Assembly (NCBI RefSeq): GCF_947497025.1
Contig: NZ_CANMFC010000007.1
Span: 1 to 64,000 of the forward strand
DNA from: an uncultured Kushneria sp.
GTDB taxonomy: Bacteria > Pseudomonadota > Gammaproteobacteria > Pseudomonadales > Halomonadaceae
Reading direction: 5' to 3'
DNA length: 64,000 bases
The translations under genes and the position numbers were made by a program. The notes under the pieces were generated by a model that saw only the letters and a program-made list of their open reading frames with translations, had not been told where the DNA came from and did no database searches. This document shows, in pieces, positions 1 to 64,000 of the stretch (the first letter of the stretch is position 1; each line of letters opens with the position of its first letter).

Positions 1-22
1 CACGGCCTGCGGCGCCGGCCCC

Positions 23-50
23 GCCCGCGGTCACGACCGTGACCGCGGGC
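23..50. repeat. Perfect 12-bp inverted repeat (hairpin)
   Basis: Two 12-base arms (23-34 and 39-50, gcccgcggtcac / gtgaccgcgggc) flank a 4-base loop. It lies just downstream, on the minus strand, of the stop codon of the aminotransferase-like tail at 71-148. That position fits a transcription end, but no T-run follows on either strand, so intrinsic termination is unproven. Confidence 0.4.
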
Positions 51-70
51 GAGGGCGAGGGCGTCTCGCC

Positions 71-148
71 TCAGGGCCCCTCGTGCAGGGCCGTCAGCGC
101 CTCGGTCAGGGCGGCCATCTCTGCCTCGGTGCCGATTGGTAAACGCAA
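71..148 (-). pseudogene. Possible C-terminal remnant of an aminotransferase (HisC-like)
   Basis: The last 25 codons of a minus-strand frame ending at 71 read LRLPIGTEAEMAALTEAL and a few more residues. This resembles the C-terminal end of class I aminotransferases such as histidinol-phosphate aminotransferase, where an R-(hydrophobic)-x-x-GT-x-E-x-x-x-L pattern closes the fold. Upstream of about 148 the same frame loses any resemblance, and base composition drops sharply in GC. I infer a truncated gene end left by deletion or rearrangement. A chance resemblance cannot be excluded over such a short stretch. Confidence 0.25.
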
Positions 149-294
149 AAAAGGTTTATATGGGAAATCAAACGCTTCCCATGCAAAGAGACTTGGTATT
201 ACATCGATTTTTGCACCACAATGAATAGGCAAGTGCCCGGGGTTTCGGGTATATCGTTGATGTAATGAATACAGTAGGCAAGGGAGAGCTGACG

Positions 295-546
295 ATGAAA
301 AAAACACTGGGTATTTTGCTGGCTGCAATGATGGTATTTGCTGTGGCCGGTTGTAATAACGATGACGGCCCTGCTGAAGAGACCGGTGCAAAGGTTGATA
401 ACGCCGCCGACAATGCTGGAGATGCGACCAGCGATGCGGCTGATTCTGTCGGCGATGCTGCCAGTGATGCAGCTGACTCTACTGGCCAGGCCATGGAAGA
501 TGCTGGTGACTCCATCAGCGACAGCGCTGAAGAGCACAGCAACTGA
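295..546 (+). CDS. Small Ala/Asp-rich lipoprotein
   Basis: An 83-residue protein of unknown function. It starts at the ATG at 295, preceded by a good AAGGGAGAG ribosome site, rather than at upstream in-frame codons. Residues 1-20 form a lipoprotein signal peptide with lipobox VAGC, so the mature protein should be anchored by an acylated Cys. The rest is low-complexity and strongly acidic: a degenerate repeat of the type DAADS-x-GDA is reiterated about five times over residues 35-80. This would form an amphipathic or disordered helical tether, somewhat like LEA-type or entericidin-like small envelope proteins. It is followed directly by a strong terminator, so it is a single-gene unit. Confidence 0.7.
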   Translation: MKKTLGILLAAMMVFAVAGCNNDDGPAEETGAKVDNAADNAGDATSDAADSVGDAASDAADSTGQAMEDAGDSISDSAEEHSN

Positions 547-571
547 TCTATCCCGATAGGGTAGAGAAGTG

Positions 572-605
572 AAAAAGCCTCCTGACATCGTCAGGAGGCT
601 TTTTT
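572..605. terminator. Bidirectional intrinsic terminator
   Basis: Stem agcctcctgac / gtcaggaggct (576-586 and 590-600) with an A-run on the left and T-run on the right. It serves the lipoprotein gene ending at 546 and the converging gene ending at 631. Confidence 0.9.
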
Positions 606-630
606 GATTTGGCGCGACTGTTTCAGGCTA

Positions 631-843
631 TTACTGGGCGCCGGCCGCACCCACCGCTGCACCCGCCGCGCCGCCAATGAGGGCGCCTTTCCCTGCACTG
701 CCTCCCGTGATGGCGCCGGCAGCAGCGCCTGTAAGGCCGCCGATACCGGCACCCTGAGCCGCGCTGCGCCCGGTAGGACTGCTACAGGCTGTTAGAAGCG
801 TCAGCGCTGCCACGGTTGTCATCACCACAATCCCTTTATGCAT
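631..843 (-). CDS. Small glycine-zipper lipoprotein
   Basis: A 70-residue protein with a lipoprotein signal peptide (lipobox LTAC near residue 20). A glycine-zipper segment fills the C-terminal half: GAGIGGLTGAAAGAITGG and a second GAALGGAAG-like run, spaced Gly/Ala every three to four residues. Glycine-zipper proteins of this kind (YMGG/OsmB/SlyB-like) sit in the envelope and are often stress-induced. The 70-residue size suits an OsmB-like protein. It converges on the neighbouring lipoprotein gene and shares its terminator. The exact role cannot be read from the sequence. Confidence 0.7.
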   Translation of the reverse strand: MHKGIVVMTTVAALTLLTACSSPTGRSAAQGAGIGGLTGAAAGAITGGSAGKGALIGGAAGAAVGAAGAQ

Positions 844-949
844 GATGTCTCTCCTCGCAAGCGTTCAATAAAAGATAGCCGGATCCTCTTGTTATCGGCC
901 ACCCCAGTAAATACTGGACTGAAATCCTGAGTAATTTGAAAAACGCCCA

Positions 950-973
950 TAAAAAACCCTGCAATAAGCAGGG
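950..973 (-). terminator. Intrinsic terminator of the 48-residue gene
   Basis: Read on the minus strand, stem CCCTGC-TTATT-GCAGGG is followed by six T. It lies 10 bases past the stop at 983. Confidence 0.85.
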
Positions 974-982
974 CTCGATAGG

Positions 983-1129
983 TTAGGATTCTGGTCGCGG
1001 TTTTGGCTTAACCCTGATAGGAAAAGATTTCCCGGGAGGAGCTACAATAACTTTTCCTGTTTTGGGATGCCTGAAAGACTTCCTGAAAATGAATTCTCCA
1101 GAAGAATCAGGGGGAAGGTTGTCGCTCAT
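983..1129 (-). CDS. Hypothetical 48-residue basic protein
   Basis: Unrecognised small protein. The start at 1129 (MSDNLPPDSSGEF...) is chosen because AGAGGTAG lies at a suitable distance upstream. The longer frame running to 1294 has no ribosome site and crosses a probable noncoding region. The C-terminal half is basic and contains HPKTGKVIVAPPGKSFPIRV, a short beta-rich pattern seen in several small uncharacterised bacterial proteins with a 'TGK.I.A..GK.F' core. It has its own intrinsic terminator, which supports it being a real transcription unit. No function is assigned. Confidence 0.55.
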   Translation of the reverse strand: MSDNLPPDSSGEFIFRKSFRHPKTGKVIVAPPGKSFPIRVKPKPRPES

Positions 1130-1172
1130 ATCAAATCTACCTCTCAATTGAATGTTGGTAACAATTGATGCG

Positions 1173-1201
1173 TTGACTTGAGCACAGATCCCTACCAAAA
1201 T
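1173..1201 (+). promoter_or_regulatory. Candidate plus-strand promoter for a small RNA
   Basis: TTGACT (1173-1178), 17-base spacer, then CAAAAT (1196-1201). The -35 is good and the -10 is mediocre. No plus-strand gene follows, only the structured region ending in a terminator at 1339. Confidence 0.3.
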
Positions 1202-1207
1202 CCGTTT

Positions 1208-1339
1208 GCCAATTGGGTTTGGAGAGATCCTGCTCAAAGAAGTAACAAGGCTTGCCGGCCTTCTACTTCTACTTAGATACGTGCATCTTCGCATCTAAGT
1301 CAGTTCGGGCCCTGTTTAGCGACAGGGCCCGAATTTTTT
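1208..1339 (+). ncRNA. Candidate small RNA, about 130 nt
   Basis: Between the 48-residue gene and nrdB, the plus strand carries two consecutive hairpins. The first has an 8-bp stem (1271-1278 with 1293-1300). The second has a 12-bp perfect stem (1304-1315 with 1322-1333), a 6-base loop and six T (1334-1339), which is a textbook intrinsic terminator. The T-run is on the plus strand only, so the hairpin is oriented for a plus-strand transcript and not for nrdB. No credible ORF lies upstream on that strand, so a small RNA starting near 1208 is inferred. The terminator is seen directly; the transcript is not. Confidence 0.35.
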
Positions 1340-1344
1340 ATGCC

Positions 1345-2451
1345 TCAGTCCCAGGTCAGCGCGCCGCCGGTCTGATATTCGGTTACCCGCGTTTCGAAGA
1401 AGTTCTTCTCCTTGGGCAGATCGATCAGTTCCGACATCCACGGGAACGGGTTTTCCACGTCATCAAAGAGCAGACCCAGACCAATCTGTTCGCTGCGGCG
1501 GTTGGCGATGAACTGCATGTACTGCTCGGTAAGCTCGGCATTCAGGCCCAGGATGCCGCGCGGCATGGTTTCACGGCCATAGGCCGCTTCCAGCTTGTAG
1601 GCTTCCAGAAGCATGCCACGCACTTCCTGCTGGAAGGCGTCATCCCATAGATGCGGATTTTCGATCTTGATCTGATTGATGCAGTCGATACCAAAGTTCA
1701 GGTGGATGGACTCATCGCGCAGGATGTACTGATACTGCTCGGCAATCCCCACCATCTTGTTGCGGCGACCCAGCGCCAGGATCTGGGCAAAACCGGTGTA
1801 GAACCACATGCCTTCAAACACGACATAAAAGGCCACCAGCGCGCGCAGGAAGGCCTGGTCACGTTCGATGGTACCGGTTGTGAAGCTCGGGTCTTCCAGT
1901 GCTTGGGTGTACTTGAGCGCCCAGGCATCCTTGTCGGTGATCGAGGGGATTTCCCGATACATGTTGAAAAGCTCACCCTCATCCAGACCCAGCGACGTGC
2001 AGATGTACTGGAAGGTATGGGTATGGATGGCTTCTTCAAAGGCCTGGCGCAGCAGGTACTGGCGACACTCCGGATTGGTGATGTTGCGATAGACGGCCAG
2101 CACGATGTTGTTGGCGACCAGCGACTCGGCGGTCGCAAAAAAGCCGAGGTTGCGCTTGAGCATCAGCACCTCGTCTTCGGTCAGCCCCTGCGGACTATTG
2201 ACCGGTGCACGCCATGTGGCGATATCGCCCTGCATGGAGACTTCGGTCGGCATCCAGTGGTTGTTACAGCCTGCCAGATACTTTTCCCATGCCCAGCTGT
2301 ACTTCAGCGGCAACAGCTGATTGACGTCGCTCTGGGCATTGATCATGGCCTTCTGGCTGGCATCAATACGCTGAGCGCCGGCCTGAATTTCACCCAGACC
2401 GGTGTTGTCGACCTGATCGTTGTCATCAGCAAACAGGTTGGTCTCTTGCAT
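1345..2451 (-). CDS. nrdB: Ribonucleotide reductase small subunit, class Ic-like (Phe at radical site)
   Basis: The 368-residue R2 subunit partners NrdA to make deoxyribonucleotides. The start at 2451 follows AGGGAGAG. All six metal ligands are visible: Glu109, Glu140, His143, Glu213, Glu247 and His250. The residue that is the radical Tyr122 in E. coli is Phe147 here (context IHTHTFQYI), and the first ligand is Glu instead of Asp. Each of these sits exactly 20 residues after its Chlamydia trachomatis R2 counterpart (E89, E120, H123, F127, E193, E227, H230), the type protein for Mn/Fe class Ic enzymes. The C-terminal tail ends ALTWD and would dock on NrdA. It is cotranscribed with nrdA, which lies 99 bases upstream. 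A Mn/Fe cofactor is inferred, not shown. Confidence 0.95.
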
Positions 2452-2550
2452 GATTCTCTCCCTTGCCATCACCCGAGTATGTTCAACGGCGAGTGTGGTC
2501 TTGAGTGCAGTAGACGGTGGCCCTGCAGGGCCACCGTCGTATTGATCAAA

Positions 2551-5451
2551 TTACTGGCAGGCTTCGCAGTCCGGATCATCGAGTGAGCAGGCCAGTGGCG
2601 GTGCCGAGCCCAGCGGCTGCTGGGGAGCCTGCGAGGCCTCCGGTGCCGGCGCGGGCGCTGGCTGCGGCGTCGGTGCGTTGGGCTTGACGCCGGTCAGCTT
2701 GCCATCGGTGCCCTTGAGCGTTGATTTCTCAAGGCGAGTAGAAGCCTGCGCACGGAGGTAATAGGTGGTCTTCAGACCCAGCTGCCACGCCATGCGGTAG
2801 GTGGTATCCAGCTTGCGACCGGAAACACCGCTGATGTAGAGGTTCAGGGACTGTGCCTGGTCGATCCACTTCTGACGGCGCGAGGCAGCCTCGACGATCC
2901 AGCGCGGCTCGATTTCAAACGCCGTGGCATAGCGCTGCTTCAGATCGTCCGGGATGCGATCGATTGGCTGAAGCGAGCCATCGTAGTACTTGAGGTCATT
3001 GATCATCACCTCATCCCACAGGCCACGCTCCTTGAGCGCATGCACCATGTGCGAGTTGACCACCGTGAACTCGCCCGACAGGTTCGACTTCACATACAGG
3101 TTCTGATAGGTCGGCTCGATCGACTGTGTCACGCCACAGATATTGGAGATGGTGGCCGTCGGTGCGATCGCCATGACGTTGGAGTTACGCATGCCCTGAC
3201 GGCGTACCTTGTTGCGAATGTGGTCCCAGTCCTGCGTGGTAGAGGTGTCCATCTGCACATACTGCTCGCCACGCTCGCGCTGCAGGTCATTAATGGAGTC
3301 GATGGGCAGAATGCCCTGGCTCCAGAGTGAGCCTTCGTAGGATTCATACTGGCCGCGCTCGGCTGCCAGGTCGCTGGAGGCTTCGATGGCGTGATAGCTG
3401 ATCAGCTCCATGGAACGATCGGCAAAGGTCACGGCGTCATCGGAGGCATAGGCGATACCATGCTTGTACAGCGCATCCTGAAAGCCCATCAGGCCCAGAC
3501 CGACCGGGCGGTGACGGAAGTTGGAGCGTTTGGCCTGCGGCACGGCGTAATAATTGATGTCGATGACGTTATCGAGCATGCGCACGGCCGTCCTGACCGA
3601 CCGCTTGAGCTTCTCGCTGTCCAGCTGGCCATCAACCACGTGAGCCGCCAGGTTGATCGACCCCAGGTTGCAGACGGCAATTTCGTCAACGCTGGTGTTG
3701 AGCGTGATCTCGGTGCACAGGTTGGAAGAGTGCACGACGCCGGCATGACGCTGCGGGCTGCGCAGGTTGCACGGATCCTTGAAGGTGATCCAGGGATGGC
3801 CTGTTTCAAACAGCATCGACAGCATCTTGCGCCACAGATCCTTGGCCTGTACGCGTTTGAACAGCGTGATCTCACCGGTCTGCGTCATGGCTTCGTACTC
3901 TTCATAACGCTTCTCGAAGGCCGCGCCATAAAGGTCATGCAGATCAGGACAGGTGGCCGGTGAGAAGAGTGTCCATTCCTTCTCTTCGCTGACGCGCTTC
4001 ATGAATAGGTCCGGTACCCAATTGGCCGTGTTCATGTCATGCGTGCGGCGACGGTCATCACCGGTGTTCTTGCGAAGTTCGAGGAACTCCTCGACGTCCA
4101 TGTGCCAGGTTTCTAGGTACGAGCAGACCGCGCCCTTGCGCTTGCCGCCCTGGTTGACGGCCACGGCCGTATCGTTGACGACCTTGAGGAAGGGCACAAC
4201 GCCTTGTGACTTGCCGTTGGTGCCCTTGATGTAGGAGCCCAGCGCACGCACCGGCGTCCAGTCATTGCCCAGGCCGCCGGCCCACTTGGAGAGCATGGCG
4301 TTGTCACGAATGGCGCCGTAGATGCCTTCAAGGTTATCCGGCACGGTGGTCAGATAGCACGAGGACAGCTGGCTGCGCACGGTGCCGGCATTGAACAGCG
4401 TGGGCGTCGAGGTCATGTAATCGAAGCTCGACAGCAGCTCATAGAACTCGATGGCGCGCGCTTCACGATCCTGCTCGTTCAGCGACAGGCCCATGGCCAC
4501 GCGCATGAACATGACCTGCGGCAGTTCGTAGCGAACGCCGTCGCGATGCAGGAAGTAACGGTCGTAAAGCGTCTGCAGACCCAGATAGGTGAACTGGTTG
4601 TCACGCTCGTGGTTCAGGGCATCGCCCAGGCGCTCAAGGTCGAACTCGGCCAGGACCGGATCGAGCTGCTCGAATTCAATGCCGCGCTTGATGTAGTTCT
4701 GGAAGGCCGGCTTGTAGAGCGTCGCCATGTCACCAAAGGTGGCTTCCTCGGCGACTTCAAGGAAGGAGAGGGCTTCACGGCGCAGATTGTCCTGCAAAAG
4801 ACGCGCGGTAACGAAGGTGTAGTTGGGCTCCTTCTCGACCAGCATGCGCGCGGTCATCATCAGTGCCGTGGCGACGCCATCGGGCGTTACGCCGTCATAG
4901 AGGTTGCGCAGCGACTCATCCATGATGCGACGCACTTCAACGTTATCCAGACCCGCGCAGGCTTCGGTAATCAGTGTCTCGATGCGCGCCAGATCCAGCG
5001 GGCGACGGCTGCCGTCAGGCTGGGTCACGTTGATGGTGGGGTGGGGCTTTTCGATACCCTGATGCTGCGCGGCGCGCGCACGAGCGTGCTCTTCACGGTA
5101 GAGCACGTAGGCGCGGGCCACCTTGTGTTCACCCGAACGCATCAGAGCCAGTTCCACCTGATCCTGGATATCTTCGATATGCAGGGTGCCGCCTTCCGGC
5201 ATACGACGCGCGAACGTCTCCATGATGGACTGCGTCAGCTGTTCGACCTGCTCGCGAATGCGAGAGGAGCCGGCGGCGTTGTCACCTTCCACGGCAAGAA
5301 AGGCCTTGCTCATCGCCACGGAGACCTTGCTCGCATCAAAGGTGGCGGTGTCACCGGTACGCTTGATGACGCGCAGTTGCTGATCGGTCTGGCGCGTATG
5401 AGCATCATCAAGAATTGATGAGGTATCACGCTCTGTATGCGAGGTTTCCAT
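2551..5451 (-). CDS. nrdA: Ribonucleotide reductase large subunit (alpha), two ATP-cones
   Basis: The 966-residue catalytic subunit reduces ribonucleoside diphosphates in the cytoplasm. The start at 5451 follows AAAGGTAACGTT. Two ATP-cone domains are recognisable at about residues 25-130 and 140-230, as in the longer Pseudomonas/Chlamydia-type NrdA; E. coli has one. Active-site cysteines appear in SSCYL, NLCTEI and CNLGSINLA, with the radical-relay tyrosine pair in TTYYLRAQA. The tail ends DDPDCEACQ, a CxxC for re-reduction by thioredoxin or glutaredoxin, preceded by a Pro/Ala-rich linker. It is the first gene of nrdAB. Upstream are two NrdR boxes and a DnaA box. Confidence 0.97.
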   Translation of the reverse strand: METSHTERDTSSILDDAHTRQTDQQLRVIKRTGDTATFDASKVSVAMSKAFLAVEGDNAAGSSRIREQVEQLTQSIMETFARRMPEGGTLHIEDIQDQVELALMRSGEHKVARAYVLYREEHARARAAQHQGIEKPHPTINVTQPDGSRRPLDLARIETLITEACAGLDNVEVRRIMDESLRNLYDGVTPDGVATALMMTARMLVEKEPNYTFVTARLLQDNLRREALSFLEVAEEATFGDMATLYKPAFQNYIKRGIEFEQLDPVLAEFDLERLGDALNHERDNQFTYLGLQTLYDRYFLHRDGVRYELPQVMFMRVAMGLSLNEQDREARAIEFYELLSSFDYMTSTPTLFNAGTVRSQLSSCYLTTVPDNLEGIYGAIRDNAMLSKWAGGLGNDWTPVRALGSYIKGTNGKSQGVVPFLKVVNDTAVAVNQGGKRKGAVCSYLETWHMDVEEFLELRKNTGDDRRRTHDMNTANWVPDLFMKRVSEEKEWTLFSPATCPDLHDLYGAAFEKRYEEYEAMTQTGEITLFKRVQAKDLWRKMLSMLFETGHPWITFKDPCNLRSPQRHAGVVHSSNLCTEITLNTSVDEIAVCNLGSINLAAHVVDGQLDSEKLKRSVRTAVRMLDNVIDINYYAVPQAKRSNFRHRPVGLGLMGFQDALYKHGIAYASDDAVTFADRSMELISYHAIEASSDLAAERGQYESYEGSLWSQGILPIDSINDLQRERGEQYVQMDTSTTQDWDHIRNKVRRQGMRNSNVMAIAPTATISNICGVTQSIEPTYQNLYVKSNLSGEFTVVNSHMVHALKERGLWDEVMINDLKYYDGSLQPIDRIPDDLKQRYATAFEIEPRWIVEAASRRQKWIDQAQSLNLYISGVSGRKLDTTYRMAWQLGLKTTYYLRAQASTRLEKSTLKGTDGKLTGVKPNAPTPQPAPAPAPEASQAPQQPLGSAPPLACSLDDPDCEACQ

Positions 5452-5583
5452 AACGTTACCTTTCTGTCTTAAGGTCAAAACCGTGCCTTGCCTGCCGATT
5501 TAAAAAGCACGGCAGATCATCACGGGATCGAAAAAAGTTGGGTCACAAGATATTGACAGCTGTTAGAAGAATCTGCTGCAAAA

Positions 5584-5599
5584 ACACTACATGGTGTGT
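5584..5599. promoter_or_regulatory. NrdR box 1
   Basis: acactacatggtgtgt matches the palindromic NrdR consensus acaCwATATAwtGtgt at about 13 of 16 positions. It begins exactly 31 bases before the second box, three helical turns, which is the usual NrdR pair geometry. NrdR represses nrd genes when dATP/ATP is high. Confidence 0.8.
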
Positions 5600-5614
5600 C
5601 TGTCGACCAGGTGG

Positions 5615-5630
5615 ACACAATATAGTGTGT
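5615..5630. promoter_or_regulatory. NrdR box 2
   Basis: acacaatatagtgtgt matches the NrdR consensus at 15 of 16 positions. With box 1 it should form the repressor binding region for nrdAB. Confidence 0.88.
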
Positions 5631-5680
5631 CTGGCGAATACCCTCAATAGGAAAAAACGACTCGAATCGGGCGCACAATC

Positions 5681-5689
5681 TGTGGATAA
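5681..5689 (-). promoter_or_regulatory. DnaA box upstream of nrdAB
   Basis: A perfect TTATCCACA on the minus strand, about 230 bases before the nrdA start and 51 bases upstream of NrdR box 2. In E. coli, DnaA sites at the nrdAB promoter tie expression to replication initiation; the same arrangement is inferred here. Confidence 0.6.
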
Positions 5690-6034
5690 AGTGTGCTTAC
5701 CTCGCCACAGGCCTTGCCATTACTGGCATGCCGGCGGTTACATGAAAATTCCGGTAGGGATGCGTTTTTTTGTCGCGAATATTTCAGCTCGACCGCTGGC
5801 ACACCGAATAAAATTCATGCCGATTAGAGCCTGATGATGAGAATCGTGTGCAAATACGTGGCTTCTGTATGGGCACTTTCGTGTAACAGTGGCACAATGT
5901 TGCCAAAGTTGAACGACCGTTGGGTTTGAAGGTCACATTTATCGCTGTCTGCCTGCCGTATGTGCGGGCGCTGCCCGTGCAGCATGCCGGTGACGGCACG
6001 GAAGCTTCTTTATCAATGATCGGACGGACGAGCC

Positions 6035-6748
6035 TTGGATAACATTACAACCGCCAACGAACACATTCTTATCATTGAAGATGATGAACGACTGGCCGCG
6101 TTGACGCGTGAGTATCTTGAAGGCAACGGTTTCAGGGTCAGCGTCGAGCATGACGGCACCAATGGCGTCGAACGTATTCTGTCCCTGCGGCCGGACCTGG
6201 TCATTCTTGACCTGATGCTGCCGGGTGAAGATGGTCTGTCCATTTGCCGCCGCGTACGCCACCAGTATCCCGGCCCCATTTTGATGCTGACAGCTCGTAC
6301 CGATGACATGGATCAGGTGCTGGGTCTTGAAATGGGTGCTGATGATTATGTCCCCAAACCGGTGCCACCGCGTGTCCTGCTGGCACGCATGCGCGCGCTG
6401 CTGCGTCGTGCTGATGGGTCGGAAACCAACGAGCAGGAAGAGACCCGTCTCGAGTTTCGTGATCTGGTGGTGGACTCCTCAACCAGAGAGGCATGGCTCA
6501 ACGGCGAGCGCATCGATCTGACCAGTGCCGAATTTGATCTACTGTGGCTGCTGGCCTCCCATGCCGGCCGAGTGCTGACGCGTGAAGAGATCTTCTCGGC
6601 GCTGCGCGGCATTCGTTATGATGGTCAGGATCGTTCGATAGACGTGCGTGTTTCTCGCATTCGACCCAAGATCGGTGATGACCCGCATCAGCCGCAGCGT
6701 ATCAAGACCGTGCGCAGCAAGGGATACCTGTTCGTTCGAGAGATCTGA
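6035..6748 (+). CDS. rstA: OmpR-family response regulator, RstA-like
   Basis: A 237-residue two-component regulator. It begins at a TTG (6035) behind GGACGGACGAG; no ATG is available in frame. The receiver domain (about 10-125) shows the acidic pair in IEDDE, the phosphoacceptor Asp in VILDLMLPGEDG and the conserved Lys in YVPKP. The C-terminal winged helix (about 140-235) ends RIKTVRSKGYLFV, typical of OmpR/RstA. The kinase gene follows after 74 bases and is almost certainly cotranscribed. The RstA assignment rests on the pairing with an RstB-like kinase and overall sequence; another OmpR subgroup is possible. Confidence 0.85.
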   Translation: MDNITTANEHILIIEDDERLAALTREYLEGNGFRVSVEHDGTNGVERILSLRPDLVILDLMLPGEDGLSICRRVRHQYPGPILMLTARTDDMDQVLGLEMGADDYVPKPVPPRVLLARMRALLRRADGSETNEQEETRLEFRDLVVDSSTREAWLNGERIDLTSAEFDLLWLLASHAGRVLTREEIFSALRGIRYDGQDRSIDVRVSRIRPKIGDDPHQPQRIKTVRSKGYLFVREI

Positions 6749-6822
6749 ACCAGCAAATACCTGATCTTGTCTCGTGAAGGACGGCTTCGTCTACTGTAAA
6801 GAACCCTGTGTAAGGATAGACG

Positions 6823-8529
6823 ATGCCGTCAAAATTCCCTTCTCTCGCCTCATGGCACTCCCGCTCGGGCGGGGCGGACGGTCTGGCACCGCCGCCTCAC
6901 CGACCACTGTCCGCCCACGGCGGTTTTCGTCGACTCTACCTGACCCTGTTTTTCTCACTCATGGCCATTTTCTGGGTGGGCGTGGTCGCCTCATGGCTGA
7001 TTGACGACTGGCGCGAGGATCATTACCGCCAGCGCCTGGCCAGTGGGCCGATGGCGCTTTTGACCTCTCTGGTCGCCAGCCAGCCGGAAAGCTCCCGCGA
7101 TGCATGGCTGAGTGCCTATGAGGATGAGCTGGGCATTCGTCTGGCGCTGTCGGATTCTGAAACGCTGATGCTCGGGTTCATGGACCGGCGTCGTCTGGCA
7201 CAGGGGGGCGTTCTGGCTCGGCAGGCTCAGGGTGAAATTGGCTGGCAGCTTTATCAGCGTCTGCCCGGTGAAGATGATGCCATTTTGGTGGCGCATTTTA
7301 CCGGTCTTTCCGAGCAGCAGCCTTTGCAGCTTGTCTCCCTGCTGCGTCAGTGGCTGGAGCTGTCCCCCGATGATGAGCGTGAGGCCCGCTTTCAGGAGCT
7401 GCGCAGCCGTATCTCCCTGCCCATGGGCATGGGCAGTGGCACGCCGCCGGGGCTTTCCAACAGCCAGCTGGCGCAGCTCAATGCCGGTCATGTCGTGATC
7501 AACGTGGTGGCAGAGCGCTCAAGTCTTGGTTTCTACGCCCAGTTTTCGGGAGGGCGATGGATCATGGTCGGGCCGCTGTCGCCGTTTGAATCGCTGCCCA
7601 TTGTGACCATTGCCATGGTCATGGCGCTGATGCTGACCCTGCTGGGGACGGCCATCTATTTCATCATGCGCAGTGTCGAGAAACGCCTGACCCGGCTTGA
7701 GCAGACCACGGCTAGCTTTACGGCCGGCGACTACAACGCGCGCGTGACCATTCAGGAAGGGGAGTATCTCACCCAGCTTGGGCTGGCCTTCAATACCATG
7801 GCCGACCAGGTCCAGGCGGTACTCTCTTCACAGCAGGATCTGATGCGGGCGGTCTCGCATGAGTTTCGAACCCCCGTGGCGCGAGTGCGCTTTGCGCTGC
7901 AGATGGTCGATGACATGAGCGAGTCGCCCGGGATCAGGCGGCTGCTCAAGGGGGTGGATGATGACATCGAATCCATCGACCGACTCATCGATGAAATTCT
8001 GACCTACGCACGCCTGGACAGCGCCACCGACGGGCTTCTGCCGCTGGAGCCGGTCAGCCTTGAAGTGCGTGACATTGCCGACCGCGTGGTCGAGACACTG
8101 ACACCGCTGCATCCGCAACTGACGCTTGAAGTGACCGGCGGTCAGGAGCTCAACGTGCATGCCGATTCGCGCTATTTGCAGCGCGCGCTGCAGAATCTGG
8201 TCTCCAATGCCTGTACCCATGCCCGTAGCCGGGTGCATGTGCGCCTGCTGGGCGATGAGCGCATGGTGTATCTCAGCGTCGAGGATGATGGCGCGGGGGT
8301 GCCCCTCGAGGAGCGCGAACGCATATTCAAGCCCTTCGCGCGTCTTGATGACAGCCGCACCCGGCATCAGCCCGGCGTTGGTGGCTACGGTCTGGGTCTG
8401 GCGATCGTGGCCCGTATCGTCCAATGGCACCATGGGCGCATTACGGTCGATACGGCCCCCGAGCTGGGCGGTGCCCAGTTCATTCTTTCCCTGCCGCGTC
8501 ACTACGAAGCGATGGAAGAATACACCTGA
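6823..8529 (+). CDS. rstB: Sensor histidine kinase, RstB-like
   Basis: A 568-residue inner-membrane kinase partnering the regulator just upstream. The ATG at 6823 follows AAGGATAG. A cytoplasmic N-tail is followed by TM1 (about 38-62), a periplasmic sensor of roughly 190 residues, TM2 (about 255-280) and a HAMP linker. The phospho-His box is AVSHEFRTP near 342-350. The HATPase domain shows the N-box NLVSNACTH and the G-boxes EDDGAGVP and GYGLGLAI. SHEFRTPVARVR fits the RstB subgroup. The periplasmic domain gives no clue to the stimulus. Confidence 0.85.
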   Translation: MPSKFPSLASWHSRSGGADGLAPPPHRPLSAHGGFRRLYLTLFFSLMAIFWVGVVASWLIDDWREDHYRQRLASGPMALLTSLVASQPESSRDAWLSAYEDELGIRLALSDSETLMLGFMDRRRLAQGGVLARQAQGEIGWQLYQRLPGEDDAILVAHFTGLSEQQPLQLVSLLRQWLELSPDDEREARFQELRSRISLPMGMGSGTPPGLSNSQLAQLNAGHVVINVVAERSSLGFYAQFSGGRWIMVGPLSPFESLPIVTIAMVMALMLTLLGTAIYFIMRSVEKRLTRLEQTTASFTAGDYNARVTIQEGEYLTQLGLAFNTMADQVQAVLSSQQDLMRAVSHEFRTPVARVRFALQMVDDMSESPGIRRLLKGVDDDIESIDRLIDEILTYARLDSATDGLLPLEPVSLEVRDIADRVVETLTPLHPQLTLEVTGGQELNVHADSRYLQRALQNLVSNACTHARSRVHVRLLGDERMVYLSVEDDGAGVPLEERERIFKPFARLDDSRTRHQPGVGGYGLGLAIVARIVQWHHGRITVDTAPELGGAQFILSLPRHYEAMEEYT

Positions 8530-8535
8530 GGCCTT

Positions 8536-9453
8536 TCAGCCGGCCGGGCGTATGCCATTGAGCACGGAAAAGGACGTCTCGCGCGCCGTGCGCAGAAAGT
8601 CACTCATCCAGACCTGGCTCATCTGATCGACCCGGACGGCCGCATACAGTGTCCCCCACACGCCGTCCCGGCCCAGTGAGCATGCCTTCACATAATCCTT
8701 TTCAAGATATTCGGTCAGCGCCCAGTTCGGCAGGGCGCAAACCCCACGCTCGCTCGCGACCAGCTGCATCATCATCATGGTCAGCTCGGCCGTGCGGGTC
8801 TCGCGTGGGTGAATGCCGGCGGGTTCCAGAAAGCGGGTAAAGACATCGAGCTTTGAATGTTCTACCGGATAGGTGATCAGGATCTGGTCGATCAGATCCT
8901 CCGGCACGACATGTCGCTTGTCGGCCAGAGGGTGCTGTCGGGCCACGGCCAGCAGGCTTTCGTAGCGAAAAAGCGGCTCGTAGTGAATGCGCGGCAGCGG
9001 TTGCGGGTCGGCCGTGATGACCAGGTCAAGCTGCTCACGTGCCAGCGCCGGTAGCGGGTCAAAATGCTGGCCGGCAGGGATATCTACCTCGACCTCGGGC
9101 CAGTGGTCGCGAAAGTGATCGATGGTTGGCATGAGCCATTGAAAGCAACTGTGGCATTCAATGGCCATGTGCAGGCGGCCCTGTTCTCCGCCGGCCATGC
9201 GCGCGATATCACGCTCGGCATTACGAATCTGGGGCAGCACCTGCTCGGCCAGACCCAGAAGCCTCTGGCCGGCACGCGTAAACTGTACCGGGCGCGTCTT
9301 GCGCAAAAAAAGCGGGCAGTCCAATCGCTCTTCCAGATCCTTGAGCTGATGAGACAATGCCGACTGGGTCAAATGCACGCGCTCGGCGGCTTCAACCAGT
9401 GACCCGGTATCGCGCAGTGCCAGCAGGGTACGCAGGTGCCGGAACTCGATCAT
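8536..9453 (-). CDS. metR: LysR-family regulator MetR
   Basis: A 305-residue LysR-type activator of methionine biosynthesis (metE/metH in enterics, with homocysteine as coregulator). The N-terminal winged HTH (about 1-60) reads IEFRHLRTLLALRDTGSLV then TQSALSHQLKDLE, closely matching E. coli MetR. The effector domain keeps the MetR-type run IECHSCFQWL near 118-127 and the YAAVR motif near the end. It converges on the kinase gene with only 6 bases between stops. No met gene lies in this window, so its targets are elsewhere. Confidence 0.9.
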   Translation of the reverse strand: MIEFRHLRTLLALRDTGSLVEAAERVHLTQSALSHQLKDLEERLDCPLFLRKTRPVQFTRAGQRLLGLAEQVLPQIRNAERDIARMAGGEQGRLHMAIECHSCFQWLMPTIDHFRDHWPEVEVDIPAGQHFDPLPALAREQLDLVITADPQPLPRIHYEPLFRYESLLAVARQHPLADKRHVVPEDLIDQILITYPVEHSKLDVFTRFLEPAGIHPRETRTAELTMMMMQLVASERGVCALPNWALTEYLEKDYVKACSLGRDGVWGTLYAAVRVDQMSQVWMSDFLRTARETSFSVLNGIRPAG

Positions 9454-9520
9454 TAAAGCGTCTCTCTCATGGCTGATCTGAAGGGTGAATCATCTGAATA
9501 AAGGCTCTGTGCCGACAACG

Positions 9521-10579
9521 CTACCCCTGACGCCGACACTCGGCGTCAGGCAAAAGCAGGTCGCGGTCGCCAAAGTCTGACGGACACAGGGCTTCGGGAT
9601 GCGTAATACGTCTCAAAAGCGCTGATAACAGGCCTGTATCGGGGCGTGGCATATCAACCGATCGCGAGGTGACCAGCTGCCAGTAGCCGTTATCATCGCG
9701 TTCACCGATATCAAAGGCAAAGGAATAGGTGCCGGGCTGCCCCATTCGCAGATCGGTCACGACCAGCGTGCCATCGCGCTCCTCGCTGCGCCAGAAGGGG
9801 GCAGCGAACCAGCCCAGCCGCTGGCCGGCCCAGCTGTCGATCAGCAGGTCGTGGGCGGCCATCGGTCGGCGGAAATGGTCAAAGGCAAGGGTGTGGTGGT
9901 CATCAAACAGGCTGACCAGCGCTTCCAGTTGCCGGTCATCGTCAATAACGGTGACGCGCCATACCAGCGTGTTCAGCGGCGTGGGCTGGACCATGACCGG
10001 GCGGTCATCCAGTCCGCGCTGCACCAGCGCCGGAGCCACCTGCGCCAGCACCATGGATTTGGCAGCAATGGAAAAGCCCAGATAGACCGTCGAGAGGGCC
10101 AGGCCAATGATGGCGGCGCGCCCTTGTGTGCCTTTGATCAGCGCCACGAGGATAGCCACCAGCATGGGCAGGGTATAGAGCGGATCGATGATGAAAATGG
10201 TTTTCCAGGCCACCGGGGGCGAGGCGATGGGCCAGAGCAGCTGGGTACCATAGGTAGTGAAGGCATCCAGGATAGGGTGAGTGACCAGGCATAGCCACCA
10301 GAACCAGAACCATGATCGGGTGGGTACTTTTCGGGTTGTCGGCAGGCGCGCGCAGACGAGGGTGAAGACCCCGGCCAGCAGCGATAGGACAAACACCGAA
10401 TGCGTGGCGCTGCGATGATAGGTGTAGTCGGCCACGGCGTTACCGTAACTGATGAAACTGTCCAGATCCGGCAGAGTCGCTGCCACGGCACCGAGCAGAA
10501 TCGACGTGCGTCCCAGCCGCCGCCCCAGTACGGCGCCGCCCAGCGCGCCACCGAGACAGGCCTGTGTCAGGGAATCCAT
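9521..10579 (-). CDS. DUF457/YdjM-like inner-membrane protein (metal-dependent hydrolase family)
   Basis: A 352-residue membrane protein. The N-terminal portion (1-160) has the family hallmarks: MDSLTQACLGGALGG, a TLPDLDS acidic motif, the HRSATHS histidine motif and a later HPILDAFTTYGTQL motif. These are thought to bind metal at the membrane face. At least four hydrophobic helices lie between residues 60 and 180. The C-terminal half (about 190-350) is soluble and beta-rich. In E. coli, YdjM is LexA-controlled, but no LexA box was recognised here. The substrate of the family is unknown. Confidence 0.75.
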   Translation of the reverse strand: MDSLTQACLGGALGGAVLGRRLGRTSILLGAVAATLPDLDSFISYGNAVADYTYHRSATHSVFVLSLLAGVFTLVCARLPTTRKVPTRSWFWFWWLCLVTHPILDAFTTYGTQLLWPIASPPVAWKTIFIIDPLYTLPMLVAILVALIKGTQGRAAIIGLALSTVYLGFSIAAKSMVLAQVAPALVQRGLDDRPVMVQPTPLNTLVWRVTVIDDDRQLEALVSLFDDHHTLAFDHFRRPMAAHDLLIDSWAGQRLGWFAAPFWRSEERDGTLVVTDLRMGQPGTYSFAFDIGERDDNGYWQLVTSRSVDMPRPDTGLLSALLRRITHPEALCPSDFGDRDLLLPDAECRRQG

Positions 10580-10711
10580 TGCTTTTGTGTCACTCCCGTC
10601 TATTGAGGGCCATTACATCGGGCCATGGCAGCTATGCTTGTCCTGCCAGGGCCGGTATCGGCGCGGCCAGAAGTGAGCCGGATGATCAAAGAGTAACAAG
10701 GAGTGGCGAAC

Positions 10712-11404
10712 ATGTCCCTGACCCAGTGTCAGCAGGAAGCCTTTAGAGCGCTGGCGGCCGAGACCGATGGCATCGATCTTGAGGTCTACCAGCGTTTTGA
10801 GCGTGATCCGCTCGATCCCATCATCGGGCTGGGCCAGCGCAATCTGCGCATCGGATTTTTCGGCCGTGACCCCGGGCGCGATGAGGTGCGCTACGGCGAG
10901 CCCTTTATCGGTGCCGGCGGGCAGCTGGTCAGAAAGGCGCTTCATGAACATCTTTACGGCGAGAAGATGCCGGACTTCGAGGCCTCACGCGCCGTGGGCG
11001 AGCACTTTTTCTGGATCAACACCGTGCCTTACAAGCCGGTAGGGAACAAGGCGTGGTCGATGAAGGTCAAGCGCCACTTTCATGGGCTGATGAACGAGCT
11101 TCTGATCTCGCGCTGGGAAGGGCGCACGCTGATCACATTGGGACGCGAGGCCTTTTTGTGGTTTGGCATCAATCGATCAAAGGCCGAACGCGATCGTCTG
11201 GAAGCGTTCTGGAAGCGTGAGGATCGCTTTGAAAGCAGTATTGATGTCACGCTGGAAGATGATCAGGGGCAGGCGCAAACGTTCACACTCTATCCGCTGC
11301 CTCATCCGTCGCCGCTGAACCAGACCTGGTATGGCCGGTTTCCGGGGCTTCTGGCACAGCGCCTTGAGCAGCTGGATGTCCGGCCCGACAATCTGACTCT
11401 TTGA
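10712..11404 (+). CDS. Uracil-DNA glycosylase family protein
   Basis: A 230-residue cytoplasmic protein of the UDG superfamily. The ATG at 10712 is chosen because AAGGAG ends 8 bases before it; an in-frame GTG at 10703 overlaps that ribosome site. Motif 1 is seen as FFGRDPGRDEVRYGEPF with GAGGQ after it (about residues 50-75), and motif 2 as PHPSPLNQTWY near 207-217. No FeS cysteine cluster is present, so it is not a family 4 or 5 enzyme of the standard type. It may excise uracil or another base, or act on a different substrate. Confidence 0.75.
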   Translation: MSLTQCQQEAFRALAAETDGIDLEVYQRFERDPLDPIIGLGQRNLRIGFFGRDPGRDEVRYGEPFIGAGGQLVRKALHEHLYGEKMPDFEASRAVGEHFFWINTVPYKPVGNKAWSMKVKRHFHGLMNELLISRWEGRTLITLGREAFLWFGINRSKAERDRLEAFWKREDRFESSIDVTLEDDQGQAQTFTLYPLPHPSPLNQTWYGRFPGLLAQRLEQLDVRPDNLTL

Positions 11405-11420
11405 TCGCTGAGGCTTTCGG

Positions 11421-11822
11421 TTAGTCCGGACGAATGGCCATGCGGCCGCTACCGCAAAACATCAGTGCCAGGGCCGCGCCCAGCATCAGTACTTCGGTTT
11501 CGATGTTCCAGCCGCCGGTATCGCTCAGCGACCAGACGGCGCCCAGACGCATCAGGACAATGGCAAACAGCATGTTGATGGCCGCCAGACCACCACCGAT
11601 GCGACAGCGCCAGCCGGCCAGAATCATCAGAGGTGCCATCAGCTCGCCGATAAATACGCCAAAGGCCAGCGGTGTGGGCAGGCTCCAGTGCTCGAGATGA
11701 TTGCCAATCACTTCGAGGACATTCGGAGCGCCAATCTTGGCGATGCCGTGCAGCAGCAGCGTCACGCCCAGCGCGAGCCGAAGGATCAGCTTGCCCAGAT
11801 GTTCATTGTTGAAAAACGACAT
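11421..11822 (-). CDS. DoxX family membrane protein
   Basis: A 133-residue protein with four predicted membrane helices. The family pattern is visible: LGKLILRLALGVTLLLHG in helix 1, IGELMAPLMILAGW in helix 2, and a Gly-rich C-terminal helix. DoxX/YphA-type proteins are small inner-membrane proteins, in some cases linked to redox or sulfur oxidation, but most members are uncharacterised. The gene converges on the UDG-family gene with 16 bases between. Confidence 0.8.
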   Translation of the reverse strand: MSFFNNEHLGKLILRLALGVTLLLHGIAKIGAPNVLEVIGNHLEHWSLPTPLAFGVFIGELMAPLMILAGWRCRIGGGLAAINMLFAIVLMRLGAVWSLSDTGGWNIETEVLMLGAALALMFCGSGRMAIRPD

Positions 11823-11987
11823 GATCTTCCCCGTGTGCCAGTCCTGACTTGAAAAACGACCTGTTCGCCAGCATTACAGTGCCATCGTTTCAAGGCATTC
11901 ACCAGATTGCACACGTTGGCCGAACGTGGCAGCCAATGTGTCATGCGCGTTTAAAGACGCGTGCCATACGACCCTGAGGAGTACATC

Positions 11988-12431
11988 GTGCAATATCTAC
12001 ATACCATGGTACGTATCACTGATATTGATCAGTCCCTGCAGTTTTACTGTGATCTGCTGGGCATGAAGGAAGTGCGCCGCAAGGAGAGTGAGAAAGGGCG
12101 CTTTACCCTGATCTTTCTGGCCGCCAATGATGATGAGGCGACTTCCAGCGAGCAGCAGGCGCCCGAGCTGGAGCTGACCTGGAACTGGGACCCGGAAGAA
12201 TTGACCACGGGGGCGCGTAACTTCGGCCACCTGGCCTATCGTGTCGATGATATCTACGCCACCTGTCAGCATCTGATGGACAACGGCGTGACCATCAACC
12301 GCCCGCCGCGTGACGGTCACATGGCCTTTGTGAAATCGCCCGATGGCATCTCCATTGAGCTGTTGCAAAAGGGTGACCCCAAGCCGTCTCAGGAGCCCTG
12401 GGCGTCGATGGAAAACACCGGCAGCTGGTAA
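11988..12431 (+). CDS. gloA: Glyoxalase I (lactoylglutathione lyase)
   Basis: A 147-residue VOC-fold enzyme converting the methylglyoxal-glutathione hemithioacetal to S-lactoylglutathione. The GTG at 11988 is preferred over the in-frame GTG at 11961: GAGGAG lies 6 bases before it, and the family begins with (M)QYLHTM. The four metal ligands are apparent: His5 in YLHTM, Glu in LELTWNWDP, His in FGHLAYRVDD and Glu in ISIELLQK. The active protein would be a dimer. It is monocistronic and ends at a strong terminator. Confidence 0.88.
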   Translation: MQYLHTMVRITDIDQSLQFYCDLLGMKEVRRKESEKGRFTLIFLAANDDEATSSEQQAPELELTWNWDPEELTTGARNFGHLAYRVDDIYATCQHLMDNGVTINRPPRDGHMAFVKSPDGISIELLQKGDPKPSQEPWASMENTGSW

Positions 12432-12452
12432 GGTTTACTTTCGTGTCAATGT

Positions 12453-12483
12453 AAAAGGGGCACCCGACAGGGTGCCCCTTTTT
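12453..12483. terminator. Bidirectional intrinsic terminator
   Basis: Stem aggggcaccc / gggtgcccct with A-run before and T-run after. It lies between gloA (plus) and the lpxT-like gene (minus). Confidence 0.9.
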
Positions 12484-12507
12484 GTATCCGACATTGCCAT
12501 GAGCCGC

Positions 12508-13215
12508 TCAGGTCATGCTACGCGTGCCGGGCAGATGAAATTGTTCGGCCATGCGCTCAATGGCGTCCACACAGCGCGGCGCAATGGGCGTACACAGCAC
12601 CCAGGGCAGCACCAGCAGCGCGATGGAAAGCGAGCCCATGTAGACATCCTGTAGCCAGTGGGCACCGGCCATGACGCGTGGTGCGCTCAGCACGGCGATC
12701 ATGAGGGCGCTCAGGATGGCCGGACGACGATCGCCAAAGCGCAGAATGAAGGCCGTGAAGACCATCAGCATCAGGCCATGATCACCCGGGAAGCTGTTTT
12801 TGTCAGCGTCCTTGGTGTCAAACGAGACCACGTCGGTCAGAAAATTGACGTGATTGAAGCTGAGCGTCGGGCTCGGGTGACCATAGGGCAGCTTGTTGGT
12901 CGCCACGGCCAAAAGCCCTGCCACCACCAGCATGGTCAACCCTACGCCCAGCCAGCGCCAGCAGCGTCCCGGGCGGGTATCCAGCGAGATCGCCCAGCCA
13001 AAAATGGCCAGCAGCATGCCAAAGGAGGCGGCATCAAAATAGCGGGTGTTGACCGCGGCCAGAAAGTTGATCCAGATCGGATGCTCACTGGTGATGAACT
13101 GATTGAAAAAAAAGAAAATTCTGTCGTCAAGCACCAGCCAGACAGAGAACCAGAGCCAGCTTGCAAACAGGGCAAGCCCCGCCAGATTGCAGCAGATGAT
13201 ACGTTTTGAATGCAT
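12508..13215 (-). CDS. lpxT: LpxT-like PAP2 lipid A phosphotransferase, copy 2
   Basis: A 235-residue inner-membrane PAP2 enzyme. E. coli LpxT transfers a phosphate from undecaprenyl pyrophosphate to lipid A on the periplasmic side. The ATG at 13215 follows AGGAGGGGG. LpxT-type landmarks in order: FFFFNQF, NTRYFDAASF, the C1-like segment GHPSPTLSF, the C2 motif FPGDHGLML and the C3 motif APRVMAGAHWLQD with catalytic His. In the C1 segment the usual Lys-Arg pair is replaced by Gly-His. About six membrane helices. It follows its paralogue by 35 bases and is probably cotranscribed with it. Confidence 0.75.
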   Translation of the reverse strand: MHSKRIICCNLAGLALFASWLWFSVWLVLDDRIFFFFNQFITSEHPIWINFLAAVNTRYFDAASFGMLLAIFGWAISLDTRPGRCWRWLGVGLTMLVVAGLLAVATNKLPYGHPSPTLSFNHVNFLTDVVSFDTKDADKNSFPGDHGLMLMVFTAFILRFGDRRPAILSALMIAVLSAPRVMAGAHWLQDVYMGSLSIALLVLPWVLCTPIAPRCVDAIERMAEQFHLPGTRSMT

Positions 13216-13250
13216 GACATCCCCCTCCTGAGGCAGTCCGAAATACCGGC

Positions 13251-13979
13251 TCAATCGCAATGCGTGTTCCGGTGATGACGACTCGCGCGGTCGGCAAGCC
13301 TTTTTGAGAAACGCACGACGCCTTGAACGGCGCCGGAGACCAGTGGCGTACACAGCATCCAGGGCAGAATGATCAGGGCAATCGAGAGTGCCCCCACGGA
13401 CACGTCGCTGACCCAGTGCGCGCCGACCATGATGCGAGGGGCACAGACGAGCACGACCAGTGCCGTGGCACTCCAGGCCACCAGACGGTCGGCAAAGCGC
13501 CACATGAAGGCGGCAAAGATCATGGCCATGAGCCCATGGTCACTGGGGAAACTGCTCGACGCGGTATCCTTGGCCGGGAGGCTGGTCAGCTCGGACAAAA
13601 GGTTGACATGATCGAGCATCGCGGTCGGGCTGGCGTGCTGGTAGGTCATGACATTGTGAATGACGTCCTGAAGAATCAGGGCGGTCACCGTCATGACCAG
13701 ACCAATGGCGCCCCACTTGAGCCAGCTGCCCTGAGCATCGCGCTTCATGGCGATGTAGAGCATCACCACCAGCAACAGAAACATCGCCCTGTCGAAGGTG
13801 CGGGTATTGAGCGCGGCAAGAAGGGTGGTCCAGGTTGGGTAATCCGCCGTAATGAACTGATTGAAAAACCAGAAGATGGCGTCATCAACGGAGGACCAGA
13901 CCAGAAATTGAGGCAGCCACCAGGTCGTGACCAGGGTCACGCCCAGCAGGTTATAGAAAAGGATTCGGCGAAAATTCAT
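13251..13979 (-). CDS. lpxT: LpxT-like PAP2 lipid A phosphotransferase, copy 1
   Basis: A 242-residue paralogue of the gene just downstream, with the same order of elements: FWFFNQF, NTRTFDRAMF, C1-like QHASPTAML, LLSELTSLPAKDT (very close to E. coli LpxT), C2 FPSDHGLMA and C3 APRIMVGAHWVSD. It therefore fits LpxT somewhat better than its neighbour. Neither the ATG at 13979 nor the GTG at 13988 has a clear ribosome site, so the start is uncertain. About six membrane helices; the active site faces the periplasm. An acidic-lipid phosphatase role is the alternative. Confidence 0.78.
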   Translation of the reverse strand: MNFRRILFYNLLGVTLVTTWWLPQFLVWSSVDDAIFWFFNQFITADYPTWTTLLAALNTRTFDRAMFLLLVVMLYIAMKRDAQGSWLKWGAIGLVMTVTALILQDVIHNVMTYQHASPTAMLDHVNLLSELTSLPAKDTASSSFPSDHGLMAMIFAAFMWRFADRLVAWSATALVVLVCAPRIMVGAHWVSDVSVGALSIALIILPWMLCTPLVSGAVQGVVRFSKRLADRASRHHRNTHCD

Positions 13980-14103
13980 GGCAAACACAGCGCAGTTATA
14001 AAACAGTGTTCATCATAATTTAATATTGCTTTAATAAAAAGTGGCGAGCCGTAATGGCACCGCAAGAGAGAGGCTATCGGAGTAGCCGAGAGGCAGGCGG
14101 ATA

Positions 14104-14132
14104 CAAAAACAGCAGGCCCGAGGGCCTGCTGT
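14104..14132 (-). terminator. Intrinsic terminator of valS
   Basis: On the minus strand, ACAGCAGGCCC-TC-GGGCCTGCTGT is followed by five T, 54 bases past the valS stop. A second weak hairpin (gtcactt...aagtgac, 14141-14159) precedes it. Confidence 0.85.
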
Positions 14133-14185
14133 AGAGAACAGTCACTTTCAAAAAGTGACCTGTCTGGAGGAATGTCAGTAAAGAA

Positions 14186-17029
14186 CTACAGGGTTTCGAT
14201 GGTCCGGCGCTGCGCCAGTAGCGTATCGCGATTGGCGCGTGCCTCCTCGAGCTTGGCGCGCTCCTTGTCGACCACGGCGGCCGGTGCCTTGCTCATGAAG
14301 CTGTCGTTACCGAGTTTTTTCTCGACACCGTTGATGAGCTTGTCCTGCTTGTCGATGTCGCGGTCGATGCGGGCAAGCTCGGCGTCGCGATCAATATGAC
14401 CGGCCATCGGCACGCGCACTTCCAGTGAGCCGACACGCTGTACGCTGGAGACCGGTACCTCGTCAGGAGTGACAAACCGCACACTTTCCAGCCGTGCCAG
14501 CTTGCTCAGAAACAGGGCATTGTCCTTGAGACGCTGACGGTCGGCCGCTTCTCCGTGGGTCAGCAGGACTTCCAGCGGCTTGCCCGGGGCAATGTTGAGT
14601 TCGGCGCGAATATTGCGGATGGCGATGATAACGGCCTTGACCCACTCGATATCGGCAATGGCTGTTTCATCGATGCGTGACGCATCCGCCTGCGGCCAGG
14701 GCTGGACCATGAGGGAGCTGCCCTGACATTCGATATCCACGCCAGCCAGCAGCGAGACCTTCTGCCAGATCTCTTCGGTGATAAACGGCATCATCGGGTG
14801 GGCCAGACGCAGAATGGTCTCCAGCACCCGCACCAGCGTGCGCCGCGTACCACGGCGCGCTTCAGGTGTGGCCTCACTGTCCCACAGCACCGGCTTGGAA
14901 AGCTCCAGATACCAGTCGCAGTACTCGTTCCAGACAAAGTCGTAAAGGGCCTGAGAGGCGTGGTCGAAGCGGTATTCATCCAGTGCTCTGGTGACCTGGG
15001 TCTCGACCTGCTGAAGGCGAGAAACGATCCAGCGATCCGCCAGCGACAGCGCGACCTCACCATCCGGGCCGCAATCCTCGCCCTCGGTATTCATCAGCAC
15101 ATAGCGCGCGGCGTTCCACAGCTTGTTGCAGAAGTTGCGATAACCTTCCAGACGTCCGGAGTCGAACTTGATGTCACGCCCGGTGCTGGCCAGTGACAAA
15201 AAGGTGTAGCGCAGGGCGTCGGTGCCGTTGGATTCGATACCGTCCGGGAATTCTGCCCGGGTAGCCTTGGCGATCGCCTTTGCCTTTTGCGGTTGCATCA
15301 TGGCGCCGGTGCGCTTTTCCAGCAGCGTTTCCAGATCGATACCGTCGATCAGATCGATCGGGTCGAGCACATTGCCCTTGGACTTGGACATCTTCTGGCC
15401 CTGACTGTCACGCACCAGCCCGTGGACATAGACCGTCCTGAACGGGACCTGATTCGTGAACTTGAGCGTCATCATGATCATCCGGGCAACCCAGAAGAAG
15501 ATGATGTCAAAACCCGTGACCAGCGTGCTGGTGGGATGAAAGGTCTCGAGCTCCGGGGTCTGCTCGGGCCAGCCCAGCGTGCCGAAGGTCCAGAGACTGG
15601 AGCTGAACCAGGTGTCCAGCACGTCATTGTCTTGAATCAGGATCGTCTCGGGGGAGAGGGCATATTTTTCACGTGCCTCTTCCTCGCTGCGGGCCACATA
15701 GAACTTTCCGGTCTCGTCATACCAGGCCGGAATGCGATGGCCCCACCAGAGCTGGCGCGAGATGCACCAGTCCTGCAGGTCACGCATCCACGAGAAGTAC
15801 ATGTTCTCGTAGCTTTTGGGCACGAAGCGGATATCGCCGTTTTCCACCGCCTCAATGGCAGGCTTTGCCAGCGTTTCAACCGCGACAAACCACTGATCGG
15901 TCAACAGCGGCTCGATCACATCACCGGAGCGGTCGCCATAGGGCAGGGTGTTGGTGATGGTCTCGACCTTCTCCAGCAGTCCCTGCGCGTCCATGTCGGC
16001 AACGATCTTCTCGCGCGCCTCGAAGCGGTTCAGGCCCTGATAGGCCTCGGGCAGGGTCGTGTCGATGTCATCACGGGCGCTGCCGTCCATGTTGAAGACT
16101 TCGGCGGCGTCACGGATGCAGGCCTCTCGGGTAAAGACGTTGATCAGCGCACTGTCATGACGCCGGCCGACGCCATAGTCATTAAAGTCGTGGGCGGGCG
16201 TGATCTTCACACAGCCCGAGCCCTTGTCCATGTCGGCGTGTTCGTCGGCAATCACCGGAATGCGGCGGCCCACCAGCGGCAGGGTGATGAATTTGCCGAT
16301 CAGCGAGGCATAGCGCTCATCCGCAGGGTTGACCGCCACACAGGTATCGCCCAGCAGTGTTTCGGGACGGGTGGTGGCGACCACCAGGTGGTCCAGTCCG
16401 GCTTCGGTGGTGACACCATCGGCCAGCGGATAGCGGAAATGCCAGAACTGGCCCTGCTGGTCGCGATTTTCCACTTCCAGATCCGAGATCGCCGTGCCCA
16501 GCGTCGGGTCCCAGTTGACCAGCCGCTTGCCACGATAGATCAGCCCTTCATCAAAAAGGCGAACAAAGGCTTCGCGCACCGCGTTGGAAAAGCCCTCGTC
16601 CATGGTGAAACGCTCACGGCTCCAGTCAACGCTGGTGCCCATGCGCCTGAGCTGGCGGGTAATGTGGCCGCCGGATTCGTTTTTCCACTCCCACACCTTG
16701 TCGATGAACGCCTCGCGGCCCAGATCGTGGCGCGACTGACCGGTCTCGTGCTGGAGCTTGCGCTCGACCAGCATCTGGGTCGCGATGCCGGCATGGTCGG
16801 TGCCGATCTGCCACAGGGTGTTGTGGCCCTTCATGCGCTGATAGCGAATCAGGGTGTCCATCAGCGTGTCCTGGAAGGCATGCCCCATGTGCAGACTGCC
16901 GGTCACATTGGGCGGCGGAATCATGATGGTGTAGGGCGAGCCCTGACCCGTGGGGGCGAAATAGCCCCTGGATTCCCAGTGCTGATACCAGGCGCGTTCG
17001 ATCGATTCAGGCTGATAGGTTTTTTCCAT
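14186..17029 (-). CDS. valS: Valyl-tRNA synthetase
   Basis: A 947-residue class I aminoacyl-tRNA synthetase. The start at 17029 ([14 protein letters not shown]) matches the family; the frame continues upstream without a ribosome site. The HIGH signature is [15 protein letters not shown] near 40-54, and KMSKSKGN near 555 carries the second half of the ATP site. The CP1 editing domain lies between (about 190-340, with [11 protein letters not shown]). The C-terminal coiled coil (about 880-947) is typical of ValRS and contacts the tRNA. In enterics valS follows holC and pepA; here a chemoreceptor gene on the opposite strand has come between. Confidence 0.97.
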
Positions 17030-17271
17030 GGACCGGCTCGGTTTGAAGCTGTGAAGTACTCGCAGGACGCCAGTGCACGATCGGGTCTGCGAAAAATGGC
17101 GCCAATTATAGCGCTGCCAAGGGGGGTACGTCATGGCATGGCAGGGCTAAAGAATTGTTGAGCAATGCCGATAGAGTGCCGCCGGGTAATACTAAAGTCT
17201 AAAAATGCGTGAAACGTTGGCAGCGCCCGTCGAGATAGCCCTCTTTTTTTGGCAGATATTCAAGCGAGTAT

Positions 17272-18937
17272 GTGGACATGCAGGTAACAGGGACATCAGG
17301 TTCAGGTCTTTTCTCGGGATTTCGAAAGCCCGCGGGCGTCTCGCGCGCCGATCACGACCTTGAGGGGCAAGTATCCGGCAGCCGGGGCATGACCCTGCGG
17401 CGTCAGATGATGGCGGGCATCGCCATCATGTGGCTTATTCTGGTGGGCATGCTCATGGTCAATGCCTGGCAGAGCCGAGGCGTCATGTACGCCGAGCGTG
17501 AGGCGCGCCTGACCAGCGCCGTGGATATGGCAGAGAGCCTCGTACAGCACTATCAGGACCGGGTTGAGCGCGGTGAACTGACAGAAAGTGCGGCACGCCA
17601 GCAGGCCTTTGATGAACTCCGTGATATGCGCTTTGATGGGGGCAACAACTATGTCTACGTCGTCAACGGCAACCTGCAGATCATGGCCCATCCCAAAAGG
17701 CCTTATGGGCAGGATGTCTCCGCGGTGACCGACCCGACCGGGCGTCTGCTTTTTCGGGATCTGGTCAGTGAAGGCCGGGCCCACGGACAGGGCTTTAGCG
17801 AATACCGCTCCAACTTTGCCCGCGGCTCGGAGGCTCAGCCCCGCGTCAGGGCCTATGTTTCCCACTATCAGCCCTGGAACATCTATCTGGCCAGCGGCGT
17901 ATTCATGGGCGATGTGAACGCCATCGTGCTGGATAACCTCATGGAATCAGGGCTGGTCGTACTGGTTGCCGGTGCGCTGCTGACCGCCATGTTCTGGTGG
18001 GGCATGCAACGGGTACTGCGTCGGCTGGGCGGGGAGCCTGCTTACGCGGCCGGTGTGGTCAGACAGATTGCCGACGGTGATCTGACCGCGCCCGTGGATC
18101 TGCGCCAGGGCGACCGGACCAGTCTGCTGGCGAACATCAAGAGCATGCGCGATGCGCTGGCGGAGTCGATTCGTGTCATTCAGAACCACCAGTCTGTCGG
18201 TGGATCAGGGCGCCAGTGAGATCGCCTCGGGCAATCAGGAGCTTTCCTCGCGCACCGAGCAGCAGGCCGCCGCCCTTGAAGAGACCTCCTCAAGCATGGA
18301 GCAGATGACCGCCAGCGTGCGGCAGAGCGCCGACAGCGCCGATCAGGCCCGACAGCTCGCCCAGCAGGCGCGTGATACCTCGCGGGAAGGCCAGCAGGCC
18401 ATTGATGAGGCCGTACAGTCCATGGCCGCCATTACCGAGGGCTCCACGAAAATTGCCGATATTGTCTCGCTGATCGACAGCATTGCCTTCCAGACCAACC
18501 TGCTGGCACTCAATGCCTCGGTTGAGGCTGCCCGCGCCGGCGAAGAGGGACGCGGTTTTGCCGTGGTCGCCGGTGAAGTGCGCCAGTTGGCCAACCGCTC
18601 GGCCTCGGCGGCCCAGGACATCAAGAGCCTGATCGATACGTCCGGACAGCAGGTGGGCGAGGGGGCTCAGCGCGTGCAGTCGGCGAGCGAGCGCATGGGC
18701 GATGTCGATGCGCGTATTCAACGCATGAACGACCTGCTGGGTGAAATCGCCGCCGGTGCCCGCGAACAGAGCAGCGGTATTGAGCAGATCAGCCAGGCCG
18801 TCAGCCAGATGGATCAATCCACCCAGCACAATGCGGCACTGGTCGAGCAGACCGCCGCTGCAGCCGGGGAACTTGAAGGTCGCGCGCAAGAGCTTCGCGA
18901 AGTGACGCGTCGCTTCAGGGTGGCGCCGCAGCACTGA
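17272..18937 (+). pseudogene. Methyl-accepting chemotaxis protein, frameshifted
   Basis: One chemoreceptor is split across two frames. The first (17272-18219) encodes TM1 (about 45-65), a periplasmic sCache_2-type sensor (about 75-215, with GGNNYVYVVNG and YPGD-like HPKRPYGQD), TM2 and a HAMP region. The second continues with [20 protein letters not shown] and the signalling tip [19 protein letters not shown], ending at 18937. The join falls at about 18187-18205: moving one base forward at CAG-TCTG-TCGGTG restores continuity, so one base is extra or two are missing. No NWETF-type tail is present. Either a recent pseudogene or a sequencing error; both halves are otherwise intact. Confidence 0.85.
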
Positions 18938-19040
18938 GGTCCCCGAGATCGCAGGGCCTGAGCGTCTGGCGTTTCGGACACGAGATGTCTCTTTCGCGAA
19001 AGGAATCGAAAAAAGGTCGTCATTAAAAGACAGGCCTTAA

Positions 19041-19073
19041 AAAGGGGGGCCGGCAGTTGCCGGCCCCCTTTTT
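19041..19073. terminator. Bidirectional intrinsic terminator
   Basis: Stem agggggccggca / tgccggccccct flanked by A-run and T-run, between the chemoreceptor (plus) and holC (minus). Confidence 0.85.
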
Positions 19074-19097
19074 GATTCAGACGTTGCCCGTCTCGTC

Positions 19098-19529
19098 TCA
19101 GCTGTTGATGTGGTGCGCCTTCACCTCATAGCCACGGCTTTTGTAGGTCTGCCAGCATTCGCGCTTGGCGCTGAGCACTTCCTGATGCTGGTTGATGATT
19201 TCGGCCACGCGCTCAAAGCGGGAAAACCACGACGGAATGGCAGTGTTCAGGTTTAACAGCGCCTCGATGCCGGGCTCCGGGGGCGCCTCCCAGCCCAGTG
19301 TGACCGGCGCCGGCGGCAGACTTTGCTCGCCCATGAGTACGTGCGGCACAAAGGCGTCCTGGCGAAAGACCCACAGGCGCTCATCAAATTCATGCGCCAT
19401 GGCTTCATCTTCTAGGTGTACGTGCAGCCGATACCCCTTTCGATAGATGGTCTCGGCCAGGCGACAGGCAAAATCAAACCTGGCTTCGAGCGTGGTGGCC
19501 GAGAGCACATAGAAATCGATGCGGGTCAT
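19098..19529 (-). CDS. holC: DNA polymerase III chi subunit
   Basis: A 143-residue clamp-loader accessory protein that links the psi subunit and SSB at the replication fork. The start TRIDFYVL followed by ACRLAETIYRKGYRLHVHLED is the chi signature, and LWVFRQDAFVPH corresponds to the WTFxxxSFIPH motif of the family. The length is normal. The ATG at 19529 lies two bases beyond the stop of the upstream SDR gene, so it is likely read from the same transcript. holC usually follows pepA directly; here ilvE and an SDR gene separate them. Confidence 0.9.
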   Translation of the reverse strand: MTRIDFYVLSATTLEARFDFACRLAETIYRKGYRLHVHLEDEAMAHEFDERLWVFRQDAFVPHVLMGEQSLPPAPVTLGWEAPPEPGIEALLNLNTAIPSWFSRFERVAEIINQHQEVLSAKRECWQTYKSRGYEVKAHHINS

Positions 19530-19531
19530 GC

Positions 19532-20278
19532 TCAGACGCCGCCGTCGATGTCCAGGCGGGCCCCGGTCGTAAAGGAGGCCTCGTCACTGGCCAGCCACAG
19601 GATGCCGTTGGCGATCTCGTCAGCGTTACCGGCACGGCCCATGGGAATGCTTTTGCTCGATTTTTCCGGCTTGTCTGGATTGCCGCCGCTGGCATGAATC
19701 CCGGTATTGACCACGCCCGGGCGCACGCCATTGACCCGAATGCCTTCACCGGCCAGCTCCTTTGCCAGGCCCTCGGTAAAGGTGTCGATCGCGCCCTTGG
19801 AGGCGGCGTAGTCGACGTATTCACCCGAGCCGCCGCGGTGGGCTGCCGCCGAGGAGATATTGACGATGGCGCCGCCCTTGCCGCCATGGCGGGTTGACAT
19901 GCGCTTGATCGCTTCCCGCGCGCAAATAAACGGACCGGTCACGTTGATGCGCATCATGCGATCCACGCGCTCAAAGCTCATTTCGTCCACGCGTGAGATC
20001 TGATCGATCACGCCGGCATTGTTGACCAGCACGTCCACCGGGCCCAGCTCGCGATCAACGGTCTTGAAAAGTGCCACGATATCGGCTTCCACGGCCATGT
20101 CAGCCTGTACGGCCAGCGCCCGGCCGCCAGCGGCGGTAATGTCGTTGACGACCTGGTCGGCGGCCTCGCGGTTGCTGACGTAGTTGACGGCCACCTGATA
20201 GCCGCGAGTGGCGGCCAGACGTGCAGTGGCAGCACCAATGCCGCGGCTGCCGCCGGTCACGATCATGACGTTACTCAT
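19532..20278 (-). CDS. Short-chain dehydrogenase/reductase
   Basis: A 248-residue classical SDR with a Rossmann fold. The cofactor motif is TGGSRGIG (residues 8-15), followed by NNAGV near 87, the catalytic Ser in NISSAAAHRG, and YVDYAASKG with the Tyr-x-x-x-Lys pair near 156-160. The C-terminus ends in RLDIDGGV, as in glucose-1-dehydrogenase and FabG-like members. The start at 20278 follows AGGAGAG. Substrate unknown; the basic residue after the Gly motif (Arg12) and Asn35 suggest NADPH. Immediately upstream of holC. Confidence 0.85.
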   Translation of the reverse strand: MSNVMIVTGGSRGIGAATARLAATRGYQVAVNYVSNREAADQVVNDITAAGGRALAVQADMAVEADIVALFKTVDRELGPVDVLVNNAGVIDQISRVDEMSFERVDRMMRINVTGPFICAREAIKRMSTRHGGKGGAIVNISSAAAHRGGSGEYVDYAASKGAIDTFTEGLAKELAGEGIRVNGVRPGVVNTGIHASGGNPDKPEKSSKSIPMGRAGNADEIANGILWLASDEASFTTGARLDIDGGV

Positions 20279-20315
20279 CGAATCTCTCCTTCAAAATTGG
20301 GTCGGGCGTTGATGC

Positions 20316-20340
20316 GAAAACGCCGCCCGCAGGCGGCGCT
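20316..20340 (-). terminator. Intrinsic terminator of ilvE
   Basis: On the minus strand, CGCCGCC-TGCG-GGCGGCG is followed by four T. It lies 8 bases past the ilvE stop and before the SDR gene. Confidence 0.65.
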
Positions 20341-20347
20341 TGAAGGC

Positions 20348-21451
20348 TCAGGCCAGGCGCGTCAGCCAGCCATGACGGTCTTCAACACGACCGTACTGAA
20401 TATCCAGCAGCTGCTTGCGAATGGACTTGCCAACGTCACCGCCGCTGCCGTCGCTGCAGCTCAGACGGTCGTTGTCGCTGACCAGCTCGCCAATCGGCGT
20501 GATCACCGCAGCAGTACCGCAGGCGAATACTTCGGTGATCTCGCCTGAGCGCACGCCCTCGCGCCATTCCTCGATGCTGATGGCACGTTCTTCGGGCTTG
20601 AGACCGGCATCGGCGGCCAGCTGCAAAACAGAGTCACGGGTGACGCCCTCAAGGATCGTGCCGGTCAGGGCCGGCGTGACGATACGGCCGTCCTTGAACA
20701 CGAAGAACAGGTTCATGCCGCCCAGCTCTTCGACCCACTTGTTCTCGACCGCGTCCAGAAACGCCACCTGGTCACAGCCGTGGGCTTCGGCTTCCTTTTG
20801 CGCGGCCAGCGATGCAGCGTAGTTGCCGCCACACTTGGCAAAGCCGGTGCCGCCGGGGGCGGCGCGGTTATAGTTCGAGGAGAGCCAGATCGAGACCGGC
20901 TTGACGCCGCCCTTGAAGTAGGCCGCCGCCGGCGAGGCGATGACGTAGTAGTCGACCTCCCTTGACGGACGCACGCCCAGGAATTTCTCGCTGGCGATCA
21001 TGAAGGGGCGCAGATAGAGACTGGATTCCTCGGCCTCGCTGGCCGGTGTGGGCACCCAGTCAACGTCCTGGCTGACCAGGGCCTTCAGCGAGCCAATAAA
21101 GGTGTCGGCGTCCAGCTCCGGCAGGGCCAGACGGCGCGCCGAAGCCTGAAAGCGTGCCGCATTTTTCTCCGGTCGGAAGGTCCAGACGGATCCGTCGGCG
21201 TGGCGGTAGGCCTTGACCCCTTCGAAGATTTCCTGAGCGTAGTGCAGCACCGAGGCGGCCGGGTCCAGCGACAGCGGCCCGTAGGGGCGCACTTCACCGC
21301 TACTCCAGCCGTCGGCATGGGTCCAGCGCACATGTGCCATGTGATCGGTAAAGTAGCGACCAAAGCCCGGGTTGCTCAGGATCTCGTCACGCTGACCGGC
21401 GTCGGTGGGCGTGGTCGTGGGGCGAAGCTCAAAGCCTTGAGAGGAAGACAC
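20348..21451 (-). CDS. ilvE: Branched-chain amino acid aminotransferase
   Basis: A 367-residue class IV PLP aminotransferase that performs the last step of Leu, Ile and Val synthesis. The GTG at 21451 is chosen: CGGAGA precedes it and the product (M)SSSQGFELRP fits the type II (mitochondrial/Bacillus-like) BCAT family; the frame continues upstream only as noncoding. Landmarks: HYAQEIFEGVKAYR near 80, EESSLYLRPFM near 150, the PLP lysine in FAKCGGNYAASL near 205, and ELGGMNLFFVF. It lies between pepA and the SDR gene and has its own terminator. Confidence 0.93.
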   Translation of the reverse strand: MSSSQGFELRPTTTPTDAGQRDEILSNPGFGRYFTDHMAHVRWTHADGWSSGEVRPYGPLSLDPAASVLHYAQEIFEGVKAYRHADGSVWTFRPEKNAARFQASARRLALPELDADTFIGSLKALVSQDVDWVPTPASEAEESSLYLRPFMIASEKFLGVRPSREVDYYVIASPAAAYFKGGVKPVSIWLSSNYNRAAPGGTGFAKCGGNYAASLAAQKEAEAHGCDQVAFLDAVENKWVEELGGMNLFFVFKDGRIVTPALTGTILEGVTRDSVLQLAADAGLKPEERAISIEEWREGVRSGEITEVFACGTAAVITPIGELVSDNDRLSCSDGSGGDVGKSIRKQLLDIQYGRVEDRHGWLTRLA

Positions 21452-21605
21452 GATTCGGATTCTCCGTGAGTACGGTAGCCAGGCGAGAAGTACACATCGC
21501 TGTCGATCATCGGCAACGGCGTATCCGATAACGCTGGTCCGACAGATGATTAAGGGGCACGTCAGAAACAGATTGCCAAGAATGACACAGGCGCCCTGCG
21601 CCAAT

Positions 21606-21630
21606 AAAGCCCGCCGCATGGCGACGGGCA
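21606..21630 (-). terminator. Weak terminator after pepA
   Basis: On the minus strand, GCCCGTCGC-CAT-GCGGCGGGC is followed by TTTATT, about 35 bases past the pepA stop. The stem has a mismatch and the T-run is interrupted. Confidence 0.4.
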
Positions 21631-21662
21631 CAGGGCACCCTGGTCAAGCGCCATGATTACGA

Positions 21663-23147
21663 TCAGCGAGGGGCGCGGGACAGCAGGTATTCACTTAAAA
21701 GCCCTACCGGTCGGCCGGTGCCGCCTTTCTTGCCATCCCAGGCCGTACCGGCCACGTCCAGGTGGGCCCAGGGGTAGCCTTTGGCAAAGCGGGACAAAAA
21801 GCAGGCCGCCGTGATGGTGCCGGCAGGCCGGCCGCCGATATTGGCCATGTCGGCGTATTCGGAGTCGAGCTGGCTCTGGTACTCGTCCCACAGCGGCAGC
21901 TGCCAGGCGCGATCCCATGCGATGTTGCCCGCCTCCAGAAGCTGCTGCGCCAGGACGTCGTCATTGGACAGCAGTGCCGAGGTCTGATGACCCAGCGCGA
22001 CGATGCAGGCGCCGGTCAGAGTGGCGATATCTACCACCGAGGCAGGCTGATAGCGCTCGGCATAGGTCAGCGCGTCGCACAGTACCAGTCGGCCTTCGGC
22101 GTCGGTGTTGAGCACCTCGACGGTCAGGCCCTTGAGCGTGGTGATGATGTCGCCGGGTTTCAGGGCGCTGGCGTCCGGCATGTTCTCGGCAGAGGCGATG
22201 ATGGCGACCACGTTGATGTTCGGCTTAAGCGCAGTGATGGCCTTCATGGTGCCCATGACGCTGGCGGCCCCGCCCATGTCGAACTTCATCTCATCCATGT
22301 TGGCCCCGCCCTTGAGCGAGATACCGCCACTGTCAAAGGTGATGCCCTTGCCGACCAGCACGTGAGGGGCTTCCTCGGGATCCGCGGCGCCCTTGTATTC
22401 CATGACGATTAAACGCGAGGGCTCGGTGCTGCCCTGGCCCACGGCCAGAATGGCGCCGGCCCCCATGGCTTCCAGTGCCTTCTCGTCATGAATGGTGACC
22501 TTGAGGTCATTCTCGGCACCGAGCTTTTCAGCTTCGTCGGCCAGATAACGCGGAGTGCAGACATTGCCCGGCAGGTTGCCCAGTTCCCTGGCCAGATTGA
22601 TCCCGGCGCCAATACCGGCGCCGATACGAGCGCCCGCCTCGGCACCGGCGGCCTCGTTGGCATCACTGACCATCAGCGACAAACGAGTCAGGGTGATCGG
22701 CGGGCGCTTTTTCGATTTGAAGCGGTCAAAGCGATAAGTGGCGCGCAGGGTGGCCTCGGCAATCATGCGCGCTTTCCAGACCACATCATGCGGCCCGTTT
22801 TCCCGATCCAGCATGGCAATGGCGGCATTTTCGACCGGCAGCGACAGCAGTACGCCGAAGGCGGCATCGAGGACCTTTCGAAAGGCGCCTTCGTTGAATT
22901 CACCGGTTTCCCCGCAGCCCACCAGCAGCAGACGGGCGGTGTTCAGGCCGGGCGCGAAAGGCACCAGCTGGGTGCTGGCGGTGACCGGGTCAAAATCGCC
23001 CCGTTCCATCAGCTGGGTAATCAGGCGCTCGCTGGCGTCATCCAGACGCTCGCTGGCCGGGGGCAAATCACCGTCCTTGAACACCGGCACAATAATGCAG
23101 TCGGTTTCGGAGCGGGCCGGGTTGGCGGTGAGCACGGGAAATTCCAT
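21663..23147 (-). CDS. pepA: Leucyl aminopeptidase (PepA)
   Basis: A 494-residue M17 metallo-aminopeptidase, hexameric and cytoplasmic; in E. coli it also binds DNA at cer and carAB. The start at 23147 follows GGGGAG. The C-terminal catalytic domain shows GKGITFDSGGISLK, MKFDMGGAASV and the family signature NTDAEGRLVL, supplying the two-metal ligands. The N-terminal domain (1-170) is complete. It is divergent from lptF across a 220-base shared promoter region, the same arrangement as in E. coli. Confidence 0.96.
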   Translation of the reverse strand: MEFPVLTANPARSETDCIIVPVFKDGDLPPASERLDDASERLITQLMERGDFDPVTASTQLVPFAPGLNTARLLLVGCGETGEFNEGAFRKVLDAAFGVLLSLPVENAAIAMLDRENGPHDVVWKARMIAEATLRATYRFDRFKSKKRPPITLTRLSLMVSDANEAAGAEAGARIGAGIGAGINLARELGNLPGNVCTPRYLADEAEKLGAENDLKVTIHDEKALEAMGAGAILAVGQGSTEPSRLIVMEYKGAADPEEAPHVLVGKGITFDSGGISLKGGANMDEMKFDMGGAASVMGTMKAITALKPNINVVAIIASAENMPDASALKPGDIITTLKGLTVEVLNTDAEGRLVLCDALTYAERYQPASVVDIATLTGACIVALGHQTSALLSNDDVLAQQLLEAGNIAWDRAWQLPLWDEYQSQLDSEYADMANIGGRPAGTITAACFLSRFAKGYPWAHLDVAGTAWDGKKGGTGRPVGLLSEYLLSRAPR

Positions 23148-23367
23148 GGTGTCTCCCCAAGACAATGCGGTGGGTATTGGTGATAATGACTGTTTTGAAC
23201 AGACACGTTGTCGAGTACGGTAAACGTATGCTCGATGCGTTGAACAGGTGGGTCCGAACAGGCCTTCAGTGTACGCAAACCCCTGCACCATTGCATGGTC
23301 GGGAGTTACCTTGCGATAGATGCATCGGAAACGATCGCTCGATATTGATGTATGAGGGAGTCTGCGC

Positions 23368-24456
23368 TTGATCGTTTTTCGCTACTTGATTCGTGAAATA
23401 TTGACCACGATGAGTGCCGTGACCGGCATTTTGCTGCTGGTCATCATGGGCAATCGCTTCATTCGCTACTTCAGTGACGTGGCGGAGGGCGACTTTCCGG
23501 CCAGCCTTCTGGGCAGCCTGATGCTGTTTCATATGCCCAGTTTCCTCCAGCTGATTCTGCCGCTGGCCTTCTTTCTGGGCATTCTGCTGGCCTACGGACA
23601 GCTCTACCTCAACAGTGAAATGACCGTGCTGGCGGCCTGCGGCGTCAGTCCCGCACGCATTCTGGGCGCATCATGCTGGCCGGCACTGCTGATGGCCTGT
23701 GTGGTCGGGGCCTGTAGCCTGTGGCTGACGCCGGCCGGGCTGACCCAGAACGAAAAAACGCTGACCGAGCAGCAGGAGAAGGCCGATTTCAGTGCGCTCT
23801 CGCCCGGGCGCTTTCAGAAACTGGGGGATCGCACCATTTATGCCGAGCGTGTCGGGCAGGGCAGCAGCCGAATGGAAAACGTCTTTAACGTCTTTATTGC
23901 CGAGCAGACTCGCAATGAGCAGGGGCAGCGGGTGGATGTGCTGACCCGGGGAAAAAACGGTTATCAGACCACTGACCCTGAAAGTGACAGCCGCTTTCTG
24001 GTGCTTTCCGATGGCACCCGAGAGAGTGTCAGGCCGGGCAGCCGGGTCGCCGAGCAGCTTGTGTTCGACACCTATGCCGCCCGGCTTGAAAACGGCACAG
24101 CCCAGATGGACGTGGATGATGTCGAACTTCAGCCCACCTGGCGTCTTCTCGGGGATGAAAGCGACAAGGCGCGTGCCGCCCTTCAGTGGCGGATTTCGCT
24201 GGCCCTGATGGTGCCGATCCTGACCATGATTGCCCTGCCACTGTCGCGGGCCAATCCGCGCCAGGGGCGTTTTGCCAAGATGATGCCGGCCATCATCCTG
24301 TACGTGGCCTACATGAGCCTGTTGCTGGCCGCACAGGACGCCGTGGGCAGCGGCAGTCTCCCGACTGCCATTGGGCTCTGGCCCATTCACGCCGTCTTTG
24401 CCCTGATCGGGGCCTGGCTTTTGCATCGAAGCAGCCAGTATGGAGGGGCGCGCTGA
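23368..24456 (+). CDS. lptF: LPS export permease LptF
   Basis: A 362-residue inner-membrane subunit of the LptB2FG transporter that extracts lipopolysaccharide and passes it to LptC. It begins at a TTG (23368) preceded by GAGGGAG. Six membrane helices are visible: three N-terminal (about 12-30, 48-70, 95-120), a periplasmic jellyroll (about 125-265), then three C-terminal. IVFRYLIREILTT is the usual N-terminus. The stop overlaps the lptG start (TGATG), indicating translational coupling. Confidence 0.93.
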   Translation: MIVFRYLIREILTTMSAVTGILLLVIMGNRFIRYFSDVAEGDFPASLLGSLMLFHMPSFLQLILPLAFFLGILLAYGQLYLNSEMTVLAACGVSPARILGASCWPALLMACVVGACSLWLTPAGLTQNEKTLTEQQEKADFSALSPGRFQKLGDRTIYAERVGQGSSRMENVFNVFIAEQTRNEQGQRVDVLTRGKNGYQTTDPESDSRFLVLSDGTRESVRPGSRVAEQLVFDTYAARLENGTAQMDVDDVELQPTWRLLGDESDKARAALQWRISLALMVPILTMIALPLSRANPRQGRFAKMMPAIILYVAYMSLLLAAQDAVGSGSLPTAIGLWPIHAVFALIGAWLLHRSSQYGGAR

Positions 24457-25511
24457 TGTTCAACCGGCTTGATCGCTACATCGCGCGCAATGTCCTCATG
24501 GGCATGCTGATCGTGCATCTCATCATTCTCGGGCTTGACTTCACCATCAGCTTTATCAACGACCTGGGGGATACCGAGGGCAACTACGGCACCCTGCAGG
24601 TATTGATGTATGGGGTGATTCGTCTGCCCTGGCGCTTTTATCAGTATGCGCCCGTGAGCGTGCTGATCGGCTCGCTGGTGGGGCTTGGTGCGATGGCCTC
24701 CAGCAACGAGCTGACCGTCATGCGTTCGGCCGGCTTTTCCCTGTGGCGTATTCTGATCGGGGTCATGAAGCCCCTGCTGATCGTGGTGCTGCTGGTCATG
24801 GCAGTGGGCGAGTTTGCTGCCCCGCGTACCGAAATGTTCGGCCAGGCATGGCGCACCGAGCTTCAGGAAGGCAGCGCGGTGTCACGCAGTGGCGGGTGGC
24901 AGCGCGAGGGCGACAGTTTCTACCGCTTTGGCTCCATTCGTTCGGACAATACGCTGCTGGACGTCAACCGCTTTCGCTATGACGGAGAGCAGCTGGTAGA
25001 GGCCACTCATGCCTCGCGGGCCGTGCTTGAAGGGGATGAGTGGACGCTGGAAGACGTGGATCGGACCCTGATTCAGGACAACGCCACAAGCGCCGAGCAT
25101 CTTGACCGGCTTGAGTGGGACACGTCGCTTGATCCCGAGCTGTTGCGTCTGATCATCACCGACCGTGACAGCCAGTCGATCGAGGATCTCTGGCGCTACG
25201 GGCGCTATCTCAACGAGCAGGGCATCAGCGCCAACGATACCTGGCTCTATTTCTGGCAGAAGGTGCTGCTGCCGCTGACGCTGGCCTCGCTGGTCATCAT
25301 TGCGGCCTCGTTCATCTTCGGCCCGCTGAGAAGCGTCGCGGCCGGGTCGCGGGTGTTTTACGGCACTGTGGTCGGGCTGGTGTTCAAGTACGTGCAGGAC
25401 CTGCTCGGCCCGGCTGCCACCATCTTCGGGTTCTCGCCCATCTGGGCCATTGTGGTGCCCATGGGCGCATGTTTTGCGCTCGGTTTCTGGCTGTTGCGCC
25501 GCGCCGGCTGA
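24456..25511 (+). CDS. lptG: LPS export permease LptG
   Basis: A 351-residue partner of LptF in the LptB2FG complex. The ATG at 24456 overlaps the lptF stop by one base, and its product MFNRLDRYIARNVLMG is the family N-terminus. Six helices flank a periplasmic beta-jellyroll (about 125-260). VMRSAGFSLWRILIGVMKP (residues 88-106) is the coupling-helix segment that contacts LptB. lptA, lptB and lptC are not in this window, as is usual. A terminator follows. Confidence 0.94.
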   Translation: MFNRLDRYIARNVLMGMLIVHLIILGLDFTISFINDLGDTEGNYGTLQVLMYGVIRLPWRFYQYAPVSVLIGSLVGLGAMASSNELTVMRSAGFSLWRILIGVMKPLLIVVLLVMAVGEFAAPRTEMFGQAWRTELQEGSAVSRSGGWQREGDSFYRFGSIRSDNTLLDVNRFRYDGEQLVEATHASRAVLEGDEWTLEDVDRTLIQDNATSAEHLDRLEWDTSLDPELLRLIITDRDSQSIEDLWRYGRYLNEQGISANDTWLYFWQKVLLPLTLASLVIIAASFIFGPLRSVAAGSRVFYGTVVGLVFKYVQDLLGPAATIFGFSPIWAIVVPMGACFALGFWLLRRAG

Positions 25512-25541
25512 CCCGTTTGATCCCTCCCGGCCCTTGACCTG

Positions 25542-25571
25542 CGCCCTGAAGTGATGGCTTCAGGGCGTTTT
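25542..25571 (+). terminator. Intrinsic terminator of lptFG
   Basis: Stem cgccctgaag / cttcagggcg (25542-25551 with 25558-25567) followed by four T. Confidence 0.75.
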
Positions 25572-25720
25572 CGCAGGTCACTTACCCAGGCGCTGAAAGC
25601 GCTTCTGGCCCCTCCCTGTTGGACCAATATCCGTTTGTTGTGCTGTCCCGGCAGTGCCAGAGTAGAAGGTGCCGAGAGGTTCTTTCATCGACCGCTACCC
25701 TGATTTTCTGGAGGTGGACA

Positions 25721-27241
25721 ATGCAGTACGCCAGACCCGGCAGTTCGGATGCCCTCGTACATTTTCGCGAGCAGTACGACAACTTCATCGGCGGTGAGTG
25801 GTGCGCACCCCATGACGGCCGCTACATGGATAACGTGACGCCGGTCACCGGCGACGTGTTTTGCCGGGTGCCGCGCTCCGGCCCGGAAGACATCGATCGC
25901 GCCGTGAAGGCTGCCCAGAAGGCCGCGCCCGGCTGGGCCGCCACGGCGCCTGCCGAGCGTGCCGGTATTTTGCTCAAAATCGCCGATCGCATCGAGAACA
26001 ACCTCGAGATGCTGGCCGTGGCCGAAACCTGGGACAACGGCAAGCCGATCCGGGAATGCCTAGCGGCCGACCTGCCGCTGCTGGCGGATCACTTTCGCTA
26101 CTTTGCCGGCTGTATCCGGGCACAGGAGGGCGGCATTAGTGAAATCGACAGCCAGACGGTGGCCTACCACTATCACGAACCCTACGGCGTTGTCGGCCAG
26201 ATCATTCCCTGGAACTTTCCACTGCTGATGGCTGGCTGGAAGCTGGCGCCAGCGCTGGTGGCCGGCAACTGTAGTGTGTTGAAGCCGGCCGAGCAGACAC
26301 CGGTCTCCATCTGCGTGTTGCTGGAGCTGATTCAGGACCTGCTGCCGCCGGGCGTGCTGAATGTGGTGCAGGGTATCGGGGAGGAGGCCGGCGAGGCGCT
26401 GGCCACCCACCCGGGTATCCAGAAGATTGCCTTTACCGGCTCCACCCCGGTGGGCAGCCACATCATGTCCCGGGCGGCCGAGCGCATCATTCCGGCCACG
26501 CTGGAGCTCGGTGGCAAGTCGCCCAATATCTATTTCGAGGACGTGCTCGATCACGGAGATGCCTACATCGACAAGTGCGTCGAAGGTCTGATGATGACCT
26601 TTTTGAATCAGGGTGAGGTCTGTACCTGTCCATCCCGCGCGCTGATTCATGAGTCGGTCTATGACACGCTGATGACGCGGGCCGTGGAGCGGGCCAAACG
26701 ATTGAAGTCGGGCAATCCACTGGATACCGAAACCGAGATGGGGGCTCAGGTCTCCAAAGAGCAGTTCGACAAGATTCTCTCCTATATGGAGATCGGCCGT
26801 GATGAAGGCGCCGAGCTGTTGCTGGGCGGTGAGCGGGCCTCGGTCGATCAGGACTATGCCAACGGTTTCTATGTGCAGCCCACGATCTTCAGGGGCCGCA
26901 ATGACATGCGTATCTTTCAGGAGGAAATTTTCGGGCCCACGCTGTCCGTGACCACCTTCAAGACCGAGGAGGAGGCGCTGGCCATCGCCAACGATACCGA
27001 GTTCGGCCTGGGCGCCGGGGTCTGGACGCGCGACATGAACCGCGCCTATCGCATGGGTCGAGCCATTCAGGCCGGTCGGGTCTGGACCAACTGCTATCAC
27101 CAGTATCCGGCACATGCCGCCTTCGGGGGCTACAAGAAATCCGGTATCGGTCGCGAGACTCATCTGGCCATGCTGGGCAATTATCAGCAGCTCAAGTGTC
27201 AGCTGATCTCCTACAGTGACAGCCCGGCCGGTCTCTACTGA
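25721..27241 (+). CDS. NAD-dependent aldehyde dehydrogenase (ExaC/AldB-like)
   Basis: A 506-residue cytoplasmic ALDH. The ATG at 25721 follows GGAGGTG; codons further upstream have no ribosome site. Landmarks: [17 protein letters not shown] near 163-179, FTGSTPVG near 236, the catalytic base region LELGGKSPN near 258, and the nucleophile Cys in [13 protein letters not shown] near 299-311. The ending [12 protein letters not shown] with a conserved YQQLK stretch fits the ExaC/AcoD/AldB group, which oxidises acetaldehyde and similar short aldehydes. It is monocistronic, with a strong terminator. Confidence 0.88.
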
Positions 27242-27261
27242 ATACGGCCTTCTGGTGTCAG

Positions 27262-27287
27262 AGAGCGACTTCGGTCGCTCTTTTTTT
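27262..27287 (+). terminator. Intrinsic terminator of the aldehyde dehydrogenase gene
   Basis: Stem agagcgac / gtcgctct with a TTCG-type loop and seven T. Confidence 0.92.
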
Positions 27288-27308
27288 ATGTCCCTGTCAC
27301 GTTTGAGG

Positions 27309-27337
27309 TTGACGCGAATGAAAATGTTTCGCATATT
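27309..27337 (+). promoter_or_regulatory. Promoter of bfd
   Basis: TTGACG (27309-27314), 17-base spacer, CATATT (27332-27337). The Fur-like dyad begins about 20 bases downstream. Confidence 0.5.
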
Positions 27338-27357
27338 GCGCCAATGCAATCTCTTAT

Positions 27358-27376
27358 GAGAATCATTTGTATTCTC
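27358..27376. promoter_or_regulatory. Fur-like operator before bfd
   Basis: GAGAATCATTTGTATTCTC is a dyad with arms GAGAAT / ATTCTC and an internal AATCATT, which is the core of the Fur box. It lies just after the predicted transcription start and 18 bases before the bfd start, so Fur-iron would block transcription. This fits Bfd, which is made under iron starvation. Confidence 0.65.
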
Positions 27377-27393
27377 TTGTGGCGGGAGTCTCC

Positions 27394-27621
27394 ATGTTTG
27401 TATGCATGTGCAAGAAGGTCACGGACGGGCAGTTGAAGCAGGCAGTGGCGCTGGGTGCCTCGAGCTGGGAAGACGTTTCCCGGATGACGCGGTGTTCCAC
27501 CCAGTGCGGCAAGTGCACCTGTCTGGCACAGGAAATCGTCGATGAAGCCCTGCTCGAGCGGCATGTGTCGCAGCACATTCCGGCCCGCCATTTTGAAGAG
27601 CTTGCCTACGCTGCACGCTAA
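27394..27621 (+). CDS. bfd: Bacterioferritin-associated ferredoxin
   Basis: A 75-residue [2Fe-2S] protein that donates electrons to bacterioferritin so that stored iron is reduced and released. The start at 27394 (MFVCMCKKVTD) matches the family and follows GGGAG. Cluster cysteines are Cys4, Cys6, Cys38 and Cys41, in MFVCMC and CSTQCGKCTC; extra cysteines lie at 34 and 43. It carries a Fur-like operator upstream and a terminator downstream, so it is controlled separately from bfr. Confidence 0.93.
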   Translation: MFVCMCKKVTDGQLKQAVALGASSWEDVSRMTRCSTQCGKCTCLAQEIVDEALLERHVSQHIPARHFEELAYAAR

Positions 27622-27683
27622 GGTTGGCGCTTGCCTGAAAGGGATTGGTTTTTAACTGCTAACTGTTTGAATTGTCTTATGAT

Positions 27684-27708
27684 AATGGCTCGCATTGAGC
27701 CTTTTTTT
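27684..27708 (+). terminator. Intrinsic terminator of bfd
   Basis: Short stem ggctc / gagcc with a 5-base loop and seven T, between bfd and bfr. Confidence 0.7.
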
Positions 27709-27809
27709 ATGCCTGTGTGGTCGAAATCCCCGTGCGTTTGTTGGATACTGCCTCCACAGGCGGACGCAGGTTTCGGCGATCGCCATGACCACTGATGGCG
27801 GAGAAGCAC

Positions 27810-28313
27810 ATGAAAGGCGATCCTCAGGTTATCGAGCACCTCAATAAAATCCTTGGCAACGAGCTCATTGCCATCAACCAGTATTTCCTGCATGCCCGCA
27901 TGTATCGCAACTGGGGCCTGCACGGTCTGGGAGACTGGGAATACAAGGAATCCATCGAAGAGATGCAGCACGCCGATATTCTGATCGAGCGCATTCTGTT
28001 TCTCGACGGTCTGCCGAATCTGCAGGATCTGGGCAAGCTGCACATCGGCGAGCACGTTCAGGAAATGCTGGAGTGCGATCTGCGCATTGAGCACGACGGT
28101 CGTGATGATCTGATCAAGGCCATTCGCCACTGCGAATCCGTCGCCGATTACCCGAGCAGCGAAATGCTCAAGAAGATCCTGGCCGAAGAAGAAGAGCACA
28201 TCGATATCATCGAGACCGAACTGCATCTGCTTGAGCAGGTCGGGCTGGAAAACTACAAGCAGCGCCAGATGCGTCCTGCCAACGAGCGCGAAGAGGGCGA
28301 AACGGCGACCTGA
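27810..28313 (+). CDS. bfr: Bacterioferritin
   Basis: A 167-residue haem ferritin that assembles into a 24-mer iron store. The ATG at 27810 follows GGAGAAG. Ferroxidase ligands are recognisable: Glu18, Glu51, His54, Glu near 94 in DLRIEH, and the EEEEHID segment near 127-130. Met52, the haem axial ligand, is present (EEMQHAD), so this subunit should bind haem. The length is about ten residues longer than E. coli Bfr because of a hydrophilic tail. It lies 188 bases after bfd, with a terminator between them. Confidence 0.94.
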
Positions 28314-28339
28314 TCCGGTCGTCGTCTCGCATACGCATG

Positions 28340-28371
28340 ACAGCGGGCCGCCCCATGGGGCGGCCCGCTGT
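28340..28371. terminator. Perfect palindrome between converging genes
   Basis: acagcgggccgcccc / ggggcggcccgctgt, 15-bp arms with an AT centre. It is very stable but has only a weak T-run, so it may be a terminator for bfr and the converging DUF1653 gene. Confidence 0.55.
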
Positions 28372-28397
28372 CATTTGGGCTCTTGAGCTGACAGCCG

Positions 28398-28631
28398 CTA
28401 GAAGTGTCGGATCAGCGAAAAGCGGGCCACCGGTTCACCATCGATCTCGACGTTTTCACGAAACATCGCCAGCGGTCGAACCCAGAGGCCGAACTCGCCG
28501 TAGAGCGCGCGATAGACCACCAGCGGCTCTTCGGTCTCGCTGTGATGCGCCACACCCAGCACCTCGTAATCGCTGCCCTTGTAGTGTCGATAGACGCCAG
28601 GGGTCACGGCGTGTTCGTTTTCTCGTTTCAT
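28398..28631 (-). CDS. DUF1653 domain protein
   Basis: A 77-residue protein of unknown function that is a single DUF1653 domain: VYRHYKGSDYEVLGVAHHSET at 13-33 and LVVYRALYGEFGLWVRPLAMF at 37-57 are the family core. It is a small beta-rich fold. Its ATG overlaps the tcdA stop (ATGA), so it is the last gene of the coupled truC-tcdA operon. The association with two tRNA modification enzymes is suggestive but does not establish a role. Confidence 0.85.
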   Translation of the reverse strand: MKRENEHAVTPGVYRHYKGSDYEVLGVAHHSETEEPLVVYRALYGEFGLWVRPLAMFRENVEIDGEPVARFSLIRHF

Positions 28632-29506
28632 GCAGGCTCCTGAGCGGTAGGTTCAGCATCATCATCGGCGCTGTCGGACGCGAGGCCGGTCCGAATCAGA
28701 CGTTCGATGGCGTGGCTCACGGCGGCAAAGCCAAAGGCGCCGGTCACAAAGGTGGCAGAGCCATAGCCGGCGCTGCACCCGAGTTTCAGGGTCTCACCAT
28801 CGCCCGGGCGAGTATTGCACACCTCACCGGCGCCATCCGGGTAGCGTCGCTGTTCGGGAGAGTAGACGCAGGTCACCGAAAATCGGCGTTTGGGGTTGCG
28901 GCTGAAACCGTACTCCCGTCGCAGTCGGCTGCGCACCTTCGAGAGCAGCGGGTCGTGCTCGGTGCGGGTGAGATCTGCCGTCATGATGCGGGTCGGGTCG
29001 GTCAGGCCGCCGGCGCCACCGGTGACGGTCAGTCCGATCCTGCGGCGTTTGCAATGATTGATCAGGGCACACTTGGCGCCCACATGATCGATGGCATCGA
29101 TCACGTGATCGGTATCTTCCGGCAGCATGCGCTCGATGTTGTCCGGCGTGATAAAGCCCGGGATGGCCTCGACCTGCATCCACGGGTTGATCAAACGGCA
29201 GCGTTCGGCCATCACCTCGACCTTCGGGCGGCCAATGGTGCCATCAAGGGCATGCAGCTGGCGGTTGATATTGGTCGTGCAGACATCGTCCAGGTCGATC
29301 AGGCTGATGCGCTCGAACCCTGATCGCGCCAGCGCCTCGACGCTCCAGCTGCCCACACCGCCGATGCCGATGACCACCACATGGGCGCGGCGCAGACGCT
29401 CGATGCCCGTGTGACCATAAAGACGGCGCATGCCGTCAAAGCGTGCGGCGAAATCTGCCTCGTGACGGGCAGCGTCCAGTCGCTCAGCGCTGGCTGAATC
29501 GCTCAT
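28628..29506 (-). CDS. tcdA: tRNA threonylcarbamoyladenosine dehydratase
   Basis: A 292-residue E1-like ATPase that cyclises t6A37 to ct6A in ANN-decoding tRNAs. The start at 29506 (MSDSASAERL) gives the ATGA overlap with truC. Domain features: RFDGMRRLYG near 22, the ATP loop VVVIGIGGVGSW near 46-57, SLIDLDDVCTTNINRQ near 72-87, and DHVIDAIDHVGAK near 137. The C-terminal portion holds the FSRNPKRRFSVTCVYSPE and CSAGYGSATFVTG segments found in CsdL/TcdA. Coupled to truC and DUF1653. Confidence 0.93.
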   Translation of the reverse strand: MSDSASAERLDAARHEADFAARFDGMRRLYGHTGIERLRRAHVVVIGIGGVGSWSVEALARSGFERISLIDLDDVCTTNINRQLHALDGTIGRPKVEVMAERCRLINPWMQVEAIPGFITPDNIERMLPEDTDHVIDAIDHVGAKCALINHCKRRRIGLTVTGGAGGLTDPTRIMTADLTRTEHDPLLSKVRSRLRREYGFSRNPKRRFSVTCVYSPEQRRYPDGAGEVCNTRPGDGETLKLGCSAGYGSATFVTGAFGFAAVSHAIERLIRTGLASDSADDDAEPTAQEPA

Positions 29507-30300
29507 GATGCGGCGTCTCTCCTGTCGGACGTGTCGGGCGCGTTGCTCTGAGTATTGTCCTGCCACTGCACCTGATTGACCGGGCAGTGACCGGCCCAGC
29601 CAAATCGGTGCATCAGCGCGGCCATGTCCTCCTGGACGGCGGCGCTCACCCTGAGCCTCTGCTCGTGGGCGGGATGATAAAACTCGAGCATGACGGCAGC
29701 CAGCAGCAGCCGGCCGGCGCCGAAGTTGTCGCGAAAAAAGCGGTTATGAATGCCCTTGCCGTGTCGGGCGTCACCAATGATGGGATAGCCGCCGCGGCTC
29801 AGATGACGACGAATCTGGTGACGCCGTCCGGTGGTCGGCGTCACCGACATCAGCGAATAGCGGCTGGTCGGGTAGCGGTCGATGGCGACCGGCAGCTCAA
29901 CGCTGTCCAGCCGTCGGACATGGGTTTCGGCGGCCATGGCCGGCATTTCGGCCTTGGGACGCTTGCCATCTTCCTCACGAAGGGCCCAGTCATAGGTGTT
30001 TTGTTCGGAGCCGATGCCTCGCACGATGGCAAGATAGCGTTTTTGCACCTGCTGACCCTGAAACTGATGACCCAGCGCCGTGGCCATCCCGGGGGTCAGG
30101 GCAAGGATCATCGCGCCCGAGGTCGGGCGATCCAGCCGATGCACCGGATAGACATGCTGGCCCAGCTGGTTGCGCAGTGCCTGCAGCATGATGACCGGTG
30201 CGTGCCGGTCCAGCGCGCTGCGGTGTACCAGCGCGCCGGAGGGCTTGTGGACGATCACCAGGTGATCGTCACGATAAATAACGGGGATGGGCGTGGTCAT
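29503..30300 (-). CDS. truC: tRNA pseudouridine(65) synthase
   Basis: A 265-residue RluA-family pseudouridine synthase, most like TruC (U65 of tRNA-Ile and tRNA-Asp). The N-terminus PVIYRDDHLVIVHKPSG and the catalytic Asp motif HRLDRPTSGAM (near 58) define the family; PTTGRRHQIRRHL and YPIIGDARHG follow. Two ATGs are possible (30300 and 30321) and neither has a clear ribosome site; 30300 gives the family-like length. It is the first gene of a three-gene operon with ATGA overlaps. Confidence 0.9.
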   Translation of the reverse strand: MTTPIPVIYRDDHLVIVHKPSGALVHRSALDRHAPVIMLQALRNQLGQHVYPVHRLDRPTSGAMILALTPGMATALGHQFQGQQVQKRYLAIVRGIGSEQNTYDWALREEDGKRPKAEMPAMAAETHVRRLDSVELPVAIDRYPTSRYSLMSVTPTTGRRHQIRRHLSRGGYPIIGDARHGKGIHNRFFRDNFGAGRLLLAAVMLEFYHPAHEQRLRVSAAVQEDMAALMHRFGWAGHCPVNQVQWQDNTQSNAPDTSDRRDAAS

Positions 30301-30472
30301 TGAAACGTCGTGGTCGGGCATCAGCCGCTATTGTCGGTAATTGGGTGTCCCGATGTACAGGGGCAGGATGGCGCAGTGAAAGGACTCTGTTAAAATCCCT
30401 GCGCCTCGGCGTTGCCCTGTCGGCGTTCTTTTGGGTGACATCGCCCGGGCTACATCTTTAAAGGGAAAGCAC

Positions 30473-31201
30473 ATGGCTCACCTGGTCGTTCTCACTGGCG
30501 CCGGCATCAGCGCTGAAAGCGGTATCAAAACCTTCCGCGATGGCGACGGCCTCTGGGAGAATCATCACGTCGAGGATGTGGCAACGCCCGAGGGCTGGGC
30601 GCGTGATCCTCAAACCGTGCTGCGCTTTTACAACGAGCGCCGTGCCCAGGTGCGGGCGGCCCGACCCAATGCGGCCCATCTGGCGCTGGCCGAACTCGAA
30701 AAACACTTTCGGGTCAGCATCATTACCCAGAACATCGACGATCTGCACGAGCGTGCCGGTTCGCGCGATGTGCTGCATCTGCACGGCGAGCTTTTGAAGG
30801 CGCGCTCCAGCCGCGACCCCCGGCTGGTCTATCGTCTCGATGAGGACGAGACCATCGAAATGGGAGACTGCGGTGACGACGGCGCCCAGCTGCGCCCGCA
30901 CGTGGTCTGGTTTGGTGAAAATGTCCCGCTGTATGCCACCGCCTGCGATATCGTCGCCGATGCCGATCTCCTGCTGATTGTGGGCACCTCGCTGGCCGTC
31001 ATGCCAGCCTCGATGCTGATGGACGAGGCGCCCCTCGCCGCCCCGCGCGTACTGGTCGATCCCGGTGCGCGCGAGCTGGCCGTTCGGGGCGTGGTGCCGC
31101 TGGCCACCAGCGCCACCGAAGGGGTCAGTCGCCTGCGCGACTTCTGGTCACAACATGGCCATCTGCTCAAGCCCGACCCGGACACCCTGCTGAATACCTG
31201 A
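30473..31201 (+). CDS. Sir2-family NAD-dependent deacylase without zinc cysteines
   Basis: A 242-residue sirtuin. The ATG at 30473 follows AAAGGGAAAG. NAD-binding motifs are intact: VLTGAGISAESGIKTFRD (residues 6-23), ITQNIDDLHERAG (near 86-98) with the catalytic His in LHLHGELLK (near 105), and VWFGENVP and IVGTSLAV later. The four zinc-binding Cys that normally lie between the HGE and WFGE motifs are absent: only one Cys (GDCGDDG) is present there. This matches a known subgroup of zinc-less bacterial sirtuins. The alternative name cobB is not used because CobB has the zinc site. Monocistronic. Confidence 0.85.
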   Translation: MAHLVVLTGAGISAESGIKTFRDGDGLWENHHVEDVATPEGWARDPQTVLRFYNERRAQVRAARPNAAHLALAELEKHFRVSIITQNIDDLHERAGSRDVLHLHGELLKARSSRDPRLVYRLDEDETIEMGDCGDDGAQLRPHVVWFGENVPLYATACDIVADADLLLIVGTSLAVMPASMLMDEAPLAAPRVLVDPGARELAVRGVVPLATSATEGVSRLRDFWSQHGHLLKPDPDTLLNT

Positions 31202-31296
31202 GGCTCTGATCGAGCCACGGGATGCGGCGGTTTATCACGAGCGCTTTCCATGAATGGACAAGCGCATCCTGTCATCGCTACCAGATAGATACCTTC

Positions 31297-32235
31297 ATGT
31301 TTGAGCAGATCAACCGATTCTTCCCGCTGTGGGCACTGGGTGCGGCCCTGCTGGCGGCGTTTTTCCCTGACGCGCTGGCCTCTCTCAAGGGCTGGGTACC
31401 GCCCCTGCTGGCCCTGATCATGTTCACGATGGGGCTGACGCTGTCGCGTCACGACTTTGCCCGGGTGGCACGCTCACCGCGCGCGGTCATGATCGGGATC
31501 GGCCTGCAGTACCTTTTGATGCCCGCGGCCGCCTTTGGTATCTCGCGCCTTCTGGGGCTGTCGCCGGAGCTTGCCGTGGGCATGATGCTGGTTGGCGCCA
31601 CCTCGGGTGGCACGGCCTCCAACGTCATGACCTGGCTTGCCGGGGGCAATGTGGCGCTGTCGATCAGCATGACGCTGATCTCGACGCTGTTATCGATTGT
31701 CATGACGCCGCTGCTGGTCTGGCTCTGGATGGGGGCGAGCATCGATGTGCCCGTGGGGGGCATGCTCTGGAGCATCGCCAAACTCGTGATCGTGCCGATT
31801 GCGCTGGGAACGGTCGTGCATCACTTCATGGCCACGACCATCCGGCGCATCGAGCCGGCGCTGGCGACCATTGCCATGGCCGCGATCGTGATGATCATTG
31901 CCATTGTGGTGGCGCTCAACGCCGGGCGTCTGGCCACCCTGGGCCCCGTCATTGCACTGGCCGTGGTGCTTCATAACGGCTGTGGGTTGATTGGTGGTTT
32001 CTGGATGTCGCGTCTGGCAGGGCTCAACGAGCGGGACTGCCGTGCCGTGGCCATCGAGGTCGGCATGCAGAACTCGGGACTTGCCGTATCGCTGGCGACC
32101 AACTTCTTCCCGGCGGCCGCGGCGCTGCCCGGTGCGCTCTTTTCGGTATGGCACAACATCTCCGGCTCGATTCTGGCCGGCTACTGGAAAAGACGTCCGG
32201 CGACCGCATCGGATGAGACGCAAAAAGCATCATGA
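31297..32235 (+). CDS. Bile acid:sodium symporter family transporter
   Basis: A 312-residue inner-membrane protein with nine to ten predicted helices, of the BASS/SBF family (arsenite-like fold, YfeH/PanS relatives). The conserved crossover segments are visible: MLVGATSGGTASNVMTWLA near 105-123 and AIEVGMQNSGLAVSLATNFF near 255-274, whose polar residues bind sodium and substrate. The ATG at 31297 is chosen for family-like length; the ribosome site is weak. Substrates of bacterial members include pantoate and pyruvate, so bile acid itself is unlikely. Its stop overlaps the next start by ATGA. Confidence 0.87.
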   Translation: MFEQINRFFPLWALGAALLAAFFPDALASLKGWVPPLLALIMFTMGLTLSRHDFARVARSPRAVMIGIGLQYLLMPAAAFGISRLLGLSPELAVGMMLVGATSGGTASNVMTWLAGGNVALSISMTLISTLLSIVMTPLLVWLWMGASIDVPVGGMLWSIAKLVIVPIALGTVVHHFMATTIRRIEPALATIAMAAIVMIIAIVVALNAGRLATLGPVIALAVVLHNGCGLIGGFWMSRLAGLNERDCRAVAIEVGMQNSGLAVSLATNFFPAAAALPGALFSVWHNISGSILAGYWKRRPATASDETQKAS

Positions 32236-32945
32236 GTGACGGTCATGACCCACTGGCGCCGCGCAAGCCGTTCAACGCGCGCGGCAGCCTGGTGAAGCGC
32301 TGTGAGCAGTGCCGCATGCCGGGGCTGCACTGCATCTGTGACTATCGTCTGCGCGTCACCACCCGGGCGCAGTTCTGGCTGATCACCCATCGCATCGAGC
32401 ATTACAAGCCGACCAACACCGGCCGTCTGATCGGTGACTGCATCGCCCATACCCGGGTGTTTGAGTGGTCGCGCACCGAGCCGGATCCGGCACTGCTGGC
32501 CGCACTTGCGGACCCGCGTTTTGCGCCCTGTCTGGTCTTTCCCGACGACCAGGAAGACTATCGCCACCGGGTGGTGGACATGGCACAAGCCTGTGATACG
32601 TCGCGCATCCCGGTCTTTATCCTGCTCGATGGGACCTGGCGCCAGGCGCGGCGCATGTTCCGCCGAAGTGACTATCTTGCCGAGCTGCCGATCGTGGCCC
32701 TGCGTACCGACCGTCTCACCCGTTATCGGCTGAGAAAGCCGGCAAGTCCGGAGCATCTGTGCACGGCCGAGGTGGCCGTCGAGCTGCTGCGCCACTCGGG
32801 TGACGAGCAGGGCGCTCAGGTACTGGATGACTACTTTACGGTATTCAACGAACAATACGCCGCGGCCCGCCGCGATGCCGGCACGCCGCATCAGTCCGAG
32901 GCCGCGCAGCGACTTCTGGAAAAGCGGCGCGCACATACGAGCTGA
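32232..32945 (+). CDS. tapT: DTW-domain tRNA-uridine aminocarboxypropyltransferase
   Basis: A 237-residue DTW protein, like E. coli YfiP/TapT, which makes acp3U47 in tRNA from S-adenosylmethionine. The ATG overlaps the transporter stop (ATGA). A Cys-rich element CEQCRMPGLHCIC (residues 24-36) is followed by THRIEHYKPTNTGRL near 53-67 and the name-giving motif LLDGTWRQARRM near 134-145 (here DGTW). The C-terminal 20 residues are a hydrophilic extension. Coupling to a transporter is probably incidental. Confidence 0.87.
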   Translation: MSDGHDPLAPRKPFNARGSLVKRCEQCRMPGLHCICDYRLRVTTRAQFWLITHRIEHYKPTNTGRLIGDCIAHTRVFEWSRTEPDPALLAALADPRFAPCLVFPDDQEDYRHRVVDMAQACDTSRIPVFILLDGTWRQARRMFRRSDYLAELPIVALRTDRLTRYRLRKPASPEHLCTAEVAVELLRHSGDEQGAQVLDDYFTVFNEQYAAARRDAGTPHQSEAAQRLLEKRRAHTS

Positions 32946-32987
32946 GCCGTCTATTCTTGGAGGCATGTTCATGACAGGAGCGGAGAT

Positions 32988-33275
32988 ATGACCCTGGGAA
33001 TTCTGGCGACCATTGATGCCAAATCAGGTGAGGAAGCGCGTGTCGAGGCCGAGCTGACCAAAATCGTGGCACCTTCCAGAGACGATGAAGGGTGCCTGCT
33101 CTATACCCTGACGCGCGACAGTGAGCGGCCGTCGCGGTTTATCATGGTCGAGCAGTGGCGTGACCGGGCCGCGCTGGATGCCCATATTGCCACCGAGCAC
33201 TACAAGCAGATGGCGCAGACGCTTGAAAACGCCATTGAGCAGATGGAAGTGCGCGAGTACGACGTCCTGACCTGA
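32988..33275 (+). CDS. Antibiotic biosynthesis monooxygenase (ABM) domain protein
   Basis: A 95-residue ferredoxin-like-fold protein of the ABM/YgiN family. The pattern is clear: LATIDAKSGEEARVEAEL at the N-terminus, EGCLLYTLTRDSERPSRFIMVEQWRD near 34-59, then HIATEHYKQM. Members form dimers and act as quinol or small-molecule oxygenases, or have no known activity; 'antibiotic' is only the family name. The ATG follows GGAGAT. It ends before a strong terminator. Confidence 0.85.
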   Translation: MTLGILATIDAKSGEEARVEAELTKIVAPSRDDEGCLLYTLTRDSERPSRFIMVEQWRDRAALDAHIATEHYKQMAQTLENAIEQMEVREYDVLT

Positions 33276-33300
33276 TATTGCGGTACCGATCAGGCCATCG

Positions 33301-33331
33301 AGCGCCGTGACACCGTCACGGCGCTTTTTTT
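33301..33331 (+). terminator. Intrinsic terminator of the ABM gene
   Basis: Stem agcgccgtgac / gtcacggcgct with seven T. The 3' arm plus T-run is repeated once more directly after (33332-33345). Confidence 0.92.
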
Positions 33332-33349
33332 GTCACGGCGCTTTTGGGA

Positions 33350-34564
33350 TCAGCCAAACAGCTGTCCGGCGATGCGCAGCCCGGCAATCCAGGTGGCCGC
33401 CGCCGAACCCACGGTGGACAGCAGAAAAACCAGCAGGGTGCGGGCGACCCGATTGCGCCACCAGCCCCGCCAGTGGCTGACGTCGGCTCTGAGAGTGGAA
33501 AAATCACCCACCGTAGGTTTTCGCATGTAGAGCTCAACGCCTGCGGTCACAAAGCCCACGCCGATGGTCGGATTCAGCGAAGTCAGGGGTGCTGCCACAA
33601 AGGCGGCCACTATGGTCAGTGGATGGCCCAGCGCGATCAGTGCGCCCAGTGCCGACAGCGTCGAGTTGATCAACACCCATTCACCGACCAGTGACCAGCC
33701 AAGCCCCGTGTCGCGGCTGAAGCCCACGGCAAAGCCTGCCACCACCAGCGCCACGACCAGCCAGGGCAGCAGTTTCAAAAGACGTCCCGACGGCGCGACG
33801 GTATCGAGTGCCTGACGCTCGTCGGTGACGGCCTCCGGGGTGCGGGGCTCGGCATCGAGCGTGCGCAGATGGGTGCCCATGCCCTTGAGATGGCCGGCAC
33901 CGATGACCACCAGCACGCGCCCGGACCGGCCAGCAGGCAGGGCCTCGACCAGTTTCAGTGCCATATAGCGGTCGCGTTCCTCGACCAGTGGCGTATAGAG
34001 CTGCCTGGATTGCTGCGCGAACTCGGCGAAGGTCGCCTCCAGCACGTCGCCTTCCTTGAGCCGCTCGATCTCCTCGCTGGACACTTTCTGGCGTGACAGC
34101 ACACTGCCCACAAGGCCGGATACGAGCGTCATGCGCTTGTACCACGGCACGTTGCGGTAAACGCGCTTGAGTGTCACCCCGATATCGCGGTCCACCAGAT
34201 AAAGCGGCAGGCCCCGGTGTTGCGCCTCCTCGACGGCGGCCTTCATCTCGGCGCCCGGCTCGATGCCGGACTGTTCGGCCACGCGCTGCTGAAAGGCGCC
34301 CAGCGCCAGGCTTGCAGCGACCATGCCGGCCTTGCCCTGGCGCAGCACCTGGAAGAGATCCAGTCGAGCAATGGCATCGGGGTCGACCAGACTCTGATGA
34401 CGTGACGCGCAAAGCTCAATGGCCACGGCATCAAAATCGCCTGATTGAATCAGGTCGCGGACTTCTTCGGCGCTTTCAGGGGAGACGTGGGCGGTGCCCA
34501 CAAGGGTTAAATGATGATCACCGACATCAAGGGTGTCGCGTGGACCCTGTGCTTGGTTGGGCAT
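33350..34564 (-). CDS. TraB/PrgY-family membrane protein
   Basis: A 404-residue protein with an N-terminal TraB domain (about 10-235). The family begins LTLVGTAHVSPESAEEV and has AVAIELCASRH, LYLVDRDIGVTLKR and VLVVIGAGHLKGM; the conserved Glu and His residues resemble the Tiki/TraB metalloprotease-like fold. The C-terminal 170 residues hold four to five membrane helices. Enterococcal TraB/PrgY limits pheromone response; in proteobacteria the role is unknown. It is a single-gene unit converging on the ABM gene. Confidence 0.85.
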   Translation of the reverse strand: MPNQAQGPRDTLDVGDHHLTLVGTAHVSPESAEEVRDLIQSGDFDAVAIELCASRHQSLVDPDAIARLDLFQVLRQGKAGMVAASLALGAFQQRVAEQSGIEPGAEMKAAVEEAQHRGLPLYLVDRDIGVTLKRVYRNVPWYKRMTLVSGLVGSVLSRQKVSSEEIERLKEGDVLEATFAEFAQQSRQLYTPLVEERDRYMALKLVEALPAGRSGRVLVVIGAGHLKGMGTHLRTLDAEPRTPEAVTDERQALDTVAPSGRLLKLLPWLVVALVVAGFAVGFSRDTGLGWSLVGEWVLINSTLSALGALIALGHPLTIVAAFVAAPLTSLNPTIGVGFVTAGVELYMRKPTVGDFSTLRADVSHWRGWWRNRVARTLLVFLLSTVGSAAATWIAGLRIAGQLFG

Positions 34565-34728
34565 GGTGGCTCACAGGCTGGTGTCAATGAAAGGGCGGTA
34601 CCGAGTGCCGCCGATAGGGGATGGCGCATTATCGCCGAAGTCCGGGCGATGAACAAAAAGCGGCCCTGAATGGCCGGAGCGATCAGGGCTCACTAGAGTG
34701 ACAGAAGGGTCTCGACGGGAGCCGGGCC

Positions 34729-35097
34729 ATGGCATATCGACTGGCGGCCGATGGGGTGTTGGTCCTGCATCTGGCCTTTATCGTCTGGGTAGTGCTCGGG
34801 GCGCTGATGGTGCTGTGGCGCCCGCGCCTGGCCGCGCTGCATGTGCCGGCACTGGCCTGGGCCGTGTCGCTGGAGCTCAATGGCTGGCGCTGCCCGCTGA
34901 CACCGCTGGAAAACCTGCTGCGGATGCGGGCCGGCCAGGCGGGGTTCGAGGGCGGTTTCATCGAACACTATCTACTGGGCGTGATCTACCCCAGCGGTCT
35001 GACACCGACAATACAGCTCTGGCTGGGTCTTGGGGCGCTCGTGATCAATCTGCCGCCCTATGTGTGGCTGGCACACCGGGGATGGCGGCAGCGATGA
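34729..35097 (+). CDS. DUF2784 membrane protein
   Basis: A 122-residue protein with three or four hydrophobic helices. The family pattern is recognisable: LVLHLAFIVWVVLGAL (residues 11-26), WAVSLELNGWRCPLTPLEN (44-62), and the segment FIEHYLLGVIYP (77-88). DUF2784 proteins are inner-membrane proteins without an assigned activity. It stands alone between traB (divergent) and trkA (convergent). Confidence 0.85.
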   Translation: MAYRLAADGVLVLHLAFIVWVVLGALMVLWRPRLAALHVPALAWAVSLELNGWRCPLTPLENLLRMRAGQAGFEGGFIEHYLLGVIYPSGLTPTIQLWLGLGALVINLPPYVWLAHRGWRQR

Positions 35098-35125
35098 TCT
35101 GGTCGTATCTGCTGTGGATTGCCCG

Positions 35126-36499
35126 CTAGAAAAAGCTCAGGCCGACCTGGAAGAGACGCTCGACTTCCTTGAGCCGGCGCTTGTCGACCACAAAGAGAAT
35201 GATGTGGTCATCGGTCTGGATGGTGATATCGCGGTGGGCGATCATGACGTCGCGCCCGCGCACGATGGCCCCGATGCTGACGCCTTCGGGCAGCCTGACC
35301 TCGCCGATGGTGCGCCCGACCACGCGAGAGGAGCGCGAATCCCCATGGGCAATCGCCTCGATCGCCTCGGCAGCGCCGCGGCGCAGGGAGTGCACGTTGA
35401 CGATGTCGCCGCGGCGGACATGGGTCAAAAGCCCCCCGATGGTGGCCTGCTGAGGTGAAATGGCGATGTCGATTTCGCCGCCCTGAACCAGGTCCACATA
35501 GGCCGGATTGTTGATCAGGGTCAGCACCTTCTTGGCGCCGAGGCGCTTGGCCAGCATCGACGACATGACATTGACCTCGTCATCGTTGGTCAGCGCACAG
35601 AAAATGTCGCACTCCTCGATGTTTTCCTCGAGCAGCAGTCGCTTGCTGGTGGCGCTGCCGTGCAGCACCACGGTGCGCTTCAAGTGCTCCGAAAGCTGGG
35701 TGCAGCGCTCCAGGTTCTGCTCGAGAATCTTGACCTGATAGTCCTGTTCAAGGGTCTCGGCCAGCCGTTCGCCGATGTTGCCGCCGCCGCCGATCATGAC
35801 CCGCCGAAAACCCCGGTCCACGCGCCTGAGCTCGCCCATGACGGTGCGAATGTCCTTGCGTGCGGCAATGAAAAACACCTCGTCATCGGCCTCGATGACG
35901 GTGTTGCCGCGCGGCATGATCGGCCGGTTGCGGCGATAGATCGCCGCCACCCGGGTGTCGACATTGGGCATGTGGCGGCGCAGAAACGCGAGCTCCTGGC
36001 CCACCAGCGGGCCGCCGTAGTAGGCCTTGACCGCCACCAGCTGCGCCAGGCCATTGGCAAAATCCAGCACCTGCAGGGCACCGGGATATTCGATCAGGCG
36101 ACGAATGTGGTTGGTCACTACCTGCTCGGGACTGATCAATACATCGATCGGAATGGCGTCCTGGGAAAACAGCCCCTTGCTGGTCAGATACTGGGTCGCG
36201 CGCACCCGGGCAATCTTGGTGGGCGTGCTGAACAGCGTATGGGCCACCTGACAGGCCATCATGTTGACTTCATCGGAGTTGGTCACGGCAATCAGCATGT
36301 CGGCGTCTTCGGCCCCGGCCTCCTTCAGGGTGACGGGGTAGGAGCACACGCCCTGCACGGTTCTCAGATCAAGACGCGTGCTCAGATCACGCAGGCGAAC
36401 GCTGTCGACATCCACCACGGTAATGTCGTTGTCTTCGTGCGCCAGATGCTCGGCCAGCGTGCCGCCTACCTGGCCGGCACCCAGAATGATGATTTTCAT
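35126..36499 (-). CDS. trkA: Trk potassium uptake regulator TrkA
   Basis: A 457-residue cytoplasmic NAD-binding regulator that gates the TrkH/TrkG potassium channel, important for osmotic adaptation in halophiles. Two RCK units are present: the first Rossmann motif is [16 protein letters not shown] (3-18) with acid VVDVD after it, the second is [16 protein letters not shown] near 236-251. A TrkA_C domain follows each. In Pseudomonas and Halomonas it neighbours rsmB-fmt-def; here dodecin and pncA genes intervene. The trkH gene is not in the window. Confidence 0.96.
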
Positions 36500-36604
36500 G
36501 ACTGTGATCCGAAGGATGGAGAAGCAAGATCAATGGCGGGGATGTTGGCACCAATCGGCGACAAGGGAAAGGGCAGGGAGGGATTGCAACAGACGGCGAA
36601 AGGA

Positions 36605-36635
36605 ATAAAAACGGCAGCCGGGGGGCGGCTGCCGT
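36605..36635 (-). terminator. Intrinsic terminator of the dodecin gene
   Basis: On the minus strand, ACGGCAGCCG-CCCCC-CGGCTGCCGT then TTTTATT, 8 bases past the stop. Confidence 0.82.
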
Positions 36636-36642
36636 GAGGGCA

Positions 36643-36849
36643 TCACTCGAGGGTAAAGCCGACCTTGATGCTGACCTGCCAGTGGCCCACGCGGTCGTTT
36701 TCAATGTGGCCGCGGGTTTCGGTAACCTGGAACCACTGCATGTTCTTGACGGACTCGCTGGCCTTGGTCAGGGCATTCTGGACGGCTTCCTCGATGCTGG
36801 TCTCGGAAGAGCCGGTCAGTTCGATGGACTTGTAGACATGATCGCTCAT
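36643..36849 (-). CDS. Dodecin (flavin storage protein)
   Basis: A 68-residue protein that assembles into a hollow dodecamer storing FMN/FAD or riboflavin. The family pattern [11 protein letters not shown], then [13 protein letters not shown], and the flavin-stacking Trp in [12 protein letters not shown] (residues 36-47) is intact, as is [11 protein letters not shown] at the C-terminus. The start at 36849 follows AAAGGAAAG. It has its own terminator and lies between trkA and pncA. Confidence 0.93.
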
Positions 36850-36889
36850 GGTGTCTTTCCTTTAACGTGGCCCCTGCTGTCTTCAGGCA

Positions 36890-37576
36890 TCAGGGGGGGT
36901 CCATGGAAGCGGTATCGACGATCGCAATACCGCAGTGTTCCAGCCGTCGATACGTGGCGGTGTCAGAATCAAACGACACCGGACGCGTCAGCGGCCAGAG
37001 AAATCGGGTGGTAAAACCGGCCCGGAGCGCATCCTCGGCCGTCCAGAGCACACAGACCTCGCGTGCCAGACCGCAGACGGAAACCTCGGTCACGCCGCGC
37101 TCCCTGAGCCAGCCGGCAAGCCCGGTGGATGGACGCGTGCCTTTCGGCCCCAGGTTGTCACGAAAGGCACTGTAGCTGTCCACGCGCGGGTCGCTGCCCT
37201 TGCGAATAATGATGTCTGCCAGTGACCAGTCCAGCCGCGTGTCCAGTACGGCGCCGCTGGTGGCGCGCACGCAGTGATCCGGCCAGAGCGTTTGAGATTC
37301 GCCGTAAAGCTCGATCGTGTCGAAGGGCTGATGGCCCGCATGGCTGCTGGCAAAGGAAATATGGCCGGCCGGATGCCAGTCCTGAGTGGCCACGACGTGG
37401 CCATACTCATCGCTGGACATGGCGGTCTGAATGCCGTCGATGATTTCGTTGCCACGGGTACAGGGGAGCGCTCCACCCGGCATGAAATCGCCCTGCATGT
37501 CGATCACGATCAGCGCGCACTGCTCAGGCGCTGGCCTCGTCCCGGGCATGTCGGTATCACGATGTGAGTAGGCCAT
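36890..37576 (-). CDS. pncA: Nicotinamidase
   Basis: A 228-residue isochorismatase-fold amidase that converts nicotinamide to nicotinate for NAD salvage. The triad is visible: Asp in IDMQGDF, Lys in IIRKGSDP and the nucleophile Cys in GLAREVCVLWT; metal ligands lie in TQDWHPAGHISF. Possible starts are the ATGs at 37576 and 37549 (none has a clear ribosome site); the first is given. With the sirtuin at 30473, which releases nicotinamide, it would make NAD recycling nearby, though the two genes are 6 kb apart and not linked. Confidence 0.92.
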   Translation of the reverse strand: MAYSHRDTDMPGTRPAPEQCALIVIDMQGDFMPGGALPCTRGNEIIDGIQTAMSSDEYGHVVATQDWHPAGHISFASSHAGHQPFDTIELYGESQTLWPDHCVRATSGAVLDTRLDWSLADIIIRKGSDPRVDSYSAFRDNLGPKGTRPSTGLAGWLRERGVTEVSVCGLAREVCVLWTAEDALRAGFTTRFLWPLTRPVSFDSDTATYRRLEHCGIAIVDTASMDPP

Positions 37577-37687
37577 GGGATGTGGTGTGTCCGGCAACCA
37601 GAATGGCTTTCAGTATCGAAGGCGCTTGCCCATCTGACAAGCACCGGCATGTGAAAGGTTGTTGCCGGCGCTGGTCTGAACGGTTCG

Positions 37688-39025
37688 TCAGTCGGCGTGC
37701 TTTTCCAGCAGCGCGTAGAAAAAGCCGTCATGGCCATCCGGCGTTGGCATCAGCTGGCGGCCTTCGCCCCCTGGCTGGCCCCAATCAGCCGTGATCGGTA
37801 GCGCGCGCGCATCACCGGTGCGGGCCAGAAAGGCAGCAATCTGCTCGGCGTTTTCCTCCGGCAGCACCGAGCAGGTGGCATAGAGCAGGCGGCCACCGGG
37901 GGCCAGACGCTGCCACTGGGCGTCCAGAAGGTCGCCCTGCAGAGCGACCAGCTCGGCGATATCCTCTTCCCGACGCAGCGCCTTGATATCGGGATGGCGA
38001 CGAATGACGCCGGTGCCCGAACAGGGCGCATCCAGCAAAATGCCATCAAAGGGTGTCCCGTCCCACCAGTCATCCATGGTGGCATCGGCGGACACAAGCG
38101 TGCCCGAAAGCTTCAGGCGCGTCAGTGTCTCGCGTACGCGTTCAAGACGGGTGGCATCGCTGTCCAGCGCCGTCAGAATGTTGTCGGGGGCGCATTCCAG
38201 CAGATGGGCGCTCTTGCCGCCTGGCGCGCTGCAGGCATCGAGCAGGCGCAGCGGCGTCGTGCGCGCTTCAAGGCCGTCAAGCAGCAGGTGGGCGGCCAGC
38301 TGGGCGGCCTCATCCTGAACGCTGACGTCGCCGTCCTGAAATCCCGGCAGCTGTTCGACATCGCAGGGTGTCTCCAGCATCAGGCCATCGTCACTGAACG
38401 GGCACGGCCTGGCCGCCAGGCCGGCACCTTCGAGACGCTCGAGCCAGGCCGCCCGGGATTGATGACGCTGATTGACGCGCAGCGTCATGGGACCGGGCAC
38501 GTTGTTGGCGGCCGTGATGTCCTGCCACTGGTCGGGCCAGGCCTGTTCAAGCCGGGTCAGAAGCCACTGAGGATGCCAGTGCGCCGCCGCCGGTGTCTCT
38601 GCAACGGCTGACAGCAGCGCATCACGCTCGCGATCGGCGCGACGCAGGCAGCCGTTGATGACCCGGGTGGCCCACTCCTTGTTCAACTCGCGCGCCCCGC
38701 CGGCAGTTTCCCCTACGGCGGCGTGGGTCGGAATGCGCATGTGATAGAGCTGATACAGCCCGATCAGCAACAGGGCATGAACGTCCTGGTCGCGCTGCTT
38801 GAAGGGCGATTTCAGAAGTTTTTCGGCAATGGCTTCAAGCTGGGGCAGGGCGCGACAGACACCAAAGCACAGCGCCCGGTAAAGCCCCTGGTCTCGCGGC
38901 GCAACGCCTTCGGGGACATCGCTTGTGAGTGCCCCGCGCTGGTTCAGCACCGGTGCCAGTGCCTGGGCGGCATGAGCACGCACACTCATGGCGCGTTTGG
39001 GCTTTTGAGCGCGTTGACGGGTCAT
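37688..39025 (-). CDS. rsmB: 16S rRNA m5C967 methyltransferase
   Basis: A 445-residue SAM-dependent enzyme. An N-terminal NusB-like RNA-binding domain (about 10-145) is followed by the methyltransferase domain, with the SAM motif LDACSAPGGKSAHLLE near 260 and the two catalytic cysteine motifs LLDAPCSGTG (near 330) and LYATCSVLPEEN (near 385). The ATG at 39025 overlaps the fmt stop (ATGA), so the two are translationally coupled in def-fmt-rsmB. Confidence 0.95.
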   Translation of the reverse strand: MTRQRAQKPKRAMSVRAHAAQALAPVLNQRGALTSDVPEGVAPRDQGLYRALCFGVCRALPQLEAIAEKLLKSPFKQRDQDVHALLLIGLYQLYHMRIPTHAAVGETAGGARELNKEWATRVINGCLRRADRERDALLSAVAETPAAAHWHPQWLLTRLEQAWPDQWQDITAANNVPGPMTLRVNQRHQSRAAWLERLEGAGLAARPCPFSDDGLMLETPCDVEQLPGFQDGDVSVQDEAAQLAAHLLLDGLEARTTPLRLLDACSAPGGKSAHLLECAPDNILTALDSDATRLERVRETLTRLKLSGTLVSADATMDDWWDGTPFDGILLDAPCSGTGVIRRHPDIKALRREEDIAELVALQGDLLDAQWQRLAPGGRLLYATCSVLPEENAEQIAAFLARTGDARALPITADWGQPGGEGRQLMPTPDGHDGFFYALLEKHAD

Positions 39026-39987
39026 TGATCTGCTCCCAGCAGCGTGCCGGCAACGAAATGATCGCGCCGACGATTGAGAAGTTCATGGGCCGACAGCATT
39101 TTGCCGCCCGGCAACTGGGCGTGGGTAATGCGCAGTACGCCATCGCCACAGGCCACGCACAGGGCATCCGAGGGGTCGTCAAGCAGCTGTCCCGGTGCGG
39201 CGTCGAGTTCGCTGCCCTGAGCCCCACGCGCTTCGGCCTGCCAGATGCGCAGGGTGTCGCCGCCCAGCGTGGTCCAGGCCACCGGGAAGGGGTTGAAGGC
39301 CCGAACGCGCTGAGCCAGCACCGTGGCACTCTGACTAAAGTCGAGGCGGGCTTCGGCCTTGCTCAGCTTGGCCGCGTAGGTCACACCCTCCTCGGGCTGG
39401 GGCGTGGCCGTCAGCTGATGGTCGCTCAGGCGATCAAGCGCCTCGATCAGGGCGCCGGCACCCATCTCGGCCAGTTGATCATGCAGCATGGCGGCGGTGG
39501 TCGTGTCCTCGATGGGTACCCGGGCCGTGAGCAGCATATCGCCGGTATCAAGTCCTTCATCCATGGCCATGATGGTCACACCGCTTTCGCGATCGCCGGC
39601 CTCGATGGCACGCTGAATCGGTGCCGCTCCGCGCCAGCGCGGCAGCAGGGAAGCATGAACATTGATGGCGCCCAGACGGGGAATGTCGAGCACGGCGCGC
39701 GGCAGGATCAGCCCGTAGGCCACCACCACAAGCAGATCGATGTCGGCATCGATCAGTGGGGCATGGGTGTCAGAGGTTTTCAGCTTCTCGGGCTGATGCA
39801 CGGCAAGGCCGTGTTCCAGCGCCAGTGCCTTGACCGGTGACGGCGTCAGGCGACGCCCGCGGCCGGCCGGACGATCCGGCTGGGTGTAGACACAGATGAC
39901 CTCATGGCGGCTGGCCAGCAGGGCGCGAAGATGTTCGGCGGCAAAGTCCGGGGTGCCGGCAAAGGCGATGCGAAGAGAGCTGGGCAT
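39022..39987 (-). CDS. fmt: Methionyl-tRNA formyltransferase
   Basis: A 321-residue enzyme that formylates initiator Met-tRNA with 10-formyl-THF. Family landmarks: IAFAGTPDFAAEHLRALL (7-24), PDRPAGRGRRLTPSPVK (38-54), the folate/catalytic region INVHASLLPRWRGAAPIQRAI with Asn, His and the later Asp in GDRESGVTIMAMDEGLDTGDML. The C-terminal OB-like domain (about 205-315) binds the tRNA. Preceded by def, and coupled to rsmB by ATGA. Confidence 0.97.
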   Translation of the reverse strand: MPSSLRIAFAGTPDFAAEHLRALLASRHEVICVYTQPDRPAGRGRRLTPSPVKALALEHGLAVHQPEKLKTSDTHAPLIDADIDLLVVVAYGLILPRAVLDIPRLGAINVHASLLPRWRGAAPIQRAIEAGDRESGVTIMAMDEGLDTGDMLLTARVPIEDTTTAAMLHDQLAEMGAGALIEALDRLSDHQLTATPQPEEGVTYAAKLSKAEARLDFSQSATVLAQRVRAFNPFPVAWTTLGGDTLRIWQAEARGAQGSELDAAPGQLLDDPSDALCVACGDGVLRITHAQLPGGKMLSAHELLNRRRDHFVAGTLLGADQ

Positions 39988-40070
39988 GGCGTGGTCCTGA
40001 AAGACGTCAGCGCCCCTGTCCGGGGCGCCGATAAAGAAGAAGGGCGGTCAGTGTTGACCCGTGAACGGGT

Positions 40071-40577
40071 TCAGGAAGCCGCCTTCTGGCGCTTGATCAT
40101 CTTCTTCTTGACGCGGTCACGCTTGAGCGGAGAAAGGTAATCGACGAACAGCACGCCCTCGAGATGATCCACTTCATGCTGGATGCAGTGGGCGAGCAGG
40201 CCATCGGCTTCCAGCTCATAAAACTTGCCATTGCGATCCTGTGCCTTGAGATGCACCCGCAGGGCGCGGGGTACTTCGGCGTAGTACTCCGGAATCGACA
40301 GGCAGCCTTCCTGCAGCGGCTCGCGCTCATCGCCCAGCAGGGTGACTTCCGGATTGATCAGCGTCAGCGGCTGATTTTTCTCTTCGCTGACATCCATCAC
40401 GATCACACGGCGATGCACATCCACCTGCGTGGCGGCAAGGCCGATCCCCGGGGCGTCATACATGGTTTCAAACATGTCATCGATCAGGCGACGTACCTCA
40501 TCGTCGACCTGGTCCACGGGCTTTGCAACGGTGCGCAGGCGTTCATCGGGGTATTCGAGAATCGTCAGTAGAGCCAT
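40071..40577 (-). CDS. def: Peptide deformylase
   Basis: A 168-residue Fe(II) hydrolase that removes formyl groups from nascent proteins at the ribosome exit. All three motifs are present: GIGLAATQ (near 45), EGCLSIPE with the metal Cys (near 88), and QHEVDHLEG with the two His and catalytic Glu (near 131). It is the first gene of def-fmt-rsmB, divergent from the dprA cluster across 159 bases. Confidence 0.97.
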
Positions 40578-40736
40578 GTTCGTATCTGTTGTGGGGTCGC
40601 CAGCCGCCGGCTTCGATCACGTCAGGTCAAGAAAGCCGGGGTGACGGCCGTAAATGCATGAATGGATTCACTCCGTATGGCGCCTATTGTAGTGCGCAGG
40701 CGTTGGCAACGGAACCGACAGCAGAGCGAAGATGAC

Positions 40737-41618
40737 ATGAAACGGCAAGGGATGAACGCCAGAAGCCGCCGCGCCGAACAGGGATGGCAGCCCATGGTAC
40801 TGATGGTTGCCATGGTGAGCGCCCTGATGGGCCTGCCGTGTAGCGCCGGTGCTGCTTCGGTGGGTGATCAGGACAGCATCGTGACCCTGTCGCCGCGGCT
40901 GCGCTTTTTGCCGCTGGACGAGCAGCGTGAGCCCGTGGACATTTCGGCCCGGGCGCAGGCGCTGATGGACTATCGCATTGTCGAAAGCGGCAGGGCGGCG
41001 TCACGGGCCTATGTCGTCAGCGGCAGTGAAGGGCGGTTGATCAGCGGCGCCGGTGATCAGATTCTGGCGCGCCATGTTCAGGGCCCGCCGGGTCGGCGTT
41101 TCGGCATCTACACGCCGGGAGCAGTACTGCACGATGAGCAGGGCAACACGCTGGGTCAGGTCATGATCCGTCAGGGCGTGGCACGTCTTGAGCGTTCGGG
41201 CACGCCGCTGTCGACGCTGATCATCGAGCAGAGCCCGCGTGAAGTGAGTGGCGGGGCAATGCTCATGGCACTCGATGGCTGGACGCCGCCGAGGCAGCTG
41301 GTGCCCTCAAGGGCACCGGCCGGCACTCGAGGGCAGATTCTCGACCGCCCCGGTGCCGGACGCATCGTGGGCCTTCGCGACATTGTGGTGGTGGATCTGG
41401 GGCGTCATCAGGTGGTGCCCGGGATGCGTTTTCTTGTGCAGGGCGAGGCGCAGTCCGTCACCGACCCGGTCACCAATGAATCGCTGGCGCTTGAAGGGGG
41501 TGTGCTGGGAGAGCTGATGATCGTTCGTACGTTCGAGCAGGCCAGTCTTGCACTGGTGACCCGGACCGGGCTGCCCATGGCCACGGGAGATCGGCTGGGA
41601 GCGCCTTTTGATGACTGA
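40737..41618 (+). CDS. DprA-linked envelope protein, LysM domain apparently missing
   Basis: A 293-residue protein. It starts at 40737, has a basic N-terminus and a signal peptide ending near residue 40 (SAGAAS), and so is exported. The homologues I know at this locus (upstream of dprA in Pseudomonas/Halomonas) have an N-terminal LysM domain followed by a C-terminal region with DEGRVISGPGD and FGIYRPG motifs. The C-terminal region is present here (SEGRLISGAGDQI, RRFGIYTPGAVL, VVVDLGRHQVVPGM, MIVRTFEQASLALV), but I see no LysM repeat between the signal peptide and it. The function is unknown; it likely acts at the cell wall. It overlaps dprA by 11 bases. Confidence 0.7.
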   Translation: MKRQGMNARSRRAEQGWQPMVLMVAMVSALMGLPCSAGAASVGDQDSIVTLSPRLRFLPLDEQREPVDISARAQALMDYRIVESGRAASRAYVVSGSEGRLISGAGDQILARHVQGPPGRRFGIYTPGAVLHDEQGNTLGQVMIRQGVARLERSGTPLSTLIIEQSPREVSGGAMLMALDGWTPPRQLVPSRAPAGTRGQILDRPGAGRIVGLRDIVVVDLGRHQVVPGMRFLVQGEAQSVTDPVTNESLALEGGVLGELMIVRTFEQASLALVTRTGLPMATGDRLGAPFDD

Positions 41619-42762
41619 GCTTACGAAGCCTTCGATGCCTCGTCATTGGCTGGCGCTGTCGATGCTGCCTCGCGTGGGCGCCAAACGCCTCATGGCACTC
41701 AGGCAGGCGGCGCCTGCCTGGCCCGAGGGCTGGCTGGCTCGTCTGCCCGCGGAGGCGGCACAAATGATGCGCCACTATCTTCAAATGCCGGGGCAGGGTC
41801 CCCTTCATGCGCGGGTAGAAGCCGCCATGGCGTGGCTGGAACAGAGTTCGCAGCATCACCTGCTGACGCCGGAGCATCCCGCCTGGCCGGCCATGCTCGA
41901 TGAATTACCGGACCCGCCGCCGGTGCTGTGGGCCTGGGGCGCGCTCGAGGCGCTGTCGCTGCCGGCGCTGGCCGTTGTGGGAACGCGCCGGCCCACCCGT
42001 GAGGGGCAGGACAATGCCTGGCGGTTCGCGCGTGACATGGCAGGGGCCGGCTATAGCGTTGTCAGTGGGCTGGCGCTGGGCGTGGATGGCTGTGCCCACC
42101 ACGGCGCACTGGAAGCCCGTGGCGCCACCGTTGCGGTACTGGGCTGCGGGATCGATGTGCTCTATCCGCGCACCCATGCCCGCCTGCGTCAGCAGCTGCT
42201 GGATCAGGACGGTCTGCTGTTGTCCGAGCATCCGCCCGGCACGCGGGCGCACCCGCAGCACTTCCCAAGGCGTAACCGCATCATTACCGGGCTGTCGTTG
42301 GGGGTGCTGGTGGTCGAGGCGGCCATGGCCAGTGGTTCACTGGTCAGCGCCCGGCTTGCCATGGAGCAGAACCGGGAGGTGTTTGCGCTACCGGGCTCTC
42401 TGCATAACCCGCAGGCGCGCGGCTGCCTGTGGCTGATTCGTGAAGGCGCCCGGTTGGTGACCAGTCTGGAAGAGATCCTGCAGGAGCTGCCCGAACGGCA
42501 GTGGGGAAGTGCCCCACTGGCGCCCGCAGTGTCGACATGTCAAAGCGGCGAGCAGGCTCCTCTTACGCCTGATGCCGCAGCGCAGGATAAACGTCCCGAG
42601 GATCCGCTCTGGCAATCGCTTGACGACACGCCCGTGCCGGTCGATGCCCTGGTCGAGCGCACCGGTGAGTCGATTGCTGCGCTGCAGTCTCGCCTTCTCA
42701 TGCTGGAGCTCGACGGGTGGGCGGCGCAGGTCGCCGGTGGCTGGGTCCGCAGGCTGGCATGA
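41608..42762 (+). CDS. dprA: DNA-processing protein DprA
   Basis: A 384-residue protein that loads RecA on incoming single-stranded DNA during transformation. The Rossmann core holds AVVGTRRPT (near 128), GLALGVDGCAHHGALE (near 153), VLGCGIDVLYPRTH (near 176), and FPRRNRIITGLSLGVLVVEA (near 219). A C-terminal winged helix (about 325-384, DALVERTGESIAALQS) is present. Start at 41608 (or 41611) inside the preceding gene indicates coupling. No other competence genes apart from pilW occur in the window. Confidence 0.95.
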   Translation: MMTELTKPSMPRHWLALSMLPRVGAKRLMALRQAAPAWPEGWLARLPAEAAQMMRHYLQMPGQGPLHARVEAAMAWLEQSSQHHLLTPEHPAWPAMLDELPDPPPVLWAWGALEALSLPALAVVGTRRPTREGQDNAWRFARDMAGAGYSVVSGLALGVDGCAHHGALEARGATVAVLGCGIDVLYPRTHARLRQQLLDQDGLLLSEHPPGTRAHPQHFPRRNRIITGLSLGVLVVEAAMASGSLVSARLAMEQNREVFALPGSLHNPQARGCLWLIREGARLVTSLEEILQELPERQWGSAPLAPAVSTCQSGEQAPLTPDAAAQDKRPEDPLWQSLDDTPVPVDALVERTGESIAALQSRLLMLELDGWAAQVAGGWVRRLA

Positions 42763-42803
42763 GATACACTGCCCCCTGATTGGGGCAATGGTATTCACGC
42801 AGC

Positions 42804-43379
42804 ATGTCTTCATATTTTGACTCTTCTCTCGCCCAGCAGGCGCTAAAGGACGCCGCCGTCTCTCTGATTGATGGTGGCGTTGTGGCGTACCCGACGGAAG
42901 CCGTCTGGGGGTTGGGCTGCGATCCCGACAACACGGATGCGCTCGAGCGTCTTCTGGCCCTCAAGATGCGCGACCCGGCCAAGGGGTTGATTCTGATCGC
43001 CGCCAGCATCGAGCAATTCGAGCCCTGGCTTGCCGGGCTTGATGCCACGCATCGTGCCCGGCTTCAGGCCAGCTGGCCCGGACCCGTGAGCTGGCTGGTG
43101 CCGGACAACGGCCGCGCGCATCCGCTGGTGCGCGGCGAGCATGCAAGCGTAGCCCTGCGGGTCAGTGATCATCCGCTGGTACAGGCGCTGTGTGAGGCCT
43201 TCGGCGGCCCGCTGGTGTCGAGTTCGGCCAATCGGGCCAGCGAAGCGCCCTGTCTGGCCGCCGAAGAGATCAGACAGGTCTTCGAGGACCGGGTGCTCAT
43301 CGTCAACGGGCCGCTGGGCGGGCGAACGCGTCCCAGCGAGATTCGTGATCTGCTCACCAACGACGTGCTGCGCGACTAG
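42804..43379 (+). CDS. tsaC: L-threonylcarbamoyladenylate synthase
   Basis: A 191-residue YrdC-family enzyme that makes threonylcarbamoyl-AMP for tRNA t6A37. Motifs: GVVAYPTEAVWGLGCDP (27-43), the KxRxxxKG pattern in LALKMRDPAKGLIL (near 58), and SSSANRASEAP near 140. The ATG at 42804 is chosen. Length and the absence of a C-terminal Sua5 domain fit TsaC. t6A is the substrate of TcdA, encoded at 28628 in this window. Conserved neighbours: dprA upstream, hemF downstream. Confidence 0.95.
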   Translation: MSSYFDSSLAQQALKDAAVSLIDGGVVAYPTEAVWGLGCDPDNTDALERLLALKMRDPAKGLILIAASIEQFEPWLAGLDATHRARLQASWPGPVSWLVPDNGRAHPLVRGEHASVALRVSDHPLVQALCEAFGGPLVSSSANRASEAPCLAAEEIRQVFEDRVLIVNGPLGGRTRPSEIRDLLTNDVLRD

Positions 43380-43426
43380 CGCTGCCCCGCAATACAATGC
43401 CCGTCATGGCCGGGGAGTGGCCATGA

Positions 43427-45189
<1,763 letters not shown>

Positions 45190-45204
45190 TCGGCCCGGGC
45201 GTTA

Positions 45205-45999
45205 TCAGGAGCTGATACTGCCACAGTCGGGAGTGTGGCCTGCGGCGTGTGCCTGCTCGGAAAGTTTGACCGCACTTTGCATGCGGCCCTTGAGGGCCTC
45301 ACTGCGCGCGCCGCTGTTGGGGTGGGTGGAGGCCCATTCCGGAGGCTGGCCACCGCCGGCAGCACTGGCCATGTTCTGCCACAGGGCAATACTGGCCTTC
45401 GGGTCAAAGCCGGCGCGTGCCATCAGATCCAGCCCCAAAAGGTCCGCTTCGCTTTCCTGACGACGCGAGTAGGGCAGCAGAACACCATACTGGGCGCCGG
45501 CGCCCAGCAGCTGGGCCAGCGCGTTATTGCCCGTGACAGACTGCACCACACCGAGCCCGGTGCTGGTCAGTGACTGGGTTGATGTGCGCTCGTTGGCATG
45601 GTGAGAAAGCACGTGGGCCATTTCATGGCCGACGACGGTGGCAATCTGGTCCTGATTTTTCGCCACGCTCATCAGCCCTGTATTGATCACGACGTAGCCG
45701 CCCGGCAGGGCAAAGGCGTTGGGCTCGTCATCCTGATAAACCCCAACGGTCCATTTCGATGGGCCCTGCCCCTCGGGCAACGTGTCGATAATGGCATTGG
45801 CAATACAGCTGACATAGCGGCCATCACGGCCGGTGGCCTGTTTGTGGTTCTGGCGGTATTCATCAAAGGCCTGTTGACCCTGCTGGTCGATCTCGCTGCT
45901 GTCAAACAGCGACAGCTGGGAACGCCCCAGTGGCGAGGTGGTGCAGGCGCTCAGGCCAAGGCTTAGAGTCAGTGCACTCAGCACGGTCTTGCGCATCAT
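45205..45999 (-). CDS. M48-family metalloprotease lipoprotein (LoiP/YcaL-like)
   Basis: A 264-residue periplasm-facing protease. The ATG at 45999 (or 45996) follows AGGAG. The signal peptide ends with lipobox LSAC (near 20). The zinc motif is VVGHEMAHVLSHHANER (HExxH near 128-132), with the third ligand in SRRQESEADLLGLDLMARAG (Glu in ESEAD). E. coli LoiP, YcaL and BepA (YfgC) are relatives; the lack of a TPR tail and the short length point to LoiP/YcaL, which take part in outer-membrane quality control. Confidence 0.9.
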   Translation of the reverse strand: MMRKTVLSALTLSLGLSACTTSPLGRSQLSLFDSSEIDQQGQQAFDEYRQNHKQATGRDGRYVSCIANAIIDTLPEGQGPSKWTVGVYQDDEPNAFALPGGYVVINTGLMSVAKNQDQIATVVGHEMAHVLSHHANERTSTQSLTSTGLGVVQSVTGNNALAQLLGAGAQYGVLLPYSRRQESEADLLGLDLMARAGFDPKASIALWQNMASAAGGGQPPEWASTHPNSGARSEALKGRMQSAVKLSEQAHAAGHTPDCGSISS

Positions 46000-46114
46000 G
46001 AACGGCAAAACTCCTGTAGGGATTCGATGGGCCCGGCTGGACGCGTGCCAAAGGGGCACGCCAGGATAGCGGGGTCATGGTCACATGACAGCATAACCTG
46101 ATGCGGAGCAATAC

Positions 46115-46975
46115 ATGAATGAGCAGTTGAGCACACGTCTTTTGAATCTGCTGGACCGGATGGAGCCCTTATTGCCCCCCGAGCAGGCGCCCATTGACTG
46201 GTCACGTGATGTTGCCGCGCTCTGGCAGCGCCATGCGCTGGGTGGACGACTGACCCCGGTTCAGCCGCGTGACAGCGTTAGCGTGGCGGAGTTGATTGGT
46301 ATCGAATCCCAGAAAAAAGCGCTGGTGGACAATACGCGTACCTTTCTACGCGGGCGCCCGGCCAATCATGCGCTGCTCTGGGGCGCCCGGGGCACCGGCA
46401 AGTCATCACTGATCCGCGCACTGATCAACGATCTGGCAGGCGAAGGGCTGCGCCTGATTCAGGTCGATCGTCATGATCTGGTGGGTCTGCCGACGCTGGT
46501 GCAAACGCTCGGAGGCAGCGATTATCGCTTTGTCGTCTATTGTGACGATCTCTCCTTTGAAGGCAGCGATGATGCCTACAAGGCGCTCAAGAGCGTGCTG
46601 GATGGCACCCTGACCGGCCCGCCGGACAATGTGCTGCTTTATGCTACTTCCAATCGGCGCCATCTGCTGCCGGAGAGCATGGCCGACAATAACGATACGC
46701 AGGTCGTGGATGGGGAAATCCACCATGGTGACGCCGTCGAGGAGAAAATTTCGCTGTCGGACCGTTTCGGGCTGTGGCTATCGTTTTATCCCTTCGATCA
46801 GGACACCTATCTGCGAACCTGCGCCCACTGGGTGGCTCACCTGGGCGGGCAGTTTGATGACGCCGCCGAGGCCGAGGCGCGTCGCTTTGCGCTGGCGCGT
46901 GGCGTGCGCAGCGGGCGCGCGGCCTGGCAGTTCGCCATTGCCTGGACGGGACGTGCTGACGCCCAAAAGGCATAG
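46115..46975 (+). CDS. DUF815 AAA-type ATPase
   Basis: A 286-residue protein with a Walker A loop (LLWGARGTGKSSLIRAL, near 87-103) and a Walker B-like VVYCDDLSFE (near 146-155). Sensor-like features are in ATSNRRHL, then DRFGLWLSFYPFDQD with the arginine. The N-terminus (LNLLDRMEPLLP) matches the DUF815/YPO0396-like AAA family found in many proteobacteria. The function is unknown. It is divergent from the M48 gene and monocistronic. Confidence 0.82.
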   Translation: MNEQLSTRLLNLLDRMEPLLPPEQAPIDWSRDVAALWQRHALGGRLTPVQPRDSVSVAELIGIESQKKALVDNTRTFLRGRPANHALLWGARGTGKSSLIRALINDLAGEGLRLIQVDRHDLVGLPTLVQTLGGSDYRFVVYCDDLSFEGSDDAYKALKSVLDGTLTGPPDNVLLYATSNRRHLLPESMADNNDTQVVDGEIHHGDAVEEKISLSDRFGLWLSFYPFDQDTYLRTCAHWVAHLGGQFDDAAEAEARRFALARGVRSGRAAWQFAIAWTGRADAQKA

Positions 46976-46976
46976 T

Positions 46977-47678
46977 TCAGGGGCTTTCCGCGGGCAGGGG
47001 CGTTTCAGGTTCAGCGGTATCATCGCTGCTGACACCCGTCTTTGGTGGGTAGACGGGGGTAGGCAGCGCCGCGGCACTTTCCTGAGCCCCCCCATCCCCG
47101 ATATCAAGGGTAATGGTCGGTGCCGGTATCAGCCGGGCCATCTGGCTGTCCAGACGTGGGGTCAGTGACAGGGTGCTCCCCGCCGGGAGCTGCTGCCGAT
47201 CCGCCAGCCGCTGTGCCAGTGCCAGCAGCTTCTGATCGTAGGCCGCGCCTTCCCGCTCGGGCGTCTCGGGGAAAAGGTCCACCGGCAGGCGCAGAGTGGC
47301 CGGCTCGCCGCCGCGCAGACTGACGGGCTCATCCACGTCGCCACTGACCGGCTCGGCACCCGGCACCACAAGCTGCCAGGCATAGCCGGTCAGATTGATA
47401 TCGGGTGCGGCGTCCGGCGGCGTCAGGGAAAGCGGCAGCTCCAGACTGACCGGCATGCCGGCCATATCCAGCCCGGCCCGGGCCAGAGCGGTGGGTTCGA
47501 GCGTCATGGCATCGACGGGTACCGCCCATCGGCCGATACGAACGTTTTCCACCCCCATCGACTGGAGCGCCAGTCGCCCCAGCATGAAGCTTGCCTGCGG
47601 CAGTGCCAGGCAGCCGGCCAGTGATAGCGTTGCGGTCATCAGCAAGGCCGGGCGATATCGAAACTTCCCCAGTGTCAT
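46977..47678 (-). CDS. Hypothetical lipoprotein
   Basis: A 233-residue protein I do not recognise. The ATG at 47678 follows GGGGAG at a good distance. The signal peptide ends with lipobox SLAGC (near 20), so it is probably a lipid-anchored envelope protein. The mature part is predicted beta-rich up to about residue 190 and has patterns such as LELPLSLTPPDAAPDI and LRLPVDLFPE that recall LEA-14/WHy-like or AsmA-like folds. The last 35 residues are Pro/Glu-rich and disordered. It abuts the DUF815 ATPase gene tail-to-tail (1 base between). Confidence 0.6.
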   Translation of the reverse strand: MTLGKFRYRPALLMTATLSLAGCLALPQASFMLGRLALQSMGVENVRIGRWAVPVDAMTLEPTALARAGLDMAGMPVSLELPLSLTPPDAAPDINLTGYAWQLVVPGAEPVSGDVDEPVSLRGGEPATLRLPVDLFPETPEREGAAYDQKLLALAQRLADRQQLPAGSTLSLTPRLDSQMARLIPAPTITLDIGDGGAQESAAALPTPVYPPKTGVSSDDTAEPETPLPAESP

Positions 47679-47785
47679 CAAGAACTCCCCTCAGAGAGGC
47701 GTTGGATCAACGCTTTCTGATGCAAGTCTGACCTGGATCGATCGGAATGTCATACCAGGTCGTCAGGGCGGGAGTCTGACAGCCT

Positions 47786-49189
47786 TTAGCGTCGGTTCTT
47801 GCGAGCTTCCTTTGTACGGGCGAGCTGGCGCGCCTTGGCCTTTTCACGGTCGCTGTCGCCGCTGTTCTTGTCGTAGGGATTGTCGCCGGAACGGAATTCA
47901 AAGCGGATCGGCGTGCCCTTGACCTTGAGCACCTTGCGAAAAGTGTTGATCAAAAAGCGCTTGTAGGCGTCGGGCAGGGCATTGGTCTGATTGCCGTGCA
48001 CCACGATCAGCGGCGGATTGGCACCGCCCTGATGCGCCATGCGCAGCTTGATGCGCCGACCGTTGACCAGCGGCGGCTGGTGCTCGCTGACGGCGTCCTG
48101 CAACAGCGTGGTCAGACGATTGGTCGACCAGCGCGCCGTGGCCGAGGCGAAGGCGCGCTCGATGGACGGGTAGAGATCGCCCACGGCCGTACCGTGAAGC
48201 GCCGAAATGAAATGCAGGTCGGCATAATCGGCAAATCCCAGACGCCGTTTGATGTCGGAGCGCATTTTCTCGCGCGCTTCCTGCTCAAGACCATCCCACT
48301 TGTTGACGGCCAGCACCAGCGCACGCCCGGTGGTCAGCACGTAATCCAGCAGGTGCAGATCCTGCTCGACCAGACCGGTACGGGCATCGAGCACCACGAT
48401 GGCGACGTTGCACTCCTTGATGGCGTCCAGTGTCTTGATGATCGAGAACTTTTCGGCCGCCAGACTGATGTTCTTGCGGCGACGTACCCCGGCCGTGTCG
48501 ATCAGCACGTAGGGCTGGCCGCGGCGCTCAAACGGAATTTCAATGGCATCGCGCGTGGTGCCGGCCTCATCAAAGACCACCACACGCTCTTCGCCCAGCA
48601 GCCGGTTGACCAGGGTGGATTTGCCCACGTTGGGCCGCCCGACCACACCGATGCGAATACCGTTGGCGATCAGGTCCGGGTGGGTCTCTTCACTGACCTC
48701 GGGGAAGGGCTCAAGCACATGCTCGATCAGGGTGGTGACATTGCGCCCGTGGGCGGCGGCAATGGCGTGGGGGTCGCCCAGCCCCAGTGCCCAGAAATCG
48801 GCGGTGGCAATCTCTTCCTGCAGGCCGTCACTCTTGTTGACCACAAGCCAGGTCTTTTTCTGGTTGACGCGCAGATGGTTGGCGATGGCCTCATCGGCCG
48901 GCATGACGCCGGCGCGGGCATCCACCATGAAAAAGACGATATCGGCTTCGTCGATGGCCAGCAGCGACTGCTCGGCCATGGCCGCATCGATGCCCATCTC
49001 GTCGCCGCTGATACCACCGGTATCGATGACGGTATAGGGCTTGTCGCCCAGCTGACCGTTGCCGTAGTGGCGGTCACGGGTCAGCCCGGGAAAGTCTGCA
49101 ACGATGGCATCACGCGTGCGCGTCAGCCGATTGAATAGCGTGGATTTGCCGACATTGGGTCGGCCGACAAGTGCGATAACGGGATTCAT
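47786..49189 (-). CDS. der: Ribosome biogenesis GTPase Der
   Basis: A 467-residue GTPase with two consecutive G domains for 50S subunit maturation. G1 motifs [14 protein letters not shown] (7-20) and [15 protein letters not shown] (near 186-200) are paired with DTGG/DTAG G3 motifs and NKSD/NKWD G4 motifs. The KH-like C-terminal domain is followed by a basic tail ([19 protein letters not shown]). In the pilW-rodZ-ispG-hisS-yfgM-bamB-der series it is the last gene. Confidence 0.97.
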
Positions 49190-49335
49190 GAGGGTCCTGC
49201 AAGATAGAGGGAGCGGGCTGCCGGCTTAATGGGGGACAGCGCTGATACCGTCCGTCCTGATCGTGGCATTCTAACCCGAAAGGCGTCGGTATTCGAAATG
49301 TGTGGTACGCCTGGTCAGGCGTGGATGATAAACGA

Positions 49336-49368
49336 ACGGGTCTTCCGGTCGAATACCGGAAGACCCGT
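49336..49368. repeat. 14-bp inverted repeat after bamB
   Basis: acgggtcttccggt / accggaagacccgt with a 5-base loop, 25 bases past the bamB stop. No T-run follows on either strand, so it could be a factor-assisted terminator or RNA stabiliser between bamB and der. Confidence 0.5.
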
Positions 49369-49392
49369 CATGACATCACGGTCGAGAACGGC

Positions 49393-50613
49393 TTACTGGG
49401 GGCTGTCCATGTCCCTGAGGGCGTAGGCGATCAGCTCACCGTCATTGGTCAGGGCGAAGACATGGTTGCCATCGGTCAGTGGTGTGATGCTGATACCGTC
49501 ACCGCCCGGGTGTGCGCGGCCTTCCTGCTCACCGCTCTGGGCATCAATAACGTGCAGATAGCCCTGATAGTCGCCGACCACCAGCTTGTTGTCGACAAAC
49601 ACCGGGGCACTCAGCGAGCGGCCTTCGAGCGCGTCCTGGTTCCAGATGACGCGACCGTTGTTGGCATCGAGCGCCATGATGTGGCTGTCGGCCGTAACCG
49701 TGAAGAGATAGTCACCAACCAGTACCGGAGTGTGGTAGCTAGACTGTTCCCGATCCCATAGCGGCTGGCCGTTGCGGGCATCGAGTGCCATGACGCGACC
49801 GTTGTAGCTGGTCACGAACAGACGGCCGTCCTGGGTCAGCACCGGCTGGCCGTCAAGATCCACCAGCTGTTCGACTTCGGTACGCCCCTGAGGGACAGCA
49901 ACACGCAGATCCCACAGCTGTTGACCGCTGCGGTTGTCAAAGGCGGCCAGACGGCCGTTGGCAAAGCCGGCAAAGGAGACCGGATCGATGGTGCGCGGTG
50001 CCCCGGTGCCCCGCAGGGTCAGCGCCGGCTGGGAGGAGGCATACAGCCACTGCTCGTCACCGGTAAAGCGATCCAGTGCCGTGAGCGTACCATCCACACT
50101 CTGCACCACGACCTGACCGCTGTTGAGCTGCGGCGGTGCGATCACTTCGCTGGACACGCGTGAGCGCCAGACGATGTCGCCGTTGTCTTCACTGAAAACA
50201 ATGACTTCACCGTTGCGCGTGCCGACAAAGAGCTGTCCGCTGTCCGCCGTCAGACCACTGGAAATGGGCGTATCCAGACGCTTTTCCCATTTGATCTGAC
50301 CGTTATTGCGGTTGATGGCCTTGATGTTGCCTTCGGCATCGCTGGCGTAGATCGTATCGCCCGAGATGGCCGGAGTGATCGGGTAGCGCGCGCGTGTCAG
50401 TGATCCGATGCCCTGAGACCACATGCCTTCGACCTTGACGGTCTGATCAATGGTGGTCAGTTCGCGTGGCTGGGTGCCGGTCTGGACGTTGCCGGAGCAG
50501 CCCGCAAGAACCACCAGTGAGGTCGCGCACAGCAGGGCGCCCAGCGGTTTGGCCATCAGCGCGACGCGCTTGAGACCCGAATGTGAAAAAGAGCCGTTTT
50601 CAAGCGTGCTCAT
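49393..50613 (-). CDS. bamB: Outer-membrane assembly lipoprotein BamB
   Basis: A 406-residue eight-bladed beta-propeller that supports the BAM complex in inserting outer-membrane proteins. The start at 50613 overlaps the yfgM stop by ATGA. The long N-terminal region has a signal peptide with lipobox VLAGC near 38. PQQ-like repeat motifs recur (for example GQIKWEKRLDTPIS, LFVGTRNGEVIVF, VIWNQDALEG), as expected. In the same operon as yfgM and hisS. Confidence 0.95.
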   Translation of the reverse strand: MSTLENGSFSHSGLKRVALMAKPLGALLCATSLVVLAGCSGNVQTGTQPRELTTIDQTVKVEGMWSQGIGSLTRARYPITPAISGDTIYASDAEGNIKAINRNNGQIKWEKRLDTPISSGLTADSGQLFVGTRNGEVIVFSEDNGDIVWRSRVSSEVIAPPQLNSGQVVVQSVDGTLTALDRFTGDEQWLYASSQPALTLRGTGAPRTIDPVSFAGFANGRLAAFDNRSGQQLWDLRVAVPQGRTEVEQLVDLDGQPVLTQDGRLFVTSYNGRVMALDARNGQPLWDREQSSYHTPVLVGDYLFTVTADSHIMALDANNGRVIWNQDALEGRSLSAPVFVDNKLVVGDYQGYLHVIDAQSGEQEGRAHPGGDGISITPLTDGNHVFALTNDGELIAYALRDMDSPQ

Positions 50614-51278
50614 GAAGCCTCCTGAGGCGCCAGATCATCGAGTTTGAGTTGTATCCCGGAGAGCTCCTGATTGTGCTCACGAGCCAGGTTGACGGCGTTT
50701 TGCCAGGCACTGCGCGCCTCGTCGGTGTTGCCCAGTGCCAGCTGGATGTCACCACGAATATCCGCGCCGCGCGCGCTCATGGCCTCGGGCAGCTGCAGGC
50801 TCTCAAGCGTGCCAAGTGCTTCTTCGGCGTTGTTCTGACCCAGCTGCACACGGACCAGTTCCAGGCCGGCCAGCGCGCGGATCTCGTCGCGATCACTGCT
50901 TTTGCGTACTTCGCCCAGTGCCTGCTCGGCAGCCGGCAGATCGTTGCCATCCACGGCCAGACGCGCCTGAATCATGCCGGCCAGGTCGGCATACAGGGTG
51001 TCGCCGTGCTGGTCACGAATGGCATCGATGATGCTCTGGGCTGCCTGGCGGCCGCTGTCATCAAGGCTGTCCTGTGAGGTCAGCTGGATCAACTGCTGGT
51101 ACTGAAGCGAGGCCGCCTCGGACTGCGACTGCTGATGATCCTGCCACCAGTGCCAGGCAAAAAGACCGGCTGCGGCAATGATAATGCCGCCCAGAATCGG
51201 CTTGGCGTAGTTGTGCCAGAGTCGTTTGGCAGCTGCCAGCTGATCGTCTTCCTCGTGAATATTCAACTGATCCGCCAC
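50610..51278 (-). CDS. yfgM: YfgM-like ancillary SecYEG subunit
   Basis: A 222-residue inner-membrane protein with an N-terminal cytosolic tail, one TM helix (about 28-48, LGGIIIAAAGLFAWHWW) and a periplasmic TPR domain. E. coli YfgM joins the SecYEG/PpiD module. The GTG at 51278 is chosen: AGGAG lies 8 bases before it, whereas an upstream GTG at 51287 overlaps that same ribosome site. The N-terminus MADQLNIHEEDDQL is the family type. Its stop overlaps bamB. Confidence 0.92.
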   Translation of the reverse strand: MADQLNIHEEDDQLAAAKRLWHNYAKPILGGIIIAAAGLFAWHWWQDHQQSQSEAASLQYQQLIQLTSQDSLDDSGRQAAQSIIDAIRDQHGDTLYADLAGMIQARLAVDGNDLPAAEQALGEVRKSSDRDEIRALAGLELVRVQLGQNNAEEALGTLESLQLPEAMSARGADIRGDIQLALGNTDEARSAWQNAVNLAREHNQELSGIQLKLDDLAPQEAS

Positions 51279-51338
51279 GTGCGGCACTCCTGTAGGTTCG
51301 GTCTCATGACATTCTCTGCCCGGGTCGTCGGAAAAGCG

Positions 51339-52655
51339 CTAAACGCGGTTTGAGTGGCCGCTGTCCGCCGGACGTTCTTCAATCCAGCGTGCAAGGCGAT
51401 CGACCAGCGAGGCAATGTCCATCTGCTGCTGGGGCTCTTCGCCGCGCAGGTCCTTGAGCGTTACCGTGCCAGCAGCGAGCTCATCCTCGCCCAGCATGAT
51501 CGCAAAACGGGCACGGCTTTTGTCGGCCTTCTTGAGCTGGCTCTTGAAGCTGCCACTACCGCAGTGCACCTGTGCGCGAAGCATGGGCAAGCGGGTGCGA
51601 AGCGTCTCACCCAGCACCAGCAGCTGCGTATCGATGCCTTCTCCCTGACCCATCAGGTAGACATCCAGAATGTCTTCGGCCGCCTTTGGTACAAGCTCCA
51701 GCGTTTCCAGAAGCAGGATCAGACGCTCAACGCCCATGGCAAAACCGACTGCCGGGGTGGTCTTGCCGCCCAGCTGTTCGACCAGACCGTCGTAGCGTCC
51801 GCCGGCACAGACCGTGCCCTGGCTGCCCAGCGCCGTGGTGGTCCATTCAAAGACCGTGCGGCTGTAGTAATCCAGCCCGCGCACCAGACGTGTATTGATC
51901 ACATACTCGATACCCAGCGCATCAAGGCGCTGCTTGAGGCCCTCGAAGTGTGCAACGGAGGCCTCATCAAGATGATCGATGAGCCTTGGTGCCGCCTCGA
52001 TGAGCGCCTGCATGTTCGGGTTCTTGCTATCAAGGATACGCAGCGGATTGCTGTCAAGACGCCGCTGGGCATCCTCATCAAGCTGATCGAGGTGCGCATT
52101 GAAGTAGTCGACCAGCCTGGCGCGATAGGCATGACGCGCTTCGAGCGAGCCCAGCGAGTTGATCTCGAGCTGCACGTGATCGATCAGGCCCAGCGCCTGC
52201 CAGAGGCGGGCGGACAGGGCGATCACTTCGACATCGATGTCCGGCCCTTCAAGGCCAAAGACTTCCACACCCACCTGATGGAACTGGCGATAACGGCCCT
52301 TCTGGGGGCGTTCGTGGCGAAACATGGGGCCGGCATACCAGAGCCTGTGGGTCTGATTATGCAGCAGTCCGTTTTCGATGGCGGCACGCACGACGGATGC
52401 CGTGCCTTCCGGGCGCAAAGAGAGGCTGTCACCGTTGCGATCGTCAAAGGTATACATCTCCTTTTCGACGATATCGGTTACCTCGCCAATGGAGCGCTTG
52501 AACAGTGCTGTCTGCTCAAGCACCGGCGTGCGCATTTCCAGATAGCCGTACTGTGCCATGAGCTGGCGCACGTGCTGCTCGAAATACTGCCAGAGCGGCG
52601 AGCGCTCGGGCAGCAGGTCATTCATGCCTCGGATGGCCTGTAATTTACTCGACAT
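51339..52655 (-). CDS. hisS: Histidyl-tRNA synthetase
   Basis: A 438-residue class II synthetase. The start at 52655 ([16 protein letters not shown]) matches the family. Motif 1 lies near 40-60, motif 2 contains the [20 protein letters not shown] arginine loop (near 112-131), and the His-specific [14 protein letters not shown] sits near 257-270. The C-terminal anticodon domain (about 330-420) is complete. It lies between yfgM and ispG. Confidence 0.97.
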
Positions 52656-52694
52656 TGATTGTTTATCGCTGCATTTCAAAAAAGGGCCCGAGCC

Positions 52695-53807
52695 TCAGGC
52701 ACGGGTGATGACATCTTTCTCTTCGGCTTCCTTGCGCGCCACGCGTTCCCGAATCAGTTTTTCGAGATCGTCCACGAGGTGGTCGTTGCGCAGTTTTTGT
52801 GCAGGCTTGCCGTCGATATAAATCAGGTTGGCCGGGCTGCCACCGGTCAGACCGATATCGGTTTCCTTTGCCTCGCCGGGACCGTTGACCACACAGCCGA
52901 TCACCGACACGTTCAGCGGGGTCATGACGTCTTCAAGACGCTCCTCAAGCTGGTTCATGGTGCCGATGACGTCAAAGTTCTGGCGTGAGCAGCTCGGGCA
53001 GGCGATGAAGTTGATGCCCCGCGATCGCAGTTTCAGGCTCTTGAGGATATCGTAGCCGACCTTGATCTCTTCGACCGGGTCGGCCGCCAGCGAGATACGC
53101 AGGGTATCGCCGATGCCATCCATCAAAAGCGCCCCCAGACCGATCGATGACTTGACCGTGCCGCCGCGAAGTCCACCGGCCTCGGTGATGCCCAGGTGCA
53201 GAGGCTGATCGATCTGGCCGGCAATCTGACGATAGGCGTCGACCGCCATGAAGATATCGCTGGCCTTGAGCGAAATCTTGTACTCCTGAAAATCCAGGCG
53301 ATCGAGATAATCGATATGGCGCATGGCCGATTCGACCAGCGCGGCCGGCGTCGGCTCGCCATATTTTTTCTGCAGGTCCTTTTCAAGCGAGCCTGCATTG
53401 ACGCCGATGCGGATCGGGATGCCGTTGTCGCGGGCCGCCTGAACCACGGCACGAACACGGTCTTCCCGACCAATGTTGCCCGGGTTGATGCGCAGGCAGT
53501 CTGCGCCCAGTTCGGCGACACGCAGGGCGATGCGATAGTCGAAATGGATGTCGGTCACCAGCGGTACCGAGGTGCGCTGCTTGATCCTGCCAAAGGCCTC
53601 GGCACAGTCCATGTCCGGCACGGAGACGCGCACGATATCGCCACCGGCAGCGGCAATACGCTCGATCTGATCAACGGTGGCGTCGACGTCCAGCGTGTTG
53701 GTATTGGTCATGCTCTGTACGGAAATGGGCGCATCGCCACCCACGGGCACATTACCGACGTGGATCTGGCGCGACTTGCGCCGTACGATCGGGGACTGGC
53801 TAATCAT
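52695..53807 (-). CDS. ispG: 4-hydroxy-3-methylbut-2-enyl diphosphate synthase
   Basis: A 370-residue [4Fe-4S] enzyme of the MEP isoprenoid pathway. The ATG at 53807 follows GGGAG. The TIM-barrel part begins [16 protein letters not shown] and contains [16 protein letters not shown] and LRINPGNIG. Cluster cysteines lie in [14 protein letters not shown] (near 269) and [16 protein letters not shown] (near 303). It lies 6 bases after rodZ, so both are in one transcript. Confidence 0.96.
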
Positions 53808-53813
53808 GATAAA

Positions 53814-54785
53814 TCACTCCCCCAGGGTAAAACGGGCAACGTTGCTGCTGCCGGCGTGTTGGGACATGTCTACGCGTTCGCCTCTGTAATCAATGGTGAC
53901 CTGATTGGCATTGCCTACCGTCAGGCGAAAGGGCGGCACGCCTTCGATCGTGGCGGTGGTGCCACTTTGCTGCAGGCCGCGCAGGACGGTGGTGCCATTG
54001 GCATCACGAACATCCACCCACGATTCGCCGCCAAAATTCATTTTCACGCTGCGACCGCTGGCGATCGGGTCGGACGCCGTGTCTTCGTCACTGGCGGTGT
54101 CCACCAGCCCGCCGGTCGCGCCGTTGCGGCCTTCGGGCGTCTCGACCTGAAGGCTGCCGGGTTCGGGCATGCCATCATGGCTGCCTTCGGCGACCCGGGT
54201 GGCTATCGCGGTGTTGACCGGTGCGCTGTTCGCCATGGTACCCGAGCCATCGCTCGATGTGTTATCCACAACGGGTTGGGCTTCAGGCGTTGGCGGCAGG
54301 TCGCGCTCGTCTGCATTTCCCTGCTGCGTGAGGTTCTGCTCGGGCATGGCGCTCTCATCCCCATAGCCGGGCGCGCTTTCACGCCCCTCCCACCATAACA
54401 GGGTCATGACGGCCAGAATGACCACGACGACCACCGTGACGACCCTGAAGGCGATGGCGCCCATGCGCGAGGGGGGCTTGATGCTGCTGATGGGCGCGAC
54501 GCGACGCTCATCCAGATCGTTTCGACCGTGGACACGATCATAGGCCGCCACAATCATTCGATCATCGATGCCCAGCAGGCGCGCATAGGCACGCAGGTAG
54601 CCTCGACGATAGGTCGGTATCGGGATCTGATCAAAGTTGTCACGTTCCATGTCGGCGACCAGAGACGGACGCAGATTCAGCTGCTCGGCGGCATCTTCCA
54701 GATGCAGGCGCTGACGTTCGCGTTCTTCGCGCAGCATTTCACCGGCGCCCGGCTCCCCGGCGGGAGAGGCATGCTGTTCGCTCAT
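53814..54785 (-). CDS. rodZ: Cytoskeletal protein RodZ
   Basis: A 323-residue bitopic membrane protein that links MreB to the elongasome and sets rod shape. The N-terminal HTH (about 12-80) includes LREERERQRLHLEDAAEQLN and the TYRRGYLRAYARLLGI tail typical of RodZ. The basic juxtamembrane region is followed by a TM helix (about 111-132, VVTVVVVVILAVMTLLWW). The periplasmic linker is acidic and low-complexity, and the C-terminal DUF4115 domain (about 240-320) ends the protein. Conserved neighbours pilW and ispG. Confidence 0.93.
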   Translation of the reverse strand: MSEQHASPAGEPGAGEMLREERERQRLHLEDAAEQLNLRPSLVADMERDNFDQIPIPTYRRGYLRAYARLLGIDDRMIVAAYDRVHGRNDLDERRVAPISSIKPPSRMGAIAFRVVTVVVVVILAVMTLLWWEGRESAPGYGDESAMPEQNLTQQGNADERDLPPTPEAQPVVDNTSSDGSGTMANSAPVNTAIATRVAEGSHDGMPEPGSLQVETPEGRNGATGGLVDTASDEDTASDPIASGRSVKMNFGGESWVDVRDANGTTVLRGLQQSGTTATIEGVPPFRLTVGNANQVTIDYRGERVDMSQHAGSSNVARFTLGE

Positions 54786-54851
54786 GCAGAAAATTCCTTG
54801 TTCGGTCGTGGCACGAAATGATCCTTCTCCGGCGTTTGACGCAGGCCAGCC

Positions 54852-55547
54852 TTACCCATCATATGCCTCGCCGGCAAGCTTTTGAGCCAGCTGCAGACTC
54901 TCATTGCTCTTGCCGGCCAGTCGAACATGGTGTTCGAGCGAGGCGCGGGCGGCATCAAAGCGTTGCTGTTGATATTGTACTTCGGCAAGTCCCAGCCATG
55001 CGCGCGGTAGACGCTCATCCAGCTGCACGGCGCGCTGGTAGGACTCAAGCGCCGCGGTACTGTCGCCCTGACGCTGACGACACTGCCCCAGGTTGGTAAA
55101 AAGCTGAGCGCGGCGTTCGTAGCGCAGATCCGACGTGGCCTGTTCAAGTTGTTCGCAGGCCTGAGGGATTCGATTCTGGTTGAACAGAAAGGCAGCGTAA
55201 TTGTTGCGCGCCTGAGTAAACGAGGGCCGCGCGTTCAGGGCGCGCTGAAAATATTGATCGGCACTGTCTGTCTCGCCCTGACGTTGATAGATCAGGGCAA
55301 GCCCCTGGAGGGCATCGGGGTCGTTGGCAGAAAGGTCGATGGCCCGGCCGAAGGCCTGCTGGGCGCGTTCCAGATCATCGCGCTGCAGGTAGGCCATACC
55401 CAGCTGAGTGTAGGCCGTGGTGGGTGACTCTTCTGACGGCCCCTGAGCGCTGCTGCCATGGCTGGCACAGCCTGTAAGCGTCGTAACGACCAGCAACAGG
55501 GCCGCCATGACCAGGGATGTCTTGAAGGTGCAGCGCAAGTGAATCAT
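54852..55547 (-). CDS. pilW: Type IV pilus biogenesis/stability lipoprotein PilW
   Basis: A 231-residue outer-membrane pilotin-type protein (also called PilF) required for PilQ assembly. The signal peptide ends in lipobox LTGC (near 27). The mature part is a run of TPR motifs: YTQLGMAYLQRDDLERAQQAF, ALQGLALIYQRQGE, ARNNYAAFLFNQN, LFTNLGQCRQRQGD, and AWLGLAEVQYQQQR. The location between rlmN and rodZ is diagnostic. No other pilus genes are in view. Confidence 0.92.
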   Translation of the reverse strand: MIHLRCTFKTSLVMAALLLVVTTLTGCASHGSSAQGPSEESPTTAYTQLGMAYLQRDDLERAQQAFGRAIDLSANDPDALQGLALIYQRQGETDSADQYFQRALNARPSFTQARNNYAAFLFNQNRIPQACEQLEQATSDLRYERRAQLFTNLGQCRQRQGDSTAALESYQRAVQLDERLPRAWLGLAEVQYQQQRFDAARASLEHHVRLAGKSNESLQLAQKLAGEAYDG

Positions 55548-55665
55548 CGACTTCCTGACGTGATGAACATGCCCGAATCTGTCAAATATTAGCGAAAGCG
55601 TTGACCATCAAAGCGCTGCCACTCCACCAAGTCAAGCCGATGACGGATAGTACATGGCGAATCGG

Positions 55666-56799
55666 TCATGATGCGTCGAGCTGAACCGCCTTGATATAGC
55701 GCTCGGCACGTTTGGTGCGATCCTTGACGCGGCCAACCAGCTGCCCACAGGCCGCATCGATATCATCGCCGCGGGTCGTGCGGACCGGCGCATTGTGCCC
55801 AAGCTCGTAAAGCCATGCCTGGAATCGCATCACCTGATTGCGTGACGGCTTTTCATAGCCGGCATGTGGGAAGGGATTGAACGGAATCAGGTTGATCTTG
55901 CAGGGTAGATCTCCCAGCACCTCGACCAGCTGCTCGGCATGTTCACGCTGATCATTGATATCCTTGATCAGGGTGTACTCGATGGTGATATGGCGCGTTC
56001 CCTCGCTTTTGGACAGATAGCGTCGGCAGGCGTCCAGAAGTGTTGCAATGTTGTATTTGCGATTGAGCGGTACCAGCGTGTTGCGAAGCTCGTCGTTGGC
56101 GGCATGCAGGGAAATGGCCAGCGCGACGTCGATCTCATCGCCCAGCTTCTCGATCATGGGGACCACGCCCGACGTCGACAGGGTCACGCGGCGCTTGGAG
56201 AGCCCGTAGCCGTTGTCATCCAGCATCAGGTGCATGGCCGGCACGATATTGTCGTAGTTCAAGAGTGGCTCACCCATGCCCATCATGACCACGTTGGTGA
56301 CGGCGCGGCGGCCGTCATCATGACCCATGCGCCCGCCGGCACTGGCCTGGGCAACCCACAGCTGGCCGATGACTTCGGCGGCGGTCAGGTTGCGCTGAAA
56401 GCCCTGCTTGCCGGTCGAGCAGAAGCTGCAGTCCAGCGAGCAGCCGACCTGAGAGGAGACGCACAGCGTCCGTCGGCTACCGTTTTCGGACGGGATCAGA
56501 ACGGTTTCCACGAAGCTGCCATCTTCCACTTCCAGCACCCATTTCTGCGTGCCGTCGCTGGACTGGCCTTCGTAGACCACTTTGGGGCCACGAATTTCGG
56601 CCACATGTGAGAGCTTGTCACGCAGGGCCCTTGAAATATTGGTCATCTGCGAGAAGTCATCGACACCCTCATGATGGATCCATTTCATGACCTGTGCGGC
56701 GCGAAATTTTTTCTCGCCCTGGTCGATGAAGAACTGCTCCATCTGGCTGCGTGAAAGACCCAGAAGATTGACGGGTGTCGTCGTGGCAGTCTGTGTCAT
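55666..56799 (-). CDS. rlmN: Dual-specificity RNA methyltransferase RlmN
   Basis: A 377-residue radical SAM enzyme that makes m2A in 23S rRNA (A2503) and in tRNA (A37). The [4Fe-4S] motif is [14 protein letters not shown] (CxxxCxxC, near 125-132). The methyl-carrying cysteine pair is completed by a C-terminal Cys in DIDAACGQL (near 353). [11 protein letters not shown] and the [10 protein letters not shown] segment are in place. It lies between ndk and pilW. Confidence 0.96.
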
Positions 56800-56827
56800 G
56801 GCAGTGAGCTCGCTGGTGTCATGGGAG

Positions 56828-56867
56828 AAAGAAGGCCGTCATCTGCCCTCGGGGGCAGATGACGGCC
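56828..56867 (-). terminator. Hairpin between ndk and rlmN
   Basis: 15-bp stem ggccgtcatctgccc / gggcagatgacggcc; on the minus strand it is followed by TTCTTTCT. It is probably a terminator or attenuator for ndk. Confidence 0.7.
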
Positions 56868-56883
56868 GGGCGCGGCAAGGCAA

Positions 56884-57312
56884 TCAGCCGCGCGGACAGA
56901 TTTCTTCGTCAGAGAAGAAGTAGGCCACTTCGCGCTGGGCAGATTCCGGCGCGTCGGAGCCGTGAACGGCGTTGGCGTCGATGGAGGTGGCGAAATCGGC
57001 GCGAATGGTGCCGGCTTCGGCCTTCTTCGGGTCGGTGGCGCCCATCAGCTCACGGTTTTTGGCGATGGCGTTGTCACCTTCCAGCACCTGAACAACGACC
57101 GGACCGGAGGTCATGAAGGAGACCAGATCCTTGAAGAAAGGACGCTCGCTGTGCTCGGCGTAAAAGCCCTCGGCCTTTTCCTGTGACAGGCTGACCATCT
57201 TGCAGGCGACCACCTGCAGACCGGCCTTCTCGAAACGAGAAATGATGTCGCCTACGGCATTCTTGGCAACGGCGTCCGGTTTGATGATGGAGAGAGTACG
57301 TTCCTGGGCCAT
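56884..57312 (-). CDS. ndk: Nucleoside diphosphate kinase
   Basis: A 142-residue enzyme that balances NTP and dNTP pools. The start at 57312 ([15 protein letters not shown]) is the family N-terminus; codons further upstream are noncoding. The phosphorylated His is in [12 protein letters not shown] (near 116). In Pseudomonas, ndk follows iscX; here the upstream neighbour is iscA. Confidence 0.97.
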
Positions 57313-57468
57313 GTTAAAGGGCTCCTGACAGGGTGATGAATTCAAGATGAGTCGTGATTCAGGATAGCGCAGAGCCGGCAGCTGCATTGACAGCTGCCGG
57401 CTCCGGCAAAAATCGCGCCATTATAGCCATAGCCGACGCAACATGCATCCGCAGTGGCATGGGTCGGG

Positions 57469-57795
57469 TCAAACGCTGAAACTTTCCCCGCAGCCGCATT
57501 CATCGCGGACATTGGGATTATTGAAGCGAAAGAAGCGGTTAAGACCTTCGCTGACGTAATCCACCTCGGTGCCGTCAAGGACGGACAGGGCGTCGTTATC
57601 AACGATGACTCTGACACCGTGATCTTCAAACACCTGATCATCGGCATCAACGCTGTCGGCAAAGTCGAGCACGTAGCTATAGCCCGAGCAGCCGCTTGGC
57701 TTGACCGCAACACGCAATCCTTCGCCGCTGCCGCGCTCTTCGAGCACGTGGCGAATCTGGTGGGCGGCGGCTTCGGAAATCGAGATCCGGGCCAT
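57469..57795 (-). CDS. iscA: Iron-sulfur assembly A-type protein IscA
   Basis: A 108-residue A-type carrier. The start at 57795 follows GGGGAGGAC. Ligand cysteines are Cys36 (PSGCSGYSY), Cys100 and Cys102 (ECGCGESF). Its ends, [20 protein letters not shown] and [15 protein letters not shown], are very close to E. coli IscA rather than ErpA or SufA. It directly follows iscS (52 bases); no iscU lies between, which is unusual (see findings). Confidence 0.92.
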
Positions 57796-57847
57796 GATAT
57801 TGTCCTCCCCGGTGATGCGCGCCTGGCGCGCGAAAGATGGAAGATGC

Positions 57848-59005
57848 TCAGGCGCTCTGGCGCGTACGCAGGCTGCTCAGAGCGTTCGAAAGTGATTCAA
57901 GTGCCTGATCGATCTCTTCGATCCGGCTGAAACGGCCAAAACTGAAGCGAATCGAGGCCAGGGCCTGTTCGCGTGGCAAACCAATACCGGTCAATACGTA
58001 GGAGGGGTCCACGCTGGCTGAATTACAGGCCGACCCGGTCGACACTGCCAGACCGCGTAGCGCCATGATCAGGTCCTCACCATCCACGCCTTCAAAGCCT
58101 GCGTTGATGATGTTGGGCACATGCGTCCCGCCATCGGCATTGATCCAGGTGCCTTCCAGTCGGCGAAGCCCGTTGCGAAAGTGCTGACCGAGCATCTCGA
58201 GATGGGCGTTGTCGCTGTCCTTTTCTTCCAGGGCCAGTGAAAAGGCCTGGCCCATGCCGGCAATCTGATGGGTCGGCAGGGTGCCGGAGCGCATGCCGCG
58301 CTCATGACCGCCGCCGTGAATCAGTGCCTCGATTCGGGTGCCGCGTCGAACGTAAAGCGCGCCGATGCCCTTGGGGCCGTAGGCCTTGTGCGCCGACAGC
58401 GACAGCATGTCGACGGAAAGCCGGCTCATGTCCAGTTCGATTCGCCCGGTGGCCTGGGCGGCATCGACATGAAAGGCCGCGCCATGTTCGGACGCGATGG
58501 CGCCCAGCGTCTGCAGATCGTTGATGCTGCCCAGCTCATTATTGACCGCCATCAGGGACACCAGAATCGTCTCGGGGCGCAGCGCCTCCTGAAGCGCCTC
58601 GGGCGAGATCGTGCCGTCGGCGCGAGGGGCGAGGTAGGTCACCTCAAAGCCTTCCTGTTCGAGGGCGGCGGCGCTGTCGAGTACGGCCTTGTGTTCAATG
58701 GCGGACGTGATCAGGTGTCGACCGCGGGCGCGATGAGCGCGCATGTAGCCGATCAGCGCCAAGTTATCGGCCTCGGTAGCCCCCGAGGTCCAGACAATTT
58801 CGCGCGGGTCGGCCCCGATCAGGTCGCTGACCTGACGTCGTCCGGTTTCGACGGCCTGCTCGGCCAGCCAGCCCGACATGTGGCTGCGTGAGGCCGGATT
58901 GGCAAAGGTGCCTTCCAGCGTCAGGTGACGTGCCATGACCTCGGCCACACGCGGGTCGACCGGGGTCGTGGCCGCGTAGTCAAGGTAAAGAGGCATGGTG
59001 CTCAT
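57848..59005 (-). CDS. iscS: Cysteine desulfurase IscS
   Basis: A 385-residue PLP enzyme supplying sulfur for clusters and tRNA thiolation. The start at 59005 follows AAAGGAAAAC. It shows [14 protein letters not shown], the pyridoxal Lys in [14 protein letters not shown] near 200, and the persulfide Cys in [16 protein letters not shown] near 323 (IscS-type loop). It ends slightly short of the E. coli protein (404), so part of the C-terminal IscU-binding extension is missing. Between iscR and iscA. Confidence 0.94.
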
Positions 59006-59056
59006 GGTGTTTTCCTTTCTCCAGCGTCATGACCCGCTGCACGACGCACAATGACA

Positions 59057-59533
59057 TCAGGACGTGTGGGCAATGGGCAGCACGGCAATCCGGTTGACGC
59101 TGTCCTGCTGTTGACAGGCGATGCGCTGAACATCATGACGATGAATCAGCTCTTCAAGCGTAATACGATCGAGAAAATCGTGTATGACATCGGACAGATC
59201 ACTCCAGAGATGATGCGTCAGGCAGGTGGTTCCTTGCTGACAATCCCCTGTGCCCTGACAGCGCGTGGCATCGATGGATTCGTTGACCGCGTCGATGACG
59301 CTGGCCACGGAAATCTCACCAGGTGCCCGGGCCAGCAGGTAGCCGCCGCCCGGTCCGCGAACACTGGTGACAAGCCCCTCACGACGCAGCCTGGCAAAAA
59401 GCTGCTCGAGATAGGAAAGCGAAATATCCTGGCGCGCCGAGATATCGGCAAGGCTGATGGGCGAGCCGCTACCGTGCAGGGCCAGGTCCAGAATGGCAGT
59501 AACGGCGTAGCGGCCCTTGGTCGTCAGACGCAT
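59057..59533 (-). CDS. iscR: Iron-sulfur cluster regulator IscR
   Basis: A 158-residue Rrf2-family repressor. Its winged HTH (1-65) begins [19 protein letters not shown]. Cluster ligands Cys92, Cys98, Cys104 and His107 are at exactly the E. coli positions ([18 protein letters not shown]). It senses [2Fe-2S] status and represses its own operon; an IscR-like site overlaps the promoter. It lies upstream of iscS, whose start is 51 bases beyond its stop. Confidence 0.96.
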
Positions 59534-59566
59534 GATCCAGATTCCGCAACATGACAGTAATCGTTG

Positions 59567-59595
59567 ATTATGATAATCCCGAGGGATTTGGTCAA
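59567..59595 (-). promoter_or_regulatory. iscR promoter with overlapping IscR type 1 site
   Basis: On the minus strand: TTGACC, 17-base spacer, CATAAT, a near-consensus sigma-70 promoter. The spacer contains CTCGGGATTAT; together with TTGAC it resembles the type 1 IscR site of Pseudomonas-like bacteria. This fits autorepression by [2Fe-2S]-IscR. Confidence 0.65.
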
Positions 59596-59627
59596 CAATT
59601 GTCGGCGGTGACCGGGGACCGATGGCG

Positions 59628-60428
59628 TCACGACGAGGGTTCGGTAGGCGCCGTTGGCTTGCCAGAACCGTCTTGCAGGCGGTCTACGCGTGTCAGAATG
59701 CCGCGCAGCATATTGAGCTCCATCACATCCAGCCGGCTTCTCATGTAAAGGCGTCTAAGGCGTGCCATCAGCTGACGCGGGTTGGCCGGGTCATGAAAGC
59801 CGATATCGGTCAGGGTGCGTTCGAGATGCTCAAAAAAGCGCTCTGTGTCGGCGTGGCTGGCCAGCGGATTGTCCCATTCAACGCCAAAGGGATAGGCCGA
59901 GCCGGGCAGGGCGTCCGTCGCGCTGGCCTGAGTGCCAAGCCATGCCTGACGGCATTCGTAGGCCAGCACCTGGACGGCGGCCGCCAGATTGAGGGAGCTG
60001 TAATCGGCGGACGTCGGGATATGCACATGCGTATGGCAGCGCTGGAGTTCTTCGTTGGTCAGCCCCTTGTCCTCTCGACCGAAGACCAGCGCCACCGTGC
60101 TGTTCTGGCCCTGCATCTCGCCGGGCAGGCGGGCAGAAAACTCACGCGGTGAGCACAGCGGCCAGGGCAAATGGCGTGAGCGGGCGCTTGCCCCGACCAC
60201 CCACTGACAGTCCGTCAGCGCCGGTTCCAGCGTATCATGCAGCGTGGCCCGCTCAAGGATGTCATCGGCACCCGAGGCCCGGGCAATGGCTTCCGGGTTG
60301 ATCCCTTCCCCTCGCGGCGCGACCAGCGCGAGCTGCTCAAGCCCCATGGTTTTCATGGCGCGCGCGGCGGCGCCGATATTACCGGGGTGACTGGTGCCAA
60401 TCAGAACAATACGAATACGCTCTAGCAT
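59628..60428 (-). CDS. trmJ: tRNA (Cm32/Um32) methyltransferase TrmJ
   Basis: A 266-residue SPOUT enzyme that methylates the 2'-O of residue 32 in several tRNAs. Family landmarks: [22 protein letters not shown] (5-26), [16 protein letters not shown] (near 113-128) and the knot-forming [21 protein letters not shown] (near 138-158). The C-terminal helical extension (about 185-250) distinguishes TrmJ from TrmL. The stop is 33 bases before the IscR-controlled promoter region, and it is divergent from suhB. Confidence 0.95.
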
Positions 60429-60705
60429 GAAAATCGCCGTAATACAGAAAACGTGGGCCGTTGGGCAGTAGAAGAGGCAAGTCTAGCATGGAGCGACCGG
60501 ACTCTGCCCTGATTGAGCGCTGGCGAGTTCAAGGCGTCTCTGCTAGCATCGTCGGCCACTTTTCCGGACAGTCCGCTTTTCAGACATCTCATTTTATCGC
60601 GTCGCTTGTGTGGCAGGTCTCGGGCCTGTCGCACGGGCGGCGTTTGATTCTGTCAGCTACTGACCCGCTCCCGCTCTTTAACAGCACTCGGTTCGAGGAT
60701 TGATC

Positions 60706-61512
60706 ATGCATCCAATGGTCCAGTTTGCCCTGCGCGCGCTGCGTGGCGCCCAGGAACAGTTCGTTCGCGTTCGCGACCGACTTGATATTGCCCGTGAAGA
60801 CAACACGCTTGATACGTTGCTCAGCGATACGGCTCAGCGTGCAGAAACCCTGATTGCCGCTCAGTTTGGCAAGGGATACCCGGAACATGGCATGTCCGGA
60901 CGCTATATCGGCTGGAGTGAAGGCCGTGGTGAAGGACGTGATTATCACTGGAAGATCGAGATCTTTCACGGCTACGCCAACTTGGCGTCCGGCACCTCGG
61001 GCTGTGCGCTGTCGATGGTCTGCCTCTACAAGGGGCGTCCCGAGCATGCCGTCATCATTTCCCCCTTCACCGATGAAGAGTATCTGGTCAGCCGCGGCCG
61101 GGGTGCCCATTACAACGGTCGCCGCATGCGTGTGCCCGTGCGTACCAGCATTGATGGCAGTCGCATCGCGCTGGGCCTTCCCGAAAACTGGATGCGCGAG
61201 CGCTATTTCTCGACCTGGCAGATTCTGACCACCCAGCTGGGCGCTCGCGTGGACATGCTGCGCGCCTCGGGCTGCCCGCTGCTGGATATGCTGTCGCTGT
61301 GTGCCGGCCATGTCGATGCCGGCTTCATCCTGGGGCTGGACGAGCAGGACATGCACATCGTCAGCCTGGTGCTCAAGGAGTGTGGGGCGCTATCCGGCAC
61401 ACCGCAGGGCAGTCCTCAGATCAAGATCGAAGGGGCGCTCATGGCGGCCTCGCCGCGTCTTTTCAAGCAGCTGGTACAGGCGATGGGCAACGCGAATCTG
61501 CCGACCCTGTAG
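60706..61512 (+). CDS. suhB: SuhB-like protein with degenerate catalytic motifs
   Basis: A 268-residue inositol-monophosphatase-fold protein at the conserved suhB position (between trmJ and secF). The ATG at 60706 follows GAGG. Start MHPMVQFALRALRGA and several segments align with E. coli SuhB, but the metal/catalytic motifs are lost: the E. coli TEES becomes GRYI (E66/E67 to R66/Y67), and DPLDGT becomes EIFHGY (D84 to E85, D87 to H88, T89 to Y90). D212 appears retained as D215. E. coli SuhB also works in rRNA antitermination without its enzymatic activity, so this copy may keep only that role. Confidence 0.85.
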   Translation: MHPMVQFALRALRGAQEQFVRVRDRLDIAREDNTLDTLLSDTAQRAETLIAAQFGKGYPEHGMSGRYIGWSEGRGEGRDYHWKIEIFHGYANLASGTSGCALSMVCLYKGRPEHAVIISPFTDEEYLVSRGRGAHYNGRRMRVPVRTSIDGSRIALGLPENWMRERYFSTWQILTTQLGARVDMLRASGCPLLDMLSLCAGHVDAGFILGLDEQDMHIVSLVLKECGALSGTPQGSPQIKIEGALMAASPRLFKQLVQAMGNANLPTL

Positions 61513-61563
61513 CCGTCTGTCGAGACCAGAGAAACGGGTCTCGAAAGAACGGATGTCGATACC

Positions 61564-61598
61564 AAAAAGGGCCCGCCTCCATGAGGCGGGCCCTTTTA
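61564..61598. terminator. Bidirectional intrinsic terminator
   Basis: Stem aagggcccgcctc / gaggcgggccctt with A-run and T-run flanks, between suhB (plus) and secF (minus). Confidence 0.92.
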
Positions 61599-61636
61599 TG
61601 TGTCGGTGGCACTGATCGGTCAAGCCGCCCGGGATA

Positions 61637-62545
61637 TCAGGGCAGCTCGTCCTCGGCAGCATTTTCGCGCTTCGCCGGGATCAGGTCCTCTCGCTCCAGT
61701 TTGACCAGCAGCAGTACGGCGGCTGCCACATAGATGGAGGAGAACGTCCCCAGCACCACGCCCACGATCAGTGCCAGCGAGAAGTTATGGATCATGTCGC
61801 CGCCCAGGAAAAACAGTGCCAGCAGCACCAGCAGAGTCGTTCCCGAGGTCGACAGCGTTCGCGACAGCGTCTGATTGACGGCGTCGTTGAAGATCCTGAC
61901 CAGATCATTGGACTGGGAGCGACGGATGTTTTCGCGGATCCGGTCGTAGACGATGATGGTGTCGTTGAGCGAGTAACCGATCACGGCCAGCACCGCGGCC
62001 AGTACCGTCAGGTCGAAGTCGAAACCGAACAGGGCAAAAAAGCCCAGCAGGATCACCACATCGTGGCCCAGCGAAATCAGGGCGCCGAGGGCAAACTTGT
62101 ACTGAAAGCGAAAGGCGACATACAGCGCGACCACACCGAGGGCAATCAGCATGCCCAATCCACTCTGGTCGCGAAGTTGATCGCCGACTTGAGCGCCGAC
62201 ATACTCAGCCCGCACCAGATCGACCTGCTCGCCCTCGGCACGCAGGGCGGTGACGACCTGATCACCGATGCCTTCATCAAAGGTCTGCTGAAGGCGGACC
62301 AGCACGTCGGTGTCAGCACCAAAGGTCTGCACCGAATAGTTGCCAAAGCCTGCCTCGCCCAGCTCATCACGAACTTCGTCAAGCGAGGGCGCCTTGGCGT
62401 AGCTTACCTCGACCTGGGTGCCGCCGGTGAAGTCGAGGCCCAGGCTCAAGCCCTTGACAGCCAGCGCCCCAAGGGCGATGACCGTCAACAGGATAGAGAT
62501 GATGTAGGCAGCCTTGCGTTTGCCCATGAAATCAAATTGCGTCAT
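61637..62545 (-). CDS. secF: Protein translocase subunit SecF
   Basis: A 302-residue six-helix inner-membrane protein that, with SecD, uses the proton gradient to help export proteins. It has the family LDFTGGTQVEVSY (35-47), a periplasmic P1 domain (about 45-130), then GYSLNDTIIVYDRIREN near 202-218 and NQTLSRTLSTSGTTLLV. Preceded by secD (12 bases); yajC lies outside the window. Confidence 0.96.
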   Translation of the reverse strand: MTQFDFMGKRKAAYIISILLTVIALGALAVKGLSLGLDFTGGTQVEVSYAKAPSLDEVRDELGEAGFGNYSVQTFGADTDVLVRLQQTFDEGIGDQVVTALRAEGEQVDLVRAEYVGAQVGDQLRDQSGLGMLIALGVVALYVAFRFQYKFALGALISLGHDVVILLGFFALFGFDFDLTVLAAVLAVIGYSLNDTIIVYDRIRENIRRSQSNDLVRIFNDAVNQTLSRTLSTSGTTLLVLLALFFLGGDMIHNFSLALIVGVVLGTFSSIYVAAAVLLLVKLEREDLIPAKRENAAEDELP

Positions 62546-62557
62546 TTGCCGGCCTCC

Positions 62558-64000
62558 TCAGATCCACAGCTTCTTGAGCGACTTGCCGCCTACGACAAGG
62601 TTGGTAAGGGCACGGCTCACCATCACACCGGTGAAGACCGAGGTCAGAATGCCCAGTGACAGCGTGACCGCAAAGCCCTTCACGGGACCGGTACCAATCG
62701 AGAACAGGATGATTGCCACCAGCAGGGTCGTGATATTGGCGTCCAGAATGGCCGTGAAGGCCCGCTCATAGCCGGTATGGATGGCCTGCTGTATCGATCG
62801 ACTGCGCATTTCCTCGCGGATGCGCTCAAACACCAGCACGTTGGCATCGACCGCCATGCCCAGTGTCAGCACGATCCCGGCAATGCCCGGCAGGGTCAGG
62901 GTCGCGCCCAGAATCGACATCGCCGCGATCAGTAGCGTCAGGTTGACGGCCAGGGCGATGTTGGCGATCAGGCCAAACCCCTTGTAGCGCACGATCATGA
63001 AGGCCAGCACCAGAATCAGGCCGACAATGACCGACATGACGCCACGATCAATGTTCTGCTGGCCCAGGCTTGGCCCGATGGTACGTTCCTGTGCGAAGTA
63101 GATGGGCGCGGCCAGTGAGCCCGAACGCAGCAGCAGCGACAGCTCGCGCGCTTCGGTCGGTGAATCCAGACCGGTGATGCGGAACTGATTGCCCAGTGCG
63201 CTCTGGATGGTGGCCAGACTGATGATGCCGCGCTCGGTGTAGGGGATGCGCTCCTCGACCTGTTCTCCGTCACGGGTGACGGTGCGGGTACGGGTCTTGT
63301 GCTCGATGTAGAGCACGGCCATGTTACGGCCGATATTGGCACGCGTGGCACGATTCATGCTGCTTCCGCCAGGGCCATCAAGGTTGATGTTGACCTGGGG
63401 GCGGCCGCTGTCATCGAAGGAGGTGCTGGCGCTGGAGACACGATCGCCGGTGATGATGACATCGCGTTCCAAGGCCGCCTTGCGGCCGGCATCGTTACGA
63501 AATTCGAACGCCTGCTGCTGATCGGGACTCGTGCTGTCGGACGCTTCAAGCCGAAACTCGAGGTTGGCCGTGGCGCCCACGATGCGCTTGGCTTCAGCCG
63601 TGTCCTGCACGCCCGGAAGCTCAACCACGATACGATTGGGGCCCTGACGCTGCACGATCGGCTCGGATACGCCCAATTCGTTGACGCGATTGCGCAGGGT
63701 GGTGAGGTTCTGGTTGATGGCGTAGTCCTGAATGTCGTTGACCGCCTGTTCGGTCAGCGTCATGACAAGCGTTGGTCCGCCATCATCGCTATTGCTGAAG
63801 GTGAATTCGTTGTACTGGCGGCTGAGCAGGGTGCGTGCCTGGCTGCGATCCTCGGCATTGGCAAAGGTAAAGCGGATGGTGTTATCGCCGGTGGTGTTGT
63901 TGCGATAGCGAATGCCTTCACCACGCAGAGCCTCACGCATGGCACTGGCGTTGACATCCAGGCGCTGGTCAATGGCTGCATCCATGTCGACTTCCAGCAG
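62558..64000 (-). CDS. secD: Protein translocase subunit SecD (5' part beyond window)
   Basis: The last 480 codons of SecD; the frame is open to the right edge (LLEVDMDAAIDQRL at the boundary), so the first 130 or so residues of a normal-length (about 615) protein are missing because of the window end. The periplasmic P1 region ends with YFAQERTIGPSLGQ. Then six TM helices follow, including GIAGIVLTLGMAVDANVLVFERIREEMR, the conserved TM4 with Asp. It is followed by secF. Confidence 0.95.
   Translation of the reverse strand: MLEVDMDAAIDQRLDVNASAMREALRGEGIRYRNNTTGDNTIRFTFANAEDRSQARTLLSRQYNEFTFSNSDDGGPTLVMTLTEQAVNDIQDYAINQNLTTLRNRVNELGVSEPIVQRQGPNRIVVELPGVQDTAEAKRIVGATANLEFRLEASDSTSPDQQQAFEFRNDAGRKAALERDVIITGDRVSSASTSFDDSGRPQVNINLDGPGGSSMNRATRANIGRNMAVLYIEHKTRTRTVTRDGEQVEERIPYTERGIISLATIQSALGNQFRITGLDSPTEARELSLLLRSGSLAAPIYFAQERTIGPSLGQQNIDRGVMSVIVGLILVLAFMIVRYKGFGLIANIALAVNLTLLIAAMSILGATLTLPGIAGIVLTLGMAVDANVLVFERIREEMRSRSIQQAIHTGYERAFTAILDANITTLLVAIILFSIGTGPVKGFAVTLSLGILTSVFTGVMVSRALTNLVVGGKSLKKLWI

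Follow-up and report, generated by a model that had tools for sequence, protein, structure and literature searches.

The window analysed here, a stretch of 64,000 nucleotides from an uncultured Kushneria sp., carries near its start the two subunit genes of a class I reductase, both on the minus strand. The nrdB gene (1345..2451) starts with an ATG at 2451 and its stop codon ends at 1345, a GTG at 2472 being a possible alternative start upstream; it encodes a Phe/Glu (class Ic-type) radical subunit of 368 aa and of the actinobacterial type. The nrdA gene (2551..5451) encodes 966 aa with two ATP cones. The NCBIfam names of the products were PRK07209 for NrdB and PRK07207 for NrdA, both with scores far above the cut-off. 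Residues 1 to about 900 of NrdA (approximately 2752-5451) are of the Halomonadaceae type, and the 3' end of nrdA (residues ~901-966; 2551..2751, minus strand) is of the actinobacterial/alphaproteobacterial type and is the putative start of a foreign tract. The 99-bp spacer between nrdA and nrdB (2452..2550, minus strand) would belong to this tract as well.

Divergently from nrdA, a response regulator gene (6035..6748, plus strand) lies beside a sensor histidine kinase gene (6823..8529, plus strand); both are conserved at nrdA in the Halomonadaceae, and the former marks the ancestral locus. The pair was matched in 17 of the 18 other loci compared, with positions read for some of them. The compared loci were from Kushneria, Larsenimonas, other Halomonadaceae, and two further gammaproteobacteria, one of which had the matches. 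Judged by these conserved neighbours, the nrdA neighbourhood is the ancestral one.

The genome (3.53 Mb in 20 contigs, rated 100% complete) has one PF00268 match (NrdB) and one PF02867 match (class I/II catalytic subunit); beyond these, no reductase subunit of class I, II or III was detected in it, and there was no match to the NRDD (NrdD) profile. Unless a reductase escaped detection, the NrdAB pair must therefore be functional. NrdAB could in principle be a decaying or silent locus in a cell whose dNTPs are made by another enzyme, as two genomes of the same genus (G125 and G127) are without the chimera and carry a different reductase instead, that is, an Asp/Tyr NrdA/NrdB pair of 27-33% identity (L151 and L152; the nearest PDB relative of the L151 NrdB is 2rcc). 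However, both the nrdA and nrdB frames are intact, those Kushneria and Larsenimonas rows that were read retain the NrdB ligands, and the genome gave no sign of a second enzyme, which makes a silent locus hardly credible.

Diagnostic residues and class of NrdB

The sequence-only reading of this DNA had claimed that NrdB carries Phe at the site of the radical Tyr and Glu in place of the Asp ligand, with all ligand positions offset by exactly 20 from those of the Chlamydia trachomatis R2, and the codons and an alignment bore this out. Phe147 (TTC, 2011..2013, minus strand) occupies the site of the radical Tyr of class Ia/Ib, and the first metal ligand, which is Asp in class Ia/Ib, is Glu109 (GAG, 2125..2127, minus strand). 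The codons of the other ligands, all on the minus strand, were read directly as GAA for E140 (2032-2034), CAT for H143 (2023-2025), GAA for E213 (1813-1815), GAG for E247 (1711-1713), and CAC for H250 (1702-1704). In the phmmer alignment with 1syy, which we take to be the C. trachomatis R2, the ligand region was ungapped with a constant offset of 20 from the numbers presumed for that protein (E89, E120, H123, F127, E193, E227, and H230). The structure 4m1i, which is named class Ic/R2c in the available text of PMC8463856 and PMC4118035, fell in the same match group as 1syy. Furthermore, W66, F217, and Y242 of NrdB aligned with W51, F197, and Y222, the residues discussed for R2c in PMC4118035. 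The C. trachomatis R2c (1syy, 4m1i) is thus like the window protein in the Phe, the Glu, all other ligands, and the equivalents of W51, F197, and Y222.

The Tyr nearest to Phe147 is Y149, which is near-invariant in the Phe forms and the Tyr forms alike; hence, it is not the displaced radical Tyr. Nor is the Phe/Glu pair a sequencing slip, since NrdB was matched in 266 of 275 Halomonadaceae genomes and all 12 of those with at least 85% identity carried E109 and F147, whereas D109 and Y147 were found in every one of the next 18 that were read (66-68% identity).

In the available text of PMC8463856, Tyr/Asp is the pairing of classes Ia and Ib, Phe/Glu that of class Ic, and Tyr/Glu that of class Id; Glu as the first ligand together with Phe is given for R2c in PMC4118035 as well. 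The window NrdB has this Phe and this Glu, the five further ligands, and the electron-transfer equivalents W66 and Y242. Class Ia was rejected, the Tyr/Asp pairing being replaced by F147 and E109, and so was class Id, for which the Glu is present and the Tyr absent. The closest solved relative by phmmer was 6y2n (E 1.8e-190), an actinobacterial protein in which the motifs HTHTFQYI and EGMWFYTGF are identical to those of the window NrdB; its organism is Saccharopolyspora erythraea (PMC7467353). The Chlamydia protein of 1syy/4m1i was also among the best solved relatives, and Chlamydia rows are absent from the trees described below. By its residues and relatives, the window NrdB is likely class Ic-type, in agreement with the sequence-only reading. 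The class Id NrdBi proteins of Flavobacterium johnsoniae, Facklamia ignava, and Leeuwenhoekiella blandensis resemble it in the Glu first ligand (available text of PMC8463856 and PMC6754362); however, they keep the Tyr, use Mn2, and are distant, as 6cwp (class Id according to PMC8463856) matched with an E of only 1.5e-5. Inspection by eye of the ORFs at window positions 1-9000 gave no recognisable nrdI, the gene that accompanies nrdEF in class Ib.

The two diagnostic residues were strictly linked. Among NrdB relatives of at least 38% identity, 137 were Glu/Phe, 73 were Asp/Tyr, and none was mixed (210 of the 227 loci with an NrdB match), numbers that are not population frequencies, many loci repeating one gene and most having been found with the window query. 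Reduced to distinct sequences, 106 Glu/Phe and 57 Asp/Tyr proteins made up the 163, with no Asp/Phe and no Glu/Tyr. Of the 17 below 38% identity, 10 were Asp/Tyr, 2 were Glu/Leu, and 1 was Glu/Phe, and the other 4 had Asp together with a gap at the radical site. Some distant forms were observed on their own account. In the actinobacterial phylum search, NrdB at L201 and L202 (G743 and G765), about 35% identical, has Glu as the first ligand and Leu at the radical site (EENIHADSLLYM), and L198, L199, and L200 hold distant Glu/Phe proteins of 37-40% identity with the motif EEMNHTVTFDYV. NrdB at L203, L204, L206, and L207 has EEAVHVQFYLTLLD; its pairwise alignment shows a three-residue gap at the radical site, which leaves a Tyr there uncertain.

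The linkage extended to further positions. In a selected set of 82 proteins, from which two of the 84 had been omitted as being of a different type, the 48 Glu/Phe and the 34 Asp/Tyr members were fully separated at 109, 147, 47, 49, 69, 72, 186, and 219, gappy columns excluded. In the 71 nearest NrdB, positions 47, 63, 69, 109, 146, 147, 216, 234, 249, and 312 differed between the groups with more than 90% agreement on each side, and 146, 216, and 249 adjoin ligands in the sequence.

Lineages of NrdB and NrdA

The closest named NrdB among the genome contigs was that of Kushneria phyllosphaerae, with 99% identity. The other long matches in the family were mostly 65-68% identical among the matches listed, and every one read was Asp/Tyr (D109 and Y147, in two overlapping sets of 18 and 14). 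The NrdB of 14 Halomonadaceae, all Asp/Tyr, showed 65-68% identity to the window protein, compared with 77-82% over nearly the full length for 75 actinobacterial loci (among the 80 loci kept), all Glu/Phe. In a sample of the phylum Pseudomonadota, NrdB was matched in 212 of 398 genomes and at full length with at least 76% identity in 10, namely, three Kushneria and seven from outside the class, these seven being all Glu/Phe; an eleventh genome of the sample, G651, had an NrdB fragment at 76%. The name alphaproteobacterial is given to these seven on the basis of their grouping with named plasmid copies from Hyphomicrobiales. In the actinobacterial phylum sample (198 genomes from the phylum to which a Nocardiopsis belongs, among them the Nocardiopsis itself), NrdB was matched in 42 genomes, 2 at 79-80%, 5 at 57-58%, and the rest at no more than 41%. 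As judged from these matches, the NrdB type of the window is common to Kushneria, Larsenimonas, some actinomycetes, and some Hyphomicrobiales.

NrdB and NrdA trees were built on one set of 61 rows, which remained of the 84 after 8 had been dropped as truncated, lone, fused or of a different type and 15 had been thinned out. In the NrdB tree, Kushneria and Larsenimonas grouped with the actinobacteria and alphaproteobacteria (branch 91/91), and constraining them to the Halomonadaceae lowered the log-likelihood by 210 and was rejected (p-AU 1.8e-33). A topology in which the actinobacteria and alphaproteobacteria form a clade excluding Kushneria and Larsenimonas was not rejected (p-AU 0.199); with this result and the 91/91 branch, the direction of transfer rests on the whole pattern. 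The pairing with Micrococcales bacterium 31B reached only 67/58 in this first tree. In a denser NrdB tree (52 rows thinned from 122; midpoint-rooted, no outgroup row kept), Kushneria and Larsenimonas had Micrococcales bacterium 31B as their nearest neighbour (95/86), followed by Kineococcus (92/87). L160 and L161, within the Kushneria/Larsenimonas group, were placed differently in the NrdB and NrdA trees.

These NrdB data also bear on whether the Glu/Phe pair could have arisen from Asp/Tyr by mutation within the Halomonadaceae, with no gene transfer. Two codon changes would suffice for it. Nevertheless, convergence of this kind would have to account for an identity of 77-82% to actinobacterial NrdB over nearly the whole protein, for ten positions that split the near Glu/Phe and Asp/Tyr groups, for the rejected grouping with the Halomonadaceae, and for the lack of a single Asp/Phe or Glu/Tyr intermediate among 163 distinct relatives, and we consider it extremely improbable.

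Mobile copies were considered as carriers for Kushneria and rejected. Among phage records, the best NrdB identity was only 67%. Seven plasmid copies of 74-76% identity came from records named Phyllobacterium, Methylocella or Aureimonas, the hosts being alphaproteobacteria by the taxonomy lines of three records, and these copies, like that on the contig L241, are of the alphaproteobacterial type. L241, listed as viral and the sole viral contig found in a pattern-limited scan, carries a Glu/Phe NrdB, 77% identical, which groups with that type. In Pseudomonas phage Lauda (L232), the window NrdB matched in two pieces lying in two annotated ORFs, and the piece that was read is Asp/Tyr. At L224 and L226, which are on plasmids of Pseudomonas amygdali and Acidithiobacillus caldus, nrdB was found without nrdA among the annotated neighbours, the gene tables being incomplete; such plasmids are a possible vehicle for moving NrdB alone.

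The lineage of NrdA was distinctly different. Its identity was 74-80% to 14 Halomonadaceae, 60-68% to 20 actinobacteria (in some cases not along the full protein), and 61-67% to 10 alphaproteobacteria. In the NrdA tree, from a quick search, Kushneria and Larsenimonas formed one clade with the Halomonadaceae (SH-aLRT 99), and grouping them with the actinobacteria and alphaproteobacteria lowered the log-likelihood by 144 and was rejected (p-AU 1.3e-186); the topology tests were compatible with a place either inside or beside the sampled Halomonadaceae. In the other NrdA of this lineage that were examined, the partner NrdB was Asp/Tyr. It had been proposed from the sequence that the window holds a whole class Ic-type system, and a class Ic operon acquired or inherited as a unit would agree with the class Ic type of NrdB, with the adjacency of the two genes, and with the joint carriage of NrdA and Phe/Glu NrdB in actinobacteria and alphaproteobacteria. 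However, NrdA did not group with the NrdA of Phe/Glu operons, as it would in an operon of one origin, its identity to the Halomonadaceae clearly exceeded that to the actinobacterial and alphaproteobacterial Phe/Glu operons, and the native neighbours of nrdA were retained. The proposal of a whole system is therefore abandoned, and a joint origin of the two genes appears very unlikely.

The same proposal had drawn on the two ATP cones of NrdA, and this argument failed as well. Two ATP-cone stretches were found with Pfam in the window NrdA, in the native L153 from an Asp/Tyr operon, in L161, and in the actinobacterial L056, whereas none was found in the Phe-paired actinobacterial NrdA of L010, L012, and L017, each read over its entire open frame. 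Since the cones are present in a Tyr-paired NrdA and absent from three Phe-paired ones, they are no marker of class Ic.

Between Kushneria/Larsenimonas and the Halomonadaceae, 17 near-fixed NrdA differences were found, of which 5 are common with the actinobacteria and alphaproteobacteria, 3 of the 5 sitting in the NrdA tail (912, 916, and 960). At 26 positions, NrdA was native-type against the actinobacteria and alphaproteobacteria. Therefore, an adaptation of the NrdA core to the new partner is not clearly visible. A second case of mismatched subunits was observed in one Pseudomonadota family (f39): at L190, L239, and L240, NrdB is only 40-42% identical with an odd HTWTYQH motif, and the NrdA of L190 and L239, about 61% identical to the window NrdA, groups with the gammaproteobacterial L179 (L240 was excluded from the trees).

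The switch region at the 3' end of nrdA

The Tyr dyad of NrdA is Y897-Y898, and the foreign-type end directly follows it. In windows of 60 residues, the similarity of NrdA to the Halomonadaceae exceeded that to the actinobacteria and alphaproteobacteria everywhere before 871-930, was level there (0.64 vs 0.63), and was reversed at 901-960 (0.41 vs 0.51). The cumulative difference in similarity peaked at residue 901. Residues 899-925 scored -5.2, whereas the lowest of the 872 overlapping windows of the same length within 1-898 scored +0.81; the placement of the switch is based on about 27 alignable residues. On these similarities, the switch is near NrdA residue 901, just past the Tyr dyad, and a foreign tract would most simply start there and run through nrdB. 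In the DNA-level comparison for the switch point, no trace remained.

A short insert in the tail showed the same partition. The motif GTDG[K/R/Q]L at NrdA 914-919 was present in all 10 Kushneria/Larsenimonas rows, all 19 actinobacterial rows, and all 10 alphaproteobacterial rows, and in none of the 14 Halomonadaceae rows; it read exactly GTDGKL in 10/10, 11/19, and 8/10 of the first three groups, respectively, the remainder being GTDGRL or GTDGQL. Two residues were missing at this place in 14/14 Halomonadaceae and in 9 of the 12 gammaproteobacterial rows; the remaining gammaproteobacterial rows were L179, with the comparable insert GRDNKL, and two that could not be aligned here. No such insert is present in the more distant Glu/Phe groups (5 Actino58 and 3 haloarchaeal rows).

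In nrdB, the G+C content is 0.565, compared with 0.61 for the window, and there is no trace of a high-G+C donor, which is the pattern that an old event would leave. An insertion, RAPVNSP or close to it, was present at NrdB residues ~81-87 in 10/10 Kushneria/Larsenimonas rows; this site was filled in 1 of the 72 other rows (L082, Kribbella), with a different sequence.

The putative alpha/beta chimera and its cofactor

The reading that we prefer, with a probability of roughly 0.8, is that the reductase is a natural alpha/beta chimera produced by ancestral recombination, and that its NrdB most likely uses Mn(IV)/Fe(III). An actinobacterial-type nrdAB operon would have recombined with the resident genes in the ancestor common to Kushneria and Larsenimonas, replacing in place the last ~65 nrdA codons and the whole of nrdB; the core of nrdA, with both ATP cones, and the locus would have stayed native. 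The Asp/Tyr (class Ia-type) NrdB would thereby have given way to a Glu/Phe (class Ic-type) one. Either homologous exchange or a deletion between tandem operons could give the observed structure. We infer that Kushneria and Larsenimonas were the recipients, since the subunits travel together in the actinobacteria and alphaproteobacteria and are split here, and since the Asp/Tyr NrdB of the Halomonadaceae goes with that of other gammaproteobacteria.

The class Ia-type NrdAB of other Halomonadaceae and of Pseudomonas-like gammaproteobacteria has a common NrdA lineage with the window, two ATP cones (L153), common neighbours, and nearly the same NrdB C-terminal tail; it differs in Asp109/Tyr147 of NrdB and in the C-terminal tail of NrdA. 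Between Glu/Phe and Asp/Tyr proteins, the NrdB tail hardly differs, which may explain the docking of a foreign NrdB on a native NrdA, and the co-transferred NrdA tail may have helped. By analogy with the C. trachomatis R2, Mn at site 1 of the Mn(IV)/Fe(III) cluster, formed through O2 activation with Fe at site 2, would replace the tyrosyl radical. In roles that we assume from class I enzymes, W66, D246, and the tail residue Y359 would then relay the oxidising equivalent to the NrdA dyad Y897-Y898 and the active-site cysteine. On balance, we lean towards one in-place recombination, with its switch right after the Tyr dyad, having turned the sole reductase from a tyrosyl-radical into a Mn/Fe metal-radical enzyme.

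The chimera could also be real while its NrdB uses Fe/Fe, Mn/Mn or another radical site. Metal content is not readable from sequence, and for the actinobacterial branch only a crystal structure was found in the literature (6y2n, reported as a structure, and with no assay of its cofactor, in the available text of PMC7467353). In the available text of PMC4118035, the structural basis of metal specificity is given as unsettled, and no R2c had been shown with Mn/Fe in vivo as of 2014; among the class Ic enzymes covered in the available text of the papers, Mn/Fe was shown only for that of C. trachomatis. However, the R2 of C. trachomatis, which is related to the window NrdB (E 6e-127) and likewise Phe/Glu, reaches high activity only with Mn/Fe (PMC4118035), and the Mn2 type, class Id, is Tyr/Glu and not Phe/Glu (PMC8463856). 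We therefore consider another metal site unlikely, and by analogy the Mn/Fe cofactor is the most likely one for the window NrdB. Manganese import does not discriminate, since Nramp-type matches were found in 10/10 genus genomes searched, including two without the window-type NrdB.

Unlike the C. trachomatis R2c, the window NrdB has a partner NrdA from the Halomonadaceae lineage that is otherwise seen with a Tyr-type NrdB, and its cofactor is a predicted one. In haloarchaeal class Ic, a Phe-bearing NrdB and the class I reductase came from bacteria by horizontal transfer (Lundin 2010, PMC3019208, available text). The two cases are alike in that a Phe-bearing NrdB was gained by halophiles, and the plasmid copies L229-L231 are Glu/Phe. 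Nevertheless, the haloarchaeal genes, 50-54% identical, were transferred as a set (PMC3019208), whereas in the window only NrdB and the NrdA end look foreign.

The Phe/Glu type of NrdB is already known. No report of such an NrdA/NrdB chimera was found in the literature, which is weak evidence of novelty, as many subscription papers were outside the search, and within the same limited coverage an exchange of the radical subunit alone was not found in print. A Phe/Glu NrdB working with a native NrdA from a Tyr-type lineage would be a natural experiment. It poses the questions of what NrdA requires of its radical donor and of which residues set Mn/Fe against Fe/Fe-Tyr, and, since related genera hold 74-80% identical NrdA with the other radical type, both are testable with ordinary proteins. 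The strict linkage of Glu109 and Phe147 against Asp and Tyr, together with the eight other positions linked to them among the near relatives, offers a short list of candidate residues for the choice of metal.
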